Origin: Marinactinospora thermotolerans DSM 45154
GTDB taxonomy: Bacteria > Actinomycetota > Actinomycetes > Streptosporangiales > Streptosporangiaceae
Length of the DNA stretch: 64,000 nucleotides
Assembly: GCF_900167435.1 (NCBI RefSeq)
Contig: NZ_FUWS01000011.1
Span: 1-64,000 of the forward strand
Direction: 5' to 3'
The position numbers were made by a program, and so were the translations under genes. The notes beneath the pieces are model-generated. The model searched no databases. It saw only the letters and a list, made by a program, of their open reading frames with translations, and was not told the origin of the DNA. Position 1 is the first letter of the stretch, and each line of letters opens with the position of its first letter. Shown here one piece after another: positions 1 to 64,000 of the stretch.

Positions 1-1091
1 GAGCGTCGGCGTCCGCGTCGGGGTTGACCGCGGTGTTCCACACCGCCGGGGTGCTGGACGACGGGTTGATCACCTCGTTGACCCCTGAACGGATCGATCG
101 GGTGCTGGCGGCTAAGGCTGATGCGGCTTGGTATCTGCACCAGGCCACCCTCGACCACGACCTCACCGCCTTCGTCCTGTACTCCTCCACCGCCGGCACC
201 CTCGAAGGCGCCGGACAAGGCAACTACGCCGCGGCCAACGCCTTCCTCGACGCTCTGGCCCACCACCGGCAAGACCACGGACTCCCCGCCCAATCCCTCG
301 CCTGGGGACTGTGGTCCCCGGAGACGGGCGGCATGACCGCCGGCCTGGAGAAGGCCGACCTCCAGCGGATCACCGCCTCGGGATTCCTGCCCCTGAGGGC
401 CGAACAGGGCATGGAACTCCTCGACGCGGCGATGGCCGCCCCGGAGGCGTCGGTGGTCCTGGCGCCGTTCGACGAACGGACCCTGGCCACCCGCGACGCG
501 GGTATCCCCGAGCTCCTGCGCGGGTTGGTGCGGGCACCGGTTCGGCGGACCGCGCAGGCCGCGGCGCCCGCCGAGGAGGCCGGGACGTCGTTGGAGCAGC
601 GGCTGGCCGGGCTGTCCCGTGAGGAGGCCGGGCAGGTGCTGGTGGAGCTGGTGCGTGGGGAGGCCGCGGCGGTGCTGGGGCACGCCTCGGCGGATCGGAT
701 CGACCCCGAGCGCAATTTCAGCGAGCTGGGGTTCGATTCGCTCACGTCGGTGGAGCTGCGCAACCGGCTGGGCCGCGCGACCGGTCTGCGCCTCTCCGCC
801 ACCCTGGTCTTCGACCACCCCAACGTGCTCGCGATCGCCGAGCACATCGGCGAGGAGATCCTGCCCGAGAAGGAGCCGGTCACGCCGCAGGTCCTCCAGA
901 GCCTGGATGCGCTGGCGGAGCTGCTGCGGCAGGTACCCGGGGACGAGGAGGGACGGACCGCCATCACCGGCCGGCTCCGGGAGCTGCTGGACGGCTGGCA
1001 GGGAGGATCCGCGGACGGGGACGGCGCGGCCGGTGACGTCCGGACGGCGGATGCCGACGAGCTCTTCGCCCTGATCGACAAGGGGCTGTGA
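1..1091 (+). CDS. Modular type I polyketide synthase, 3' end (KR-ACP-docking domain)
   Basis: The reading frame is open at the left edge, so only the last ~360 residues are visible. They contain the second half of a ketoreductase (HTAGVLDD near the start, then [14 protein letters not shown] and the catalytic Tyr in GQGNYAAAN), followed by an acyl carrier protein whose [15 protein letters not shown] carries the phosphopantetheine Ser. The LDD motif and the lack of a Trp before the catalytic Tyr are features of B-type ketoreductases, which give D-configured beta-hydroxyls. After the ACP come a Leu-rich helical stretch and a terminal [11 protein letters not shown], the typical end of a C-terminal docking domain. 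There is no thioesterase, so by family knowledge the chain should pass to another PKS subunit, which is not downstream here. It is therefore an internal subunit of an assembly line lying mostly to the left. Confidence 0.95.
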
Positions 1092-1739
1092 GCACGCGGG
1101 GGACGCCGTAGGCGGACGCTACAGCGGGCAACGGGGCGCCGGACCGGTGGAGAGCCGGGGCGGCGTCCCGTTCGTGTACCGGCGTGGTGGCCCCGGGAGA
1201 TGGGAGGACGGGGCTCCGCTCCTCCGCTGCTGGGCGCTTTCCGGTGAAGGGCGGACCCGCTCGGGGCCGTCTGCGGGGAGAGGGCGGTGACGTGGCGTGG
1301 GGGCTGCGCCGAAAACCGACGCGGTCGTCATCCCGCTTGCGGGAACCCGCCGTCCGCGCTATTTGTGATAGCGATTCAGCTACGGGATGAACGGATTATT
1401 TGTCCCCTCTGGACGCCATAGGGTTTAACGAAAGCCGTGCTCGCCGGACAGGCCGGAGGAAATCACCGTTAGGCTCCGTGGATTTCTCCCAAACCGGGCA
1501 AAGGGTTGCATATGGATCCTCTCCGCTGCGCCCCCTCCCCGGTGGGGTACACACCCCTCTCCGGAAGAGAAGAGCACACCATTGCCCGCTCAGACGGGGT
1601 TTAGCACCCTGGAAGACGATCCCGGAAAGCCGGGGAGGCATCGGCTCCATCGTCTCTTCGGTCACCACCCCCGGGATGGGGAAGACGATCCCGTGGCCGT
1701 TCCGCGGCCATCTCCACGACTCGAAGGGAAACCGGGGAC
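1092..1739. other. Intergenic region between PKS and methyltransferase
   Basis: No convincing gene lies in these 648 bases. Base composition is less GC-extreme around 1360-1450, where a promoter for the methyltransferase would fit. The 14-mer GGAAGACGATCCCG occurs at 1611-1624 and again at 1680-1693, the second copy 46 bases before the methyltransferase start. Confidence 0.6.
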
Positions 1740-2564
1740 GTGAAAGAGCAGAGTCTGCAGATTCCTTTTCGAGCCCGTGAGACCGATGTGGTCCTGGAGG
1801 AGGTCCACCATGCCCAGGGCCTTGACGACGTGATACAGGACGACGAATTCCGTACGGATGCGGAGCGCGCGGCGGACTTCCTGGCCACCGAGGCGGCCAT
1901 CGACCAGTCCTCCGAGGTTCTGGAGATCGGCGCCGGCGGCGAGAGCATGCTCGTCCACCTCGCCGAGCGGTTCGGCTGCTGTGGAGAGGCGGTGTTCCAC
2001 AGCGAGGAGTACGTCGACTTCGCGCGGGAGATCCTGTGCCACCGGCGGCGGCGCCTCGGCATCGACTTCCGGTGGGCCCCGGCCGACCGGCTCCCCTACC
2101 CCGAGGCAGGCTTCACCCATGTGGTGGGCCGCAACGCGATGTGCGGGATGCCCGATGGGGATCGAGTCCGGGCCGAGATCTACCGGGTGCTGCGCCCGTG
2201 GGGCATCCTCGCCTGCACGGACTTCGTCCAATCCCGCGCGGAGATGTCACCGGCCGTCCGGCAGGCCGTCTGTGAGCGGCTCGGCTGGCCGGGGGGACCG
2301 TCCCTGCCGGAGTACCGGACCGCTTTGGAGAGGGCGGGGTTCGAGACGGTCCTCAGCCGTGACCTCGGCGACGACCTCGTGCGGAGGTTCCGGGCCCGGG
2401 CCGAGACCCTGCGTGAACGCGCCGAGCGGACGGCCGACCCCGTGGACCGGCAGCGGATCCTGCGGCTCGCGTCCTCCTGCGCCCTGGTCCAGGCGGCCGT
2501 CGAGGACGGGGAGATCGGCTGGGCGCTCTTCATCGCGCACAAGCCGGAGTCGGGGATCCATTGA
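1740..2564 (+). CDS. Class I SAM-dependent methyltransferase
   Basis: A 274-residue protein with a class I methyltransferase fold: motif I VLEIGAGGESM near residue 60, an acidic end of strand 2, then ADRLPYPEAGFTHVVGRN as the post-I region and YRVLRPWGILACTD as the motif following helix E. The last ~90 residues are charged and helical. It starts with GTG; a weak GGGGA precedes it. The substrate cannot be read from sequence. Its place directly after a PKS subunit suggests, but does not prove, O-, N- or C-methylation of the polyketide. The UbiE/SAM_MT_11 type is the nearest general class. Confidence 0.85.
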   Translation: MKEQSLQIPFRARETDVVLEEVHHAQGLDDVIQDDEFRTDAERAADFLATEAAIDQSSEVLEIGAGGESMLVHLAERFGCCGEAVFHSEEYVDFAREILCHRRRRLGIDFRWAPADRLPYPEAGFTHVVGRNAMCGMPDGDRVRAEIYRVLRPWGILACTDFVQSRAEMSPAVRQAVCERLGWPGGPSLPEYRTALERAGFETVLSRDLGDDLVRRFRARAETLRERAERTADPVDRQRILRLASSCALVQAAVEDGEIGWALFIAHKPESGIH

Positions 2565-2816
2565 CCCGTCCGGAGCGCGGACCAGCCGGTGCGGGACGCC
2601 GGCTCGGCCGAGGAGCCTTCTCCCGGTCTCCGCTCCGCTCGGGACGAGGACGTCGGGACCGCGCCCGGGTGCCGCATCGCCGGCTTCGGCGGGCCCGTCG
2701 GGAAGCGGGGCGTCCGGGTCGCGTGCGTACGGGCGGGGACCGACGCCCCCGGGTCGTCCGGGGTGAGAGGCACCGGGACCGCGCCCGGGTGGACGGCCCC
2801 GACGCCTCATGAACGC

Positions 2817-2852
2817 GGGGTACCGCCGTCTCGGTGAGAGCGGCGGCACCCC
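2817..2852. terminator. Bidirectional hairpin terminator between convergent genes
   Basis: GGGGT (2817-2821) and ACCCC (2848-2852) enclose CCGCCG and CGGCGG, with one A/C mismatch, one bulged base and a short loop. It lies between the + strand methyltransferase and the - strand DUF418 gene and could serve both. An 18-base repeat (CGGGACCGCGCCCGGGTG at 2654-2671 and 2774-2791) is also in this gap. Confidence 0.6.
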
Positions 2853-2862
2853 TGGCCGGCGT

Positions 2863-4062
2863 TCAGCTCCGGGACACGGCCGGGCGGCCATAGGTCATCC
2901 GGCGCAGGAACCACTCGGCGGGGCCCTGCCGGAAGCCGGCCCGGCGCATGAGGTCGGCGGCCACGACGGTCGCCAGCCACACGGCGGCGCCGAGCGCGAC
3001 CCCCTCCGCGTCGCCGAGCGCGGGCCCGATCCCCAGCGCGTAGGGCGGGATCAGCACGGCCCACGCCACCGACTGGAGCAGGTAGCAGGTCATCGAACGC
3101 TGTCCGGTCGCGGCGAGCGCGGTGACGATCGGGCCGCGCCGCTGCCCCAGCCGCAGGGCGACGAGGGCGATCAGCGCCGCATAGCCGAATCCACCCGCGT
3201 ACCCGGTGGCCAGGTGCAGCCAGAAGAAGGCGACCTGGGCCGGCACGGAGACGTCCCACAACTCGATGTTGATCAGGGCCTGGGGGACGCCGCCCACGAC
3301 CGCCGTGGAGATTCCCCACAGCGCGACGCGGCGCAGCAGCGCGCGGTGACGCTGTGGATCCTCCAGCAGACGGCGCCGCGCGGCCCACACGCCGATCAAG
3401 AAGGGGAAGACCGAGATCGCGATCATCATCGGCCAGAAGAGCGGCAGCGTCATCAACCGCATCACCATGTCGAGCAGGGCGGAGACGTTCCCGTCGCCGC
3501 TCTCCTGCATGCCGGCGAAGAAGGCCTTCTCGGTCAGGGCGTAGCCGAGGGAGCCCGCCGCCATCCAGGCGAACGCGTGCGCGAGCAGTCGGCGGTCGGA
3601 GAAGCGCAGGACCGAGGCGAACAACAGCGCGAGCAGCCCGTAGACCGCGATGACGTCGCCGTAGAACAGCAGGGCCGTATGGGCCACGCCGATGACCACC
3701 ATCCAGCGGCCGCGCCGGCGCAGCAGTCCCCGCGTCCAGGGCCAGGGGCGGCCCTCCGCGGTACGGCGGAGGTAGATCCCGGCCAGGCCGTACCCGAAGA
3801 GCGCGGCGAACATCGGGTAGCCCCGGTTCTCGCCGAACAGGGCCATGGCGGCGGTGGCGGTGATGTCGAGCGCGCCGTCGAGGGAGTAGCCGTCTCCGGT
3901 GGTGGCGACGCGGAACATGTGGGCGTGGACGGTGGCGATGATGAGCAGCATGACGCCCCGGGCCAGGTCGGGGGCGAGGGAGCGCTCGGAGGTGGGGAGT
4001 GCGCCGAGGGAAGCGCCCGGGGGTGGAGGGGGACCGCTGTGGGGCGTGGTGGTATGGGGCAT
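2863..4062 (-). CDS. DUF418-domain integral membrane protein
   Basis: A 399-residue polytopic protein. The N-terminus has SERSLAPDLARGVMLLIIATVHAHMF, the acyltransferase-like first membrane segment typical of DUF418 proteins, followed by repeated hydrophobic segments. The C-terminal third has RSMTCYLLQSVAWAVLIPPYALG and a closing GPAEWFLRRMTYG, the hallmark of the DUF418 domain (usually W-R...T). The ATG at 4062 is chosen because GGAGGA precedes it by about 9 bases and family similarity begins soon after; a longer frame upstream lacks such a site. DUF418 proteins are putative transporters or acyltransferases of unknown substrate. The gene is divergent from a TetR gene with twin palindromes between them, so it is probably the repressor's target. 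Confidence 0.88.
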   Translation of the reverse strand: MPHTTTPHSGPPPPPGASLGALPTSERSLAPDLARGVMLLIIATVHAHMFRVATTGDGYSLDGALDITATAAMALFGENRGYPMFAALFGYGLAGIYLRRTAEGRPWPWTRGLLRRRGRWMVVIGVAHTALLFYGDVIAVYGLLALLFASVLRFSDRRLLAHAFAWMAAGSLGYALTEKAFFAGMQESGDGNVSALLDMVMRLMTLPLFWPMMIAISVFPFLIGVWAARRRLLEDPQRHRALLRRVALWGISTAVVGGVPQALINIELWDVSVPAQVAFFWLHLATGYAGGFGYAALIALVALRLGQRRGPIVTALAATGQRSMTCYLLQSVAWAVLIPPYALGIGPALGDAEGVALGAAVWLATVVAADLMRRAGFRQGPAEWFLRRMTYGRPAVSRS

Positions 4063-4092
4063 GGGGGGACGTCCTCCAAGGGTGAGTCGAGA

Positions 4093-4112
4093 TAGATACG
4101 CTGACGTATCTA
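4093..4112. promoter_or_regulatory. TetR-type operator 1
   Basis: Perfect 20-bp palindrome TAGATACG-CTGA-CGTATCTA in the divergent DUF418/TetR promoter region. Its core GATACG-N4-CGTATC is shared exactly with the second site at 4128-4143, so a sequence-specific dimer is expected. Confidence 0.85.
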
Positions 4113-4127
4113 ATAAGAGGAATATAG

Positions 4128-4143
4128 GATACGGAGCCGTATC
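4128..4143. promoter_or_regulatory. TetR-type operator 2
   Basis: Palindrome GATACG-GAGC-CGTATC, with the same half-sites and spacer length as the site at 4093-4112. The centres are 33 bp apart, about three helical turns. It ends about 17 bases before the TetR ATG, which fits autoregulation. Confidence 0.85.
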
Positions 4144-4160
4144 TAAGAAAATGGGTGGGT

Positions 4161-4820
4161 ATGTCTGACCGGAACCGGACACAGGCCACGGAGAGACCCG
4201 AGCCGGCGCGGCGCCGTCGTGGTAAGGAGCTGATCGCGGCCATCCATCAGGCTGCCCTGGAGGAGACCGCCGAGCAGGGACTGGGGCGGATCGGCATGGA
4301 GGGCATCGCGCGTCGGGCCGGGACCGCCAAGACCTCGCTGTACCGGCGCTGGTCATCCCCGGAGGAGATCGTCCTCGACGCGCTCTACCACGTCCTCCCG
4401 GTGGAGGAGCCGTCGCCGATGGCCGATGATCTGCGCGGTGACCTCATCGCCGCGCTCACCCTCATGCGCGACAAGTTCATGCAGCCCTTCTACGGCGCGG
4501 TGGTGACCGCCATCCTCGCTGAGGCGCAGCGCAACCCCGAACTGCGCGAACGGCTCTATGGCGAGGTGTTCGAACCGCGCGGGGGCCGCTTCACCCGCAC
4601 CGTCCTGTACCACTACGCCGAGCGGGGAAAGGTCGACCCCGCCCGGCTCACCCCCGTCGTCCTCGACATCGGCGAGGCCCTGATGATCAAGTACGGCGTC
4701 GACGAGGCGAAGCTTCCCGACGACGCCTACATCGCCGCGATCGTCGACCAGGCGATCCTCCCCGCGCTCGGCCACGACGCCGGATGCGATACCGGGGGAC
4801 GGGGGAGACCCGCGGGGTGA
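4161..4820 (+). CDS. TetR/AcrR family transcriptional regulator
   Basis: About 219 residues. The N-terminal helix-turn-helix reads KELIAAIHQAALEETAEQGLGRIGMEGIARRAGTAKTSLYRRW, followed by a helical ligand-binding domain of the TetR_C type (LTLMRDKFMQPFYGAVVTAI, RFTRTVLYHYAERG). ATG 4161 is preferred; an in-frame GTG at 4155 is possible, and neither has a clear Shine-Dalgarno sequence. It is divergent from the DUF418 gene and shares two palindromic operators with it, so it probably represses both promoters. The inducer is unknown. Confidence 0.9.
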   Translation: MSDRNRTQATERPEPARRRRGKELIAAIHQAALEETAEQGLGRIGMEGIARRAGTAKTSLYRRWSSPEEIVLDALYHVLPVEEPSPMADDLRGDLIAALTLMRDKFMQPFYGAVVTAILAEAQRNPELRERLYGEVFEPRGGRFTRTVLYHYAERGKVDPARLTPVVLDIGEALMIKYGVDEAKLPDDAYIAAIVDQAILPALGHDAGCDTGGRGRPAG

Positions 4821-5134
4821 CGCTGCCCGTCGCTCTCCCCGCCCTCGACCGGTAAGGGCGTACCCCTCGACGAGCCCGCTCTCCAGGATCGCGGCAGTCC
4901 TGCGGGAGGCGGCCCGTGCGGGCTACACGGACGCGGCCGGGGCACTGGCCGCCGGCGCGCTGTCAACGGCGTTCCCGGGGCTCCTCGCCGTTCGCACCCG
5001 CGTGACGTCCGGATCGCCGAGGAGTCCCGCGGCGACGTTCCCGCGGGTTGTCCCGAGCGGGGCGCGGGACGGTCGGCGGTGGCCGGGATGCTCTCGACCG
5101 TTCGACGAGGGTGAGGGCGCGCGGGCGCCCGGCG
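4821..5134. other. Intergenic region without recognised gene
   Basis: Between the TetR stop and the stop of the convergent CGNR gene. No gene, RNA or strong repeat is seen. Confidence 0.5.
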
Positions 5135-5752
5135 TCAGGAGGGGGGACGGTTGCGGCGCGCGTAGGCGCGGGCGGCTCGGGCGCGGTCGCCGCAGCGGGT
5201 GGAACACCAGTGGCGCCGGCCGTGGGTGCGCAGGAGGAAACGGTCGCAGGGGGTGGAACCGCAGGCGGTGAGCAGGTCGGCGTCCGGTCCGGTGAGCAGG
5301 TCGGCGGCGTCGGCGGCGAGGATCGCGAGCGCGTGGTTGACGGCCTGGTCGGCCGGGTGGGCCTGGACGCGGTGCGGTCCTCGCGCCGGGTCCCAGGCGA
5401 GCAGGGGCGCGGTGGGAACGGCGGTGATCGCCTCGTTGACGGCCCGCAGGGATTCCTCGGGCGGGGTGACGCCTTCGACGCGGGAGGCGAACAGGGCCCG
5501 TATGTGCCCACGCAGCGTTCGCATCCGTTGTGCGCACACCTCGTACAGCCGGACGTCCGGAGGGGTCAGGCCGTGTGCGGCGAGCCAGCGCATGGCGGAC
5601 CCGGGGGTGGCGAGCAGGTCGTAGTTCTGCCCGGCGGGCAGGGTCGCGGTGGTGTCGGCGAAGTCCAGGCAGCGGTACCGATCGGCTCCCGGAGCCGGGG
5701 GGAGAGTGGTCGGCGTGCTGTCGGTGACCGTGGCCTCTTCCATGCGCATCAT
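5135..5752 (-). CDS. CGNR zinc-finger (ABATE domain) putative transcriptional regulator
   Basis: About 205 residues with the two-part layout of the family: an N-terminal ABATE domain (CLDFADTTATLP, LLATPGSAMRWLAAHGLT, then a helical middle) and a C-terminal zinc finger CGSTPCDRFLLRTHGRRHWC..RCGDRARAARAYARR. The eponymous CGNR tetrapeptide is CGDR here, a conservative change. Three in-frame Met codons (5752, 5749, 5743) could be the start; the first is used. Proteins of this family are thought to be stress-induced DNA-binding regulators. It is divergent from a metallo-hydrolase gene, and inverted repeats lie between the two starts. Confidence 0.85.
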   Translation of the reverse strand: MMRMEEATVTDSTPTTLPPAPGADRYRCLDFADTTATLPAGQNYDLLATPGSAMRWLAAHGLTPPDVRLYEVCAQRMRTLRGHIRALFASRVEGVTPPEESLRAVNEAITAVPTAPLLAWDPARGPHRVQAHPADQAVNHALAILAADAADLLTGPDADLLTACGSTPCDRFLLRTHGRRHWCSTRCGDRARAARAYARRNRPPS

Positions 5753-5755
5753 GGT

Positions 5756-5767
5756 AACGCTTGCGTT
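5756..5767. promoter_or_regulatory. Short inverted repeat upstream of CGNR gene
   Basis: AACGC-TT-GCGTT lies immediately upstream of the CGNR start codons. It may be part of an autoregulatory operator, but it is short. Confidence 0.4.
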
Positions 5768-5789
5768 TTTCCATGACATCTGCCTAACC

Positions 5790-5825
5790 TTCCTCACGGA
5801 AAACTTACAGATAATCCGTGAGGAA
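5790..5825. promoter_or_regulatory. 11-bp inverted repeat in CGNR/metallo-hydrolase divergent promoter
   Basis: TTCCTCACGGA (5790-5800) and TCCGTGAGGAA (5815-5825) are exact reverse complements with a 14-base AT-rich spacer. The right arm touches the start region of the metallo-hydrolase gene. The arm spacing (25 bp centre to centre) suits a DNA-binding dimer or pair of dimers better than a terminator. Confidence 0.7.
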
Positions 5826-5833
5826 TGAGGAGC

Positions 5834-6622
5834 ATGTCCCAACACGGCGCCGAACAGTTCCAGGTCCGCACGTTCGGAGGTCCCACGGCCCTCTTCGAGT
5901 ACGGCGGTCTCCGTTTCCTGACCGACCCCACCTTCGACGCCCCCGGTGACTACCCCCAGCCGGGTCCGCTCCTGACCAAGACCGCCCCCGCCAGCGCCAC
6001 CCCCGCCGACCTCGGCCCCATCGACGTGGTCCTGCTCTCCCACGATGAGCACGCCGACAACCTCGACACCTCCGGCCGCGCCCTGCTCACCGAGGTCCCC
6101 CTCACCCTCACCACCCCCGGCGGTGGTCAGCGCCTCGGCGGCGGGGCCAGGGGCCTGGCCGACTGGGAATCGGTCGAACTGGACCGCCCGGGCGGCGGCA
6201 CGGTCACCGTCACCGGCGTCCCCGCGATCCACGGCCCGGGCCCGCGCGAGGAGGTCGAACCGTTCACCGGCCAGGTCGTCGGCTTCGTCCTGACCGGGGA
6301 CGGCCTACCGACCGTCTACGTCAGCGGTGACAACGCCTCCCTCGACGCGGTCAGGGAGATCGCCGGGCGCTTCGCCCCGGTGGACACCGCGATCCTCTTC
6401 GCCGGAGCCCCCCGCTTCCCCATGCTCTTCGACGGTGCGCCGCTCGTCTTGGACAGCGCCCAGGCCGCCGAGGCCACCCGGCTCCTCGACGCCCGCCGTG
6501 TCGTCCCCGTCCACCACGACAGCTGGGCCCACTTCACCGAGGGGCGCGGCGAGCTGGAGGCGGCCTTCACCGCCGCCGGCCTGACCGACCGGCTGGACCG
6601 GGACTGGGTCCAGGGCGCCTGA
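5834..6622 (+). CDS. MBL-fold metallo-hydrolase
   Basis: A 262-residue metallo-beta-lactamase-fold protein of the UlaG-like branch. LEYGGLRFLTDPTFD-type strands open the fold (FEYGGLRFLTDPTFD), and the metal motif is VLLSHDEHADNLD, the variant seen in a group of uncharacterised MBL proteins instead of HxHxDH. GVPAIHGPG gives a further His, VYVSGDNAS the bridging Asp, and VVPVHHDSWAHF the terminal His. The ATG at 5834 is preferred because a GAGG lies about 10 bases upstream; an in-frame ATG at 5825 is also possible. The substrate is unknown. It is divergent from the CGNR gene and probably under its control. Confidence 0.85.
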   Translation: MSQHGAEQFQVRTFGGPTALFEYGGLRFLTDPTFDAPGDYPQPGPLLTKTAPASATPADLGPIDVVLLSHDEHADNLDTSGRALLTEVPLTLTTPGGGQRLGGGARGLADWESVELDRPGGGTVTVTGVPAIHGPGPREEVEPFTGQVVGFVLTGDGLPTVYVSGDNASLDAVREIAGRFAPVDTAILFAGAPRFPMLFDGAPLVLDSAQAAEATRLLDARRVVPVHHDSWAHFTEGRGELEAAFTAAGLTDRLDRDWVQGA

Positions 6623-6803
6623 CTCCACCACCCCGCCGCCCATCGTCCGTGGGAGACGACAACAGCCGCCGGACGGACGCCGCCGGCCGCCCCGGCCGTG
6701 GGGCGTCACCCCCGCGCCGGCCGCGTCCCCTACGGTGGTGTCGCGGCCCCGGCCGGGGACGTCGGACGGGTCGCGGCACGCGACGAGACGAGGGGGACGG
6801 CCG

Positions 6804-7883
6804 ATGGGCGCCACCACCGCGAGGGGACCGGAGCCGACGGAGGGGGAGTCCGTCGCCGTCCACCAGACCCTCGCGGCCCGTGTCCTGATCGGCAGGGGCG
6901 CGTGCGGCCGGGTCGCCGACGAGGCCGCGCGGCTGGGCGCGCGGCGGGTCCTGCTCGTCGCGACACCCTCCGCGGCCGCGGCCGCCGATCGGGTCGCGGA
7001 GGGGCTGGGAGAGCGGCTGGCGTCGCGCTTCGACCGGCCGGTCCCCCACACGCCGGTGGCCGTGACGGCGAAGACCGTGGCGACCGCCGAGGCCGCGGCC
7101 GTGGACTGCGTGGTCGCCATCGGTGGCGGGTCGGCGATCGGGTTGGGCAAGGCGGTGTCGGCGCGGATCGGGGCGCCGCAGGTCGCCGTACCGACCACCT
7201 ACGCCGGGTCCGAGGTGACGCCGGTCCTGGGCGAGACCGAGGACGGGCGCAAGACCACGCGCCGCGACCCCGCCCTGGCCCCGGGCACGGTCGTCTACGA
7301 CCCCGACCTCACCCTGGCGATGCCACCGGGGTTGACCAGGACCAGCGCGATGAACGCGCTCGCCCACGCCGTCGAGGCCCTGTGGGCCCCCGATGCGACC
7401 CGCTACACCGACGCGCTCGCCACGGAGGCCGTCGGAGGCATCCTCACCGCGCTGCCCGAGGTCCTCGCCGCGCCGCGCGATCCCGGAGCGCGTGGGCGGT
7501 TGCAGTCCGCCGCCTGGCTCGCCGGGGTGTGCCTGGCCCAGACCCGTATGGGCCTGCACCACCAGCTCGCACATGTCCTCGGCGGTACCTTCGACCTTCC
7601 CCACGCCGAACTGCACACGATGCTGCTGGCGCACGTGATGGCGGTCAACCTGCCGGCCGCTCCGGCGGCCGGGGAGCGGCTGTCCCGGGTGGCCGGGCCC
7701 GACCCGGTCGCCGTGGTCCGTGGGCTCGCCCAAGGCTACGAGGGGCCGACCAGCCTGGCCGACCTCGGCGTTGCCCGCGGGCGCCTCCGCGACGTCGCCG
7801 AGCGGGTGGTGGCCGCGCCCTACCCCAACCCCCGGGCGTTGACCGTCGAGGAGGTCACCGATCTGCTCAACGGGGCGTGGTAG
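6804..7883 (+). CDS. Maleylacetate reductase-like iron-containing alcohol dehydrogenase
   Basis: A 359-residue member of the iron-dependent alcohol dehydrogenase superfamily, closest to maleylacetate reductases. The NAD-binding part has VVAIGGGSAIGLGKAVS and VPTTYAGSEVTPV. The metal-binding helical domain has MNALAHAVEALWA, MGLHHQLAHVLGG and LPHAELHTMLLAHVM, supplying the conserved His residues. Maleylacetate reductases convert maleylacetate to 3-oxoadipate late in hydroxyquinol or chlorocatechol breakdown, but no ring-cleavage dioxygenase is adjacent, so the physiological substrate is uncertain. The ATG at 6804 is chosen for the GAGGGGGA upstream; a longer frame back to 6735 encodes low-complexity sequence. 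Confidence 0.85.
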   Translation: MGATTARGPEPTEGESVAVHQTLAARVLIGRGACGRVADEAARLGARRVLLVATPSAAAAADRVAEGLGERLASRFDRPVPHTPVAVTAKTVATAEAAAVDCVVAIGGGSAIGLGKAVSARIGAPQVAVPTTYAGSEVTPVLGETEDGRKTTRRDPALAPGTVVYDPDLTLAMPPGLTRTSAMNALAHAVEALWAPDATRYTDALATEAVGGILTALPEVLAAPRDPGARGRLQSAAWLAGVCLAQTRMGLHHQLAHVLGGTFDLPHAELHTMLLAHVMAVNLPAAPAAGERLSRVAGPDPVAVVRGLAQGYEGPTSLADLGVARGRLRDVAERVVAAPYPNPRALTVEEVTDLLNGAW

Positions 7884-7961
7884 GCCGCAGGGGTCGCGAA
7901 CGGGGCACGGTTCCCGCTGTCGCCGAGGAGGAGCCGATGGGGTGCGGGCGGGGACGCGAGG

Positions 7962-8378
7962 TCAGTCGAAACCGCGGAACACGCCGTCGGGTCCCACGGC
8001 GTCGGCGAAGTCCTCGAAGTCCATGTTGGCGAGGAAGAGGTTGACGGCGATCAGCCACACCTCGGGCAGGACCGCTCGAAAGGCCGCGCCGTGGTTCTCC
8101 GGGAAGAGGTCGACGACGAGGAGGGTGGGCTCCTCTCCGTGAACCGCCTGCCGGTCGGCGACCAGGAGGAACGTGGGGTCCTCCTCCCGCGCGGGGAGGA
8201 GGTCGAGCAGGCGCTGCTCGGGGAGGTCCCACCGGAGCGGATCCTCGACGAAGACGTAGGAGCCCTCGTCCTCGGGCACCGTCGCCTCGATCGCTGTTCT
8301 CAGCGCCCGCCAACCGGCCTGGTCGGAGTAGTCGGTGCGGACCACGATCGGCACCTCGGTCTGGGGCAACTCGGGCAT
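7962..8378 (-). CDS. DUF6924-type small acidic protein
   Basis: A 138-residue acidic protein (PIVVRTDYSDQAGWRALRTAI, TFLLVADRQAV, LLVVDLF, AVNLFLANMDFEDFADAVGPDGVFRGF) matching the layout of the DUF6924 family common in Streptomyces and relatives. The start is preceded by AGGAGG about 9 bases upstream. The function is unknown and no catalytic motif is visible. It stands alone between a + strand dehydrogenase and a transporter remnant. Confidence 0.75.
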   Translation of the reverse strand: MPELPQTEVPIVVRTDYSDQAGWRALRTAIEATVPEDEGSYVFVEDPLRWDLPEQRLLDLLPAREEDPTFLLVADRQAVHGEEPTLLVVDLFPENHGAAFRAVLPEVWLIAVNLFLANMDFEDFADAVGPDGVFRGFD

Positions 8379-8493
8379 CGGTTCCGGCCTCCTGGGGTGG
8401 GGATCGCCTCATCCTCGCGCAGCCCGCTGACAGCGGGACGACGCCCGGGGCCGGCCGGGATGGCTCCCGGCCGGCCCCGCGCGCCCGTCCGGA

Positions 8494-8942
8494 TCAGGTG
8501 GTGGCGTCCTGGCGGAGGCGCCGCACGAACGGCGGGCACACCACGGCGACGAGTCCCAGGCGGCCGCCGAGGACGAACGCCTTCTGCGCGCCCGCCACCT
8601 GCGCCGTGGCCAGGGCGTCGCCGGCCGACATCGCCACTGCGGCACCGAGGGACAGGGCCGCCACGAGCAGGGCGGTGCCCATGGCGCCGGCCGGCTGCTG
8701 GAGGGTGTTCATGATGGCGCTGCCGTGGGCGTAGAGGCGACGCGGCGGCGACCCCGGCGACAGCGTCATGAGCGGCGTCATCGGCATGGCCATGCCGATG
8801 CGGAACACCACGTGCATGGCCACCACGAGGTCCAGCGAGGTGTCGGCGTCCACTCGGCTCAGCCACCACTGGCCGCCGCACAGCAGCAGCGCGCCGGGGA
8901 TCACCAGCGGGCGCGGTCCCACCCTGTCGTAGATCCGCCCGA
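8494..8942 (-). pseudogene. 3' remnant of a DHA2-type MFS multidrug transporter
   Basis: The last ~150 residues of a 14-helix MFS exporter are readable: GRIYDRVGPRPLVIPGALLL, MHVVFRIGMAMPMTPLMTL, AHGSAIMNTLQQPAGAMGTALLVAAL and a C-terminal membrane helix ending RRLRQDATT. Homology stops abruptly at about 8942, and what follows upstream is unrelated. The 5' two thirds are missing, so this is a truncated pseudogene. It is not the same gene as the intact DHA2 transporter at 9132-10592. Confidence 0.8.
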
Positions 8943-8945
8943 TCG

Positions 8946-9071
8946 ATCGTCGTGGCCGTGTGGCGCGCCTGCTGGGAGAGGCGGGGCGGGATCGCCGCCG
9001 AGGGGGACGCGGGGGACCCGGCCGCCCTCTACCGTCGCTGCCGGGAGGACCTGCGCCGCATCGTCGGCTGA
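8946..9071 (+). pseudogene. Possible C-terminal fragment of another gene at the deletion junction
   Basis: Directly abutting the transporter remnant, the + strand frame reads IVVAVWRACWERRGGIAAEG and, after a short linker, LYRRCREDLRRIVG then TGA. The composition and stop look like the tail of a real protein, but I do not recognise it. It would be the other side of the junction that removed the transporter's 5' part. Confidence 0.35.
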
Positions 9072-9131
9072 GACGCGCCGCCCTCCCGGTCCTCCCCCGA
9101 CGACCGAACGCGCGAAGCCGTCCGGTGTCTG

Positions 9132-10592
9132 TCAGGCCGTCCGGGCGTTGCGATAACGGGGGATGAAAGCCGCGATGGCCAGGGCGGTCAGGGCCGCCGT
9201 GGCGCCGAGCGCCATCACCACGCGAAACCCCTCCAGAGTGGGGACGGTGCCGGTGCCCATCGGCGCGCTCAACCGGACGAGCAGGAGGCCCACGACGGCG
9301 CTGGAGACCGAGGTGCCCACAGAGCGCATCAGCGTGTTGAGGCTGTTGGCGGCCCCCGTCTCGGTGACCGGCACCGCGTCCATGATCAGCGCGGGCATCG
9401 CCCCGTAGGCCAGCCCGATCCCCGCGCCGATGACGCTGGAGACCAGCACCAGGTGCCACAGCGAGGACAAGAGCACCATGTTGAGGCCGTAGCCGAGGGC
9501 GACCACGCCGGCCCCCACCATCAGGGTCGTCCTGGGGCCGTGCGCCCGGGTGATCCGCGCGGACGCCGGAGCCATGGCCATCATCACCAGGCCCGAGGGG
9601 GCCATGACCAGGCCGACGGCGAACAGGCCCTGCCCCAGCCCGTAACCGGTGGCGGTCGGCAGTTGCAGCAACTGGGGCAAAACCAGTGACATCGCGAACA
9701 TCGAGAAGCCGAACACCATCGACGCCGCGTTGGTCAGCAGCACCTGGCGGCGGACGGTCGTGCGCAGGTCGACCAGCGGACGCGGGACGCGCAGCTCCCA
9801 CAGCGCCCACAGGAACAGGACCACGGCGCCGGTCGCGGCCAGGCCGAGGGCGGGGCCGCTCGTCCACCCCCAGTCCGCGCCCTTGGAGATCACCAGGAGC
9901 AGGCACACCAGCGCGGCCGACAGCCCGACGGCGCCGACCAGGTCGAACCGTCCCCCGGTGCGCGTCGCTGACTCGGGCACGAGGACGCGCACCAGAACCA
10001 GGGCGATCACACCGAAGAGCGCCGAGACCCAGAACAGGGCGTGCCAGTCGGTGCGCTCGGCCAGCAGCGCCGCCGCCGGCAGGCCCAGCGCCCCACCCAC
10101 GCCGAGAGAGGCGCTCATCGTGGCGGTCGCCGAACCGAGCCGCTCGGCGGGGAGCGCGTCGCGCATGATGCTGATCCCGAGCGGGATGACGCCGGACGCC
10201 AATCCCTGGAGGGTCCGCGCGACCACCATCGGCGCCAGGCTGTCGCTCAACGCCCCGACGACCGAGCCGGCCACCAGCAAGGCGACACTGACGAGGAGCA
10301 TCCGTCGTTTGCCGTACATGTCGCCCAGGCGGCCCATGACGGGGGTCGCGACGGCCGCGGCCAGGAGCGTGGCGGTCACCGCCCAGGAGGCCCCCGCCGC
10401 CGTGGTGTCGAGGAGACGGGGCAGGAGGGGGACCAGCGGGACGATCAGGGTCTGCATCAGCGAGACGACGATTCCGGTGAAGGCCAGCACCGCGATGACG
10501 GTCCTGGGGCTCGAAGACGGGGGGTTGTCCGCCCGCGCCGTGGGTGCGCCGGAGGAGTGAGCGGGACGGTGCACGCCGTTCAATTCAGTCAC
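9132..10592 (-). CDS. MFS transporter, DHA2 (14-TMS) drug exporter
   Basis: About 486 residues with many hydrophobic segments. MFS motif A appears as MGRLGDMYGKRRM after the second helix, and motif C-like GVIPLGISIMRD..SASLGVGGALGLP follows, both typical of DHA2 drug:H+ antiporters. The GTG at 10592 is the most likely start; there is no Shine-Dalgarno sequence, and the frame upstream begins only with TTG (10658). The start codon lies inside a palindrome whose half-sites recur before the divergent P450 gene, so both are probably controlled by the TetR protein encoded in the P450 operon. The exporter may pump out the P450 product or substrate. Confidence 0.88.
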   Translation of the reverse strand: MTELNGVHRPAHSSGAPTARADNPPSSSPRTVIAVLAFTGIVVSLMQTLIVPLVPLLPRLLDTTAAGASWAVTATLLAAAVATPVMGRLGDMYGKRRMLLVSVALLVAGSVVGALSDSLAPMVVARTLQGLASGVIPLGISIMRDALPAERLGSATATMSASLGVGGALGLPAAALLAERTDWHALFWVSALFGVIALVLVRVLVPESATRTGGRFDLVGAVGLSAALVCLLLVISKGADWGWTSGPALGLAATGAVVLFLWALWELRVPRPLVDLRTTVRRQVLLTNAASMVFGFSMFAMSLVLPQLLQLPTATGYGLGQGLFAVGLVMAPSGLVMMAMAPASARITRAHGPRTTLMVGAGVVALGYGLNMVLLSSLWHLVLVSSVIGAGIGLAYGAMPALIMDAVPVTETGAANSLNTLMRSVGTSVSSAVVGLLLVRLSAPMGTGTVPTLEGFRVVMALGATAALTALAIAAFIPRYRNARTA

Positions 10593-10603
10593 TTGATTGA
10601 ATT
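10582..10603. promoter_or_regulatory. Operator of MFS promoter (TetR-type palindrome)
   Basis: AATTCAGTC-ACTT-GATTGAATT, a 9-4-9 inverted repeat with one mismatch. It covers the presumed GTG start of the exporter. The core TCAGTC-N4-GAYTGA recurs at 10809-10824. Confidence 0.8.
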
Positions 10604-10808
10604 TATCATCGCGCCTTAACGGAAAAAGTATCTTCGGTGACAAAGGGTGATGACTCAACGTTGAACGCCCTGTAGATCTTCGGAGATTTCGGATCTTCTT
10701 CCGCGAGAGCGAGTAGGGACCGGTTCGTCGTGGTGGTGCCGGATGCCGTGGTGTGACAGGGAAAAATGGGTGGAAACGGTACTCGGAGCTGAATTCGCGA
10801 CATTTAAG

Positions 10809-10824
10809 TCAGTCGCTTGACTGA
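10809..10824. promoter_or_regulatory. Operator of P450 promoter (TetR-type palindrome)
   Basis: TCAGTC-GCTT-GACTGA is a perfect 6-4-6 palindrome, followed by a further half-site TTGACTGAA at 10840-10848. It shares half-sites and spacer length with the operator at 10582-10603. Confidence 0.8.
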
Positions 10825-10883
10825 ATAAGGCGGCCCATGTTGACTGAAACCGCACATCCCAGTGACGGATAGTGAGGCGCGGC

Positions 10884-12098
10884 ATGGAGCGGCACGTTGA
10901 GCCACTGGCCTACCCCATCCCCAGTGATGAGGCCCTGGAGCCACCGGCGGAGTGGGCGGAGTTGCGCGGTCGCTGCCCGGTCGCCCCGATCCGCCTGCCC
11001 AGCGGTGACCAGGCCGCCCTCCTCACCCGCTACTCCGACGTCAAGCAGGTCCTGGCCGATCCCCGGTTCACCCGCGACCTCGGCGCGGCGGGCGGCGCCC
11101 GCGTCGCGGCCAACGAGTCCGGCGGCGTGTTCAGCAGCCCCATGTCCCAGGCGATCCCCCAGGACGGCGAAGACCACCAGCGCTGGCGCCGCATGGTCGG
11201 CAGGTGGTTCACCGCCAAACGCATCGCCGCTCTGCGCCCCGGCATCGCCGCCATGGCGGAGCAGCTCATCGACGCGATGGTCGACGACGGTCGGCCGGCC
11301 GACCTCAGGGCCTCCCTCGGCTTTCCGCTGCCCGTGTGGGTCATCTGCGACCTGCTCGGCGTCCCCGAGTCCGACCGGGACCGGTTCTCCCACTGGTCCG
11401 ACACCCTGCTCAACCTGACCCGCTACAGCGACCAGGAGATCACGGAGGCCCAGGTCGAGTTCTTCGGCTACATGAGCCGTCAGGTCGCGGCCAGACGCGC
11501 CGATCCCGGCGACGACCTGCTCAGCAGCCTGCTCACCGAGACGGGACCCGACGGGAAGGGACTCGACGAGACCACGCTGATCGCCACCGGTCTCGGGCTC
11601 CTGGTCGCCGGACACGAGACCACCGCCAACATGATCGGCAAGATGGTCGCCATGCTCCTGGCCGACCGCACCCGCTGGGAGCGGCTGCTCGCCGACCGCT
11701 CTTTGGTGCGCGTGGCCGTCGAGGAGACCCTGCGCTACGACGCCAACTCCGGGATCGGCCTGCCCCGCTACATCACCGAGGACGTCGAGGTGGGGGGCGC
11801 CGTCATCCCGCGCGGCACCACCGTCATGTGCAGCATGGCCGCCGCCAACCGCGACGAAGAGGCGTTCGAGCACGCCGATGAGATGGTCCTCGAACGCTCC
11901 CCCAACCCGCACCTGGCCTTCGGCACCGGCGCCCACTCCTGCCTCGGCCAGGCCCTGGCCCGCACCGAGTTGCAGACCGTTCTTGAGGTCCTGCTCGACC
12001 GGCTGCCCACCCTGGAACTGGCGGTGGCGCCCGAGAAGCTGGAGCGGGTCGACGGGCTCGTCGTCGGGGGACTGCGGGCGGTCCCGGTCCGATGGTGA
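10884..12098 (+). CDS. Cytochrome P450
   Basis: A 404-residue bacterial class I P450. The oxygen-binding I helix reads LLVAGHETTANM (about residues 240-250), the K-helix ExxR is EETLRY (281-284), and the haem loop FGTGAHSCLGQ places the Cys ligand at about residue 353. Length and motifs are complete, so it should be active. ATG 10884 is used (GAGG seven bases upstream) rather than the in-frame GTG at 10872. It overlaps the following TetR gene by 7 bases, and a 3Fe-4S ferredoxin follows that, giving a P450/electron carrier unit as in the SuaC-SuaB systems. The substrate is unknown. Confidence 0.95.
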   Translation: MERHVEPLAYPIPSDEALEPPAEWAELRGRCPVAPIRLPSGDQAALLTRYSDVKQVLADPRFTRDLGAAGGARVAANESGGVFSSPMSQAIPQDGEDHQRWRRMVGRWFTAKRIAALRPGIAAMAEQLIDAMVDDGRPADLRASLGFPLPVWVICDLLGVPESDRDRFSHWSDTLLNLTRYSDQEITEAQVEFFGYMSRQVAARRADPGDDLLSSLLTETGPDGKGLDETTLIATGLGLLVAGHETTANMIGKMVAMLLADRTRWERLLADRSLVRVAVEETLRYDANSGIGLPRYITEDVEVGGAVIPRGTTVMCSMAAANRDEEAFEHADEMVLERSPNPHLAFGTGAHSCLGQALARTELQTVLEVLLDRLPTLELAVAPEKLERVDGLVVGGLRAVPVRW

Positions 12099-12796
12099 GG
12101 GCCGGCGGGACCCGATCACGGGGCGAGCGCTCCGCGGCGACCCGCGAACTCATCCTGACCACGGCGGAACGGCTGTTCGCCGAGCACGGGCTGTTCGCGG
12201 TCTCCAACCGCCAGATCAGCGAGGCCGCGGGCCAGGGCAACAACACGGCGGTGGGCTACCACTTCGGTACCAAGGCCGACCTGCTCCGCGCCATCGTGCG
12301 CAGACACAGCGAACGCATCGAACAGCTGCGCACGGCCATGGTCGGCCAGGTGCGGGACTCCACCGACGTGCGCGCCTGGGCGACCTGCCTGGTGCACCCG
12401 GCCACCGATCACCTCGCCGAACTGGGGCCTCCCACCTGGTTCGCCCGTTTCAGTGCCCAGATGACGGCCGATCCGGCGTCGCGCTCGATCATGTACGAGG
12501 AGACCTTCCGCTCCCCGTCGTTGATCGAGGCCATACGCGGGTTCGACCGCTGCCTTCCCGGCATGCCGGCGCGCGTGCGCGCCGAGCGCGGGGACATGGC
12601 CCGGCTCCTGATGGTGCACATGTGCGCGGAACGGGAGCTGGCGCTCGCCGAAGGGGGCGCCGCCGGCCGGGACGGCTGGGCCATGACCGCCGCGGGGCTG
12701 GTCGACGCCCTCGTCGGTCTGTGGACCGCCCCCATCACCGGGCCGGACGGCGGGATCCGGGACCCGCGCACGACGACGAAGGAGGAACCGGCATGA
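12092..12796 (+). CDS. TetR family regulator of the P450/exporter locus
   Basis: A 234-residue regulator with an N-terminal helix-turn-helix (ELILTTAERLFAEHGLFAVS, then RQISEAAGQGNNTAVGYHFGTKADLL). The C-terminal helical domain contains a Met- and Trp-rich region. It starts inside the P450 stop region (ATGGTGA) and its own stop overlaps the ferredoxin start by 4 bases, so the three genes are translationally coupled. The two matching palindromes in the divergent exporter/P450 promoter region are its probable operators. A regulator placed between a P450 and its ferredoxin is an unusual order. Confidence 0.92.
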   Translation: MVRAGGTRSRGERSAATRELILTTAERLFAEHGLFAVSNRQISEAAGQGNNTAVGYHFGTKADLLRAIVRRHSERIEQLRTAMVGQVRDSTDVRAWATCLVHPATDHLAELGPPTWFARFSAQMTADPASRSIMYEETFRSPSLIEAIRGFDRCLPGMPARVRAERGDMARLLMVHMCAERELALAEGGAAGRDGWAMTAAGLVDALVGLWTAPITGPDGGIRDPRTTTKEEPA

Positions 12797-12993
12797 GGGT
12801 CACCGTCGATGAGGACCGGTGCTGTGGTGCGGGCCAGTGCGTCCTGCTCGCCCCCGAGGTGTTCGACCAGCGTGACGAGGACGGGATCGTCGTCCTGCTC
12901 GACGCCGAACCCGCGCCGTCCCTGCACGCCATCGTGCGGGAGGCGGCCGAGGTGTGCCCGGGGGCGGCGATCGCGGTGAGCGAGGACGGGTGA
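12793..12993 (+). CDS. 3Fe-4S single-cluster ferredoxin
   Basis: A 66-residue ferredoxin: MRVTVDEDRCCGAGQCVLLAPEVF, then REAAEVCPGAAIAV. The cluster ligands are in the first Cys group CCGAGQC and the final CPG. It resembles the SuaB/FdxD ferredoxins that deliver electrons to actinobacterial P450s. GGAGGA precedes the ATG by about 6 bases, and the start overlaps the TetR stop (ATGA). The likely partner is the P450 two genes upstream; no ferredoxin reductase is adjacent. Confidence 0.93.
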   Translation: MRVTVDEDRCCGAGQCVLLAPEVFDQRDEDGIVVLLDAEPAPSLHAIVREAAEVCPGAAIAVSEDG

Positions 12994-13947
12994 GCCGTAC
13001 CTCCCGAGTGCCCGGGGCCGGGGCCTCGATCGCCGGCCCGACCAGCGTGGCGGCGCGGCGGTGTGGCGGCCACAGCGGTTCCCGCGCCGTCCCGGGAGCC
13101 GGGGAAGCCCCCGTCCCACGGCCGGTCCCTCCGTGAGGGTCCGCTAAGGCCGAGCGGAGCCGGCCGCGTCCAGGCGAGTCCCCGGTGGCGCGCCGCGCCG
13201 GGGAGGCCGGTGCATTGGGGAGACCGGGCCGGCGTCACCGGGTGGATCACCGCCCGCGTCGTCCTCGGCGCCCACGGTCCCACGCGCCGGTGTTCCACCG
13301 GGATGGACCGATCGGTCCGATACCGGGCTCCAAGGTCGCCGGCGTCCTCGGCGTCGACGTGGAGAACGCCATGAGGGAGCCGGCGGTCGGCCGCTTCGTC
13401 GCCCGCCACCGGGTGGAAGCCGGGCCGTGTCCGGCGGGAACATGCCCGTGTGGCACGCCTGCGCTATTGGGGACCCGGCCCCTCGCGGGCGTGGCACCGG
13501 TGGCGGGCCGGGCGATGGGGAGGCGCCGCATCGGCCGGCCGACACGTGGCCGGCACGGCGGACGGACCGCCGTCCGCCCTCGCAGCCGTGTCCCGGGCAG
13601 AAGCGCCCCCCGAGCGCGTTCCGGGGCGTAGCGCGGTCACTTGGCGGGACCCGTCTTCGACGGGAGTCTTCCGTCCCGTTGGAAGGCCGGCTCGGCACCG
13701 GGAAGGATGAGCCGGCCTGTCCTGGTTCTCGGTCTCCGCCGGAGGCGCGCGGAAGACGCCCACTGTCACGCGGTCCACACCGACGTTATACGGATGTCCC
13801 GTTCTCTTCCGGCGGTGATTCGCCAACGAAAACCACCGGATCCCTTCACAAAGAAGGGTGGGAGAAAGACGGAGAGCTGTGATCGTCTACGGTCCGTCGA
13901 GGAGAGCGTGAGCCCTTCGCGGTGATTCCCGGAAGGGCGCGGGGCCG
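12994..13947. other. 950-bp region without convincing gene
   Basis: Several open frames exist but they are Arg/Pro/Gly-rich and lack starts with ribosome sites or recognisable motifs. AT content rises at 13770-13880, ahead of the convergent DUF397 stop. No RNA or repeat array is seen. Confidence 0.5.
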
Positions 13948-14130
13948 CTACACCTCGCCGGTTTTCACACCCTCCAGGAAGGAAGCCCATTCGTCGGCGG
14001 GAAAGCAGAGATGACCGAGATCGCGGTTGCGGGTGTCACGAACCATGACCGTTCGTGGAGTCTCGGCCACCTCCACGCAGTGCCCTCCCTGGCCATTGCT
14101 GTAGCTGGACGTGTGCCAAACCGGTTCCAT
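13948..14130 (-). CDS. DUF397-domain protein
   Basis: A 60-residue protein with the usual DUF397 pattern: WHTSSYSNGQGGHCVEVAE, VMVRDTRNRDLGHLCF and DEWASFLEGVK. Such proteins nearly always follow an XRE/DUF5753 regulator in actinobacteria and are thought to be the antagonist or partner of that regulator (as BldB/WhiJ-type pairs in Streptomyces). Here the upstream regulator frame overlaps it by 95 bases, more than usual. Confidence 0.9.
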   Translation of the reverse strand: MEPVWHTSSYSNGQGGHCVEVAETPRTVMVRDTRNRDLGHLCFPADEWASFLEGVKTGEV

Positions 14131-14950
14131 TGAATTCCCCTCTGATCTGCTTGAGCAGGTCCACCGTCTGTTCCGGTGGGTAGGCAGCGGCCTGGATCTT
14201 CCCGAACACGAGCGAGATCTCCTCGACTGTTTCGGGGTCGCTGATGAGATTGCCGCTTCCGAATCCCTCTACATAAACCACGTCGGGTTTGTCGGTGAAG
14301 GACAGGATGGTGAGTGGGCCTGACAGGCCGGGATGGCGCCGGATGCTGACACTGGACGGGACGATCTGGATGTCCGCGCGGCCCGACTCCGACAGCTCCA
14401 GCAGCTTGTCCAGCTGGCCGAGCAGGATGTCGGGGTCGCTGGTGAGGCGCCTGATCACGTCCTCGTCGATGATCGCCCAGATGGCGGGGGAGCCGGCCTC
14501 CAAAAGCGTGTGCTGGCGTTCCATCCTGGCCGCCACCAGCACGGCGACCTCCTCCTCGGTCGCGAGGGCGCTCCCGGCCTTCAACGTGGCGTGGGCGTAG
14601 GCCTCCGTCTGCAACGGTCCGGGGATCAGCGTGGGGTGGTAGTCGCGCATGATGGAGGCGAGGGGGACGGCTTCGAGGAAGTCACCGGCGTATTCCGGAT
14701 AACCGGCTTTCCGGAGTTTGGGCCACAACTCCAAAAGCCGGCCGCCCGCGTTCAGGGCCTCATCCGCCTTCTCGGTGAACGCCCGGCTGGGTCTCCTCTC
14801 GGCGCGTTCGTAGTGGCCGATCAGGGAACCGGAAACGTTCAGCGCCTTTCCAAGCCTTTCTTGAGACATATCAGCCAAACCACGCAGTCGGGCGAGTTCT
14901 CTGCCGAACTTCCGCAACGCGGGGTTGTCCTGCGGCTTTCGCTGTCCCAT
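14036..14950 (-). CDS. XRE-family regulator with DUF5753 domain
   Basis: About 304 residues. An N-terminal helix-turn-helix (FGRELARLRGLADMSQERLG, KALNVSGSLIGHYERAERRP) is followed by a DUF5753 ligand-like domain (HPTLIPGPLQTEAYAHATL, ARMERQHTLLEAGSPAIWAI). ATG 14950 is preferred over GTG 14959. In relatives the protein ends close to LLKQIRGEF; here the frame continues 25-30 residues as a Gly/Arg/Gln-rich tail that overlaps the DUF397 gene in another frame. This may be a natural extension or a lost stop. It is WhiJ-like and probably controls a developmental or antibiotic switch together with DUF397. Confidence 0.9.
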   Translation of the reverse strand: MGQRKPQDNPALRKFGRELARLRGLADMSQERLGKALNVSGSLIGHYERAERRPSRAFTEKADEALNAGGRLLELWPKLRKAGYPEYAGDFLEAVPLASIMRDYHPTLIPGPLQTEAYAHATLKAGSALATEEEVAVLVAARMERQHTLLEAGSPAIWAIIDEDVIRRLTSDPDILLGQLDKLLELSESGRADIQIVPSSVSIRRHPGLSGPLTILSFTDKPDVVYVEGFGSGNLISDPETVEEISLVFGKIQAAAYPPEQTVDLLKQIRGEFNGTGLAHVQLQQWPGRALRGGGRDSTNGHGS

Positions 14951-15061
14951 GGCAACCACTTAACCACAGCCTCACAACACCCTGCTACCGGCCTTCACTC
15001 CTCCCGCGCAGTTGTGGCGGGGGTATGGATTCCGCTTGGGAAAAGGTGAAAGGTTCGCTAC

Positions 15062-15409
15062 ATGAGCAGGGTGAAACCCGAGTGGCGGGCGATCGTGCCC
15101 GGCGGGGAACGTCGTTATCGGTGGTTCAGGCTGCGGGAGTTGCAAAAGGGCCTGGAGGATGTGGAGGTCCCCAGCCGGATCTATGGGAGCCCCCTTCCGG
15201 TCAGGGGAGGCAAGGGGCCGTATGACTGGGAACCCGGTTATCCGCCTTTCGTGGGGGCCGGTTCGCGGGTGGGGGTCCCCGATGTCCTGATCGTGATCGA
15301 GGACGGTCACTTCTGCTGGGAGGACCGCGACGGTGTCCCGGGGAGGGCGTCCGTCGCGGATGTCGCGGCGGCGACGGCCTCGGTGGCCGCGGCCCTCGCG
15401 CCGGCGTGA
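15062..15409 (+). CDS. Hypothetical protein next to XRE/DUF397 pair
   Basis: A 115-residue protein not recognised as a named family (KPEWRAIVPGGERRYRWFRL, PDVLIVIEDGHFCWEDRDG, Ala-rich helical end). An AAAGG lies eight bases before the ATG. It is divergent from the XRE gene and followed 15 bases later by another small gene. This position, next to the XRE/DUF397 cassette, is where small accessory proteins of the same regulatory locus are often found; the role is an inference. Confidence 0.65.
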   Translation: MSRVKPEWRAIVPGGERRYRWFRLRELQKGLEDVEVPSRIYGSPLPVRGGKGPYDWEPGYPPFVGAGSRVGVPDVLIVIEDGHFCWEDRDGVPGRASVADVAAATASVAAALAPA

Positions 15410-15424
15410 TCGGCGGTTGCGGGC

Positions 15425-15736
15425 ATGCGGGCGCATCGGACCCAGACCCGGCAATTACGCGCCCTGGGGGAGGAGCTGCGGGCCAGGGGCGCGGGCAGCC
15501 GCCTGATCCCCGCGGACGCGCGGTACGGGCCCTCCCTGCACGGGGACGACGGGATCGGCCACGTCACGGTGACGAGCTGCGGGCTCTTCTTCCACTTCCG
15601 GGAGCCGTCCGGCGGGTGGGTGGCGATCTCCGCCGACAGGCCGGACGAGTGCGCGGAGCTGATCGTCGCGATGTTCGCCAGGAGGGAGCGGCCGTGGGGT
15701 GGGGGCGACGGCCCGGAGCCGGAACGTCCCGGGTGA
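15425..15736 (+). CDS. Hypothetical protein, second gene of the pair
   Basis: A 103-residue protein with an N-terminal helix (TRQLRALGEELRARGAGSRL) and mixed beta strands (HVTVTSCGLFFHFREPSGGWVAI). It is unrecognised. It follows the 115-residue gene by 15 bases and is probably co-transcribed. The start ATG has only a weak ribosome site. The TSCGLFFHF segment makes a real protein more likely than a chance frame. Confidence 0.6.
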   Translation: MRAHRTQTRQLRALGEELRARGAGSRLIPADARYGPSLHGDDGIGHVTVTSCGLFFHFREPSGGWVAISADRPDECAELIVAMFARRERPWGGGDGPEPERPG

Positions 15737-16052
15737 CCTCGGCGGGTTCACGGGAGCGCCGGAGGGGCGAGGAGGGGCGACCTCCGGCGTTCCCGTGAAC
15801 CTCGCGGAGCCCCAACGCGGCCGATCCCCCACCGCCCCGGCCCGTGGCCGTCACGTGGACCGCCGGCCCGCGCCACGCCCCTGACGGACGGCGGTCGGGG
15901 TGCGAGCCGCTCGGACTTCCTCCCGTCCCTGGGCGAACGGCCGGGGACAGGAGGAATGGCTCTCGGAACGCACCGCAGAGGGCCCGTCCGGATCCACGCA
16001 CGGTGTGGGACATGTGAGGTTCTGAGCGTCCTCCTGTCCGGTCCGGCAGGCC
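15737..16052. other. Intergenic region without recognised gene
   Basis: Between a + strand small gene and the end of the cas6e remnant. Nothing CRISPR-like (no repeated 28-29-mers) and no other gene is seen. Confidence 0.5.
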
Positions 16053-16598
16053 TCAGCCTGCGGTGACCGGTGCCAGGCTCACCAGGCCACAGCCATAGGC
16101 CCTGGCCCGGCCGATGCCCGTGCGTACCGCGTCGGCGAAGAGACGGGCGTCGGTGACTACGAGACGGCCGTCGAAACGGGTGGGGGAGATCGTGATCTTG
16201 TTCCGCTTCCCGTTCTCGTCCTTATAGCCGACCACAGGCGGACATGGAGAGACGGTCACGGCCATCCCGCCGTCGGCGCCGGCGGGCACCACGAAGCCGC
16301 ACTGCTCCCCTTTACGGGCCAGCCGGCCCAGCTGCTCCTTAGGGTCGTGCAACGCCACCCGTCTTCCGCGCCCCTCTTTCGGAGCGTCCGGAGCGCGCAC
16401 GATCCGAGTGGGGTCGGCGGTGAGGCGGAACATCAGCGATCGGCCGGGGATGATCGCCTCCAGGACACCGTCGATAGGGCGTGTTTGAGCCTCCCCCGCC
16501 AAGTATCCGTCGGGAAGCCTTCCCCGATCCGGAGGCATGCTGCTCTGAACGAGCAGGAGGTGGCCGGAGCGGATCGAGTCCATCCTCCAAAGCAGGCC
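16053..16598 (-). pseudogene. cas6e: Truncated orphan cas6e (cse3/casE), type I-E CRISPR RNA endonuclease
   Basis: The readable part covers most of Cas6e after its first ~45 residues: GLLWRMDSIRSGHLLLVQSS and MPPDRG, then EAIIPGRSLMFRLTADPTR, a 60-residue loop-rich middle and the family's end FDGRLVVTDARLFADAVRTG, IGRARAYGCGLVSLAPV. The C-terminal RNA-binding Gly-rich loop is intact. The N-terminal strand and helix that hold the catalytic His in characterised Cas6e proteins are replaced by an unrelated Arg/Glu-rich run with no start codon; the only Met of a plausible frame is at 16583. No other cas gene and no repeat array are near, so this is probably a remnant of a lost type I-E locus. Confidence 0.8.
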
Positions 16599-17471
16599 GC
16601 GCTCACGGCGCGCCGCCTCTCTCGACGCGCGCTCGGCATCGCGGCGTATCGCCGCCTGCCGTCGTTCCCGATCGGATCGACCACCACCGCGCTGGCCATT
16701 CCCTGAGCTCCCCTGTCCGACTACCGCGAACGCTCTGCCGTGAATGGAGGGCGTGCCGCGGACAATCGAGGACGGGGAGCCGGATACCGGCTCTCTGCTA
16801 TGGTCGTGCGGCTATTCAGGGCAGAGCCGATTCATATTTTCGACCAGGCGTGGAGCGTTCGATACGGACGTGAAATTCCCTTATGTCGCTCCGTTTCCAT
16901 TTATTCCGGAACGGAACGGTGTGAAGTCGGTGTTGAAGGCCGGGAGGGCGCACGTGCCCAAGACGGGCCGGAGAGAGCGGGGCCGGCCCTGTCCTGGTCG
17001 TTGTCGACCGCTTCAGGAGCGCTGAGGCCGGGCGAACGAGCGGACGGAACGAACCGGAGTGCGGGGTGCTCTCTGGGACCGGCCTGGCGCTGGAGACCTG
17101 CCCGTGTGCTTCGTCCGGCCACGGAGAGCCGGTGACGCGTGCCGATCCTCGTCGCTGCTACGCGGTCCACGCGCCCTGGTCCTGGCCGGCTGCCGGGTCC
17201 CAGCGCTTCCCGGGGACGAGGCAGGTGGCCGGTCTCGTCCCCGCCGGACAGACGATGGACACTGTCCCGCCGGGAGGCCCGAGCCTCCTTGTCCACTGTG
17301 CTCGCGTGCTCACGCCCCGTTCTCGTACCGGGAGCGTCGAACCGGTTCCCGGCTTCTGTCCCGCTGTTCAGGGGTCCCGCGCCCCGGCCGCCCGTTCCCA
17401 CGGGGCGCCGGTGAGGGAGCGTGCACAACGCCACTCCGCCGGGGTGCCCTCGGCTGCCTAGCCTTGGTGAC
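16599..17471. other. Long non-coding stretch between cas6e remnant and AraC gene
   Basis: About 870 bases with no convincing gene. The segment 16790-16930 is relatively AT-rich. I searched by eye for type I-E repeat-like units and found none. The promoter of the AraC gene must lie at its right end. Confidence 0.5.
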
Positions 17472-18311
17472 GTGGTCATACGAGACATCCGGTCGAATCC
17501 GGCGACCCGGGCGCGCGCCGCCGGACCGGCGCGGCGCGGCACGGTCGACAGCCGCAGGTTCCCCCTCTACGCCGCGGGGGAGATCGATGTGCCGTTCGCC
17601 ATCGCGACCCACGCCGAGGTCATCCCCCATGACACGTTCTGGGAGGAGCACTCGCATCCGACGCATGAGCTGATCTGGACCGAGCGGGGGGTGTCATGGG
17701 CGACGGTCGGCCGGCGGGTCTGGGCGATCACGCCGATGGCCGCCCTGTGGATACCGGCCGGCGTGCCCCACTCCGGCTGGGCACCCGCGGGGATGCTGCA
17801 CCGGGCCGCCCAGTTCGGCATCCACGCGGTGCCGTCGATCTCCGAGGAGCCCGTCGCGGTGGAGGCCACGCCGCTGCTGCGGCTCCTGCTCGACCGGCTC
17901 GGCACTGAGGACCTCGATCCGGACGCGCGTTCGCGGACCGAGGCGATCGTGTTCGACGTCCTCACGCCCGTCCGGCACGGGCTGAGCTTCCAGAATCCCG
18001 GGTCGCCGCTGCTGGCCCCCATTGTCGCCGCCGTGCACGAGGATCCCGCCGACACCACGACGCTGGCCGCGTGGGCGGTGCGGCTCGGGGTGAGCACCCG
18101 CACCATCGCCCGGGCCTTCCGGGCGGAGACGGGGACCGGGTTCAGCCGGTGGTTGGCGACCGTGCGCGTGCAGCACGCGATCACGATGCTGGCGCGTGGG
18201 GAGGAGATCGACGAGGTCGCCATCCGCGTCGGCTACCACTCGGCGAGCGCGTTCGGCGCGGCCTTCCGGCGGATCACCGGGATGAGCCCGGGCATGTTCC
18301 GCGCGCGGTGA
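17472..18311 (+). CDS. AraC family transcriptional regulator
   Basis: About 279 residues. An N-terminal cupin-like sensor domain (IATHAEVIPHDTFWEEHSHP, THELIWTERG, ALWIPAGVPHSGWAPAGM) carries the expected His residues. The C-terminal AraC DNA-binding domain has two helix-turn-helix units (LAAWAVRLGVSTRTIARAF and IDEVAIRVGYHSASAFGAAF, ending RRITGMSPGMFR). GTG 17472 is preferred; the same frame is open back to an ATG at 17421. It is transcribed toward, and lies 294 bases before, the siderophore uptake operon, so a role as siderophore-responsive activator is likely by analogy with PchR-like systems. Confidence 0.88.
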   Translation: MVIRDIRSNPATRARAAGPARRGTVDSRRFPLYAAGEIDVPFAIATHAEVIPHDTFWEEHSHPTHELIWTERGVSWATVGRRVWAITPMAALWIPAGVPHSGWAPAGMLHRAAQFGIHAVPSISEEPVAVEATPLLRLLLDRLGTEDLDPDARSRTEAIVFDVLTPVRHGLSFQNPGSPLLAPIVAAVHEDPADTTTLAAWAVRLGVSTRTIARAFRAETGTGFSRWLATVRVQHAITMLARGEEIDEVAIRVGYHSASAFGAAFRRITGMSPGMFRAR

Positions 18312-18401
18312 CGTCCCCTGGGCCGCCCGCTCCGACCTGTCCGTTTCACTACAAAGCGTGTCATATATGCGGTATTGCGACCCCTCGTGCGCTCTTCTAG
18401 A

Positions 18402-18420
18402 TTTGGTTAGGCAAAGCTAA
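18402..18420. promoter_or_regulatory. Iron box (DmdR/IdeR/DtxR-type)
   Basis: TTTGGTTAGGCAAAGCTAA agrees at 16 of 19 positions with the DtxR/IdeR consensus TTAGGTTAGGCTAACCTAA. It lies about 185 bases upstream of the siderophore-binding lipoprotein gene, in an AT-richer stretch. Iron-dependent repression of the uptake operon follows. Confidence 0.85.
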
Positions 18421-18605
18421 CTAGTCGTCATGGTCGCGGCGGCGTGTACGAGTACACCGACGCGTCGCACCGAGGCGTTTTGGCTGATGACCGCTCCCTT
18501 GGGGCGTACGCTGCCGCTGCGCCACGGGCGCCGCGGGAGGCGAGAGCCGAACCCCGGTACCGCCATGGCGGAGGCCGCGCAGCCGGCCATAACCGGAAGG
18601 AAACC

Positions 18606-19628
18606 ATGCCCCGCGTCTCAAGGCTGGTCGCGCTCTCCACGACCCCCCTGCTCGTCTTCGGGCTCGCCGCCTGCTCCTCCTCCTCGTCCACCGGAGAGGA
18701 GGAGAGCGCCTCCGGTGACTGGACCCCCGTCACCATCGAGCACGCGCTCGGCACGACCACCATCGAGTCCAAGCCCGAACGGGTCGCGACCGTCAACTGG
18801 GCCAACCACGAGGTCCCGCTGGCCCTGGGCGTCGTACCGGTCGGCATGGCCGCCGCCAACTTCGGCGACGACGACGGCGACGGCACGCTCCCGTGGGTCG
18901 AGGAGAAGCTGGAGGAGCTGGGCGCGGAGACGCCGGTGCTGTTCGACGAGACGGACGGAATCGACTTCGAGGCGGTCGCGGACACCCAGCCCGACGTGAT
19001 CCTCGCCGCCTACTCCGGCCTGACCCAGGAGGACTACGACACCCTCAGCGAGATCGCCCCGGTCGTCGCCTACCCCGAGACCGCGTGGGGCACCCCGTGG
19101 CGGGAGGTGATCGAACTGAACAGCCAGGCCCTCGGCATGGCCGAGGAGGGCGCCGAGCTCATCGCCGACCTGGAGAAGGAGATGGACGCGGCGGTCGCGG
19201 AGTACCCGCAGATCAAGGGCAAGTCGGCGATGTTCCTCACGCACGTGGACGCCACCGACCTGAGCGAGGTCAGCTTCTACACGACGCACGACACGCGCGC
19301 CATGTTCTTCGAGGACCTGGGGATGGCCACCCCCGAGAGCGTCGCCACCGCCTCGGCCGAGACCGACAAGTTCTCGCTGACCCGAAGCGCCGAGCAGGCC
19401 GACGCCTTCAACGACGTCGACATCATCGTCACCTACGGCGGCGACGAACTCGTGACCAGCCTGGAGGAGGACCCGCTGCTGTCGCAGATGCCGGCCGTGG
19501 AGAACGGCGCGGTCGTCAACCTCCCCGGTGAGAGCCCCCTCGGCACGGCCGCGAACCCGACGCCGCTGTCGATCTCCTGGGTCCTGGAGGACTACCTGTC
19601 GCTCCTCGCCGAAGCCGCCGAGGCGTAG
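18606..19628 (+). CDS. Siderophore/iron ABC transporter substrate-binding lipoprotein (FecB-like)
   Basis: A 340-residue periplasmic-binding-type protein. A lipoprotein signal (RLVALSTTPLLVFGLAACSS) has its lipobox at LAAC, so it is anchored outside the membrane. The mature part follows the FepB/FecB layout: GTTTIESKPERVATVNW, ALGVVPVGMAAANFG, PDVILAAYSGLTQEDYDTLS, then IAPVVAYP. ATG 18606 has AAGGAAA upstream. It heads an operon with two permeases, the first overlapping its stop codon by one base. An iron box precedes it. The ligand is likely a ferric siderophore. Confidence 0.92.
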   Translation: MPRVSRLVALSTTPLLVFGLAACSSSSSTGEEESASGDWTPVTIEHALGTTTIESKPERVATVNWANHEVPLALGVVPVGMAAANFGDDDGDGTLPWVEEKLEELGAETPVLFDETDGIDFEAVADTQPDVILAAYSGLTQEDYDTLSEIAPVVAYPETAWGTPWREVIELNSQALGMAEEGAELIADLEKEMDAAVAEYPQIKGKSAMFLTHVDATDLSEVSFYTTHDTRAMFFEDLGMATPESVATASAETDKFSLTRSAEQADAFNDVDIIVTYGGDELVTSLEEDPLLSQMPAVENGAVVNLPGESPLGTAANPTPLSISWVLEDYLSLLAEAAEA

Positions 19629-20671
19629 TGACGGCGACCGACGCGCCGCCGGCTCCGGGCGCCGCAGTCCTGCGCGCCCGGAAACGCGGCAGGCTCCTGT
19701 GGCTGTTCGGCCTGCTCGTCGCGCTGGTGGCGCTCATGTTCCTCTCGATCACCGTCGGCTCCCGCAACGTGCAGTGGCCCGACATCGTGGCGGCGCTGGG
19801 CGGATCGGCCGAGGGCTTCGACCAGGCCGCGGTGGCCAAGCGGATTCCCCGGACACTGCTCGCCGTCGTCGCCGGCGCGGCCCTGGGCGTCTCGGGCGCG
19901 GTCATGCAGGGGGTGACCCGCAACCCGCTGGCCGACCCCGGCATCCTGGGCGTGAACATGGGCGCCTCGCTCGCCGTCGTCACGGGCATCGCCTACTTCG
20001 GCCTGACGACGGCGGCCGGGTTCGCCTGGGTGGCGATCGTGGGGGCGACCATCACGGCCGTGTTCGTCTACGTCATCGGCTCACTGGGCCGGGGCGGGGC
20101 GTCGCCGCTCAAACTCGCCCTCGCCGGAACGGCGACCTCCGCCGCCCTGACGTCGTTCATCAGCGCGGTCGTGCTCCCGCGCAACGACATCGCCGACGAC
20201 GTCCGGTCCTGGCAGATCGGCGGCGTCGGCGGCGGGACGTTCGACAGTGTCACGCAGGTGCTGCCGTTCCTCGTGGTGGGGATGGCGGTCTGCCTGCTGT
20301 CGGCGTACGGGCTGGACCTGCTGGCCCTGGGCGACGACCTGGCCGCCGGGCTGGGGGCGCGCGTCGCGCTCGCGCGGGGGGTGGCCTCCCTCGGGGCCGT
20401 CGTGCTGTGCGGCGCGACCACCGCGGTCACCGGGCCGATCGGGTTCGTGGGCCTCGTCGTGCCGCACGTGTGCCGGCTGCTGGTCGGTGTCGGCCACCGG
20501 TGGCTGCTGCCGTTCTCGGCGCTCGCGGGGGCCGCGCTCCTGACCGCGGCGGACGTGGCCGGCCGGATCGTGGCCCGTCCCGGAGAGGTCGATGTGGGGA
20601 TCGTGACCGCGTTGATCGGTGCCCCTTTCTTCATCTACATCGTCCGTCGCCAGAAGGTCCGTTCGCTGTGA
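19628..20671 (+). CDS. FecCD-type siderophore ABC permease, first subunit
   Basis: A 347-residue polytopic permease of the BtuC/FecD family. Diagnostic stretches are RIPRTLLAVVAGAALGVSGA, VMQGVTRNPLADPGILGVNMGA, and near the end GPIGFVGLVVPHVCRLLVG, the cytoplasmic loop contacting the ATPase. GTG 19628 shares a base with the upstream TAG stop, and the stop overlaps the next start as GTGA. It works with the binding lipoprotein and the second permease; the ATPase partner is not encoded here. Confidence 0.93.
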   Translation: MTATDAPPAPGAAVLRARKRGRLLWLFGLLVALVALMFLSITVGSRNVQWPDIVAALGGSAEGFDQAAVAKRIPRTLLAVVAGAALGVSGAVMQGVTRNPLADPGILGVNMGASLAVVTGIAYFGLTTAAGFAWVAIVGATITAVFVYVIGSLGRGGASPLKLALAGTATSAALTSFISAVVLPRNDIADDVRSWQIGGVGGGTFDSVTQVLPFLVVGMAVCLLSAYGLDLLALGDDLAAGLGARVALARGVASLGAVVLCGATTAVTGPIGFVGLVVPHVCRLLVGVGHRWLLPFSALAGAALLTAADVAGRIVARPGEVDVGIVTALIGAPFFIYIVRRQKVRSL

Positions 20672-21708
20672 GCATCTCCACCGTCGAATCCGCCGCCCGC
20701 GACCGGGTGCTCCGCGCGCGTCGGCGGCGTGGCGTCATCGGCGTCCTCGCCGCGCTGATCGTCCTCATGTTCGCCGTGTCCCTGATGGTCGGGCAGACCT
20801 TCTATCCCCCCGGCGACGTGGCGCGGGTGATCCTCGGCCAGGACGTGCCGGGCGCCTCCTTCACCGTGGGCCGGCTCCGGCTGCCGCGGGCCGTGCTCGC
20901 GGTACTGGCCGGGCTGTGCTTCGGGCTCGCCGGCGTCACGTTCCAGACCCTGCTGCGCAACCCCCTCGCCAGCCCGGACATCATCGGCATCAGCGCGGGG
21001 GCCAGCGCGGCGGCCACCTTCGCGATCGTGACGCTCTCGCTCGACGACGCCGGGGTGGCGGCCTTCGCGGTCGTCGCTGGACTGCTGGTGGCGGTGGTCG
21101 TGTACGTGCTGTCGTTCAAGAACGGGGTCTCGGGAACCCGGCTGATCCTCATCGGTATCGGCATCGCCGCGATGCTCGACAGCATCACCTCCTACATCCT
21201 CGACCAGGCGGCCGGTTGGGACCTCCAGGAGGCGATGCGGTGGCTGACCGGCAGCCTTAATGGGGCCGGCTGGGACAACGTCGTCCTCGTCTGCGTCGCG
21301 CTGCTCGTCATCGGCCCCGTGCTGCTCTCCCAGTCGACCCCCTTGTCGATGATCCAGCTGGGCGACGACACCGCGTCGGCCCTCGGCGTCCGGGTGGACC
21401 TCGTCCGGTTCGTCGCCGTCATCGGGGCGGTGGGGCTCATCGCGTTCGCGACGGCCGCGACGGGGCCGATCGCGTTCGTCGCCTTCCTCTCCGGCCCGAT
21501 CGCCGCCCGCATCATCGGACGCAACGGCAACGGGTCGCTGCTGGTGCCCGCGGCACTGGTCGGGGCGCTCCTGGTGCTGGTCGCCGACTTCTGCGGACAG
21601 TTCGCCTTCGGGACCCGCTACCCGGTCGGGGTCGTCACGGGCGTGCTGGGCGCGCCCTACCTCGTCTACCTGATCATCCGCACCAACCGCACGGGCGGCT
21701 CCCTGTGA
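20668..21708 (+). CDS. FecCD-type siderophore ABC permease, second subunit
   Basis: A 346-residue BtuC-family permease: RLPRAVLAVLAGLCFGLAG, VTFQTLLRNPLASPDIIGIS, and ATGPIAFVAFLSGPIAARII as the ATPase-contact loop. It starts with GTG overlapping the previous stop. At its own 3' end the sequence is again GTGAGCGTG followed at once by TGA (21705-21716), exactly where an ATPase gene would be expected to start by the same overlap pattern. No ATP-binding protein follows, so the transporter must borrow an ATPase or is degenerate. Confidence 0.93.
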   Translation: MSISTVESAARDRVLRARRRRGVIGVLAALIVLMFAVSLMVGQTFYPPGDVARVILGQDVPGASFTVGRLRLPRAVLAVLAGLCFGLAGVTFQTLLRNPLASPDIIGISAGASAAATFAIVTLSLDDAGVAAFAVVAGLLVAVVVYVLSFKNGVSGTRLILIGIGIAAMLDSITSYILDQAAGWDLQEAMRWLTGSLNGAGWDNVVLVCVALLVIGPVLLSQSTPLSMIQLGDDTASALGVRVDLVRFVAVIGAVGLIAFATAATGPIAFVAFLSGPIAARIIGRNGNGSLLVPAALVGALLVLVADFCGQFAFGTRYPVGVVTGVLGAPYLVYLIIRTNRTGGSL

Positions 21709-21837
21709 GCGTGTGACCGGGAGCGGGCGGGACGGCGCGCCATGAAATGTCGGACTCCGGAACTAGGTTCTGAGCGGATCCCGACCACGCGGCCCGAGCC
21801 CGGTCTCCGGCCACTCCGACCCCGAGGCGAAAACGAC

Positions 21838-23052
21838 ATGGCAGACGACACGGCGGCGCTCCCCGACACCGTCGAGCACTGGCGGACCTATCTGGCCGAG
21901 TACAGCCGCGACATGCTGCGCGTGGCGGATGCGGGCGAGTTCGACGACGAGCAGCGCGCGGCCGGGTGGCTCGGCCACGCCGGAGCCACCGAGGCCGAGC
22001 TCACCGCGCTGGAGGAGCGCCTCGGCACGGCGCTGCCGCCCAGTTACCGTTCCTTCCTCGCCGCCTCGAACGGCTGGGGCAGGATCAGCCGGTTCATGTA
22101 CGAGTTGCTGGCGACCCGCGACGTCGCATGGCTGGACGACCCCGACGTCGAGCACGTCGATGTGTGGGGCATGGAGGAACTGTTGGGACGGCCGTTGCTG
22201 ATCTCCGGCGACAGCGACCTCCAGTCCTGGCTGCTGGACTCGGGGGACGTCTCGCCCGACGGCGAATGGGCGGCCTACACCTGGTCCCCCTGGAACGGCG
22301 GACTGGGGAAGCGGTGCCGGAGCTTCGCCGACCTCGTCGCCACCGAACGCGCCGAGTTCGAGTGGCTTCAGGGGCGCGCGGGCAACCCGGTGCACCCCGA
22401 GGGGGCCGAGGAGCTGCTGGACCAGGGGCGCCGGGCGGCGTTGCGCGGCGAGGTCGAGGCCGCGCTGGATCTTTTGGACCGCGCCGAGGTGAAGGGGTCC
22501 GGTGCCGCCTCCTACCTCAAGGTCATCCTCGGAGCCTTCCTCGGCGAGACGGGACTGCACTACTTGCTCCGCGGGATCCTGGACCGCCCGCACGTGGTCG
22601 CCGCGATCGGAGCCGGGCAGCTTGCGGCCGAGGCGGTTCCGCTCTACCTGGTCCACCACGCCCGCGATTCCACCACCCCGGTCGGGCGCACGCCCCTTGA
22701 GGAGGCGGCCCGCGACTTCACGAAGGCCCTGCCCGAGCTCCTCGCGGACAGCGGCGGGGCCACGGCCGACCCGGACGCCTGGATCGTCGCCCGGCGCGTG
22801 CCCGAACCCCCGGCCTTCGAGCGGGCCCTTGAGACCGCCCGCGCGCTGGCGGCCGAGGGCCGGGGCGACGACGCCTGGACGGTCGTCCGGCGGGCGCTTC
22901 CCGACTGGACCCCGACCTCGCCGAACCGCGTCGCCCCGGTCGTCCTGCTCACCGATCCCGCCCTGCGCGACGTGGTCACCCCGGACCGCGCCCGTGAGGT
23001 GGTGTCCACTCCCCGCGGCGGCGACGCCGTTGGGCGGGCCGGCCGGGACTGA
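21838..23052 (+). CDS. SMI1/KNR4 (SUKH) domain protein
   Basis: A 404-residue protein. Residues ~40-150 have the SUKH pattern: GATEAELTALEERLGTALPP, SYRSFLAASNGWG, and a later WNGGLGKRCRSFADLV. The C-terminal half is helical with a TPR-like flavour (LLDQGRRAALRGEVEAALDL, ALAAEGRGDDAWTVVRRAL). SUKH proteins include immunity proteins against polymorphic toxins, but single-copy SUKH proteins without a neighbouring toxin also occur, and no toxin is recognised here. ATG 21838 is used although its ribosome site is weak; an upstream in-frame ATG (21742) precedes low-complexity sequence. Confidence 0.8.
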   Translation: MADDTAALPDTVEHWRTYLAEYSRDMLRVADAGEFDDEQRAAGWLGHAGATEAELTALEERLGTALPPSYRSFLAASNGWGRISRFMYELLATRDVAWLDDPDVEHVDVWGMEELLGRPLLISGDSDLQSWLLDSGDVSPDGEWAAYTWSPWNGGLGKRCRSFADLVATERAEFEWLQGRAGNPVHPEGAEELLDQGRRAALRGEVEAALDLLDRAEVKGSGAASYLKVILGAFLGETGLHYLLRGILDRPHVVAAIGAGQLAAEAVPLYLVHHARDSTTPVGRTPLEEAARDFTKALPELLADSGGATADPDAWIVARRVPEPPAFERALETARALAAEGRGDDAWTVVRRALPDWTPTSPNRVAPVVLLTDPALRDVVTPDRAREVVSTPRGGDAVGRAGRD

Positions 23053-23758
23053 GAAGGAACAGTCGTGTGGCCGGACGCGCCCCGCCGTCCGACGGGCGGG
23101 GCGCGTCCAGGTGCCCGGCTGCTGCCGCGGCCACCCGTCGCCCGGGCGGTCCGCCCTCGCGGGCTCCTTCGCGCGCCGCGCTGCGGGGGAGAAGGGGAGG
23201 ACGTCCCACGGGCGGGGGACCGCGGCGGCACCACATCCTGGGACCCTTCGGGGGAGAAGCGCTCGGAGGCGCCACAACCCGGATGGCTCGGCCCTCCTCC
23301 GGGGGCGCGGGTATGGGAACCGTCCTCCAACGAGCCTCGCGGCGTTGAGCGGGGAGGTGACGCGCTCGCCGGCGATATCCATTCCTCGCTCGACGATGAA
23401 AAGGGGACGTGAAACCTTGTCAGATCATCGTGGGTGCGGATGACGTTCGGGTGAAGGCGGAACTACACCCCGGAAATATGGAATTCCGAACTTGTCTGTT
23501 ATCAGGGTGGAATAGATCTTCTCGGAAGGAGATGCGGAATTCGAGAGGGGGTCGGCCGGAGAGGGGGTGCCAACTGGACCGAAGCGGGGTGGCGGGCTGT
23601 TCGATTCGCGCTTGAACAGGGGTGCGCGCGCTGGTTCGTCCCTCCTCGAGGATGGTTCTCCGTGAAAACCCAGGTTCCTCTCGGGGGGAAGATGGGAATC
23701 AAGCTGAATGGTTCACCGTCGTTCCTTTTCGCAGAGACCACCGGCACCGGGAGATGGA
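23053..23758. other. Upstream region of the prenyltransferase gene
   Basis: No gene is recognised in 706 bases. From about 23400 to 23700 the DNA is distinctly AT-richer than its surroundings, which fits a regulated promoter or horizontally acquired DNA in front of the aromatic prenyltransferase. Confidence 0.5.
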
Positions 23759-24706
23759 ATGAACGTGCCTCCGAACGCCTTTTCCCCGTCGCGTTTCATC
23801 AAGGACGTCCAGGGCACGGCGACGAGCATCGGCGCCGCCTTCGACCAGGAGCGGACCCGCCGGGTCATCGACGCCTACGAACAGAGCTTCAGCACCGGCG
23901 CCGTCCTGTGGAAGACCACCAGCCGCGCGGGCGACGCCCTCAGTTACCGCTTCTACTCCCGTGAGCCCACCGACACCGTCGAGATCGCGGCGCGGGCGGG
24001 GTTCATCGACGTCAGGTCGCCGCTCGTCCCCCTCGTCACCTCGCTGAGCGCCATGAACGGCGGTGCCGCCCTCCAGTCCTGCGACTTCGACGCGGACCGG
24101 GGCCTCGCCAAGTGCTGGGTGTTCCTGGGCGGGATGCTGCGTCTGGAGGAGGTGCTCGCCGTCGACCACATGCCCGAGGCCCTGCGGCGGCAGGAGGCGG
24201 CCCTGGCCGGCCGGGGACTCGAATTCGTCAGGCACGTCTCGGTGGACTTCCGGCATCAGACCGTGAACCTCTACTTCGGCGTGCTCGGCCGGTTCCGGGC
24301 CGGGCAACAAGCGGCCGTCGCGGAGCTGGTGCACAGCCCGCCCGCCGACGCCGCGCTGGTCGAGGAGATCGGCGGCTACATGCGCGAGGAGCACTACCTC
24401 GCGGCCCTCACCTGGTCCGCCGACACGGGATGCTTCGAGCGCGCCTGCTTCTACGCCCCGCACATTCCCGAGGGGCGCATCCCCGACGTCGGCCCCCGCC
24501 TGGCGGGGTTCCTGCGCGACGCGCCCTCCTACGATCCGACGGACGTGCACATCGTCGGATGGTCCTTCGGCGCCGGAGGCACGTCCTATGTCAAGGGTGA
24601 GCGCAGTTACTGCGGCGACCTGGCCGGGTTGCTCCGGGACTGGAGGGCTCTGCCGGGGCGTGGCGGGCAGGCCGGCCCGGTCCTGGACCCCGTGGCCACG
24701 CCATGA
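23759..24706 (+). CDS. Aromatic prenyltransferase, ABBA (CloQ/NovQ/Fnq26-like) family
   Basis: A 315-residue protein that follows the soluble ABBA prenyltransferases over its length: FSTGAVLWKTTSRAGDALSY, RFYSREPTDTVEIAARAGFI, NGGAALQSCDFDADRGLAK, VDFRHQTVNLYFG, FERACFYAPHIPEG and a closing VIGWSFG-like VGWSFGAGGTSYVKGERSYC. The Lys/Arg/Tyr residues in these segments line the diphosphate pocket in characterised members. These enzymes transfer dimethylallyl or geranyl groups to aromatic rings without a DDxxD metal motif, and none is present here. ATG 23759 has GGGAGA upstream. No biosynthetic partner gene is adjacent, so the aromatic acceptor is unknown. Confidence 0.9.
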   Translation: MNVPPNAFSPSRFIKDVQGTATSIGAAFDQERTRRVIDAYEQSFSTGAVLWKTTSRAGDALSYRFYSREPTDTVEIAARAGFIDVRSPLVPLVTSLSAMNGGAALQSCDFDADRGLAKCWVFLGGMLRLEEVLAVDHMPEALRRQEAALAGRGLEFVRHVSVDFRHQTVNLYFGVLGRFRAGQQAAVAELVHSPPADAALVEEIGGYMREEHYLAALTWSADTGCFERACFYAPHIPEGRIPDVGPRLAGFLRDAPSYDPTDVHIVGWSFGAGGTSYVKGERSYCGDLAGLLRDWRALPGRGGQAGPVLDPVATP

Positions 24707-24865
24707 CCGGTGGGGTGCCGGTCGCGGCGCGCCGGCTGAGGGAATCGGTGCGCCGGGTGGCGCGGCCGGCCGTCGCACCGCCGGGTAGCCGGCACGGGGT
24801 TCGGGCGTAACAGGAGCGGCCCCGGCCTTCGCCCGGATGTGCCGCCGCCCCGTCCGGGGAAAGCG

Positions 24866-24905
24866 CGAGGTCGCGGCCCACCGTCCATGGTGGGCCGCGA
24901 CCTCG
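24866..24905. terminator. Perfect 17-bp stem terminator between convergent genes
   Basis: The arms CGAGGTCGCGGCCCACC (24866-24882) and its exact complement (24889-24905) enclose a 6-base loop. It lies between the + strand prenyltransferase and the - strand CPBP gene. There is no long T-run, as is usual for actinobacterial hairpin terminators. Confidence 0.75.
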
Positions 24906-24938
24906 GTCGGGGCCGTGCGGATCCCCGGTTCGAGACCG

Positions 24939-25811
24939 TCAGGACGACGGTGTCCGGTGTTCGGCGCGGCGCAGTCCCAGGCGGCCACGGGAGATGGCCA
25001 CGAGGAACAGGGCGGCGAGGGCGACCAGGATGACCTCACCCGCGCTGGCGGGGTTGCCCATGACGGTTCCCTTGACGCCCGAGACGACGTTGATCCCGGC
25101 GTGGGCGAGCACCGCGGCGAGCACGCCGCCGCGGGCGGAGTTGAAGACGTGGCCGAGGATGACCGTCAAGCCGACGCAGAGCAGGGCGTAGGAGGGGAAG
25201 TGCATCTCGTGCTGGGCGGTGCCCGGCACGGAGAACAGGGGAGCGTGCCACACCGCCCAGACCGCGCCGAGCACCACGTTCGCCGCCGGCGGGGGCAGCA
25301 CACCCTGGAGCCGGGGCAGCGCGAACCCCCTCCAGCCCAGCTCCTCGTTGCCGCCGCCGGCCAGCGCGATGAGGAGGAACTGGGCGGGCGCCATCGCCAG
25401 CGTGGCGCTCAGCAGCGCCTCGTCCACCGGCGCCTGTTCCAGGAACACCGGGAGCGCGGCGGAGGCCGCGATGGCCAGGAGCGCGAGCAGCGCGATCGCG
25501 TAGGGCGCGATGCCGCCCCTGCGCCGTAGCGAGTACCGCCGGAAGAGGGCGCCCACCCCGGCTCGGCCCTGGGTGGCGGCGGTGACGAGGATCGCGGCCA
25601 CCATCGGCCCGAACCCGCCGACGAGGACGTAGGGCATCGGGTTGCCGGTGATCAGTTGGGGTCCGGCCCACCACGCGGTCCAGGAGAAGGCGAAGGCGAT
25701 CACGAGGAAGGCGGTGAGGCCCTGGGGGGCGACGGCCGTCGTGCGCGCCGGGTCGGGGGCGGCCGGCGAGGCGGAGGGGCGCGGTCGGGTCATGGGGAGG
25801 TCGGTTGCCAT
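24939..25811 (-). CDS. CPBP family intramembrane metalloprotease
   Basis: A 290-residue membrane protein (ATG 25811; 25823 possible) with about eight hydrophobic segments. The CPBP/Abi signatures are present: GGGNEELGWRGFALPRLQ (EE..R of motif 1), WAVWHAPLF (motif 2 His) and LAHAGINVVSG (motif 3). These form the catalytic site of Rce1-like glutamyl proteases; in bacteria members process or protect against peptides, or are of unknown use. It is divergent from a TetR gene with a shared palindrome covering the gap. Confidence 0.9.
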   Translation of the reverse strand: MATDLPMTRPRPSASPAAPDPARTTAVAPQGLTAFLVIAFAFSWTAWWAGPQLITGNPMPYVLVGGFGPMVAAILVTAATQGRAGVGALFRRYSLRRRGGIAPYAIALLALLAIAASAALPVFLEQAPVDEALLSATLAMAPAQFLLIALAGGGNEELGWRGFALPRLQGVLPPPAANVVLGAVWAVWHAPLFSVPGTAQHEMHFPSYALLCVGLTVILGHVFNSARGGVLAAVLAHAGINVVSGVKGTVMGNPASAGEVILVALAALFLVAISRGRLGLRRAEHRTPSS

Positions 25812-25837
25812 GGCCAGCAACATACACCGTTTGATTC

Positions 25838-25856
25838 AATCCGACAATGTTGGATT
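25838..25856. promoter_or_regulatory. Operator between CPBP protease and TetR genes
   Basis: AATCCGACA-A-TGTTGGATT is a 9-1-9 inverted repeat with one mismatch, placed 19 bases before the TetR ATG and 26 bases before the CPBP start. It is probably bound by the adjacent TetR protein and controls both genes. Confidence 0.8.
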
Positions 25857-25874
25857 ACCGGTATGCTGTTGGAC

Positions 25875-26555
25875 ATGGCTGAACCAGGACCCGACCAGCA
25901 GTTCGACAGCGTCTTCCACCGTCCACAGCGCCGCCGCCGCTCCCAGCCCGCTCTCAGCCGCGAACGCATCGTCGCCGCGACGATCGCGCTACTCGACCGC
26001 GAGGGCGCCACGGCCCTGACGATGCGCAAGGTCGCCGCCGAACTGGGAGTGCACGCGACGAGCCTCTACTGGTACGTGGAGCGCAGGGAGGACCTCGTGG
26101 ACCTCGCCGTGGACGAGATCCTGACCGAGGCGGCCGCGGCCCTGCCCGCCTCGGACGTGCCCTGGGAGACCGCGCTCAAGGAGACCGCCCGCCGGTTCTA
26201 CTCGGCGCTGACCGCGCACACCTGGGCGGCGGAGTTCGCGGGCTCCCGGCCGCTGATCGGGCCGAACGCGGTCGCCCTGTCCCGGAGGGTCGTCGCCGCC
26301 ATCCAGGAGTCCGGCGGCGACGAGGAGGCGCGGGCGGCCGCGATCCGGGCGGTGTCGAACCAGATCCTCGGCGCGGCCACCTCCGCCGTCGCGATGCGCG
26401 TGGCCAAGTCGCGGTCCCCGCAGGAACACGAGGAGGCCGTCGCCACCGCGGTGGCGGACTCGGACTTTCTGGCCGTGGAGAACACCTACTTCGACCAGGC
26501 GCTGGACCTGATCGTGGAAGGCGTCAAGGCGCGGCGCGGCACCCGGGGACGGTGA
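25875..26555 (+). CDS. TetR family regulator with TetR_C (tetracycline-repressor-like) domain
   Basis: A 226-residue regulator. The helix-turn-helix is LSRERIVAATIALLDREGAT, ALTMRKVAAELGVHATSLYWYVERREDLVDLA, with the LYWYV signature of the TetR/TetR_C1 branch. The C-terminal domain begins at about residue 85 (WETALKETARRFYSALTAHT). It is divergent from the CPBP gene, and the palindrome at 25838-25856 is its probable operator. ATG 25875 is used; ATG 25863 is also in frame. Confidence 0.9.
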   Translation: MAEPGPDQQFDSVFHRPQRRRRSQPALSRERIVAATIALLDREGATALTMRKVAAELGVHATSLYWYVERREDLVDLAVDEILTEAAAALPASDVPWETALKETARRFYSALTAHTWAAEFAGSRPLIGPNAVALSRRVVAAIQESGGDEEARAAAIRAVSNQILGAATSAVAMRVAKSRSPQEHEEAVATAVADSDFLAVENTYFDQALDLIVEGVKARRGTRGR

Positions 26556-27034
26556 CCGTCGGTGCCGGGGCGCCGGCCCCGGCCGACCGGGCGGGGAGGC
26601 CCCTTGGTCTCCACGCCGCCGCGCGGGTGGACGGCCCGATCGCCCAGGGGAACACGCGGCCCGGGGCGCGCTGGCCGTCTCCCGGCCCGTCACCCGATAT
26701 CCGCCGGGAGCGGTGCGGCCGGTCTCCCCGCGCTGCTGACGCCGGACCGCTTCGCCCGGTCGTTCGAGCGCCGTAGTCGTGCGGCCGGGCCGGAACAGCG
26801 GTGTCCCCACCGGCCGGGCCAGCCCACGTCGCGCACCGCCGTGGCGGGTACGGTTCGGCGAGCGTGGGGGCGTCCGAACCGGGAGGCCCACCGGTTTGGA
26901 CGCCCGACCGGCCGGCCGACGCGGACCGTCACGGCCGGTGATCCCCGGCGCGTGGTTCGAGACTGCGGGCGCCGGAGGCAAGCCGCACCGGGAGCTTCGT
27001 CGCCGGCACCGATCGGAGCCGGTGGATGGACCGG
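26556..27034. other. Intergenic region without recognised gene
   Basis: 479 bases of high GC with only Arg/Gly/Pro-rich chance frames. No RNA or repeat is seen. Confidence 0.5.
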
Positions 27035-27781
27035 CTACCCGCCTCGCCGGATCTGGCCGAGGATCGTGGGGTCGGTGATCTTCGTGTCCTCGGCGAGCAG
27101 CAGCGCCTTGCTGAGGATGATCGACAGCATCCGATCGCCGTCGAACGGCAGATAGGTGACGGGCACGTCGCCCGGGACGATGCACAGGTACCGGTCGCCC
27201 GAAACCATCAGGATGTTCCCCGAGCCCAAGTGGATCCGGTAGGTGTTCAGCTCCCCCTTGACGTGCAGGAAACGCCCCTCGACGTGGCAGCGGTCGCCGA
27301 CGGCCAGCCGGGGCGGCAGCCGCGTCAGCAGGTCCCGGCGCGTCCGGGCGGTCTCGCCCAGCTCGCCGAAGCCGTGGGAGGACCAGTACGCCTGGTAGCG
27401 CCCCTCGGGGCCGCCGTCCTGCCACGTGGGGTCGTTGCCGACGCTGGTGACCCCGACGAACAGGTCCACGTCCCGCAGCGCCTCGCTGAGCACCCGGACC
27501 GGTATCTCCTCCAGCGGCAGCGGCTCCACCTTCACCGGCCCGGGCATGAAGAACCCGCCGTCATCCATGGTGCCGACCAGGTTCTGCGGTGTGTCGACCG
27601 GATAGAACCGCACCTGGTCGGTGGCCAGCAGCGCGTAGGCGCCTTTGCCGTGGGGTAAGGCGTCGCGCGCGGCGCCGAGGAGGGGCCCGGCGTGGATATC
27701 GGCGGTCTCGGATGCCGTTACCCCGGCAGTTAAGGCCGGCGTGGCCACCGCGACCGCCTCGCTTCGATGCGGACGATCCAC
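27035..27781 (-). pseudogene. C-terminal fragment of a DUF4132-type protein
   Basis: About 230 residues correspond to the end of long DUF4132 proteins (WGR-type MolR relatives): FVGVTSVGNDPTWQDGG, YWSSHGFGELGETARTRRDL, then the terminal domain GRFLHVKGELNTYRIHLGSG, NILMVSGDRYLCIVP, FDGDRMLSIILSKALLLAED, ITDPTILGQI. Full-length members are usually over 800 residues; here the match stops near the N-terminus and is preceded by an unrelated Ala/Val-rich run. The gene is therefore 5'-truncated. An intact free-standing domain of this type cannot be excluded. Confidence 0.75.
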
Positions 27782-27836
27782 CCCGCGTAGGAGTTCTCGC
27801 CGGCTTTGAGACCGCTGGCGCGGGGTCTGCGGTGCC

Positions 27837-28364
27837 TTATTCGGACCATTCGGGATTGAGGAGCTGGTAGAGGATGTGGTCCTGCCACCGGCCGGCGATC
27901 AGCAGGTACTGCGGGGCGATCCCGTAGGTCGTGAACCCGTTGCGTTCCAGGACCCGTTGTGATCTGGTGTTCTTGATCAGGGTCTCGGCCTGGAGGCGGT
28001 GCAGTCCCAGCCGGCCGAAGGCGATCTCCCTGGCCTCGGCGACGGCCCTGGTGGCCAGGCCCCGGCCGTTGTGGGAACGGCTCACCCAGTAGCCGAGGCG
28101 GGCCGACTGCAGGGCGCCGCGGACGATGTCGCCGATGTTGAGGCGGCCGACGATCCGCCCGTCGGGGTCGAGGATGGCCAATGGGACCAAGGTGCCGTCC
28201 TCGTGGTCGCGCGCGTCCTGCTCCAGCAGGGTCGACTGGCGTTCGACGGTGAAGTAGTCGTCGTCGCGGAGGGGATCCCACTCCGCGAGGAAGCCGCGGT
28301 TGCCCGTGAGGATCTTGGCGAGTTCCGGGGCGTCGTCCGGGGTGAGGAGCCGGGTGAACGTCAA
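27837..28364 (-). CDS. GNAT family N-acetyltransferase (RimJ/RimL-like)
   Basis: A 175-residue acetyltransferase: LTFTRLLTPDDAPELAKIL, LAILDPDGRIVGRLNIGDIV, ARLGYWVSRSHNGRGLATRA as motif A with the acetyl-CoA loop (RSHNGRGLAT), HRLQAETLIKNTRSQRVLER, then NGFTTYG, the classic RimJ/RimL ending. The start is placed at TTG 28364 because AAGGACA precedes it and family similarity begins there; the frame upstream is open but not homologous. Such proteins acetylate ribosomal proteins, amines or antibiotics; the substrate is unknown. Confidence 0.85.
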   Translation of the reverse strand: MTFTRLLTPDDAPELAKILTGNRGFLAEWDPLRDDDYFTVERQSTLLEQDARDHEDGTLVPLAILDPDGRIVGRLNIGDIVRGALQSARLGYWVSRSHNGRGLATRAVAEAREIAFGRLGLHRLQAETLIKNTRSQRVLERNGFTTYGIAPQYLLIAGRWQDHILYQLLNPEWSE

Positions 28365-29127
28365 CTGATGTCCTTGCCTGAGACCGATGTAGTGGAGGCG
28401 GCGGAGCGAGGCGTCGGCGGGAGGTCCGCTTCGGCGATCACCACGGCCACGAGCTGCAGACCCGACCACATTCTGCGCGGCCGAGTGCGGGACGAATCCG
28501 CCGAGATCCCCCGCCAGGGAGAGTTCAGGTGCCAGACCATACGCCAGTCCCAGGCGGAGGTGAACCGACGCGGCTCCGCCACGGTGGGCAGGAGCACGAC
28601 GACGCAGATCAGCGTCACCGCCGTGATGCTGCCGAGGCGGGCCGCGCCCGCGGTCAGGACGCGGTCGCCGGCCGGTCAGAGGATGGACGGCACGGATCCC
28701 GGCGACCCTGACTTCCAGGACTGGCCGGACTCCCCGTCGAGGACCACTACGGTGCCGGGTTCTCCCTGGTTCAGGGGTCGGTCCCCTGTCCGGCCGCCGT
28801 CTTCCCGGGAGGCGCTTGCCGGCTAGGCCGATGAGGACGCGGCGGCGCACGGGGCCGAAATGCCATCCGCAGATCGGTCGAGGCGACGGTGGCGCGCGCC
28901 CCGCCGACGTCGGCGGGGCGCGAGGACGGGCCGGCGAACACGGTGATTCCCACGAGGCGAGCTGCTGCCGAGGGCGATGTGTCAGCCCGCTCCGGCCGCG
29001 GCGTGCAAAGGCCGGGGCATGTCAGCGGTTTCGCGAAGTCGAGTTCGGGCGTCTTCCGGCGCGTCCGCGGGCCGGGGCGCGCACGATCCGCCCTGGTTGC
29101 CCCCTTGGTTGCGACCTGGGCAACAAA
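28365..29127. other. Region without intact gene, possible membrane-protein remnant
   Basis: On the - strand around 28550-28660 one frame reads AVTLICVVVLLPTVAEP, which looks like a membrane segment, and the frame then runs into low-complexity sequence. This may be a decayed gene, but it is not recognisable. The rest shows nothing. Confidence 0.35.
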
Positions 29128-29151
29128 AAAGGCCCTGTGACCAGGACCTTT
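29128..29151 (-). terminator. Rho-independent terminator after tRNA-Leu
   Basis: On the - strand AGGTCCTG and CAGGGCCT pair around a GTCA loop, with one G-T pair, followed by TTTTTT. It lies three bases after the CCA end of tRNA-Leu and is one of the few hairpins here with a true T-run. Confidence 0.8.
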
Positions 29152-29153
29152 AG

Positions 29154-29241
29154 TGGTGTCCGAGGGGGGACTTGAACCCCCATGCCCTTAACGGGCACTA
29201 GCACCTCAAGCTAGCGCGTCTACCTATTCCGCCACCCGGAC
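29154..29241 (-). tRNA. tRNA-Leu (anticodon GAG)
   Basis: An 88-base leucine tRNA with a long variable arm. The acceptor stem GTCCGGG pairs with CTCGGAC (one G-T pair); the anticodon stem CTAGC/GCTAG encloses TTGAGGT, giving anticodon GAG for CUC/CUU codons. GGGGGTTCAAGTCCCCC forms the T arm. The 3' CCA is encoded. A T-run terminator follows directly. Confidence 0.95.
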
Positions 29242-29426
29242 TGGGTTTCCGGCGGTCCTTGCCGCCGAACAAGGTCAACGATAGCAAACGTCAGGCGTTA
29301 CCCGTACATCGTTTTCGCCGAACCGATCGCGCGGTGGGAGACGTCACGAGGGAGCGACACGCGAGGGGGAGAGGGAGGACGATGGGGAGGGCAGGCAGTC
29401 CAGACACGGAGAGGAAGCGATCTGGC

Positions 29427-30749
29427 ATGGCGAACGAGCGTGAGGCGCCGAGCGCGGCGGAGGTCGAGGTCGTCGACCTGTGCCGGGAGCTCATCGCGAT
29501 CGACACCTCCAACTACGGCGACCACTCGGGTCCGGGGGAGCGGGCGGCGGCCGAGTACGTCGCGGAGAAACTCGACGAGGTGGGGGTGGAGTCCCGCATC
29601 TACGAGTCGCATCCCGGCCGCAGCAGCCTGGTCGCGCGCATCGCGGGCGCCGACCCCTCCCGTCCGCCCCTGCTGATCCACGGTCACCTCGACGTGGTCC
29701 CGGCCGACGCGGACGACTGGATCCACCACCCCTTCTCCGGCGAGGTCGCCGACGGGTGCGTGTGGGGGCGCGGCGCGGTCGACATGAAGGACATGGACGC
29801 CATGGTCCTCGCGGTGGTGCGGCAGCGGATGCGCGAGGGGCGCACGCCGCCGCGCGACATCGTCCTGGCGTTCCTCGCCGACGAGGAGGCCGGCGGCTCC
29901 TGGGGCGCCCAGTGGCTGGTGGACCGGCACCCGGAGCTGTTCGCCGACTGCTCCGAGGCGATCAGCGAGGTCGGCGGGTTCAGTCTCACGGTCGGCGAGA
30001 ACCGGCGCATGTACCTGGTCGAGACCGCCGAGAAGGGCATCGCCTGGATGAGGCTGACCGCCCGCGGCACCGCCGGGCACGGGTCGATGGTCAACGACGA
30101 CAACGCCGTCACCGAGCTCGCCGAGGCGGTCGCCCGGCTGGGCCGGCACCGCTTCCCGGTCCGCCTGACCAAGACGGTCCGGCTGTTCCTGGAGGAGGTG
30201 TGCGAGGCGTTCGGCGTCGAGTTCGACGAGGACGACGTCGAGGCGACGGTCGCCCGGCTCGGCCCGATCGCGACGATGATCGGCGCGACGCTGCGCAACT
30301 CGGTCAACCCGACCGTGCTCAGCGGCGGTTACAAGGCCAACGTGGTCCCGGGGTCGGCGACGGCGCAGGTGGACGGCCGGTTCCTGCCCGGGACCGAGGA
30401 GGAGTACTTCGCCGAGATCGACCGGCTGCTCGGCCCCAAGGTGAGCCGCGAGTTCATCCAGTACCTGCCATCGGTCGAGACGGAGTTCGAGGGCGGGATC
30501 GTCTCGGCGATGGCCGACTCGCTCCTGGCGGAGGACCCGGGCGCCATGGCGGTCCCCTACTGCCTGTCCGGGGGGACCGACGCCAAGAGCTTCCAGAAGC
30601 TGGGCATCAGGAACTACGGTTTCGCGCCCCTGAAGCTGCCCCCGGAACTGAACTTCGCCGGCATGTTCCACGGCGTGGACGAGCGTGTCCCCGTGGACGG
30701 GCTGCGCTTCGGCGTCCGCGTCCTCGACCGTTTCCTGGACCTGAGCTGA
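29427..30749 (+). CDS. M20 family zinc metallopeptidase/deacylase
   Basis: A 440-residue M20 peptidase (ArgE/DapE/ACY1 group). The first zinc ligand and catalytic Asp are in LIHGHLDVVPAD, the bridging Asp in WGRGAVDMKDMDAM, the general base and next ligand in FLADEEAGGSWGAQ, and the last His in GMFHGVDERVP. The dimerisation/lid domain inserts between (RGTAGHGSMVNDDNAV). Length is normal. ATG 29427 is preceded by GAGAGGAAG; a longer frame to 29259 lacks homology. It probably hydrolyses N-acyl amino acids or dipeptides in the cytoplasm. Confidence 0.92.
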   Translation: MANEREAPSAAEVEVVDLCRELIAIDTSNYGDHSGPGERAAAEYVAEKLDEVGVESRIYESHPGRSSLVARIAGADPSRPPLLIHGHLDVVPADADDWIHHPFSGEVADGCVWGRGAVDMKDMDAMVLAVVRQRMREGRTPPRDIVLAFLADEEAGGSWGAQWLVDRHPELFADCSEAISEVGGFSLTVGENRRMYLVETAEKGIAWMRLTARGTAGHGSMVNDDNAVTELAEAVARLGRHRFPVRLTKTVRLFLEEVCEAFGVEFDEDDVEATVARLGPIATMIGATLRNSVNPTVLSGGYKANVVPGSATAQVDGRFLPGTEEEYFAEIDRLLGPKVSREFIQYLPSVETEFEGGIVSAMADSLLAEDPGAMAVPYCLSGGTDAKSFQKLGIRNYGFAPLKLPPELNFAGMFHGVDERVPVDGLRFGVRVLDRFLDLS

Positions 30750-30929
30750 GGCGGTCCCGGGCCGTCGGACCGTTCCGGCGGCCCGGGGCGCGTCGATCCT
30801 CCCGTTCGGGTTGCGCGCACACCTCTGCGTAGTGCTACGGTAACTCTCGGTTGCCGGAGGTGATCCTCCGTCACCGCTCGCGCGACGTCTTCGCGTGATC
30901 CTTCGATGTGCCGAACCGAGAGGTTTTCC

Positions 30930-31910
30930 ATGGTGCTGACAGACCGGAAGCGGCGGGGCGATGCCCTCCGCGCGGTTTGTGGCGCCGTGGCCCCCTCGAT
31001 CCGCCGTCTTCTCGCCCTGGGCGGCCTCGCCGCCGCGGGGTGGCTCGTCGCCGGCGCCGCGCCCGTCGCCGCCGACACCCTTGCGGCCGGTCCGTCCGCG
31101 GTGCTCTCCGCGGAACGCCTGGCCGCGCCGTCCTCTTCCGAGACGGCCGACGTGACCGGTCTCACCGACACCCACGAGACCGGCGAGGCCGCGCGTCACG
31201 CGGTCGGCTCCCTGGCCCATGGCGCCGGAGTCTCCGTCGCCGAGGCGGTCGGTACCGGCCGCGAGATCGGCGCGCGACTCGACCGCTCCCTCGGGGGTGG
31301 CGACACCGCTCTCACCGAACAGGTCTCCGAAGGACTGGCCCAACCCGCCGCCGGGCTGCGCGACGGGCTCGGGCGGGCGATCGACCCCCACCAGTCCGGG
31401 GGGCCGCTGACCGGCCTCGCGGGTGACGAACTCGGGCTGATCCGCGACACGCTCGAACAGCCCGGTGACATCATCACCGTCCGGCCCGGGGCGCACGAGC
31501 GGGGCGACCTGCCCGCCGAGCACCCGACCGGCGTCGCGGCCGAGCCCGCCCAGCGCGACGACGCTCCCGAACCCTCCGAAACCCCGGAGGACGTCGACGA
31601 GGTCTCCGGCGACCAGGAGGTGGTGGTGCCGATGAGCGCCGCGCCCCTCCTGTTCTCCACCGCCTCCGACACCGCTCCCGACGAGACGCCGGACCCCGCC
31701 ACCTCGGGGGGACGCGCGTGGGGGCACGCCGGCTCCGACTCCGCTGGAACCGTGTCCTCGTCCTCCCCTTCGCCCGGTCCCGCCGCCGCGGGTTTCCTGG
31801 CCCAGCAGTTCGGGACGCTCCGGCCGCTCGCCGAGCGCGTCGCCCTGCCCGGCGACCCCACTCTTGTCGTCCGCGACGCCGCCGACGACCCCTCTTTCTC
31901 TCCTGACTAG
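30930..31910 (+). CDS. Secreted Ala/Gly/Pro-rich protein of unknown function
   Basis: A 326-residue protein with an N-terminal signal (RRLLALGGLAAAGWLVAGAA, cleavage probably after PVAA). The mature chain is low in Cys and rich in Ala, Gly, Thr and acidic residues, with helical parts (GSLAHGAGVSVAEAVGTGRE) and a disordered Ser/Pro stretch near the C-terminus. GAGAGG precedes the ATG. No family is recognised. It lies 590 bases before the chaplin-like gene, and both share the theme of secreted Ala/Gly-rich chains with 'AVGSL/AVGSV' and 'LLAPLG/LEQPGD' segments, so a common role at the cell surface is plausible but inferred. Confidence 0.75.
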   Translation: MVLTDRKRRGDALRAVCGAVAPSIRRLLALGGLAAAGWLVAGAAPVAADTLAAGPSAVLSAERLAAPSSSETADVTGLTDTHETGEAARHAVGSLAHGAGVSVAEAVGTGREIGARLDRSLGGGDTALTEQVSEGLAQPAAGLRDGLGRAIDPHQSGGPLTGLAGDELGLIRDTLEQPGDIITVRPGAHERGDLPAEHPTGVAAEPAQRDDAPEPSETPEDVDEVSGDQEVVVPMSAAPLLFSTASDTAPDETPDPATSGGRAWGHAGSDSAGTVSSSSPSPGPAAAGFLAQQFGTLRPLAERVALPGDPTLVVRDAADDPSFSPD

Positions 31911-32500
31911 TTCGTTTCTTCCGGGCGGTCACCGACCCCGCGCCTGAGCCGCGCTGTTCGCGCCGACCCGACCAGACCGTCAGGGCCTCGTCCCATTGGT
32001 CTGCACACCGGCGCGCCCGTTCTCCGCCGTGACCGCCATCCCGGACCGAACCGGTTCCCCGTCCGACGCTCCACCGCGCTCCTTTCGAGATTGCAGGGGT
32101 CACCCATGTCCATCGAGAAGCACAAAACACGATTCGTCGCTCATGTCAGCACCGGGACGGCTCCCACCGCGAGCCGGACCACGGCCCTCCCGCCCGGTTA
32201 GGGCGGAACCCGGCTGCCCGGTCCCATCGACCGGGGGTCGACGTGAGTCCCGCGCCGCGACGACGTTCGCGGGGTTCACGTCGGTCACCGCCCCTCCAGG
32301 GCGGAGCCGACCGGACGTGCACCACACGTCGCGCCTCCCCCGGGAAGCGCAGCGCGTCCCTCCCCGCCCGAACCGCACCCGCCAGGTGCGACATCCCGGG
32401 CGGCCTTCGGCCCGGAACGGCGCTCCAGCCAGGAGCGGCCCGTCCCGAGGCCCGCAGAGCCCATCTCATCTCGCAAGACTCGTTCGAAAGGAACACCCAC
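31911..32500. other. Long leader/intergenic region before the chaplin-like gene
   Basis: 590 bases. A 31-codon frame (32106-32201, listed separately) is the only candidate gene. The long untranslated distance would suit a developmentally regulated promoter for the secreted chaplin-like protein. Confidence 0.5.
32106..32201 (+). CDS. Possible 31-residue small ORF
   Basis: ATG at 32106 with AGGGG seven bases upstream opens a short frame (MSIEKHKTRFVAHVSTGTAP and a Thr/Ala-rich end) closed by TAG. It does not resemble a signal peptide or known leader. It could be a regulatory upstream ORF of the chaplin-like gene or a chance frame. Confidence 0.25.
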   Translation: MSIEKHKTRFVAHVSTGTAPTASRTTALPPG

Positions 32501-33517
32501 ATGCGGAAGTGGGTCCGTACCTCGGCCAAGACCGCCCTGCTCACCGCGGGCTTCGTCGCCCTCGGCAGCGGCATCTCCTTCGCCGACACCGAGGCGGTCA
32601 CCTCTGGTGACGGCTCGATCCTGGGCGGCAACCAACTCGTCGTCGACGCCGACGTCCCGGTCAACGTCTCCGGCAACGCTGTCGCCGCTGTCGCCGCTGC
32701 CGCCGCAGCGGTCTCCGAGGACACCGGCGCGGTCGTCTACGACAAGGGTGGTAAGGGGGGTGATGACCAAGACCTCACCTCCTCCGGCGACGGATCGGTG
32801 GCCGGCGGCAACCAGGCCGCGGTCGACGCCGACGTCCCGGTCAACGTCTCGGGCAACGCCGTCGCGGCCGTCCTCGCCACGGCCGCCGCGGTCTCCGAGG
32901 ACACCGGCGCGGCCGTGGTCGAGGGAGGACACCACTCCACCGACCGCCACCACGACGCCTACCGCACCCACCAGCTCTCCGCGGTGGAGGAGACCGAGAA
33001 CAACCTGCTGGCCCCGCTCGGCACCACGGGCCGGATCCTGGAGCACACCGGCGGTGTGATGGCCGGGGTGCCCCAGAGCGTCGAGCGCCAGCACCAGTTC
33101 TCGCCCAGCGAGGGCGACGCCGAGAACGTGACGGGGCCGGTGCGCGCCGTCGGCTCGGTCGTGGAGCACGCCGGATCGGTCATGGGCACGGTCGCCGAGC
33201 CGCGGACCGCGGACCGCGGGGTCACCGGGCTGGTGGACCGCGCCGACGCGGCGGTCGAGCAGACCGGTTCCTTCCTGCGGGACGGACGCGAGTCGCAGCG
33301 CGGCGAGATGCGCCACCACCACACCACGGGCCTGGGCGGGAACGCGACCGGCCCGTTGGAGAACCTGCTCCCCGAGCCCGCCGAGACGCTGCCGAAGATC
33401 GGCGCGCACACCGAGTCCATGCTGGCCGGCGCGGCGGAGAGCGTCACGCACCGGGCGTTGCCCGAGATGAGCGGTCTGCCCAGGCTGGGCGAGGCGATGG
33501 ACCTGACCGGCCTGTAG
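32501..33517 (+). CDS. Chaplin-like secreted protein with two Cys-less chaplin repeats
   Basis: A 338-residue secreted protein. The signal peptide is WVRTSAKTALLTAGFVALGS with cleavage near SFA-DT. Two repeats follow (residues ~30-75 and ~90-135), each with SGDGS..GGNQ, DADVPVNVSGNAVAAV and AAAVSEDTGA; this matches the chaplin (DUF320) core of GNxxxxPVxVPVNVCGNxV, with Ser in place of Cys. The remaining 200 residues hold repeats of LLAPLGTTGRILEHTGGVM and VRAVGSVVEHAGSVMGTV. Chaplins are surface-active proteins coating aerial hyphae; this variant is longer and lacks a sortase signal. AAAGGAA precedes the ATG. Confidence 0.8.
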   Translation: MRKWVRTSAKTALLTAGFVALGSGISFADTEAVTSGDGSILGGNQLVVDADVPVNVSGNAVAAVAAAAAAVSEDTGAVVYDKGGKGGDDQDLTSSGDGSVAGGNQAAVDADVPVNVSGNAVAAVLATAAAVSEDTGAAVVEGGHHSTDRHHDAYRTHQLSAVEETENNLLAPLGTTGRILEHTGGVMAGVPQSVERQHQFSPSEGDAENVTGPVRAVGSVVEHAGSVMGTVAEPRTADRGVTGLVDRADAAVEQTGSFLRDGRESQRGEMRHHHTTGLGGNATGPLENLLPEPAETLPKIGAHTESMLAGAAESVTHRALPEMSGLPRLGEAMDLTGL

Positions 33518-33542
33518 GCTCCCCGGAGCCCGGCACCGTCCG

Positions 33543-33566
33543 GGCCGGACCCGTCCCGGTCCGGCC
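33543..33566 (+). terminator. Hairpin terminator after chaplin-like gene
   Basis: GGCCGGACC and GGTCCGGCC form a perfect 9-bp stem with a 6-base loop, 25 bases after the stop codon. Confidence 0.65.
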
Positions 33567-33617
33567 GGTGTGCGGGCCCCGGATCTTACGGGCATCCGGT
33601 CGTCGACCGGCCCTGAC

Positions 33618-33815
33618 GTCCTCCTTGCGGCGGACGGGCGGAGGGGCTGGAGGGACGATCTGATCCCGTTGGCGTGCCGCGTCCGGTGAGTGGCCGGTCC
33701 CGATGTCCTCCTTGCGGCGGACGGACGGAGGGGCGCGGACGCTCGGTCCCGTCGACGTGCCACGCCTGGCGATCGGCCGGTCCCGACGTCCTCCTTGCGG
33801 CGGACGGGCGGAGGG
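33618..33815. repeat. Three direct repeats with ~85-bp period
   Basis: A 28-base unit, GTCCTCCTTGCGGCGGACGG plus RCGGAGGG, begins at 33618, 33705 and 33788. The copies differ at only one or two positions, and flanking sequence (CCGGTCCCGAYGTCC before) is also partly conserved. Each copy has CCTCC and GGAGG as outer complementary ends. The array lies between two hairpin terminators in a convergent gap. Confidence 0.8.
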
Positions 33816-33842
33816 ACCGACCGAAATCGCCGAACAACCTAG

Positions 33843-33875
33843 GCGGGCCATCCCGGAATAACCGGGGTGGCCCGC
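33843..33875. terminator. Hairpin terminator in convergent gap
   Basis: GCGGGCCATCCCGG (33843-33856) pairs with CCGGGGTGGCCCGC (33862-33875), with one T-G pair and the loop AATAA. It can stop transcription from either side. Confidence 0.75.
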
Positions 33876-33960
33876 TCCTTGGCGTTACAGGGCCGGGTGG
33901 GCATGGGGTCTCCCCGTGCCGGATTCCACCCGCCTCCCGGCACTTATGTGGTGACGTAAA

Positions 33961-34146
33961 TCACATAAAGCGATTCTGTCGGATGATCTTGCGACGCAGG
34001 GTCACCTTCCGGGTCCCGTCGGGATACAGCCGGACCCGGGCGAGTTCCCATCGCCCGTATTCGGCGTGCTCGGTCAGGGCCTGCCGGGCGGCGCTACGCG
34101 ACGTGCCGCGCGGAAAGCGGAGCTCCTGGTACTCGTACTCAAGCAT
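33961..34146 (-). CDS. DUF5703 family small protein
   Basis: A 61-residue basic protein: MLEYEYQELRFPRGTSRSAA, then RWELARVRLYPDGTRKVTLR, ending with RRKIIRQ. This is the conserved DUF5703 pattern found beside topA in many actinobacteria. The ATG at 34146 begins the conserved part. The function is unknown. The stop codon overlaps one arm of an imperfect operator-like repeat (TTATGTG-N11-CACATAA, 33944-33968). Confidence 0.85.
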   Translation of the reverse strand: MLEYEYQELRFPRGTSRSAARQALTEHAEYGRWELARVRLYPDGTRKVTLRRKIIRQNRFM

Positions 34147-34388
34147 TGCGCCTATTCTGCGACTGCTGGAGGGTGTTGTGCCATAGCGTTCACTCACGCG
34201 GGTGATCGCCCCACCGCTCCCACAGGACATTGCGGTTCTCGGAAAAGACGAGGAACCGGCCGGCCGCGCCGACTCGAGCGGCGAAGAACCGACCCCTTCG
34301 GTTACCGTCAGTGGCTGGGGACCGATACTCGCGATCCGCCGACTCGATCGCGCAGACGACGACGCAAGGCTAGATGTAGGGGAAGAGC

Positions 34389-37130
34389 GTGCCACCCAAG
34401 AAGGGCAGCGCCGGCAGGAACGGCTCGAACGACAGCGGAAGGGGCGGAGGAAACCGCCTCGTCATCGTCGAGTCGCCTGCGAAGGCCAAGACGATCGCCG
34501 GCTATCTCGGCCGGGGCTACGTCGTGGAGTCCAGCATCGGCCACATCCGCGACCTGCCGACCAAGGCCGCCGAGATCCCGGCCCGGTACAAGGGCGAGCC
34601 GTGGGCGCGCCTGGGCGTCGATGTCGACCACGACTTCGAACCGCTCTACGTCGTCACCGCCGACAAGAAGTCCCACGTCAAGAAGTTGAAGGAGCTGCTG
34701 GCCGAGGCCGACGAGCTCTACCTCGCCACCGATGAGGACCGCGAGGGCGAGGCCATCGCCTGGCACCTGCGCGAGGAGCTCAAGCCGAAGATCCCGGTCA
34801 AGCGGATGGTGTTCAACGAGATCACCAAGGACGCGATCCGGCGCGCGGCGGAGAACACCCGCGACCTCAACCTGCGGCTCGTCGACGCCCAGGAGACCCG
34901 TCGCATCCTCGACCGGCTCTACGGCTACGAGGTGTCGCCGGTCCTGTGGAAGAAGGTCATGCCGAAACTCTCGGCGGGCCGGGTCCAGTCGGTGGCCACC
35001 CGCCTGGTCGTCGAACGCGAACGCGAGCGGATCGCGTTCACCGCCGCCGAGTACTGGGGTCTCAAGGCGCTCTTCGACGCCGCGGGCAACGGCTCGGGTG
35101 CCGACCCCTCGGTCTTCCCCGCCGCCCTCGTCTCGGTCGACGGCGCCCGCGTCGCCCAGGGGCGCGACTTCACCGCCCAGGGACGGCTGCGCTCGGATTC
35201 GGGCGTGCTCCACCTGGACGAGGACGCGGCCCGGGCGCTGGCCGGCCGGCTGGTCGGCGCGCACTTCGCGGTCCGCTCGGTCGAGCGCAAGCCCTACCGG
35301 CGCTCCCCCTACGCGCCGTTTCGCACCACGACGCTGCAACAGGAGGCGTCGCGCAAGCTCGGCTTCTCGGCCAAGCAGACGATGCAGGTGGCCCAGCGTC
35401 TCTACGAGAACGGCTTCATCACCTATATGCGGACCGACAGCACCACGCTGTCGGAGAGCGCCATCGCCGCGGCCCGTGACCAGGCGACCCGGCTGTACGG
35501 CGCCTCCCACGTGCCCGACAAGCCGCGCGTCTACGCGGCCAAGGTGAAGAACGCGCAGGAGGCGCACGAGGCCATCCGCCCGGCGGGCGACTCCTTCCGC
35601 ACCCCGGCCGAGACCGGTCTGAGCGGCGCCGAGCTGCGGCTCTACGAGCTCATCTGGAAGCGCACGGTCGCCTCCCAGATGAAGGACGCCGTCGGCGAGT
35701 CGGTGAGCGTGCGCGTGGCGGGCACCTCCACCTCCGGGGAGAACGTCGAGTTCGGCGCCTCCGGCAAGATCATCACCTTCCACGGCTTCCTCAAGGCCTA
35801 CGTCGAGGGGGCCGACGACCCCGAGGCCGAGCTCGACGACCGCGAGCGCCGGTTGCCGCCGTTGGAGGAGGGCGACACCCTCAAGGCCGAGAGCATCGAG
35901 GCCGAGGGGCACAGCACCCGTCCGCCCGCGCGCTACACCGAGGCCACCCTGGTCAAGGAGCTGGAGGATCGCGAGATCGGCCGTCCCTCGACCTATGCCT
36001 CGATCATCGGCACGATCCTGGACCGCGGCTACGTGTTCAAAAAGGGCTCGGCCCTGGTGCCGTCCTTCCTCGCGTTCGCCGTCGTGCAGCTGCTGGAGCG
36101 CCACTTCGGCAACCTGGTCGACTATGACTTCACCGCGCGCATGGAGGACATGCTCGACGACATCGCGCGGGGCGAGGCCGAACGGGTGCCGTGGCTGCGC
36201 CGCTTCTACCACGGTGGTGAGGACGAGGCCGGTCTCAAGGAACTGGTCGACGACCACCTCGCCGACATCGACCCCAAGGAGGTCAGCTCCTTCCCGCTGG
36301 CCGGCACCGACATCATGATCCGGGTCGGGCGGTTCGGGCCCTACCTGGAACGCGACGGCCAGCGGGTCAACGTGCCCGAGGACCTGGCGCCCGACGAGCT
36401 CACCAAGGACAAGGCCGAGGAGCTGTTCGCCCAGCCCAGCGGCGACCGCGAGCTCGGGACCGATCCCGAGACCGGCCGTCTGGTGGTGGCGCGCAACGGG
36501 CGGTTCGGCCCCTATGTGACCGAGGTCCTGGAGGAGCCCGCGGCCGAGCCCGAGGGTGGGACCAAGACCAGGACGCGCAAGAAGGCCGCGGCGCCCAAGC
36601 CGCGGACCGCCTCGCTGCTGAAGTCGATGTCGCTGGACACGGTCACGCTGGAGGACGCGCTGAGACTGCTGTCGCTGCCGCGCGTGGTCGGCGAGATCGA
36701 CGGCGAGGAGGTCACCGCGCAGAACGGTCGTTACGGTCCCTACCTGAAGAAGGGCACCGACAGCCGTTCGCTGGAGACCGAGGAGCAGATGTTCACGGTC
36801 ACCATCGACCAGGCCAGGGAGCTGTTCGCCAAGCCCAAGCAGCGGGGCCGGCGGGCGTCGGCCGCCGCGCCGCTGCGCGAACTCGGCAACGACCCGGTCA
36901 GCGGCAAGCCGATGGTCGTCAAGGACGGCCGGTTCGGACCGTACGTGACCGACGGCGAGACCAACGCCTCCCTGCGCAAGGGCGACGAGGTGGAGTCGAT
37001 CACCGACGAGAGGGCCGCCGAGCTGCTCGCCGAGCGGCGGGCCAAGGCGCCGGCGAAGAAGCCGGCCGCCAAGAAGCCCGCGGCCAAGAAGCCCGCCGCG
37101 AAGAAGAAGCCGGCGCCGAAGAAGTCCTGA
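34389..37130 (+). CDS. topA: DNA topoisomerase I
   Basis: A 913-residue type IA topoisomerase that relaxes negative supercoils. The TOPRIM domain begins with RLVIVESPAKAKTIAGYLGR, and its acidic metal residues lie in TDEDREGEAIAWH (about 115-121). The active-site Tyr is in FITYMRTDSTTLS (about residue 346). Instead of zinc fingers, the C-terminal part has repeated TOPRIM_CrpD-type units (VGRFGPYLERDGQRVNVPED, RNGRFGPYVTEVLEE, QNGRYGPYLKKGTDS, KDGRFGPYVTDGETN) and a Lys/Ala/Pro tail (KKPAAKKPAAKK) as in other actinobacterial TopA proteins. GTG 34389 has GGGGAAGAG upstream. Confidence 0.98.
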   Translation: MPPKKGSAGRNGSNDSGRGGGNRLVIVESPAKAKTIAGYLGRGYVVESSIGHIRDLPTKAAEIPARYKGEPWARLGVDVDHDFEPLYVVTADKKSHVKKLKELLAEADELYLATDEDREGEAIAWHLREELKPKIPVKRMVFNEITKDAIRRAAENTRDLNLRLVDAQETRRILDRLYGYEVSPVLWKKVMPKLSAGRVQSVATRLVVERERERIAFTAAEYWGLKALFDAAGNGSGADPSVFPAALVSVDGARVAQGRDFTAQGRLRSDSGVLHLDEDAARALAGRLVGAHFAVRSVERKPYRRSPYAPFRTTTLQQEASRKLGFSAKQTMQVAQRLYENGFITYMRTDSTTLSESAIAAARDQATRLYGASHVPDKPRVYAAKVKNAQEAHEAIRPAGDSFRTPAETGLSGAELRLYELIWKRTVASQMKDAVGESVSVRVAGTSTSGENVEFGASGKIITFHGFLKAYVEGADDPEAELDDRERRLPPLEEGDTLKAESIEAEGHSTRPPARYTEATLVKELEDREIGRPSTYASIIGTILDRGYVFKKGSALVPSFLAFAVVQLLERHFGNLVDYDFTARMEDMLDDIARGEAERVPWLRRFYHGGEDEAGLKELVDDHLADIDPKEVSSFPLAGTDIMIRVGRFGPYLERDGQRVNVPEDLAPDELTKDKAEELFAQPSGDRELGTDPETGRLVVARNGRFGPYVTEVLEEPAAEPEGGTKTRTRKKAAAPKPRTASLLKSMSLDTVTLEDALRLLSLPRVVGEIDGEEVTAQNGRYGPYLKKGTDSRSLETEEQMFTVTIDQARELFAKPKQRGRRASAAAPLRELGNDPVSGKPMVVKDGRFGPYVTDGETNASLRKGDEVESITDERAAELLAERRAKAPAKKPAAKKPAAKKPAAKKKPAPKKS

Positions 37131-37150
37131 CCCGGCGACACCCGCCCGAC

Positions 37151-37190
37151 CGGCCGTGCCGCGGCCCCGCCCGGGGCCGCGGCACGGCCG
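37151..37190 (+). terminator. 18-bp perfect stem terminator after topA
   Basis: CGGCCGTGCCGCGGCCCC (37151-37168) pairs exactly with 37173-37190 around the loop GCCC, 20 bases after the topA stop. Confidence 0.8.
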
Positions 37191-37215
37191 TGTCCGGGCC
37201 TTCCCCACGCGGTAA

Positions 37216-37231
37216 TGTGTTGTGGATCACA
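37216..37231. promoter_or_regulatory. Crp/Fnr-family-like binding site
   Basis: TGTGTTGTGGATCACA matches the CRP consensus TGTGA-N6-TCACA at 9 of 10 conserved positions. It lies 113 bases before the MFS-thymidylate kinase start. Actinobacterial Crp/GlxR proteins recognise the same motif. Confidence 0.5.
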
Positions 37232-37331
37232 TATGCTGTCGGAGGGGTGAACACGCAGGAGGGCCGCGTTATGCGCGTTCCGTCACGAATAGGAGCTGGA
37301 CCGAAAGCGCGGTTAGGGTCTGAACCGTCGC

Positions 37332-37345
37332 TACGCTTTTCGCCA
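37332..37345 (+). promoter_or_regulatory. Probable -10 box of a leaderless transcript
   Basis: TACGCT at 37332-37337 ends seven bases before the ATG at 37345, and no Shine-Dalgarno sequence is present. Transcription starting at or next to the ATG would give a leaderless mRNA. Confidence 0.5.
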
Positions 37346-39402
37346 TGAGCAGATCTGGACCATTCGGGGAGCCGGGCGAGACCCGCTCCGTCCTGGCGAT
37401 CAAGCCGTTCCGGCGGCTGTGGATCTCGCTGTCGCTGTCCAGCCTCGGCGACTGGCTCAGCCTGCTCGCCCTCATGTCGCTGGCCACGATCCTCACCCAG
37501 GACCGCAGCCCGCTCGTGCAGTACTTCGCCGTCAGCGGCGTGGTCCTGCTCAAGCTGCTGCCCTCGATCCTGTTGAGTCCCCTCGCCGGGGCCCTCGCCG
37601 ACCGCATCGACCGGCGCCTCACCATGGTCGTCGGCGACATCCTGCGCGGTCTGCTCTACATCTCCATCCCGATCGTGGGCCGCCTCGACTGGTTGCTGAT
37701 CGCCAACTTCCTGGCCGAGTGCGTGGCCCTGTTCTGGGCCCCGGCCAAGGACGCCACCGTCCCCAACCTCGTCCCCAAGAACAAGCTGGAACAGGCCAAC
37801 CAGCTCAGCCTGTTCAGCACCTACGGTTCCGCCCCGGTCGCCGCGGGACTGTTCGCGCTCCTGGCCGCGTTCAGCTCGGTGCTCGGCGGGCTGTTCCCCT
37901 CCCTGGGCACCCCCGAGGCCGACCTCGCCCTCTACATCAACGGCGTCACCTTCTTCGTCGCGGCGGTCGTCATCTGGCGCCTGCCCGTCCCCGCGCGGGA
38001 GCCCGCCACCGCCGACCGTTCCTCGGTCCTGCGCACGATCTGGGAGGGATGGCGTTTCGCCGGCACCACCCCCCTGGTCCGCGGTCTGCTCCTGGGGATG
38101 CTCGGGGCCTTCGCGGCCGGCGGCGCGGTCGTCGGCGTGGCCCGCCTGTTCGTCGAGACGCTGGGCGCCGGCAACGCCGGGTTCGGTGTGATGTTCGGCG
38201 CGGTGTTCGCCGGCATGGCCGTCGGGATGTTCGCCGGCCCGCGCATCCTGCGCGACTTCAGCCGGCGTCGGCTGTTCGGCCTGGGCCTGGGCATGTCGGC
38301 GGTCGCCCTGCTGCTGGTGGGCCTCATCCCCAACATGGTCTTCGCCGCCGGGATGACCGTGCTCGTCGGCGCGGGCGCGGGTGTCGCCTGGGTGACCGGG
38401 CTGACGATGCTGGGCCGTGAGGTCGAGGACGACATCCGCGGGCGGACCTTCGCGTTCCTGCACGCCGCCGCGAAGATCGTGCTCATGGGCTCGGTCGCGG
38501 TCGCCCCGCTGCTGGCCGGACTGATCGGCTCGCACCGCTGGCAGGTGCGCGAGCTCACCTACGACTTCTCCGGTTCGGCCGGGGTCCTGCTCATCGCGGC
38601 GCTGTTGTTGCTGCTGGTGGCCTTCGTCTCCTACCGGCAGATGAACGACTCCCCCGAGGTCTCCCTGCTCACCGAGCTGGTCGCCGCGGTGCGGGGGGTG
38701 CCGCTGTCGCGTCCCCAGGAGGCCGCCGGTGTCCGTGGCACGTTCATCGTGCTGGAGGGGGGAGAGGGCGCCGGCAAGTCCACGCAGGCCCGGCAGCTGG
38801 CCATCTGGCTGCGCGAGGAGGGCTTCGACGTGGTCACCACGCGCGAGCCCGGCGCCACGAAGCTCGGCATGCGGCTGCGCGCGCTGCTGCTGGACAAGGA
38901 GCACACCGGGATGTCGGCGCGCGCCGAGGCGCTGCTGTACGCCGCCGACCGCGCCGAGCACGTCAGCTCGGTCATCCGGCCGGCCCTGGAGCGTGGCGCG
39001 ATCGTCGTCAGCGACCGCTACGTCGACTCCACCCTCGCCTATCAGGGGGCCGGGCGCGAGCTGGCCACCAGCGACGTCGCCCGGATCAACGAGTGGGCCA
39101 CCGGGGGGCTGGTCCCCGACCTGACCATCCTGCTCGACCTCCCGGTCGGCCTGGGGATGGCCCGCCACGGCCGGCCCGCCGACCGGCTTGAGGCCGAACC
39201 CGAGGAGTTCCACGAGCGGGTGCGCGCGGGGTTCCGCGCGCTCGCCGAGCGCGCCCCGGAACGCTACCTGGTGCTCGACGCGCAGCGGCCGCAGGAGGAG
39301 ATCACCCGCGAGATCCGGCGTCGCATCCGCCCGATCCTGCCCGACCCGGTTCCCGGGGACGCCGAGGAGATCACCGGAATGCTGCCGATCATCAAGGACT
39401 GA
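37345..39402 (+). CDS. tmk: MFS transporter-thymidylate kinase fusion protein
   Basis: A 685-residue two-domain protein. Residues 1-460 form an MFS-like membrane domain (FRRLWISLSLSSLGDWLSLL, LAGALADRIDRRLTMVVGD as the motif A loop, and about 10-12 hydrophobic segments). Residues ~464-685 are a complete thymidylate kinase: FIVLEGGEGAGKSTQARQL (P-loop), TTREPGATKLGMRLR, the DRYVDSTLAYQGAGREL LID-side motif, and the nucleotide-binding PDLTILLDLPVGLGMARH. It phosphorylates dTMP to dTDP for DNA synthesis. The fusion to a membrane domain is known in several actinobacteria; the domain's cargo is unknown. It is the only tmk in the window and so probably essential. Confidence 0.93.
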   Translation: MSRSGPFGEPGETRSVLAIKPFRRLWISLSLSSLGDWLSLLALMSLATILTQDRSPLVQYFAVSGVVLLKLLPSILLSPLAGALADRIDRRLTMVVGDILRGLLYISIPIVGRLDWLLIANFLAECVALFWAPAKDATVPNLVPKNKLEQANQLSLFSTYGSAPVAAGLFALLAAFSSVLGGLFPSLGTPEADLALYINGVTFFVAAVVIWRLPVPAREPATADRSSVLRTIWEGWRFAGTTPLVRGLLLGMLGAFAAGGAVVGVARLFVETLGAGNAGFGVMFGAVFAGMAVGMFAGPRILRDFSRRRLFGLGLGMSAVALLLVGLIPNMVFAAGMTVLVGAGAGVAWVTGLTMLGREVEDDIRGRTFAFLHAAAKIVLMGSVAVAPLLAGLIGSHRWQVRELTYDFSGSAGVLLIAALLLLLVAFVSYRQMNDSPEVSLLTELVAAVRGVPLSRPQEAAGVRGTFIVLEGGEGAGKSTQARQLAIWLREEGFDVVTTREPGATKLGMRLRALLLDKEHTGMSARAEALLYAADRAEHVSSVIRPALERGAIVVSDRYVDSTLAYQGAGRELATSDVARINEWATGGLVPDLTILLDLPVGLGMARHGRPADRLEAEPEEFHERVRAGFRALAERAPERYLVLDAQRPQEEITREIRRRIRPILPDPVPGDAEEITGMLPIIKD

Positions 39403-40011
39403 GCACGGCACCCCGCGGGTGCCCCGGGGCGGCGGCCGGAGCGCGCCGCGCCGGGGCCGGCCGAGGGGCGCGAGCGTGGCCGGACGCCCGGCCGGGACCT
39501 CCCGGCCGGGCGTCGCGCGTTCGACCGTGGCGTCCAGGGCCGTCACCGGTTTTGGAAGACGGGTGTCGTCGGGGGAGTCGGCGGGCCGCTCGCGTGGCCC
39601 GGGGAAGGTGTCCGCTCCGGGTGCACTGAGCGGTGGCGGCGCCGCACCGCGCGGGTTCCCGGCGGACCGGAGACGCCCGAGGTGCCGGCCGTTTCGCCGG
39701 CACGACCGCCACCCCCATCCCACGCCTCCGGCCGGGCCACGCGGGCCGCTCGCGGGGTGCCCGCGTCGCGTACCTTCCCGGCCGCCCGGCCCACGGCGTC
39801 CCGGGCGCCGACAACGCCGAGGAGGCGGCCCCGGCCCGGCGACCAGCGACGCCCACCACGGCGGTCACCCCAGGCCCCGCCCGGCCCGCGAAGCCGCGCC
39901 GGAGCCGGCCGGGATGACGGGGACACCTGGGCCGTCCACGAGGAAGGGGACGGGGGACGTCGTGTGGATCACCGCCCGGCGCGTCCCCGCGGGCTCCTAT
40001 GCTGGTTCACG
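39403..40011. other. 609-bp gap between tmk and holB
   Basis: Extremely GC-rich DNA without a recognisable gene, although tmk and holB are usually close together. Only chance frames without motifs are present. Confidence 0.5.
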
Positions 40012-40012
40012 A
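39998..40012 (+). promoter_or_regulatory. Probable -10 box of leaderless holB transcript
   Basis: TATGCT (39998-40003) lies eight bases before the holB ATG at 40012, without a ribosome-binding sequence between them. Confidence 0.55.
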
Positions 40013-41184
40013 TGAGCGTCTTCGACGACCTGGTGGGCCAGGACACGGTGATCGAGCAGCTGCGCTCGGCCACGCGGGCGGCGGACGACCTGCTGGCCGG
40101 CGGCGCCGGCGCGGGCATGACGCACGCCTGGCTGTTCACCGGACCGCCCGGCTCGGGCCGCTCCGAGGCCGCGCGCGCCTTCGCCGCGGCGTTGCAGTGC
40201 CCTGACGGCGGCTGCGGCCACTGCCCCTCCTGCCACCAGGTCCTCACCGGCACCCACGCCGACGTGCTGTACGTACGCCCCAGCGGCCTGAGCTTCGGGG
40301 TGGACAAGACCCGCGACCTCGTCCTGCGCGCGGCCTCCAGCCCCACCGGGGGGCGGTTCCGCGTCGTGCTGTTCGAGGACGCCGACCGCGCCACCGAGGC
40401 CGCCTCCAACGCGCTGCTCAAGGCGGTCGAGGAGCCCGCCCCCCGCACCGTGTGGCTGCTGTGCACGCCCACCGCCGAGGACCTCCTGGTCACCATCCGG
40501 TCCCGCTGCCGCCTGGTCACGTTGCGCACGCCCACCACTGACGCCGTCGTCGACGCGCTGGTGCGGCGCGACGGTGTCGACCCCGGCGTCGCCGCCGAGG
40601 CGGCCCGCGCCGCGGCCGGCGATGTCGAGCGGGCCCGTCGGCTCGCCACCGACCCCGCCACCCGCGACCGGCGCGAGGAGGTGCTGTCCATCCCCGCGCG
40701 CCTCGACGGGCTGGGCGCGTGCGTCTCCGCGGCGGCCCGCCTCTACGAGCTCGCCGAGGCCGACGCCAAGGAGAGCACCAGCGCGCTCGACGAACGCGAG
40801 AAGGCCGACATGAAGGCCGCGTTCGGCGAGGGGTCCACCGGCAAGGGGGTCGCCAAGGCGGTCCGCGGCGCCGCCGGGGCCCTCAAGGACCTTGAGGAGC
40901 AGCAGAAACGCCGCGCCACCCGGATCAAGCGCGACGCCTACGACCTCGCGCTGATGGATCTCGCCGCGTTCTACCGGGACGTCCTCGCCGTGCAGATGGG
41001 GGCGACCGTGCAACTGAGCACGGCGAACCGCCGGGCCGACCTGGAACGGGTCGCGGCCTCCTCGACGCCCGAGTCCACCCTGCGCCGCATCGACGCCATC
41101 ATGGAGTGCCGCCGCAGGATCGGCGCCAACGTCCACCCGCAGATCGCGATGGAGGCCATGACCGCGGCCCTGTACCTCGGGTGA
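40012..41184 (+). CDS. holB: DNA polymerase III subunit delta'
   Basis: A 390-residue clamp-loader subunit. It begins VFDDLVGQDTVIEQLRSA, has a P-loop-like FTGPPGSGRSEAARAFAAAL, a zinc-binding cluster CPDGGCGHCPSCHQVLTG with four Cys, the sensor region VVLFEDADRATEAASNALLK, AVEEPAPRTVWLLC, and the arginine-finger motif TIRSRCRLVTL (SRC). The C-terminal helical part includes actinobacterial extensions. It acts in the complex that loads the sliding clamp during replication. No Shine-Dalgarno sequence precedes the ATG; the transcript is probably leaderless. Confidence 0.95.
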   Translation: MSVFDDLVGQDTVIEQLRSATRAADDLLAGGAGAGMTHAWLFTGPPGSGRSEAARAFAAALQCPDGGCGHCPSCHQVLTGTHADVLYVRPSGLSFGVDKTRDLVLRAASSPTGGRFRVVLFEDADRATEAASNALLKAVEEPAPRTVWLLCTPTAEDLLVTIRSRCRLVTLRTPTTDAVVDALVRRDGVDPGVAAEAARAAAGDVERARRLATDPATRDRREEVLSIPARLDGLGACVSAAARLYELAEADAKESTSALDEREKADMKAAFGEGSTGKGVAKAVRGAAGALKDLEEQQKRRATRIKRDAYDLALMDLAAFYRDVLAVQMGATVQLSTANRRADLERVAASSTPESTLRRIDAIMECRRRIGANVHPQIAMEAMTAALYLG

Positions 41185-41260
41185 GCCGGAAAGGCCGTGG
41201 CCCGTCCCGGCCTCATCCCTCCCGGGCCGCCGCCCACCCCATAGGGTGACCTCCGTGGGG

Positions 41261-42112
41261 ATGATGATGGCGGTCAGCTTCGAACGGTACGGCCGGCTGT
41301 ACTACCTCGATCCGGGCGGGCTCACCCCGGCCGTGGGGGACAAGGTCCTCGTCCCCACCGACTCCGGTCCCGAGGTCGCCGAGTGCGTGTGGGCGCCGCA
41401 GTGGGTGAGCGAGGACGTCGAGGGGCTGCCGGTGTGCGCGGGCATCGCCACGCGCGCCGACCTCGCCAGGGACGAGCGCAACCGGCGGCGCCGTGGGGCC
41501 GCGCGCCCGGTCGTCAAACGGCTCGTCCGCGCCCACGGGCTGCCCATGAAGGTGGTGGGGATCGACTACGTCCCCTCCCCCGAGGTCTTCACCGTGTACT
41601 TCTCCTCTCCCCGGCGCGTGGACTTCCGGGAGCTGGTGCGCGAACTCTCGCGGGCGCTGGGCGCCCGGGTGGAGCTGCGCCAGGTCGGCGCCCGAGACGA
41701 GGCGCGCCTCCAAGGGGGGATCGGCCCGTGCGGCCGGGACCTGTGCTGTGCCACCTTCCTCAAGGACTTCGAGCCCGTCTCGGTGCGCATGGCCAAGGAG
41801 CAGAACCTGCCGGTCAACCCCATGCGCATCTCCGGTGCCTGCGGCCGGCTCATGTGCTGCCTCAAGTACGAGCACCCCCTCTACCAGGAGTTCAAGGCCA
41901 CCACGCCCGCGCCGGGCAGCCGGGTGTCCACCCCCGAGGGCGACGGGGTGGTCGTCGGGCACGACGTTCCCAGGGAGCGGGTGGTGGTGCGGATCAGCGG
42001 CAGCGGGCGACGCTGCGCCTGCGACCGCGCCGACGTCTGCGGACCTCGCCGGGCCTATGACAGCGCCCACCCGCCGGCGCGGACCGGCACGGAGGAAGGA
42101 AACGACCGGTGA
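41261..42112 (+). CDS. PSP1-domain (RicT-like) protein
   Basis: A 283-residue protein of the PSP1 C-terminal domain family. After an N-terminal beta domain (VSFERYGRLYYLDPGGLTPA, VGDKVLVPTDSGPEVAECVW) comes the conserved core VVGIDYVPSPEVFTVYFSSP, RVDFRELVRELSRALGARVE, RQVGARDEARLQGGIGPCGR, DLCCATFL, and CGRLMCCLKYEH. The Cys residues match those binding iron-sulphur clusters in the Bacillus RicT/YaaT complex that aids RNA maturation. Starts at 41246, 41255 (GTG) or 41261 (ATG) are possible. The stop overlaps the next gene's start by GTGA. Confidence 0.9.
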   Translation: MMMAVSFERYGRLYYLDPGGLTPAVGDKVLVPTDSGPEVAECVWAPQWVSEDVEGLPVCAGIATRADLARDERNRRRRGAARPVVKRLVRAHGLPMKVVGIDYVPSPEVFTVYFSSPRRVDFRELVRELSRALGARVELRQVGARDEARLQGGIGPCGRDLCCATFLKDFEPVSVRMAKEQNLPVNPMRISGACGRLMCCLKYEHPLYQEFKATTPAPGSRVSTPEGDGVVVGHDVPRERVVVRISGSGRRCACDRADVCGPRRAYDSAHPPARTGTEEGNDR

Positions 42113-43641
42113 ACAGGTTCGCGGTGCCAGGGGCCGCGTTGGCGTTGGCGCTCCTCGCCTCGGGTTGTGGCGGCGCCTCCCCCCGTGAGGAGGAGGCCCC
42201 CGCGCCCCTGCGGGCCTTCTACGAGCAGGAGGTCGCCTGGGAGGACTGCGGTGGCGGGTTCGAGTGCGCCGACGTGCGGGTCCCGCTCGACTACGACGAC
42301 CCGGCCGGGGCCGAGCTGACCATCGCGGTGATCCGCTTGCCCGCCTCCGGCGCGGATCCGGTGGGGTCGCTGCTGGTCAACCCGGGCGGGCCCGGTGCCT
42401 CGGGGGTCGACTACGCGCGCGCGGCGGAGCACATCGTCAGCGAACAGGTGCGAGAGCGGTTCGACGTCGTCGGGTTCGACCCGCGCGGCGTGGGCGGCAG
42501 CAGCCCCGTCCACTGCCTGGACCGCGAGGAACTGGACGCCTACCTGGGCGGCCAGTACGACACCGAGGACGGCGACGGTGATCCCACCGAGGTCACCCCC
42601 GAAGGGCTGGAGGAGCTGGAGGAGGCCAACCGGGGGTTCGTCGAGGGGTGCGTCGAGCACTCCGCCGACCTGCTGCCCCATATCGGTACGGCCGACGTCG
42701 CCCACGACCTCGACGTGCTGCGCGGGGTCCTCGGCGACGACGGGCTCACCTACCTCGGCAAGTCCTACGGCACCTACATCGGGGCGATGTACGCCGAACT
42801 CCACCCCGACCGGGTGCGCGCGCTCGTCCTCGACGGGGCCATGGACCCGGAGCTGGGCCAGTTGGAGACCAGCGTGGAGCAGGCGAAGGGGTTCACCACG
42901 GCGCTGACCGCCTTCGTCGAGGACTGTCTCTCCCAGGCGGAGTGCCCGTTGGCCGAGGGCGCCGGCACCACCGTCGAGCAGGCCAACGGGCGCCTCACCG
43001 ACCTGCTGGAGCGCACGGCAGAGGAGCCGTTGCGCAACGGGCTCGGGGACGGGCGCGAGGTCAACCGCGCCAGGGTCGAGACCGGGGTCCTGGCCGCGCT
43101 GTACAGCGAGTCCTACTGGCCGCGGGTGCGTTCGGCGCTCACCGACGCCTTCGAGCGCGGAGACGGGACCGCGCTGCTGGAACTCGGAGACGAGCTGTAC
43201 GGCAGGGAGCCGGGCGGCGGGTACGAGAACTCGACGGCGGCGCTCATCGCCGTCAACTGCGCCGACCGCGCCGCGCCCCGGGACATCGCCGCCTACGAGG
43301 AGGCGGCGGACGCCGCCGCCGAGGCGTCCCCCCTGTTCGGCCCGTCGCTGGCGTGGGGAGCGCTGCCGTGCGCCTACTGGCCGCGCGACGCGGTCGCCGA
43401 ACCCGTCGACATCGACGGGAGCGGCGCGCCCCCGATTCTGGTCGTGGGCACGACCCGGGATTCGGCCACCCCTTACCAGTGGGCGCAGAATCTCGCCGGA
43501 GTACTGGAGTCGGGCGTGCTGTTGACCCACGAGGGCGACGGGCACACCGCTTACCGCACCGGTGACCCCTGCGTGGACGCCGCCGTGGACGCCTATCTGC
43601 TGGAGGAGCGGGTGCCGGAGGACGGCACCGTCTGCGCCTGA
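42109..43641 (+). CDS. Secreted alpha/beta hydrolase, TAP-like tripeptidyl aminopeptidase lipoprotein
   Basis: A 510-residue exported hydrolase of the SlpD/SlpE/TAP group. A lipoprotein signal (RFAVPGAALALALLASGCGG) has the lipobox LASGC. The alpha/beta hydrolase core has LLVNPGGPGASG (oxyanion side), VVGFDPRGVGGSSPVHC, the nucleophile elbow YLGKSYGTYIGAMYA (Ser in GKSYG), the catalytic Asp in VVGTTRDSATPY and the His in EGDGHTAY. The C-terminal TAP-like domain is complete. GTG 42109 overlaps the PSP1 stop, with GGAGGAAGG upstream. It probably trims N-terminal tripeptides from secreted proteins. Confidence 0.93.
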   Translation: MNRFAVPGAALALALLASGCGGASPREEEAPAPLRAFYEQEVAWEDCGGGFECADVRVPLDYDDPAGAELTIAVIRLPASGADPVGSLLVNPGGPGASGVDYARAAEHIVSEQVRERFDVVGFDPRGVGGSSPVHCLDREELDAYLGGQYDTEDGDGDPTEVTPEGLEELEEANRGFVEGCVEHSADLLPHIGTADVAHDLDVLRGVLGDDGLTYLGKSYGTYIGAMYAELHPDRVRALVLDGAMDPELGQLETSVEQAKGFTTALTAFVEDCLSQAECPLAEGAGTTVEQANGRLTDLLERTAEEPLRNGLGDGREVNRARVETGVLAALYSESYWPRVRSALTDAFERGDGTALLELGDELYGREPGGGYENSTAALIAVNCADRAAPRDIAAYEEAADAAAEASPLFGPSLAWGALPCAYWPRDAVAEPVDIDGSGAPPILVVGTTRDSATPYQWAQNLAGVLESGVLLTHEGDGHTAYRTGDPCVDAAVDAYLLEERVPEDGTVCA

Positions 43642-43767
43642 CCGGTCCCCGCGGGCACGGGGACCGACGGGAGGGGTTCGCCCGGTCGGCTAAATTCTCC
43701 ACAAAGTCCGCGGCGGCGTGGGCTCGGTGCTCTCCCCGGAGGGAAGATCCCGGCGGGGGGATGCACC

Positions 43768-45258
43768 ATGACGAGGGCCGACTACCCGTCGCCACCACAC
43801 CTGCTGCCGGAACTACGCCGTCTCCGCGCTCCGGAGTTCCGCCCCCGGCCTCGGCCGGGCAACGCCGTCCCCGGACGGCTGGCCTTTCTCTCCGCCCACC
43901 CGGAGTACGGGCTCACCGCGCGGCTCGACGAACTGCGCGCCGAGGAGTACGCCCACCTCGACGCCGACGGGCACGTCTATCTCGACTACGCGGGCGCGGG
44001 GCTGCCCACCCGCGCCCAGAGCGTGCGGCACGCCGAGCGCCTGCGCGCGGTCCGGGTGGGGTCGGTGGGACGCGGGGCCTCCCCTTCCCACGCGGACCTG
44101 ATCGAGCAGGCGCGTTCCGCGGTGTTGCGGCACTTCGGCGCCTCCCCGGAGGAGTACACGGTCGTCTTCACCGCGGGGGCGACCGAGGCGTGCCGCCTCG
44201 TCGGCGAGTGCTACCGGTTCGATCCCGGCGGACGGTTCGTGCACCTGCTGGACGGGCACCAGGCCGTCAACAGCATCCGTGGGTTCGCCCGGGCCAAGGG
44301 GGCCGAGGTGCGGACCGTCGGTCTGGCAGGCCCCGAACTGCGCGGGGACGAGGCGCGGTTGCGCGCCCTCCTCGAACGTCCCGCCGCGCGGCCGAGGCTG
44401 CGCCGCGCCCACGGCGGGGCGGGGGGCCGCGCCGGCCTGTTCGCCTATCCGGCGCAGAGCAACTTCACCGGTGTCCGCCACCCGCTGGAGTGGGTCGGCC
44501 TTGCCCACGAACGGGGCTTCGACGTGCTCCTGGACGCCGCGGCGTCCGTGTCCTCCCGCAGGCTCGACCTGGGCGCGGTGGCGCCGGACTTCGTCGCGGT
44601 GAGCTGGTACAAGGTGTTCGGCCCTCCTGCCGGATTGGGGAGCCTGGTCGCCCGCCGTGCCGCGCTGGCCCGGCTGGAGCGGCCGCTGGCGGGGGTGTGC
44701 GAGGAGGACGTGCCGGGCCCCGCGGCCCTCCAGGGCCTCCTGGAGGGGCTGCGCCTCCTCGACGAGGTGGACGTCGACACCGTGGACCTGCGCGTCCGGT
44801 GTCTCACCGACCGGTTGCTGGAGCGCCTCACCTCGGCCCGGCACGCGACCGGGATGCCCCTGGTGCGGGTCTACGGCCCCGACGGCGCCGAGGGGCGGGG
44901 CGGCATCGTCACCTTCAACCTCCTCGACCCCTCCGGGGCCGTGGTGGACGAGCGGATCGTCGCCCGTGACGCCGCGGCCCAGCGCATATCGCTGCGCGTC
45001 GGGGACTTCCACAACCCCGGCGCGGCCGCCGCGGCGTTCGCCCTCGACCGTGACCGCCTGTCCGCCCGGCCGGCGCCCGCCATGGTCGTCGACGAGGTCC
45101 TCGACCGCCTGGGGCCGTCTCCGGCGCGGGCGGTCCGCGTCTCGACCGGCATCGTCTCCGACCTGACCGACGTGTCGCGTTTCGTCGAGTTCGCCGTTGA
45201 CACCTACCTCGATCGCTTCCCCGACCGGGGCGGCCTGCTGTCCCGCCCCGGCCCCTGA
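43768..45258 (+). CDS. PLP-dependent class V aminotransferase, MoCo-sulfurase N-domain-like
   Basis: A 496-residue fold-type I PLP enzyme. The best match is to the cysteine-desulfurase domain of molybdenum cofactor sulfurases: VYLDYAGAGLPTRAQ, VVFTAGATEACRLVGE, LLDGHQAVNSIRGFARAKGA, GLFAYPAQSNFTGVRHPLEW, FDVLLDAAASVSSRRLDLG and FVAVSWYKVFGPPAGLGSLV, where the Lys of WYK binds PLP. The His in DGHQAV corresponds to the PLP-stacking His. No C-terminal MOSC domain is present, and no molybdoenzyme gene is nearby. It could supply sulphur to a cofactor or natural product; the acceptor is unknown. Confidence 0.88.
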   Translation: MTRADYPSPPHLLPELRRLRAPEFRPRPRPGNAVPGRLAFLSAHPEYGLTARLDELRAEEYAHLDADGHVYLDYAGAGLPTRAQSVRHAERLRAVRVGSVGRGASPSHADLIEQARSAVLRHFGASPEEYTVVFTAGATEACRLVGECYRFDPGGRFVHLLDGHQAVNSIRGFARAKGAEVRTVGLAGPELRGDEARLRALLERPAARPRLRRAHGGAGGRAGLFAYPAQSNFTGVRHPLEWVGLAHERGFDVLLDAAASVSSRRLDLGAVAPDFVAVSWYKVFGPPAGLGSLVARRAALARLERPLAGVCEEDVPGPAALQGLLEGLRLLDEVDVDTVDLRVRCLTDRLLERLTSARHATGMPLVRVYGPDGAEGRGGIVTFNLLDPSGAVVDERIVARDAAAQRISLRVGDFHNPGAAAAAFALDRDRLSARPAPAMVVDEVLDRLGPSPARAVRVSTGIVSDLTDVSRFVEFAVDTYLDRFPDRGGLLSRPGP

Positions 45259-45333
45259 TCCCGCGCCGCGGCGGGGCGCGAGCACTCTCCGGAGGGGGTT
45301 AGACTGGTGGTCGTCTCGTCAGCGACGAGACGT

Positions 45334-45407
45334 GCCGCCTTAGCTCAGTCGGCCAGAGCGACGCACTCGTAATGCGTAGGTCGTCGGTTCGATTCCGACA
45401 GGCGGCT
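45334..45407 (+). tRNA. tRNA-Thr (anticodon CGT)
   Basis: A 74-base tRNA: acceptor GCCGCCT/AGGCGGC, D arm TAGCTCAGTCGGCCAGAGC, anticodon loop CTCGTAA giving CGT for ACG codons, and T arm GTCGGTTCGATTCCGAC. No CCA is encoded. A TTAGACT -10-like box lies at 45299-45305. Its 3' 43 bases are part of the left attachment site of the integrated element, so insertion kept the tRNA intact. Confidence 0.95.
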
Positions 45408-45408
45408 C
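45365..45408. repeat. Left attachment site (attL) of the integrated element
   Basis: 44 bases identical to 53346-53389, running from the anticodon arm of tRNA-Thr to just past its 3' end. Position and length are typical of tRNA-targeting tyrosine integrases. The integrase gene is adjacent. Confidence 0.93.
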
Positions 45409-45414
45409 CCAGGT

Positions 45415-45450
45415 CAAAGGGCCTCTCCCGCACTCGGGAGAGGCCCTTTG
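45415..45450. terminator. 16-bp perfect hairpin between attL and integrase
   Basis: CAAAGGGCCTCTCCCG (45415-45430) and its exact complement (45435-45450) enclose the loop CACT. It terminates tRNA-Thr on the + strand and integrase transcripts on the - strand, insulating the element from the chromosome. Confidence 0.8.
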
Positions 45451-45469
45451 CTAACACCCTTGCTAACAC
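45449..45469. repeat. Candidate integrase arm-binding sites, left end
   Basis: TGCTAACAC occurs at 45449-45457 and 45461-45469, 12 bases apart. The same motif pair with the same spacing is at the right end (53221-53241). Confidence 0.7.
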
Positions 45470-45473
45470 GCGC

Positions 45474-46658
45474 TCAGCCGTCGGCGAGCGCCTGGGCGAA
45501 GACCTCGGCCGCCGCCGTCTCGGCGTCGCGCACCACGTGCGCGTAGACCCGCAACGTGATCGCCGGATCGGCGTGTCCCAACCGAGCCGCCACCACATGG
45601 ACCGGAACGCCCGCCATGAGCAGCGTTGTCGCGTGCAGGTGCCGCAGGTCGTGCAGCCGGGCGGGCGGCAGCGGTTCGGCCGGAGCCGGACGGTCGGTCG
45701 GCGCGTTGTACACCCTGGTGAAGGTGCGGAACAGCCCGGTCACCGTGTCCGGGTAGACCGGCTCACCCCACGCCGTGGTGAACACGTAGCCGTTGGGTTC
45801 GCCGCGCCATTCCTCCCCGGCCGTCTCGGCCTCCTCGCACTGCCGAACGCGGTGCACGCGCAGCACCCCCGCCGTTTCGGCGTCGATGGTCACCACCCGG
45901 GACCGGCCGCTCTTGGTGGTGCCCTCCACCCGGACCCCGCTGATCACCGCCGTGGAGCCGGTGATGGTGATGCGCCGGCCGTCGAGGTCGACGTCAGGCC
46001 ACCGCAGGTGCAGCAGCTCACCCCGACGCGCCCCGGTGTAGGCCGCCAGGTGGAAGAACGCGAACAGGCGATGCCCGCGCGCGACCTCCAGGAAGGCCCG
46101 CAGTTGCGCTTTGGTCCAGACGTCACCCACCTCCCGGTAGACGTCCCGAGGCCGTTTAGCCCGCTCCACGGGGTTGTTGGGAAGGAGTTGTTCGACCTCT
46201 ACGGCGTCGCGGAACGCCTTGCGCAGCACGGCATGCAGGTGGGTCACCGTGCTCACCGCCAGCGGACGACCGCCCTTGCCGCCGCGAGCCCGCAGATCCA
46301 GGTAGAGCCTGGTGAACGTGGACGGCCGCAGCGCCTGGACCTTCACCGACCCGATGCGCGGCAGCACGTACAGCCGAAGGCAGTTGCGGTAGTCGTCGAG
46401 TGTGCGCGGCTTGACCTCCATCGCGTGCCCGTCCAGCCATTCGGCGAGGTAGTCCGCCACGGTCAGGTCAGAGCGTTCGATGTACTCGCCGCGACGGGCC
46501 TTGAACCGCGCTTCGTCACGGGCGGCTTTGGCTTCGTCTTCGGTGGCGAAGCCGCCGACCCACTTGGGTTTGCTCACCCCGGTTTCCGGATCGGGTACGC
46601 GAATGACGTAGGACCAGGTCTTGCCGCGTTTCATCACGCCATCGCGGAGCTTGCCCAT
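45474..46658 (-). CDS. int: Site-specific tyrosine integrase
   Basis: A 394-residue phage-type tyrosine recombinase. An N-terminal arm-binding domain (GKTWSYVIRVPDPETGVSKP) is followed by a SAM-like core-binding domain (TVADYLAEWLDGHAMEVKPR, TLDDYRNCLRLYVLPRIG). The catalytic residues are R211 (AYTGARRGELL), H336 and R339 (HDLRHLHAT), H362 (LGHA) and the nucleophile Y372 (ITLRVYAHV). Its start overlaps the excisionase stop (TGATG), so the two are coupled. It lies beside attL and should catalyse insertion at the tRNA-Thr 3' end. Confidence 0.95.
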   Translation of the reverse strand: MGKLRDGVMKRGKTWSYVIRVPDPETGVSKPKWVGGFATEDEAKAARDEARFKARRGEYIERSDLTVADYLAEWLDGHAMEVKPRTLDDYRNCLRLYVLPRIGSVKVQALRPSTFTRLYLDLRARGGKGGRPLAVSTVTHLHAVLRKAFRDAVEVEQLLPNNPVERAKRPRDVYREVGDVWTKAQLRAFLEVARGHRLFAFFHLAAYTGARRGELLHLRWPDVDLDGRRITITGSTAVISGVRVEGTTKSGRSRVVTIDAETAGVLRVHRVRQCEEAETAGEEWRGEPNGYVFTTAWGEPVYPDTVTGLFRTFTRVYNAPTDRPAPAEPLPPARLHDLRHLHATTLLMAGVPVHVVAARLGHADPAITLRVYAHVVRDAETAAAEVFAQALADG

Positions 46659-46852
46659 CAGGCCGCCTCCTTCTGGTCGAGGAGCCCGGAGACGTAGTCG
46701 TTCAGCGCCGAGACGGGGATACGGCGGGAACCGCCGATGCGCAGTGAGCGGACCTCTCCGGAGGCGAGTAGTTCGTAGAGCTTGCTCCGGGAGACCGCCA
46801 GCATGCGCGCGGCTTCGGGAACGGTGAGGAGGAGACGCGGGGGGTTGGTCAT
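46658..46852 (-). CDS. xis: Excisionase / MerR-type helix-turn-helix DNA-binding protein
   Basis: A 64-residue protein: LLLTVPEAARMLAVSRSKLY, ELLASGEVRSLRIGGSRRIP, VSALNDYV. This is the excisionase-family HTH common to AICE Xis proteins. It lies between rep and int, overlapping rep's 3' end by four bases and int's start by one. It should bend DNA at attL/attR to drive excision. Confidence 0.92.
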   Translation of the reverse strand: MTNPPRLLLTVPEAARMLAVSRSKLYELLASGEVRSLRIGGSRRIPVSALNDYVSGLLDQKEAA

Positions 46853-48531
46853 GCTGCCCTGCCTTCACTGCTTGCCGAAAGACTGGATTGCCGTGCCACG
46901 TCGAGTTGGGCGCGGCGTTTGAGGGCTTCGCCGACGGCGCGCAGGAGGCGGTGTTCGCGGGGTGGGACGTCGGGATCGGTGGGGCGTGCCAGCTCCCAGG
47001 CGTGGCCGTTGCCGGTGACCGCGAAGGGGAGGGCCGGTCGTTGGGTCCCGTCGCGGTGATCGGGGTTGTCCGGGTCGATGCCGAGGGTGTTGAGGACCCA
47101 GGTGAGGCGGTCGGCTTTGTGGTCGGCGAGGGTTTTGCCGGACCATTTGCGGGAGACCAGGACGCGGCGTCCGGCGTAGCCGAGGTGTTCGCGGCGGTGG
47201 GCTTTGGAGCGGCAGAAGCCGGGGCGTAGGCCGGCCTTGGCGTTCTTGGGTTGGATGCCGTAGCGCAGCCAGTTCGCACAGCGCGGCGAGCAGGGCTCGA
47301 ACCGCAGCGCTTCCACCAGCCGGTCGACGTGCCGTTCCTGCGCCGCAGACTCGACCTGGTGGCATTCCGCGATGTCCTTGGTCAGGTACTTGGCCAGGTA
47401 GCGCACGCACCGGTCCGCATCCTCTGAACCCGCGAGGACGCCCTTGGTGTCGACCTGGGGGCCGAACCGGCACACGTGGTGCGGTTCCGCATCCGGGTCG
47501 TCGTCCAGGGCGTCCAGAGCCTCATCCCAGGACGGCAGCACCTCACCCGTCACCGGATCGACGTAGACGCCGGTGTCCTCATCCCAGACAGGCAGGCGCT
47601 CCCCCTCGTAGACGACCTCATCAGCGTTGGGCCACCACACCTGGTGGTAGGTGGCCGCCGCGATCTGCCGCAACTCAGCGCGCGGAATCGTGCCCCGGAT
47701 CGCCATGTGCAGGTGCGGGGCGAGACGCCGCTGCGGCTCCACCGTGGCGAAGTACTGCACCTCGAAGCCGGCCACCCGGCGCAGGTTCTGCACGAACCGG
47801 TCGATGAGCTTGGAGAAGTGCAGGGCGTCGCGCGCGGCCCGCCGGTAGTCATAGGTGGCCGGATCCACCGGTGTTCCGTCGGAGCGCACGCGCCCGTAGG
47901 AGTCCAACGTCAACGTGACGAACAGCGAGGGACGGAACACCTTCCCGCTTTCCGGGTCGGTGAAGGCCCGGCCGATGGTGCGCCGGGTCATGGGCCGTTT
48001 GGGCAGGTCGGGCGCGTCGGAGCGGCGCCGGGTCGAGCGCGTCCGGCGTGGCCGGGGCGAGGAGGAGGCCGAGCGGGTCACCGAACCGCGCAGGCCCGAG
48101 GCGGTGATCTCCTCATCCAGGTCGGCGATCGCCGCGTCCAGGGCTTGGAGTTCCTCGGGACCGGTGGTGCCGGTGGCGGCGAGGCGGTCGCGTTCGGCGG
48201 TGACCACGGCCCGCTGTTCGACCCAGGAGCGTTGGGCTTGGGAAGGCGGGTCGGGTTCCACCACCGGTTCAGTGGTCAGGTGCCAGCCCTCTTCACACTG
48301 GGTGCGGCGAAGCGATCGCTTGCGCCGGGCACAGGCCGGACACCGGGATTCCAGGGTGGAGCCGCAGGGCACGTCGATGATCTCGGTGCGGCCCGAAGCG
48401 AGGTCGGTGCGGCGCAGGGTGACGGGACGGACGCACACCCCATGGTCGGCGGCGACCTGTTCGGCCACCTCACGGGCCAGCGGTTGCGCGAGCCGTTCGG
48501 CGCGGGTGGATTTACCCGTGGGAGTCGGCAT
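46849..48531 (-). CDS. repSA: Rolling-circle replication initiator (RepSA-like)
   Basis: A 560-residue replication initiator. A Cys cluster (C56, C64-x2-C67) precedes a linker rich in Arg/Ser. The HUH endonuclease core has VFRPSLFVTLTLDSYGRV, the metal-binding HLH in LAPHLHMAIRG (273-275) and the catalytic Tyr region VRYLAKYLTKD (Tyr at about 378 and 382). This layout is the RepSA family of AICEs. It nicks the element's origin for replication after excision. Its start directly abuts the tra stop; the downstream xis overlaps its 3' end. Confidence 0.92.
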   Translation of the reverse strand: MPTPTGKSTRAERLAQPLAREVAEQVAADHGVCVRPVTLRRTDLASGRTEIIDVPCGSTLESRCPACARRKRSLRRTQCEEGWHLTTEPVVEPDPPSQAQRSWVEQRAVVTAERDRLAATGTTGPEELQALDAAIADLDEEITASGLRGSVTRSASSSPRPRRTRSTRRRSDAPDLPKRPMTRRTIGRAFTDPESGKVFRPSLFVTLTLDSYGRVRSDGTPVDPATYDYRRAARDALHFSKLIDRFVQNLRRVAGFEVQYFATVEPQRRLAPHLHMAIRGTIPRAELRQIAAATYHQVWWPNADEVVYEGERLPVWDEDTGVYVDPVTGEVLPSWDEALDALDDDPDAEPHHVCRFGPQVDTKGVLAGSEDADRCVRYLAKYLTKDIAECHQVESAAQERHVDRLVEALRFEPCSPRCANWLRYGIQPKNAKAGLRPGFCRSKAHRREHLGYAGRRVLVSRKWSGKTLADHKADRLTWVLNTLGIDPDNPDHRDGTQRPALPFAVTGNGHAWELARPTDPDVPPREHRLLRAVGEALKRRAQLDVARQSSLSASSEGRAA

Positions 48532-49971
48532 CTACGCGGCCCCCTCGTCCGAGACCGGGCGCAAGGGCGCAGCACCATACTCGGTCACCATGGTGTCGAT
48601 GTCGTCGTCACAGACGTAGGCCGCTCGGACCCGGACCGGGATCGGCGAGCCCTCCACGCGGACGAAGGCCACGCCGGGAAGGTCCGGGTCGATCAGATGG
48701 GCGTTGGCCCCGCGCTCCCGCGCGCCCTCACCCAGCACCATGTCGACCTGCGAGGCTTCGTCCAGGCGCAGGGCGATCTTGTCGGGGAAGAGGTTGCGCA
48801 GGTTCATGACCTCCTTGCGCGGGTCCTGCAACGCGGCGAGGACGCAGAACCCCACCGACCGGCCCTGTGAGGTGAGGGTGGCGATGGCGTTCTCGGCACG
48901 CCGCCGCACATCGCGGTCGGGGTGGTAGGCGGTCAAAAACGCCACCTCGTCCAGCACCACCACCACGAACGGATCATCGACGGTCGGAACGTGGGCGCGT
49001 TGGCGGCCGGCGTAGCGTTCAGCCCGATCCTGCATGCCGGCCACGGCCGTCTCCAGCAAGGCCACCGCCGTTTCCCCGGTGTCGGCGTAACGGGCGAACA
49101 GGCCCCGGCCGTAGGACAGCTCCATCCGTTTGGGATCCACCGCCCACACCTGCGCCGTCCCGTCTCGCACAGCGGGCGACATCGCGCGAATCACCGACCA
49201 CAACACCGAACCCTTACCGGCCCCCGTGACGCCGACGACCAGGACATGGGTGCCGTGCAGACGCAGGTGCCAGGGCTCACCGTCCTCCCGCCGGCCCACG
49301 GGCAGCGCCGCGAGATCCGGATCCCTCGGTATGGGCAGGGCGTCGAGGGGGTCGGCGAGGGTGTCGTGGCGGGGGAACTCCAGCACCACGTCCCGGGGGC
49401 CGAGGACCGTCACCCGGCAGGAGGCCGCGCCGAACCCATGGGCGAGTTCGGCCACCCGCTGCTCGACGTCGGCGGGGGCGGTGCCGGCCACCAGGCGCAC
49501 CCGTACCCGGTCGGCCCACGACGAGCACGTCACCTTGCGGATACGGGGAAGGTAGCGGCGTTCCTGGTAGGACTCGGCCAGCCCGGCCACGACGAGGACG
49601 GGTTGCCAATGCCGCCGGTAGACCGTGATCCACCGCCACGCCGCCAGGACCCGCAACGCCACCAGACGGTGGAAGGACAGCGGCCAGCGAGTCCGCCAGG
49701 TGAGCAGGACCGAAGTCGCCGCGATCACCGTGACGGTCAGGCCCACCGTTCCGAACAGGTAGCCGGTTGTGGTGAGGGCGGCCGTCGAGCCCACGGCGAC
49801 GGGGAAGCGGATCGGGGCCAGGACCAGGACGCGGAGCAGACGGATGATCCAGGAGGCCAGGACGAAGATCCCGGGCGTCTCGACCACGGGGGTGGAGAAG
49901 CGGAAGGCCTGCGCGGGCATGGGCAGGGTCGGTGGTGTCTGGGCAGCGCCGGCGTGGTTGTTGCGCAGCAT
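48532..49971 (-). CDS. tra: FtsK/SpoIIIE-type conjugal transfer protein (TraSA-like)
   Basis: A 479-residue DNA translocase. Two N-terminal membrane segments (WIIRLLRVLVLAPIRFPVAV, TTGYLFGTVGLTVTVIAATS) are followed by an FtsK ATPase domain with Walker A GVTGAGKGSV (about 247-256), Walker B FVVVVLDEVAFL (D341 E342) and a sensor ALQDPRKEVMNLRNLFPDKI. In AICEs a single protein of this type moves double-stranded DNA between hyphae. It sits between the activator-like gene and rep in one operon. Confidence 0.93.
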   Translation of the reverse strand: MLRNNHAGAAQTPPTLPMPAQAFRFSTPVVETPGIFVLASWIIRLLRVLVLAPIRFPVAVGSTAALTTTGYLFGTVGLTVTVIAATSVLLTWRTRWPLSFHRLVALRVLAAWRWITVYRRHWQPVLVVAGLAESYQERRYLPRIRKVTCSSWADRVRVRLVAGTAPADVEQRVAELAHGFGAASCRVTVLGPRDVVLEFPRHDTLADPLDALPIPRDPDLAALPVGRREDGEPWHLRLHGTHVLVVGVTGAGKGSVLWSVIRAMSPAVRDGTAQVWAVDPKRMELSYGRGLFARYADTGETAVALLETAVAGMQDRAERYAGRQRAHVPTVDDPFVVVVLDEVAFLTAYHPDRDVRRRAENAIATLTSQGRSVGFCVLAALQDPRKEVMNLRNLFPDKIALRLDEASQVDMVLGEGARERGANAHLIDPDLPGVAFVRVEGSPIPVRVRAAYVCDDDIDTMVTEYGAAPLRPVSDEGAA

Positions 49972-50089
49972 AAGCTGGACACACCTCTCTCGTGTTCGTG
50001 CGAGGGCAATCGCGTAGCGGGAGGGGGTATTGGGGGCGGCTCATGGTGTTGGCGCACCAGGCCGCCCCGCTTCACATCCGGGGTCAGGG

Positions 50090-50509
50090 TCAGGCAGCGG
50101 TGTCCTTCGCGCCGGAGGCGGTCGGGACCTTGCGTGAGGACGAGGCGCCGGGGGTCTTCACACCCTTGGCGCGCAGCGAGTAGGCCACCCGGGGATGGCG
50201 CCCGTTGTCGTCGACGTAGGGCATGACCGACATGGACTCGAACTCCACCGGCCGGAACGGCAGCCCCGGTACCTCGTCCGGCAGGGTGGGGCAGACCTCG
50301 GAGGCCACCTTGACCTTCACGCTCTTGGCCTTGCCGCGCGCCTCGGGGTCGGCGTCGATCACATCAACGGACCACAGCGGCAGGCCGGTGGCCCTGTCGG
50401 TCTGGGGACGCTTGGTCTCGAAGTCGGTGATCGCCTCCACCCCGAGCGCATAGCAGCCGTGCGGGAACACCGTTGTGAACTCCACCGGGATCGCGCCCTG
50501 AATCGCCAT
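50090..50509 (-). CDS. Plasmid replication, integration and excision activator-like protein
   Basis: A 139-residue protein of a family that is regularly found upstream of tra in AICEs and annotated as a replication/integration/excision activator: MAIQGAIPVEFTTVFPHGCY, ALGVEAITDFETKRPQTDR, LPLWSVDVIDADPEARGKAK, LPFRPVEFESMSVMPYVDD. No helix-turn-helix is obvious, so the activator label rests on family knowledge only. AAGGAGG precedes the ATG. It is the first gene of the leftward operon, with a good promoter at 50611-50639. Confidence 0.75.
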   Translation of the reverse strand: MAIQGAIPVEFTTVFPHGCYALGVEAITDFETKRPQTDRATGLPLWSVDVIDADPEARGKAKSVKVKVASEVCPTLPDEVPGLPFRPVEFESMSVMPYVDDNGRHPRVAYSLRAKGVKTPGASSSRKVPTASGAKDTAA

Positions 50510-50610
50510 CGACAACCTCCTTAAATCGGCGCCCGACCAGGCCGGACGCATACGAAAGCGTGTGGGACATCGCCCCTTCCAGACACGGAAGGTGAGCGGC
50601 GATGACCCAC

Positions 50611-50639
50611 ACGCTAAACCGTACTTTTAGTTTTGTCTA
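50611..50639 (-). promoter_or_regulatory. Promoter of the element's leftward operon
   Basis: On the - strand TAGACA (-35) and TAGCGT (-10) are separated by exactly 17 bases in an AT-rich stretch, about 100 bases before the first gene. A CTAGTACT motif (50637-50644) overlaps the -35 box and another lies at 50656-50663. Confidence 0.7.
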
Positions 50640-50663
50640 GTACTTCATGTACCACCTAGTACT
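50637..50663. promoter_or_regulatory. Paired CTAGTACT motifs, candidate repressor operator
   Basis: CTAGTACT at 50637-50644 and 50656-50663, 19 bases apart, the first overlapping the -35 box of the transfer operon promoter. Related palindromic TAGTACTA is found at 52209-52216 in front of the regulator operon. Confidence 0.55.
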
Positions 50664-51874
50664 CAGAGTGCGCCGACCCTTCGCGCGAGCGCGTGCAACG
50701 CGGGACCGGGAGGGTCCTGAATCGTCAGCAGATCCCCGATCGCCTGCCGCACCAATGGGTGGGTGTGCACCTGTTCGGGAGTGACCTCTTCGGCTCGCTC
50801 CAGCGTGGACACCGCCTGATCGACGTTGCGACGCTGGAGGTGAGCCCGTGCGACGTCGATGAGGAAGCGCCCTTGCCGCTCCGCGGACAGCCCCGAGGCG
50901 TCGACCCCTTCGGCCGCCCGCAGGGCGACGCCGGCGTCCCCCAGCTCCACCGCGACGGCGACCTCATGGAGCGCGACGTTGGTCAACCCGAACTCGGTGT
51001 TGTAGTCGTTGCGCTCGGTCCCGATGCGTTCAGCCACCGACCGGGCGTGCGCGATGTTGCGGTAGGCGGCGGTCGCGTCGTTGCGCCGAGCTGCGGCCAC
51101 GGCCCGTTGCAAGGTCAAAGCGCCGAAGATTGACATCGCCTCCGGATCCCCACCGCCTTCGGCCAGGGGAGACAGCGCCTCGCAGGCGGTCCCGGCGGTC
51201 GCCTCCACCTGATCGAAGTGACGCGCTCCCTGGAAGGTCAGGCAGAGCCGGAACTCCCCGGCCGCCATGAGCAGCGGGTCACCGGCCCGCTCCGCCGCCG
51301 TGATGGCGCGGTCCGCAGCGATCCAGGCCGCCTCGAACTCGCCCATCTTGGTCAGCGCCGAGGAGCACGCCTGATAGGTGGCGTTGAGGAGCCGGAACAG
51401 TTCCACGCGATCCCCGTTGGGCACCGCCCGCGCCGCAGCCTCCAGGGTGGGGATCAGCGACTCCAGCTCTTCGGTCAGCTCCAGATAGCGGCTCTCGTGA
51501 GTCAGGGTCCAGGCGCGTTCCACCCGTCGACCCAGTTCCGCCACGTCGACGGGTTCGTGGTCCGCGCGCAGCATGGCGCTCAGAGCGTGCGCGCCACTGA
51601 GGACCAGGCGCAGACGACTGTTTCCCGGCGTCTCCTCCGCAGTCGAGGCGACGATGGGCGCTTCGGCGGCGAGGTCGCTCAGCGGCACCTCAAGGACGTC
51701 GGCGATGATCTCCAGCACCGACATCCGGTCGATCTTGCGCACCCCGCGTTCGACCTGGGATACCCACGCCTCCGATCGGCCGACACGGCCCGCGAACTCA
51801 CGTTGGGACAGCCCGCGCCGCTTGCGGTACTTGGCGATCTTGCGCCCGAGTGCCCGCTGGTAGTCCTCGCTCAC
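50663..51874 (-). CDS. XRE-family regulator with TPR-like C-terminal domain
   Basis: A 403-residue protein. The HTH_3 domain is LGRKIAKYRKRRGLSQREFA, GRVGRSEAWVSQVERGVRKI. The remaining ~320 residues are helical repeats (ELFRLLNATYQACSSALTKM, GEFEAAWIAADRAITAAERA, IDVARAHLQRRNVDQAVSTL) typical of TPR-containing signal-responsive regulators. It is placed as the KorSA-like regulator is in pSAM2 and probably silences the transfer operon, possibly by binding the CTAGTACT/TAGTACTA motifs. The ABM gene upstream overlaps it by ATGA. Confidence 0.88.
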   Translation of the reverse strand: MSEDYQRALGRKIAKYRKRRGLSQREFAGRVGRSEAWVSQVERGVRKIDRMSVLEIIADVLEVPLSDLAAEAPIVASTAEETPGNSRLRLVLSGAHALSAMLRADHEPVDVAELGRRVERAWTLTHESRYLELTEELESLIPTLEAAARAVPNGDRVELFRLLNATYQACSSALTKMGEFEAAWIAADRAITAAERAGDPLLMAAGEFRLCLTFQGARHFDQVEATAGTACEALSPLAEGGGDPEAMSIFGALTLQRAVAAARRNDATAAYRNIAHARSVAERIGTERNDYNTEFGLTNVALHEVAVAVELGDAGVALRAAEGVDASGLSAERQGRFLIDVARAHLQRRNVDQAVSTLERAEEVTPEQVHTHPLVRQAIGDLLTIQDPPGPALHALARRVGAL

Positions 51875-52179
51875 CCGGACACGCCCTTGCCATCCTGGAG
51901 AGCCAGGAAGTCCACCTCGAAGGTGTCGAGGTAGGCGCCGCGCGCCTCAAGGAACCTCTTCACATAGGGCTGTTCCTCGTGCGCGTCGAACGCGGCCCGG
52001 TCGCGGTACAGCTCGTAGAAGACGCGCTCCAGCGGCTTGCCGTCGACCTGATGCACCGCGTAGACGAGCGTGCCCGGCTCGTTCTCCCTGATGCGCGGAA
52101 GCGTCTCCGCCACCAGGCCGTCGAAGCCGGCCGCGCTCTCCGCGTCCTTCAGCGTGAATCGGACGACCAGTCCGAACAT
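51871..52179 (-). CDS. ABM-domain (antibiotic biosynthesis monooxygenase-like) protein
   Basis: A 102-residue dimeric alpha/beta-barrel protein: GLVVRFTLKDAESAAGFDGL, VAETLPRIRENEPGTLVYAV, FYELYRDRAAFDAHEEQPYV, KRFLEARGAYLDTFEVDFL. It resembles quinol monooxygenases and heme-degrading-like ABM enzymes. The E..H..YV pattern is intact. GAGGAG precedes the ATG. Co-transcription with the XRE-TPR regulator is certain from the 4-base overlap. It may sense or modify a small ligand for the regulator; this is an inference. Confidence 0.88.
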   Translation of the reverse strand: MFGLVVRFTLKDAESAAGFDGLVAETLPRIRENEPGTLVYAVHQVDGKPLERVFYELYRDRAAFDAHEEQPYVKRFLEARGAYLDTFEVDFLALQDGKGVSG

Positions 52180-52208
52180 GTGGACTCCTCAGCTTGCATG
52201 GACAGCAG

Positions 52209-52280
52209 TAGTACTAATTGTGCGCCAAACGTAGCGCCAGTAACAGATACCTCGTGTACGGTAGCCGTACTAATAATACT
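52209..52280. promoter_or_regulatory. Divergent control region with palindromes
   Basis: It contains TAGTACTA (52209-52216), GTACGG-TAG-CCGTAC (52256-52270) and TACTAATAATACTAG (52269-52283), in an AT-rich gap between the ABM/XRE operon and the HATPase gene. The shared GTAC-centred half-sites recur at 50619-50663. Confidence 0.55.
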
Positions 52281-52334
52281 AGAGACGCAGCTCAGTGTCT
52301 CTCAGGGCTGCCTGACTCGTGAGGTGAAACCAGC

Positions 52335-52760
52335 ATGTTTCGTATCAACGACCAGGATCGACCCTCCGACTCCCACTGCCGTTGGTTTCCCGGTTACCCC
52401 TCTCAGGTGGCAGCCGCCCGCTGGTTCGTCATCGACCGGCTCCACGGCTGCTCCCGTGCCGACGACGCGAGCCTTCTCGCCAGTGAGCTGGCCACCAACG
52501 CCATCCGCCACACGCGCTCACGACGCTGGCGCACCGGATTCCTGCTGACCGTCGACCACACCCCCGGACTCCGCCTGCGCGTCACCGTGCGCGACGCCGG
52601 TGCGCTGGAAACGGACAAGAAGCCCTGCGCGACCCTCCCCGCGCCCGACGCCCTACATGGGCGCGGCCTGTTCCTCGTCAACTCCATCGCGAGCCGCTGG
52701 GGCACCCGCAGGGAACACCTCGGACGCAAGACCTGGTTCGAGCTTGACTGCCACAGGTGA
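52335..52760 (+). CDS. HATPase-fold ATP-binding protein (RsbW/SpoIIAB-like)
   Basis: A 141-residue GHKL ATPase: SQVAAARWFVIDRLHGCSRA, DDASLLASELATNAIRHTRS (N box with E..N), VTVRDAGALE (G1) and LHGRGLFLVNSIASRWG (G2). This is the anti-sigma factor kinase fold found in many copies in actinobacteria. GAGGTGAAA precedes the ATG. It is the only rightward gene of the element and divergent from the regulator operon. A target sigma or anti-sigma antagonist is not in the element, so it may act on host stress signalling. Confidence 0.88.
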   Translation: MFRINDQDRPSDSHCRWFPGYPSQVAAARWFVIDRLHGCSRADDASLLASELATNAIRHTRSRRWRTGFLLTVDHTPGLRLRVTVRDAGALETDKKPCATLPAPDALHGRGLFLVNSIASRWGTRREHLGRKTWFELDCHR

Positions 52761-52907
52761 ACACCCCTGCACGGAATGTCCCTGGACCGGCGAGCGCATC
52801 CCGGAGAAGGAGAGGTGGGCACATGATCGGCCTGTTTCCACATGCGCCTCTGCGTGATGACGCCTTGAATGGCCATTCGCTGCCGAGTTGAGCTGTATGG
52901 GATCAAG

Positions 52908-52930
52908 GCGACGGCGCTTCGCGCCGTCGC
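52908..52930. repeat. 10-bp inverted repeat
   Basis: GCGACGGCGC-TTC-GCGCCGTCGC, a perfect stem with a three-base loop, seven bases left of a larger hairpin. Confidence 0.7.
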
Positions 52931-52937
52931 GATGTCT

Positions 52938-52984
52938 GGGGGTGGCTCCGGCTGCGGGCTGCCGCCCGGTCCGGAGCCACCCCC
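52938..52984. repeat. 14-bp inverted repeat, possible origin or terminator
   Basis: GGGGGTGGCTCCGG (52938-52951) and its exact complement (52971-52984) flank a 19-base GC-rich loop, followed by AAAAGG. Position in the non-coding end of a rolling-circle element fits a single-strand or double-strand origin; a terminator for the HATPase gene is the alternative. Confidence 0.65.
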
Positions 52985-53220
52985 AAAAGGCTTCTGATGC
53001 CGCTTGCCGCAGGCGACCGCCCAACCGCCGCAGTTATCGAGCTGTGGTTCCTGACGTCCTCGGGTCCCGTGGCACTCGATCGCGCGACTCTGCCTGTCTG
53101 TGGCTGAGGACTCCGGCGCGATCGAGCACCACGGACCGAGGACCGTGGTTGCCCGCCGCTGTGGTTGCCGAAATCTCGGGTGACGCAAGGCGGTCCCCAA
53201 TCCCTCGGCGTCGCCTCCCG

Positions 53221-53241
53221 TGCTAACACGGCTGCTAACAA
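53221..53241. repeat. Candidate integrase arm-binding sites, right end
   Basis: TGCTAACAC (53221-53229) and TGCTAACAA (53233-53241), 12 bases apart, same orientation and spacing as the pair at 45449-45469. Confidence 0.7.
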
Positions 53242-53345
53242 CGGCCTCGGACAGGTCTGGACAGTCCCGGAATCATCGCCCTCTCGGAAAGGCGTTCACC
53301 CAGCTCAGACACCGGACCCGGACGTCCCCGGACATCTCTCGCCAG

Positions 53346-53389
53346 ACTCGTAATGCGTAGGTCGTCGGTTCGATTCCGACAGGCGGCTC
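53346..53389. repeat. Right attachment site (attR)
   Basis: An exact 44-base copy of 45365-45408, the 3' part of tRNA-Thr without the 5' half, so it encodes no tRNA. It marks the right boundary of the integrated element. Confidence 0.93.
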
Positions 53390-53393
53390 AGGG

Positions 53394-53428
53394 AAACCCC
53401 AGGTCACATGGCGCGTGGCCTGGGGTTT
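53394..53428 (+). terminator. Original tRNA-Thr terminator, displaced by the element
   Basis: AAACCCCAGG (53394-53403) pairs with CCTGGGGTTT (53419-53428), followed by TG. It lies just after attR; before integration it would have followed tRNA-Thr directly. Confidence 0.75.
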
Positions 53429-53679
53429 TGTGTTGCTCGGGGCGTGGCGTGTCCCGCTGCCGGGGTGCCGCGACCGTGCTGAGGAGAGACCGCCAAACCC
53501 GCTCACCCGAATGCAGGGATCGCACGCATACGGGTGGCGTTCGGGCATCGACGACTCTGGCGGGGCCATTCCACAGGACGCGTGCCCAGCACTGGCCACG
53601 GTGGGGCCAGCAGATCCTGCCGAGCATGCGTCGCCGCCGTCCGCGGTCGCCGGGACGGGTGGTTCGTCCGCTTCCTCGA

Positions 53680-54267
53680 TCAGGATCCCTGGGCCGCCGA
53701 GGAGGCGTTCTCCTGCTTCTCCCCGTCGGAGAACAGCAGGGTGGGTTCGGCGAGGATGTCGCGGCCGGCCTCGCTCTTGTAGATCTCGTCGACGCTGCCG
53801 AACCGGGCCTCGGAGTAGTCGAGTCCCAGAAGATCGGCGGCCCATCGGACGGACGCCTCGTCGGGCCCCTCGATCTCCAGGAACGTGGGGAGGTCGGGCC
53901 AGGTGTCGAAGTCGAAGGTGACGTCTCCCAGGCGCCATTCCTCGCGGTAGTTCTCCTGGTACCGGACCTCGCTGAGGCCGATCCGGCGAAGGATGTCGGC
54001 CATGGCGTGCAGGTCGGCGACCTCGGTCTCGATCTCCTTGGTGCCGTCGATCGTCGTGGCGTCGGTGACCTGCTTGAGCGTGAGCGTCGAACGGGTCCCC
54101 TCGTCGCGCAGCCGGAGCCAGGCCCCGCCGTCGAGGGAGTCGCTCTCGAAGATCTTGCGGGTGAGGAGAGTGCGGGGGAACGCCTGGACGGCGCCGAGGG
54201 CGGACAGTTTGGCCTGCAGGCCGGCGACGTCTACGGCCAGGAACTTCGCCTCGTACTCGTGCTTCAT
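53680..54267 (-). CDS. CYTH-domain protein (class IV adenylate cyclase-like)
   Basis: A 195-residue protein beginning with HEYEAKFLAVDVAGLQAKL, the ExExK signature of CYTH triphosphate tunnel enzymes. Further tunnel residues are in WLRLRDEGTRSTLTLKQVTD, KEIETEVADLHAM, ENYREEWRLGDVTFDFDTWP and PTFLEIEGPDEASV. The family includes CyaB adenylate cyclases, thiamine triphosphatases and tripolyphosphatases; the substrate here is open. GAAGGAAG precedes the ATG. Immediately upstream is a decayed methyltransferase on the same strand. Confidence 0.9.
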   Translation of the reverse strand: MKHEYEAKFLAVDVAGLQAKLSALGAVQAFPRTLLTRKIFESDSLDGGAWLRLRDEGTRSTLTLKQVTDATTIDGTKEIETEVADLHAMADILRRIGLSEVRYQENYREEWRLGDVTFDFDTWPDLPTFLEIEGPDEASVRWAADLLGLDYSEARFGSVDEIYKSEAGRDILAEPTLLFSDGEKQENASSAAQGS

Positions 54268-54278
54268 GCTTCCTTCTT

Positions 54279-54600
54279 TCAGAAACGATCGGTGAGGGCG
54301 GAGGAACGAGCCGCCAGGAGCAGGCCCATGCGGTGGATGTGGTCGTGCGGCCGGCCGATGTGGGGCCGAACTCGTTCGTGCGCAGGGTGAGCAGCACATT
54401 CCAGTCGTCGGGGAAGTGACGCTGCAGGCTCTCGGGAGAGGTGTAGTGCTCCATCAGGTGATGGCGCTTTTCGACGGGCATCATGAACTCCGCACCGAAC
54501 ACACCGCCTGGACGGATCAGGCGCTGCATACGTTCGACGAACTCGGCGAGCGGGCGGTGGTGGTTGGCACTGTAGTGCCACGAGCAGCTCGTCCAGACCG
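54279..54600 (-). pseudogene. Frameshifted 3' remnant of a class I methyltransferase
   Basis: Reading leftward from about 54600, one frame gives SWHYSANHHRPLAEFVERMQ, RLIRPGGVFGAEFMMPVEKR, HHLMEHYTSPESLQRHFPDD, WNVLLTLRTNEF, the C-terminal half of a SAM methyltransferase (RPGG motif after the fourth strand). Near 54370 one extra base shifts the frame, and the sense continues as PHDHIHRMGLLLAARSSALT and a stop at 54279. The SAM-binding N-terminal half is absent. It is a double-broken gene. Confidence 0.75.
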
Positions 54601-54939
54601 CATCGCGCTATGCGCCGTGCCGCCGTGGCCGGGGGCAGGCACAGGGGATCGGGAACGCCGGGCGCCGCACCGCGGGGCGGCGGTTCCTTCGCGGAGGAGC
54701 GGACCCGCTCCGCCCCGCGCAGCGCCACGCCCGCCTGGCGGGACGGCGAAGGGCGTCCCTCCTCCCTTCCGGTTCGCTACGCCGGGAGGCGGGGCAGCCG
54801 TTCTCCAGGGCGTCGGCGGCCGGGTCTCTGGAGGACGGGACCTTCCCTTCCCCGCGGGGATCCCCCACCGTTTGTGCCGGGGGGGCCTCGGGTAACCGGC
54901 CACGGTAGGCACCCGCGCGAACCAGGAGGGAAGGTCGAG
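54601..54939. other. Intergenic region upstream of the SDR gene
   Basis: No gene is recognised. Homology of the methyltransferase remnant ends abruptly at about 54600, marking a junction. Confidence 0.45.
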
Positions 54940-55830
54940 ATGGCCTCAGCGGCACAGGGATCCGGCGGTTCGGGGGAGCGGTACCCGCGTCCGGAGTTCT
55001 CCGAGCAGCAGCAACGTCCCCCGGGCGACACGGCGGCGATGGACCCGCGGCCCGACCACGGCGAGCGCACCTACCGGGGCAGCGGCCGGCTCGAGGGCAA
55101 GAAGGCCGTCATCACCGGGGCCGACTCCGGGATCGGCCGGGCCGTCGCCCTGGCCTTCGCCCGCGAGGGCGCCGACGTCCTCGTCTCCTACCTGGACGAG
55201 GAGGAGGACGCGCGCGAGACCGTCCGGCTGGTGGAGGAGGCCGGCCGCACCGCCGTGCAGGTGCCGGGCGACGTCGCCGATCCCGCGCACTGCCGCCACA
55301 TCGTCGCGACCGCGGTCGAGGCGTTCGGCCGGATCGACGTGCTCGTCAACAACGCCGCCTTCCAGATGACCCGGGCGTCCCTGGAGGAGATCCCCGACGA
55401 GGAGTGGGACCACACCTTCCAGACCAACATCACCGCGATGTTCCACCTGTGCAAGGCCACGGTCCCCCACATGCGGCCGGGGTCCTCGATCATCAACACC
55501 TCCTCGGTCAACTACAGCAGTCCCAAGCCGATGCTGCTCGCCTACTCCGCGACCAAGGCGGCCATCGTCAACTTCACCGGGGGCCTGGCCCAGCTCCTCG
55601 GGGAGAAGGGCATCCGGGCCAACAGCGTGGCACCGGGGCCCATCTGGACCCCGCTGATCCCCTCGACCATGCCCGCCGAGCAGGTCGCCCAGTTCGGCGC
55701 GGACGCGCCCTTGGGACGCCCGGGGCAGCCGGCCGAGCTCGCGCCCGTCTACGTCATGCTCGCCTCCGACGAGTCGAGCTACACCTCGGGTGCCTGCGTC
55801 GCCGTCACCGGCGGAACACCGATCATGTGA
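54940..55830 (+). CDS. Short-chain dehydrogenase/reductase (YghA/YdaD-like stress type)
   Basis: A 296-residue classical SDR. A ~45-residue N-terminal extension (PEFSEQQQRPPGDTAAMDPR, PDHGERTYRGSGRL) is typical of the YghA/GsiB-linked stress SDRs. The NAD(P) site is VITGADSGIGRAVALAFARE, NNAA occurs as VLVNNAAFQ, and the catalytic Ser, Tyr and Lys lie in INTSSVNY and AYSATKAAIVNF. The C-terminal SVAPGPIWTPL and DESSYTSGACVAVTGG complete the fold. AGGAGGGAAGG precedes the ATG. Confidence 0.94.
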   Translation: MASAAQGSGGSGERYPRPEFSEQQQRPPGDTAAMDPRPDHGERTYRGSGRLEGKKAVITGADSGIGRAVALAFAREGADVLVSYLDEEEDARETVRLVEEAGRTAVQVPGDVADPAHCRHIVATAVEAFGRIDVLVNNAAFQMTRASLEEIPDEEWDHTFQTNITAMFHLCKATVPHMRPGSSIINTSSVNYSSPKPMLLAYSATKAAIVNFTGGLAQLLGEKGIRANSVAPGPIWTPLIPSTMPAEQVAQFGADAPLGRPGQPAELAPVYVMLASDESSYTSGACVAVTGGTPIM

Positions 55831-55848
55831 CCCTCGCGCCGCGCCGGT

Positions 55849-56893
55849 TCAGCCCGGCCGGCGCCCGCCCAACCGGTCGAGGTCGCGCGCGGCCGACCTC
55901 AACCGGTTGAGCACGTCGGCGGTGGCCGGGTCGTGTCCGTCGCCGCCCAGGCCCTCGGGACCGCCGGGAACCGCGGATTCGTCCCCGGCGGGCCGCTCGG
56001 CGGCCAGGTCGGCCCGGGCCGTGGCGCGCAGCCCGCGGGCCAGGTCGGTCAGCGCCACCGCGACGACGGCCGCGTCATGCCCCTCGCGCTCCCCCTCCTC
56101 CAGCCAGCGGTGGACTCCGCGCACGGCCTCCAGGACGCTCGCGCACAGCAGGTCCAACTCGGCGATCCGGTGCTCGATCCGGTAGCCGCGCCGCCGTGCC
56201 CCCAGCCGCGCAGGGTGAGACGGGTCATCCGCCGTCCACTGTCGCGCGCCTCGGTCACCGCGGCCAGGTCGAGCTGGGCCGCGCGTATCCGGCGCACCCC
56301 GATGACCGCCCGGCCCGGGTCCCCCTCCTCCACGGCCTCGACGGCCCGGCGCACCCCCTCGTCGAGCCGGCCCAGGACCGCCCGGGTGAGCTCGATCGCG
56401 CGCGTCCACGGGCCCGGCGTGAAGAGCACCTGGCTGACCAGCAGCGCCAGCCCGCCCCCCACGAGCGCGTCCCCCAGGCGCTCGATGCCGCCCTGCTGGT
56501 CCTGGGTGGCCACCACCGGCACCGCCGAGGCGCCGGCCTGCACCACGGGCAGCGGCCGGGCGATGACCGCGGTCGCGGCCAGCATCCCGACGAACGCCAC
56601 CCCGGCGACGGCGACCCCGCCCGTGAAGTGCAGCGCCACCGCGGTGACCTCCCCGATGGCCACGCCCAGCACGACGCCGGTCAGCATGTCCACGGCCTGC
56701 CGGCCGCGCCCCCCAGCCCCGCGGACAGGCACACGATCGCCGAGATGGGGGCGAAGAAGGCCTGGGAGTGGCCGAGCAGGTCCCGGGCGATCCACCAGGC
56801 CACCCCGGCGGTCGCCGCGGCCTGGAGACAGGGCCACCAGGCCGACCGCAATTGGCGTCGCGAACGCGACAGCAGGTTCGCGAGGAGCCCCAT
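55849..56893 (-). pseudogene. FUSC-family (aromatic acid exporter-like) gene with two frameshifts
   Basis: Three frames must be joined. The first (from ATG 56893) gives LRSAWWPCLQAAATAGVAWW, IARDLLGHSQAFFAPISAIV, CLSAGLGG. The second continues GRQAVDMLTGVVLGVAIGEV, TAVALHFTGGVAVAGVAFVG, to RDSGRRMTRLTLRG. The third ends with RRGYRIEHRIAELDLLCASV, LEAVRGVHRWLEEG and a hydrophilic tail. Together they make a FUSC-type inner-membrane protein with a cytoplasmic helical domain. Both shifts (about 56705 and 56205) fall in runs of five or six C, so either real inactivation or sequencing error is possible. Confidence 0.8.
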
Positions 56894-56981
56894 AGGCCCA
56901 GTACAACGGCAGGGCGGTGCGCTGGCAACGCGCCAGGCCGGGGCCATGTATGGGGCCGTCCTCGGCGGGAAGGACAGGGAC

Positions 56982-57083
56982 ATGTTCTTCTTCTTCAGCA
57001 ACCGGCTCGGCTGCCTCGGTTCCATCGCCGTCTCGGTGGCCCTGACGGCCCTGCTCCTGCTGCTCCTGTACTCCTGCCGCTGA
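56982..57083 (+). CDS. Small membrane protein (33 residues)
   Basis: MFFFFSNRLGCLGSIAVSVA followed by a Leu-rich run and YSCR. One membrane helix, Phe-rich start and Leu-rich end. GGAAGGACAGGG precedes the ATG. Similar tiny MFFFFSNRLGCLGS-type proteins occur in Streptomyces relatives; their role is unknown. Confidence 0.75.
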   Translation: MFFFFSNRLGCLGSIAVSVALTALLLLLLYSCR

Positions 57084-57143
57084 CCGTTTCCGGTCGTCGT
57101 GCCGCTCCCGGGCCGGACCGGCACGGCGGATTAGGGTCGGGTC

Positions 57144-57584
57144 ATGAGCCTGCTACTCATGGTGATGGCCCTGCTCGGGGCGCTCGTCGTACTGGGGGCC
57201 GGAGCCGGTGTGACGGCATGGGCGCGCACGGCTCTGGGGGAACGGCGGACCGGGAACACCCGCCCCGTCGAGGGTGGCGGGGCACCGCCCGCGCCCGTCG
57301 CGCCGTCGGAGGAGCGGCGCGAGGAGGCCACGGCGCAGGACCCGATTCCCGCCGACGCGGAGGCGCCGACCGGGCCCAACGCCTCCTTCGCGGGGGAGGA
57401 CCCGCACGGGAGCCTCGTCCCCGACGCTCCGCCCTTGCCCGACCTGCCCTTCGAGCGCGTCCGCGAGCTGATCGCGCTGGGACGCGAGGACGACGCCGTG
57501 GCGGTCGTGCGCGAGGCGACCGGAATGGACCTGCACCGGGCCCGCCAGACCGTGGATCGCGTCCGCGCCGGGGAGGGGCGCTGA
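57144..57584 (+). CDS. Membrane-anchored protein with ribosomal L7/L12-C-terminal-like domain
   Basis: A 146-residue protein in three parts: an N-terminal membrane anchor (LLLMVMALLGALVVLGAGAG), a ~70-residue Pro/Ala/Glu-rich linker, and a compact domain FERVRELIALGREDDAVAVV, REATGMDLHRARQTVDRV. This domain has the pattern of the L7/L12 C-terminal fold (a helix-loop-helix with KVGLKEAKxxVD-like end), used in several membrane proteins of unknown function. The ribosome site is weak. Confidence 0.7.
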   Translation: MSLLLMVMALLGALVVLGAGAGVTAWARTALGERRTGNTRPVEGGGAPPAPVAPSEERREEATAQDPIPADAEAPTGPNASFAGEDPHGSLVPDAPPLPDLPFERVRELIALGREDDAVAVVREATGMDLHRARQTVDRVRAGEGR

Positions 57585-57596
57585 GCCGCGACCGGA

Positions 57597-58958
57597 TCAC
57601 GGGCGGGGCAGCACCTCGGCGAGTGCGGGAAAGGCCCGCAGGTAACCGTCGAGCAGGGCGCGGGCGGCGGGCACCGAACCGATCAGGGGGTGGGTGGCGA
57701 ACGCGCGCAGGGCCGGCGTGCGCGATCCGGTGCGCACCGCCTCGGCCACGTCCCGCTCGACCGAGGCGACCGCCTGGACCAGGGACGACTGGTGGGCGCT
57801 GAGACGCCCGCCGGCGAGCGGACGGGCGCCGTTGGCGTCGACCAGACACGACACCTCCACCACCGCGTCGTCGTCCAGGCCGTCGATCGTCCCCCGGTTA
57901 CGGGTGTTCACGATGAGCCGGGCCGGCTCGTCCCGCGCGATCGCCCGCATCACCGCCAGCGCGACCCGCTCGTAGCCGCCGCCGTCGAGGTCCTCGGCGG
58001 CGCGCTCGACCCCACCGGCGGCGCGGCGGTTGTCGGCCATGTAGGTCTCCTCGCGCGCCAGCCGGGCCCGCTCCCACAGCGCGGCGGCCTCGCGGGGCCG
58101 GCCGGGCGCCTCACGGTAGAAGTCGGCCTGCTGGGCCGTGATCTGCTCGCCGCGTGTGGCCTCCCCGGCGTCGGCCGCGCCGTCCCCCATGTAGTAGTAG
58201 TGCAGGTACTCGTTGGGCAGCGACCCGAGCGCGCGCAGCCACGCCGCGCCGAACAGCCGCCCCTCCTCGAAGGACTCCAGCGCGGCCTCGTCGGCGAGGA
58301 GGTCGCCGAGCCGGTCCCGGCCGTCGTGGTACAGCCCGCGCAGCCAGCCCAGGTGGTTGAGACCGGCGTAGTCGAACCGGACGGTGGCGGGGTCCAGACC
58401 GAGGGCGCGGGCCGCCCGCCGTCCCAGCCCGACGGGGGAGTCGCAGATGCCGATCACCCGGTCGCCGAGCACGTCGGCCATTGCGCGGGTGACCAGCCCC
58501 GCCGGGTTGGTGAAGTTGATGACCCAGGCGTCGGGGGAGCGTTCGGCGAGGACGCGCGCGATCTCCGTGACCACGGGAAGGGTGCGCAGCCCGTAGCTGA
58601 TCCCCCCGGCGCCCACCGTCTCCTGGCCCAGGACGCCCGCGGCCAGCGCCACCCGCTCGTCCAGGATCCGCCCGGCCATCCCGCCCACCCGGATCGCCGA
58701 GAAGACGATGTCGCAGCCGGTGAGGGCGGTCTCGAGGTCGGTCTCGACGCGCACCGGGGGACCGGAACCGCCGTGGGCGGCGCGGTGTTCGGCCCGGTGG
58801 TGTTCGACCACCGCACCGATCGCCTCCAGGCGCCGCCGGTCCCGGTCGAACAGGACCACCTCGGTGATGGGGGAGTCTCCGCGCGACACGTCGGACAGCA
58901 GGGCCCGGTAGACCAGCGGCACCCGGAACCCGCCCCCGCCGAGGATCGTCAGTCGCAC
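57597..58958 (-). CDS. Family 4 glycoside hydrolase (6-phospho-beta-glucosidase type)
   Basis: A 453-residue NAD- and metal-dependent glycosidase. The Rossmann start is VRLTILGGGGFRVPLVYRAL, SAIRVGGMAGRILDE follows the dinucleotide fold, INFTNPAGLVTRAM and GICDSPVGLGRRAA form the substrate and metal site (Cys in ICDSP), and AGLNHLGWLRGLY gives the His ligand. GH4 enzymes act by oxidation-elimination, usually on phosphorylated sugars in the cytoplasm. GTG 58958 has AAGGGAG upstream. It is divergent from a PfkB sugar kinase; together they may process a phosphorylated glycoside. Confidence 0.93.
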   Translation of the reverse strand: MRLTILGGGGFRVPLVYRALLSDVSRGDSPITEVVLFDRDRRRLEAIGAVVEHHRAEHRAAHGGSGPPVRVETDLETALTGCDIVFSAIRVGGMAGRILDERVALAAGVLGQETVGAGGISYGLRTLPVVTEIARVLAERSPDAWVINFTNPAGLVTRAMADVLGDRVIGICDSPVGLGRRAARALGLDPATVRFDYAGLNHLGWLRGLYHDGRDRLGDLLADEAALESFEEGRLFGAAWLRALGSLPNEYLHYYYMGDGAADAGEATRGEQITAQQADFYREAPGRPREAAALWERARLAREETYMADNRRAAGGVERAAEDLDGGGYERVALAVMRAIARDEPARLIVNTRNRGTIDGLDDDAVVEVSCLVDANGARPLAGGRLSAHQSSLVQAVASVERDVAEAVRTGSRTPALRAFATHPLIGSVPAARALLDGYLRAFPALAEVLPRP

Positions 58959-59162
58959 GCCCAGCTCCCTTCCGTCCGTCGCCACCGCGCCCCACAGTAG
59001 TGCGCGGCCCGATCGTCCCACGTGACGATCGGCATGATCGGCGGCGGATGACGGACACGTTGGCTACCCTTCACTCCAAGCCGCCCGGACCTCGCCAGGG
59101 CGCAGGGCGGATATGCCGGATCACCACTTCCGATCACGGGGAACGCGGGCAGGAGAGCCAGC

Positions 59163-60326
59163 ATGGCGACGAATGGGCGAGCGAAGGGCGAGAACGCCGC
59201 CGGCCACGAGCCGGAGTACGACAAGCTTGAGACGACCCCGCTGGTCGGCGAGCCGCGTGACCTGTTGGCCGGCGAGCGTTCCAGCGACGGTCCCGAGATC
59301 GACCTGGCGCTGAGCGGCACGGTCTTCTTCGACATCGTGCTGACGGGGCTCGTCGCGCCCCCGGCCAGTGGCACCGAGGTCGACGCCGAGGGCATGGGGT
59401 CCTGTCCGGGGGGTGTGGCCAACCTCGCCGTCGCCGCGTCCCGGCTGGGCCTGCGCACGGCGGTGGCCGCCGCGTTCGGGGAGGACGTCTACGGGGACTT
59501 CTGCTGGGAGACGCTGTCGGAGCAGGAGATGGTGGACCTCGGGGCGTCCCGCCGCATCCCCGACTGGCACTCCCCGTTCACCGTCTCACTGGCCTACCGG
59601 GGCGATCGCAGCATGGTCACCCACGAACACCCCTCGCCCCTGCCCCTGGAGGAGATGGCGCGCGGGCTGCCCCGGGCCAGGGCCGCGTTCATCAGCCTGG
59701 GCGCCGACGCCGACGTTCCCGAGTGGGCCCTGGAACAGTCCGCCAACGGGGCCAAGCTGTTCGCCGACGTCGGCTGGGACGACAGCCAGCGCTGGCCGGA
59801 GTCGGTACTGGAGCAGCTGCGCCACTGCCACGCCTTCATGCCCAACGCGATCGAGGCGATGTCCTACACCCGCACCGGCAGCCCGGCCTCAGCGCTGGCC
59901 GCGTTGACCGAGTACGTCCCGATCGCGGTCGTCACCGACGGTCCACGCGGGGCGCTCGCGGTGGACCAGCTCACCGACGAGAGCGCCGAGGTGGACGGCC
60001 TGGTCATGGACGCGATCGACACCACGGGGGCCGGGGACGTGTTCGGCGCGTCCTTCATCGTCGGGACGCTCGCCGGCTGGCCGCTGGAGCAGCGGCTGCG
60101 GTTCGCCAACCTGTGCGCCGCGCTGTCGGTGCAGCACACGGGCGGGTCGCTGTCGGCGCCGGGCTGGGCCGACATCGCCACCTGGTGGGTGCGGGTCCAC
60201 TCCGGTTCGCGGGCCGCGGAACGCCGGCTCGCCGAGGAGTACGGTTTCCTGTCCGACCTCGTGCCGATGCCGTGGCGGCCCACCGACCGGCGACGGGCCA
60301 GCGCGACCATCGGCCTGCGCCACTGA
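59163..60326 (+). CDS. PfkB-family carbohydrate kinase
   Basis: A 387-residue ribokinase-like enzyme. After a ~45-residue extension come LALSGTVFFDIVLTGL, the substrate motif SCPGGVANLAVAASRLGLRT, and the PfkB signature 2 DTTGAGDVFGASFIVGTLAG with the catalytic Asp in GAGD. GGAGAG precedes the ATG. The kinase phosphorylates a sugar or nucleoside; the substrate is unknown, but the neighbouring divergent GH4 gene suggests a sugar route. Confidence 0.92.
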   Translation: MATNGRAKGENAAGHEPEYDKLETTPLVGEPRDLLAGERSSDGPEIDLALSGTVFFDIVLTGLVAPPASGTEVDAEGMGSCPGGVANLAVAASRLGLRTAVAAAFGEDVYGDFCWETLSEQEMVDLGASRRIPDWHSPFTVSLAYRGDRSMVTHEHPSPLPLEEMARGLPRARAAFISLGADADVPEWALEQSANGAKLFADVGWDDSQRWPESVLEQLRHCHAFMPNAIEAMSYTRTGSPASALAALTEYVPIAVVTDGPRGALAVDQLTDESAEVDGLVMDAIDTTGAGDVFGASFIVGTLAGWPLEQRLRFANLCAALSVQHTGGSLSAPGWADIATWWVRVHSGSRAAERRLAEEYGFLSDLVPMPWRPTDRRRASATIGLRH

Positions 60327-60337
60327 CCGAGCCGGGG

Positions 60338-60490
60338 TCAGGTGCCCCGCCGCTGCACCCACCCCCATATGGCGGTGGCGACGAACAGGACCGCGCCGAT
60401 CACGAACAGCCAGAACAGGCCCTTGACGACGAGTCCGAGAATGGCCAGGACCAGCCAGACGGCCAGCAGCAGCAGGACCAGGTTCAGCAT
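60338..60490 (-). CDS. Small hydrophobic membrane protein (50 residues)
   Basis: MLNLVLLLLAVWLVLAILGL, VVKGLFWLFVIGAVLFVATA, IWGWVQRRG. Two membrane segments joined by a short VKG turn, a pattern common to small hydrophobic actinobacterial proteins of unknown function. GGAGGAGA precedes the ATG, which is strong support for translation. Confidence 0.75.
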   Translation of the reverse strand: MLNLVLLLLAVWLVLAILGLVVKGLFWLFVIGAVLFVATAIWGWVQRRGT

Positions 60491-60631
60491 GGCGGTCTCC
60501 TCCCTGTACTCCCGTCGGGCGGGATGGTCCGGTCCCTACCCGCGGCCGGGACGGCCATGCGGCTGTGGGAAGCGGCGAAGGGGGCCCGCCGGAGCGGACC
60601 CCCTTCGAACACGACATTTCGGAGCGAACGC

Positions 60632-62404
60632 CTAGTGATCGTCCTTCTTGCGGACGACCACGTGAGGGGCGGCGTCGGGGGTGTCGGGCTCGTCGTCGAT
60701 CGGCGAGATCTCGATCTGGAAGTCGCCGTCGTACTCCTGCGCGCCGGTGACCACGGCCGCCGTGACGAGTTCGCGCGCCTTGTGGGAGCGGACGATCAAC
60801 GGGTCGCGCTGGAGGTCCTTCACCAGGGCGGCGCACAACAGGATCATCACCAGCGTCCAGGGCGCGGCGACCAGGATCGTGAGGTTCTGCAGACCGTCGA
60901 GCGCGTCGCCGTCGGTCCCGCCGACCAGCAGCATGATCGCGGCGACCGCGGCGATGAGGATGCCCCAGAACACGGTCATCGCCCGCTTCGGGTCGTTCGC
61001 GCCGCGCTGGGACAGGGTGCCCATGACGATCGACGCGGAGTCCGCCCCGGTGATGAAGAAGATGGCGACGAGCAGCGCCACGAGCACGCTGACCGCGGTG
61101 GCCCACGGGAAGTTCTGCAACAGCCCGTACAGCTGCGCCTCCGCGCTGGCCTGCCCGGCGAGGTCGACGCCGGAGGACTGGAGGTCGATCGCGGTGCCGC
61201 CGAGGATCGCGAACCACACGAGACTGACGGCGCTGGGCACCAGGATCACGCCGGAGACGAACTGACGGATGGTGCGGCCGCGGCTGATCTTGCCGATGAA
61301 CATGCCGACGAACGGCGTCCAGGAGATCCACCAGGCCCAGTAGAAGATCGTCCAGCCGCCGAGCCAGTCGCCGGTCCCCTCGCCGCCGGAGGCCTCGGTC
61401 CGGGCCGCCATGGCGAAGAAGTCCTGGAAGTAGGTCCCCAGCGACGTGGGGATCATGTCCAGGATGTAGACGGTGGGGCCGGTGATCAGCAGGAACAGCA
61501 GCAACAGGGCGGCCATCCCCATGTTGATGTTGGACAGCCACTGGATGCCCTTGTCGATGCCGGACACGGCCGACAGGACGAAGCACACCATCAGGGCGGC
61601 GATGATGCCGATGAGCAGGCCGATCCCGATCGTGCTCACCCAGCCCAGTTCCTGGAGGCCGCCGGCGATCTGCAACGCGCCCAGGCCCAGCGAGCAGGCC
61701 GAACCGAACAGCGTCGCGAAGATCGCGAGCACGTCGATGAGGCGGCCGATGGGGCCGTTCGCCGCCTTCTCCCCGATCAGCGGGATGAACGCGGCGCTGA
61801 TCAGCTGGCGGCGGCCGCGCCGGTAGGTGCCGTAGGCGATGGCCAGGCCCACCACGGCGTAGATCGCCCACGGGTGCAGCGTCCAGTGGAACAGGGTGGT
61901 GGCCATCGCGGTGGTCGCGGGGTTGCTTCCCTCCATTCCGGGGGGAGAGGCCGTGAAGTGGGCCAGGGGCTCACTCACGCCGTAGAACATCAGGCCGATG
62001 CCCATGCCGGTGGCGAACAGCATGGCGATCCACGACAGGGTCTTGTACTGGGGGGGCTCGTCGTCGCGGCCCAGAGTGATGTTGCCGTACTTGCTGAAGG
62101 CGAGCCACAGGGCGAGGAAGACGAAGGCCGAGGCGGCGAGGACGAAGCCCCAGCCGCCGTAGTGGATCAGGCCGCCGAGAGCCGCTCCCGCGACGTTCCC
62201 CAGAGACTCGGAGGACAGCGCGCCCCACGCGACGAAGGCGAGGGTCAGCGCTCCGGCGACCCCGAACACCACCCAGTCGGTCTTCGGCGCGCGGTCGGCC
62301 TTGGTCGTCTGCGGGGGTTCCCACAGCAGGTCCTCGGTTGTGTACAGCTCACCGGACGTGGATCCGGTGCTCTCGGTAGAACCGGATTGGTCGTCCGGTC
62401 GCAT
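60632..62404 (-). CDS. BCCT family betaine/carnitine/choline transporter
   Basis: A 590-residue transporter with about 12 membrane segments. The family signature GWTIFYWAWWISWTPFVGMF with its Trp/Tyr cage and the following IGKISRGRTIRQFVSGV are intact, as is GMGIGLMFYGVSEPLAHF of helix 3, the glycine-rich substrate segment. The soluble ends are charged (C-terminus IDDEPDTPDAAPHVVVRKKD). It takes up compatible solutes such as glycine betaine, coupled to Na+. ATG 62404 is chosen; GTG 62425 is also in frame, neither with a clear ribosome site. Confidence 0.94.
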   Translation of the reverse strand: MRPDDQSGSTESTGSTSGELYTTEDLLWEPPQTTKADRAPKTDWVVFGVAGALTLAFVAWGALSSESLGNVAGAALGGLIHYGGWGFVLAASAFVFLALWLAFSKYGNITLGRDDEPPQYKTLSWIAMLFATGMGIGLMFYGVSEPLAHFTASPPGMEGSNPATTAMATTLFHWTLHPWAIYAVVGLAIAYGTYRRGRRQLISAAFIPLIGEKAANGPIGRLIDVLAIFATLFGSACSLGLGALQIAGGLQELGWVSTIGIGLLIGIIAALMVCFVLSAVSGIDKGIQWLSNINMGMAALLLLFLLITGPTVYILDMIPTSLGTYFQDFFAMAARTEASGGEGTGDWLGGWTIFYWAWWISWTPFVGMFIGKISRGRTIRQFVSGVILVPSAVSLVWFAILGGTAIDLQSSGVDLAGQASAEAQLYGLLQNFPWATAVSVLVALLVAIFFITGADSASIVMGTLSQRGANDPKRAMTVFWGILIAAVAAIMLLVGGTDGDALDGLQNLTILVAAPWTLVMILLCAALVKDLQRDPLIVRSHKARELVTAAVVTGAQEYDGDFQIEISPIDDEPDTPDAAPHVVVRKKDDH

Positions 62405-62688
62405 ATGTCCGTTGTCTACCGCCACGGTGATCGGCGCGTCGGGCGCCGCCTCCTCTCAGGCCGTTGTTCTTCGCCAGCCCGTATCGCGGCCCCGGCGTCG
62501 GGGGTCTTCGCACTTCGCGGAGGCCATAGCCGTGCGCGGTTCCGTCAGGGCAGACGCCTTGTACCCATTCGGGGCCAGGATGAACATTCGTCTTCCCGGG
62601 GCCGTCTCCGATCCCTCCGGGTCGTGGCGAAAGCGGCACGCAATGTCATCCATCGAGCTGGCGGCGTGGACAAAACGGTCACCTTACG

Positions 62689-63549
62689 TTATCCGCCTTC
62701 GATGGGGAAGGGGACGGGCCACTCCCCGCGGCCGGCGTCGCTCTGGGGTCTGTCCCTTCTCCCGCGCCGTTGCCGCGCGTAGGCGGAGGCCCACTCCACC
62801 TGCCGTTCGTGCAGCTCCTCCAGGGAGTCGGAGGCGATCTCCGGATAGCGGGCGCCGAGTTCGCGCGCGAGCTCCAGACATGCTGTGGCGTCGCCGTTCG
62901 CGGTGTGCGCGCCGGCCACCTCGAACCCGTAGAAGGCGCACATCGCGCCGAGGGTGCGCGGGCCACCGCGGTGCGGGTCGAGGCCGCGGTCGATCACGAG
63001 CGGGTCGATAATGGGGGAAGGAGGGTGTCCCACCCGTTCCGTGAGGGATTTCATACCCCGTCGGGCGAGTTCCGCGTCGAGGACGGTCAGGTCGAACGGC
63101 GCGTTGAAGACGACCAGTCCGCGCCCCGCGGCCAGGTGTGCGGAGAGGGCCTCGGCGATCTCGTCGAGGGCCTGCTCGGCGGGGACTCCCTCGGCCCGGG
63201 CGCGCTCGGTGGTGATGCCGTGGACCGCCACGGCCGCCGGGGGGATCTCCCGCTCGCCGGGGTCCACCAGCCAGCTCCGCTGTTCGCCCCGGGTGTCGAC
63301 CAGCGCGGCGGAAACGAGGAAGGCCGAGCGCGGATCGCGGCCGGAGGTCTCGCAGTCGTAGCCGGCCAGGAGCGAGGTGTGCCAGCCGGGATGGTCGCCG
63401 CGCGGCGGTGGAGGCGCGGCGGGCGCGGCGGCGGGGACGTGTTCGGCGCAGTGGACGTACCAGCGTCCATCGCCCCGGGTCGCGGTACCGGCTCCGGCCG
63501 CCACCTTGACGCCACAGGTCCGGCAGGCTCCGGGATAACGGTTGCGCAT
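62689..63549 (-). CDS. DEDDh 3'-5' exonuclease with N-terminal zinc-ribbon-like segment
   Basis: A 286-residue protein. The first 30 residues have CRTCGVKVAAGAG and YVHCAEH, a possible treble-clef zinc site. The exonuclease domain begins LLAGYDCETSGRDPRSAFLV (ExoI, DxE as DCE), has FNAPFDLTVLDAEL (ExoII) and HTANGDATACLELARE (ExoIII, H...D). This is the DnaQ-like DEDDh fold of proofreading and repair exonucleases. GAGGGGGAA precedes the ATG. A tail rich in Arg/Gln/Pro follows the domain. Confidence 0.92.
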   Translation of the reverse strand: MRNRYPGACRTCGVKVAAGAGTATRGDGRWYVHCAEHVPAAAPAAPPPPRGDHPGWHTSLLAGYDCETSGRDPRSAFLVSAALVDTRGEQRSWLVDPGEREIPPAAVAVHGITTERARAEGVPAEQALDEIAEALSAHLAAGRGLVVFNAPFDLTVLDAELARRGMKSLTERVGHPPSPIIDPLVIDRGLDPHRGGPRTLGAMCAFYGFEVAGAHTANGDATACLELARELGARYPEIASDSLEELHERQVEWASAYARQRRGRRDRPQSDAGRGEWPVPFPIEGG

Positions 63550-63748
63550 GCGGTTCCCCCTCTTCGCGGCCACCGCAATGGTAAGCGGCGAGGGGCGGTG
63601 GACGTGGGCCTTCGGCGCACACGTACATACTCCCCGGACATGGGGTAGGACCCACACGGGTACACAACCGTGGCGCGGAGGTCGTCCCTCGACGCAGGGG
63701 ACGGACCCTCCCGCGGTACGTGGCGGGACAGCGGAGAAGGAGACGGCC

Positions 63749-63967
63749 ATGAGTCTTGACGAGGCGGCGCGCCAGCTCGAAGCGGCGATCCACGACGCGC
63801 GGGTGTCGTTCGACTGCATCGCCCTTGAGGAGCTGGAGCGGGCCCACACCAACGCCATCACCGCGCGCGCCGCGGTGGACGCGGCGGAGAACGCGATCCG
63901 GGTCGAGCTGGAGCGACGCAAGGACGAGGACGCGAAGGGGAGCGCGCCCGAGGGGCGGATCGGCTGA
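63749..63967 (+). CDS. Hypothetical helical protein (72 residues)
   Basis: SLDEAARQLEAAIHDARVSF, DCIALEELERAHTNAITARA, AVDAAENAIRVELERRKDED. An almost wholly helical, charged protein without a known domain. GGAGAAGGAGA precedes the ATG. It is divergent from the exonuclease gene 200 bases away. Confidence 0.7.
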   Translation: MSLDEAARQLEAAIHDARVSFDCIALEELERAHTNAITARAAVDAAENAIRVELERRKDEDAKGSAPEGRIG

Positions 63968-64000
63968 GCCGTGCCGACGGGGCCGGCCGTGGCCGTCAGG

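Follow-up and report, generated by a model that had tools for sequence, protein, structure and literature searches.

By published criteria, an AICE combines an integrase (Int), a replication protein (Rep) and a transfer protein (Tra), and its int gene does not lie between rep and tra (PMC3218068). Sizes quoted for members of this actinobacterial group are 10.9 kb for pSAM2 and 11.2 kb for pMR2 (PMC3364876). In pSAM2 and pACPL the attP core carries one arm repeat on each side, the printed pACPL repeat is composed of two units at a 12-bp pitch, and binding of the integrase to the arm sites has been reported for pSAM2 (PMC3364876). A further relevant system is the rolling-circle conjugative actinomycete replicon pIJ101, whose noncoding single-strand origin (sso) is known as sti (PMC4170104).

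We analyzed a 64,000-nucleotide stretch of Marinactinospora thermotolerans DSM 45154 (contig NZ_FUWS01000011.1), hereafter the window, which contains an element that is very probably a minimal, intact AICE with RepSA and TraB of pMR2-like type and with paired TGCTAACA motifs as its integrase arm sites. Specifically, a perfect 44-bp direct repeat, which corresponds to the 3′ part of tRNA-Thr(CGT), bounds a 7,981-bp unit in this tRNA gene. The preliminary description held that the repeats define the element exactly, and this is borne out by the genome, where the 44-bp core is present only at the two ends of the element. The span including both repeats is 8,025 bp, and the predicted excised circle is 7,981 bp. 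The tRNA is the sole match to Rfam, and a DNA-level comparison of the whole element with plasmid records yields no match.

The flanks of the element indicate how the tRNA locus was altered. The replacement terminator abuts the proximal arm pair, and relatives carry similar hairpins at the same place, between the tRNA and the arm pair. The sequence beyond attR is the native flank, because a relative whose tRNA-Thr 3′ flank is empty (L104) has a resembling sequence there, terminator included. Comparison with empty sites was anchored on the upstream aminotransferase gene, which stays beside tRNA-Thr(CGT) at the orthologous loci of related genomes. The downstream CYTH gene is unlinked to the tRNA in relatives and was dropped as an anchor. 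In one related genome (G043) the orthologous tRNA-Thr site is indeed empty: a terminator follows the tRNA, and the 5 kb past it yielded no gene of the element.

Table 1. Positions in the window of the features assigned to the element and its attachment locus.
Feature	Position	Strand	Basis
tRNA-Thr(CGT), attachment gene, still complete after integration	45334..45409	+	ARAGORN, Rfam
attL core, 44-bp direct repeat, anticodon loop to tRNA 3′ end	45365..45408	+	exact repeat
Terminator-like hairpin AAAGGGCCTCTCCC...GGGAGAGGCCCTTT, element-borne, putative replacement of the displaced native tRNA terminator	45416..45449		sequence; similar hairpins in relatives
Proximal arm pair TGCTAACACCCTTGCTAACA	45449..45468	+	exact motif search; comparative geometry
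Integrase, tyrosine recombinase with Arm-DNA-bind_4 N-terminal domain	45474..46658	-	PF00589 (1.7e-22), PF14659, PF14657; catalytic residues
Excisionase (Xis), HTH_17	46658..46852	-	PF12728 (2.3e-13); TIGR01764 above cut-off
RepSA rolling-circle replication initiator	46849..48531	-	PF20199 (1.2e-102); 53% to pMR2 Rep
TraB-like FtsK/SpoIIIE DNA translocase, N-terminal hydrophobic segments	48532..49971	-	PF01580, phrog_1358, Walker A/B, 43% to pMR2 Tra
Conserved 139-aa protein, no family, upstream of traB	50090..50509	-	37% to pMR2 gene product; ORF may start at 50551
XRE-family regulator, 403 aa	50663..51874	-	PF13560; phrog_5823 full length
ABM-domain protein	51871..52179	-	PF03992
HATPase_c_2 protein, divergent	52335..52760	+	PF13581
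Conserved noncoding hairpin module, stem 53067-53134; candidate rolling-circle origin (sso or dso)	53045..53170	+	alignment, covariation, RepSA linkage
Distal arm pair TGCTAACACGGCTGCTAACA	53221..53240	+	exact motif search; comparative geometry
attR core, 44-bp direct repeat	53346..53389	+	exact repeat
Native tRNA-Thr terminator, now beyond attR	53394..53429		sequence; homologous in L104

Read from attL, the genes encode the integrase, excisionase, RepSA, FtsK/TraB, the conserved 139-aa protein, the XRE regulator, the ABM protein and the HATPase, with the first seven on the minus strand and the last on the plus strand. The claim that every gene is intact agrees with eight open frames, with the domain matches and with the conserved motifs of the three central proteins: R-H-R-H-Y in the integrase, Walker A and B in TraB, and HLHM and YLAKY in RepSA. 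RepSA scores 344.8 bits against PF20199 (cut-off 34), and TraB scores 30.7 bits against PF01580 (cut-off 24). Against the stricter NCBIfam equivalog NF041214, TraB scores 32.4 bits, below the curated cut-off of 800, and judged by these scores it is a distant relative of that TraB equivalog; the NCBIfam strict equivalog cut-off is not reached by RepSA either. Comparison with solved structures links TraB to FtsK by a weak match and returns nothing relevant for RepSA. A structure model of the 139-aa protein had a mean pLDDT of 46 and was unusable. No Spd gene and no NUDIX/Pif gene is found in the element.

This gene content places the element among the AICEs, as had been proposed. A tyrosine integrase gene adjoins one att site, ending 65 bp from the attL core; a RepSA-type replication protein (PF20199) and an FtsK/SpoIIIE-type Tra (PF01580) are both present and intact; direct repeats flank the element, one of them over the 3′ end of tRNA-Thr(CGT); and int lies outside the rep-tra interval in the order int-xis-rep-tra. 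No T4SS gene occurs among the eight genes. The integrase and regulator do match phage families, as an integrated plasmid or prophage might predict, but there is scarcely any chance that the element is either of these, given that the eight genes include none for capsid, tail or packaging functions and that RepSA, an FtsK-type Tra and Int/Xis together are what defines an AICE.

The closest elements, of 11.0 kb in genome G171 and 9.2 kb in G125, occupy the same tRNA, encode integrases 95% identical to that of the window, and share int, repSA, traB, the 139-aa gene and the arm pairs with it. Their noncoding right ends, about 510 bp, are 92% (G171) and 88% (G125) identical to that of the window element. 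Together with an element of Thermobifida cellulosilytica (L041), they have in common with the window element an integrase of 71-95% identity, RepSA of ~80%, TraB of ~74% and the right-end noncoding module, although the Thermobifida element resides in tRNA-Arg. The ABM and HATPase genes of the window were not found in these three elements, and the XRE regulators of G171 and G125 are only ~31% identical to that of the window. The XRE-ABM gene pair, in several cases with an HATPase (50663-52760 in the window for all three genes), recurs elsewhere (L038, L042, L049, L053 and L251). Because it does so in elements with unrelated Tra proteins, the pair may be a regulatory or cargo cassette that moves independently, as its distribution suggests.

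Some related copies depart from this complete form. In the G125 element (L250), the xis region has apparently been deleted between repSA and int, and with the loss of xis this element is probably locked in place. A 6.7-kb relative in tRNA-Thr of G007 (L046, about 8.7-15.4 kb) has int, xis, repSA and the 139-aa gene and lacks traB, and is a possible mobilizable derivative. The source genome itself holds a relic of a second element beside tRNA-Val(TAC) (L273, 5266-9446; G000:C13, about 122.8-126.9 kb), which consists of an integrase fragment, a regulator of the XRE family (30%) and a copy, at 88%, of the hairpin listed in Table 1, with no RepSA and no TraB found. The 6.7-kb relative also bears on size: the window element had been called very small, which is true relative to pSAM2 and pMR2, but its lineage includes this smaller member.

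Judging from the integrity of its genes, mobility of the window element is plausible, and the element is probably self-transmissible. Decay among related copies, as in G125 where no xis match lies between rep and int, and in the source genome at tRNA-Val, nevertheless raises the question of whether the window element is also a non-mobile remnant that is intact only in looks, for example because it is silenced or has a hidden defect in Xis, in its origin or at clt. We consider such a remnant improbable, though not negligibly so, given that none of the eight frames is interrupted, that the catalytic motifs are conserved, that the cores are identical over 44 bp and that both arm pairs are perfect.

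The element is further distinguished by its paired motifs. The window contains exactly four copies of TGCTAACA, at 45449, 45461, 53221 and 53233, where 0.04 are expected, and these form two TGCTAACA-N4-TGCTAACA pairs, each with a start-to-start spacing of 12. Searching the whole 5.66-Mb genome with one mismatch allowed recovers only the two pairs of the element. Between pair and core lie 40 bp at attL (45409-45448) and 105 bp at attR (53241-53345). The preliminary description was therefore right about the pairs, their 12-bp spacing and the 105 bp at attR, but at attR the pair is internal to the element, where the wording could be taken to place it outside. A literature search for TGCTAACA together with integrase gave nothing that, judged by title or abstract, concerns integrase sites.

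The distribution of this pattern among relatives is best described by position. Among the 343 family genomes searched, 149 contain it, against a single match to the reversed control, a count to be read in light of the pairs having been found partly by the pattern itself and of the genomes being related and so not fully independent; because of the former, it is the position of the pairs, and not their number, that provides independent evidence. Among 147 distinct pairs in the fetched loci, 60 lie just downstream of a tRNA gene (Thr-CGT in 22, Thr-TGT in 21, Arg-ACG in 16 and Lys-TTT in one), at a distance of 37-41 bp past the gene in 28 and of 71-74 bp in 27. A tRNA 3′ fragment follows downstream of 36 pairs, in 32 cases at 95-108 bp. 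Similarly, where both ends are resolved (the window, Kribbella L039, Thermobifida L041, G007, G048 and G018), the distal gap is ~95-106 bp, and it is alike whether the target is a Thr or an Arg tRNA.

The pairs also follow the integrase. Integrases 58-79% identical to that of the window mostly have a pair with 0-2 mismatches beside their 3′ end, and the exceptions are mostly fragments or rearranged copies, whereas none of 14 integrases at 39% identity or below has such a pair. The integrase carries the arm-binding domain PF14657. A repeated site on both sides of the core tracks the integrase and not the target. Arm-type sites are expected to go with the integrase and to keep their register to the core whatever the target gene. 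The paired motifs do so, and the comparative evidence indicates that they are almost certainly integrase-binding sites of this type. The same assignment had been made for this locus earlier, and it now extends to an integrase clade with several target tRNAs at fixed core distances. Exact 10.5-bp helical phasing of the proximal distances was rejected, because an 11-bp period fits their clustering better (R 0.80) than one of 10.5 bp (R 0.66). The arm distances do group into modes separated by roughly one or three helical turns, and the phasing is no more than suggestive.

The pairs might instead be operators for the excisionase or a repressor, or clt (TraB-binding) repeats. Both are close to att sites, a location in which sites for Xis are found as well, and TraB proteins are known to bind short direct repeats. 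We regard this reading as quite unlikely, since the pair remains beside related integrases where Tra is only ~25-29% identical or has no match, is retained in the TraB-less G007 element, and has a copy at either end, at characteristic distances from the recombination core. Arms of the pSAM2 type have a 12-bp pitch as well (PMC3364876). The motif, with its spacing unchanged, also delimits the elements of a large group of relatives that is apparently undescribed. In genus g46 (about 40 genomes), the arm pair occurs in none, though RepSA homologues ~80% identical are present, and the integrase clade seems to be absent.

The conserved right end of the element holds a further noncoding feature, a long stem-loop at 53067-53134. 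In an alignment of 20 sequences, 98.2% of cells in the hairpin pair, and at four pairs both partners have changed. The covariation score, 0.147, is higher than that of any of 500 shuffles or of any slid control. Among copies identified in 201 genomes, 27 of the 42 substantial ones are 3-11 kb from a RepSA gene, and all 27 are on its upstream side in the opposite orientation; in the same search no clear copy accompanied the RepSA homologues of genus g46. Several hairpin-bearing genomes are without any arm pair and the traB-less G007 element has the hairpin, so it appears to go with replication and not with integration or transfer. Indeed, the hairpin accompanies RepSA in elements whose integrases are unrelated, and it tracks neither the integrase nor TraB. 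It thus provides RepSA elements with a specific candidate for a replication origin. Its fixed orientation, distance from rep and strong structure make a single-strand origin like pIJ101 sti its likeliest role, with a dso less so; the two are likened by role, not by sequence.

These features can be combined in a model for the inferred cycle of the element. The catalytic domain of the tyrosine integrase would bind the tRNA-Thr core, whereas its N-terminal arm-binding domain would bind the two TGCTAACA pairs of 12-bp pitch. In attP on the circle, the core would have the distal pair 105 bp away on one side and the proximal pair 40 bp away on the other. Integration would restore the tRNA and supply a new terminator, and Xis would enable excision. 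RepSA would then direct rolling-circle replication of the element, and the FtsK-like TraB would pump double-stranded DNA into the recipient.

On a broader level, we see an even chance that two propositions hold jointly. The first is that TGCTAAC(A/G)-N4-TGCTAACA characterizes the arm sites of a large integrase clade, as yet unnamed, which has shifted among at least four tRNA targets with its arm geometry fixed and its distance modes roughly whole helical turns apart. The second is that the hairpin at 53067-53134 is a so far undescribed replication origin that RepSA elements share even where their integrases are unrelated. A search with the arm motif can find the two termini of elements of this kind, even of decayed ones, and needs no model of an integrase or tRNA, and the element allows a clean test of how tyrosine integrases switch target tRNA yet keep their arm sites. 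Moreover, an element so close to a minimal and apparently complete AICE should help in building integration vectors for actinobacteria other than Streptomyces, for which few tools exist.

By identity of RepSA (53%) and Tra (43%), the closest named relative is pMR2 of Micromonospora rosaria, which likewise has the order int-xis-repSA ... tra on one strand and encodes a counterpart of the 139-aa protein (37%). The kinship does not extend to the integrase, which is only 29% identical, and no TGCTAACA pairs were found in pMR2, which at 11.2 kb carries several extra small genes relative to the 8.0-kb window element. The arms of pSAM2 and pACPL share the paired layout at 12-bp pitch, but with the sequence GTCACCCAGTTAGT(T/C)AC(C/T)CAG in place of the motif of the window, which on comparison is a different sequence on a known arm-site architecture. 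The element is an additional, small representative of a known kind of actinobacterial AICE; with the architecture already known, what it adds is an arm-site signature for an integrase clade of wide occurrence, along with a candidate origin.
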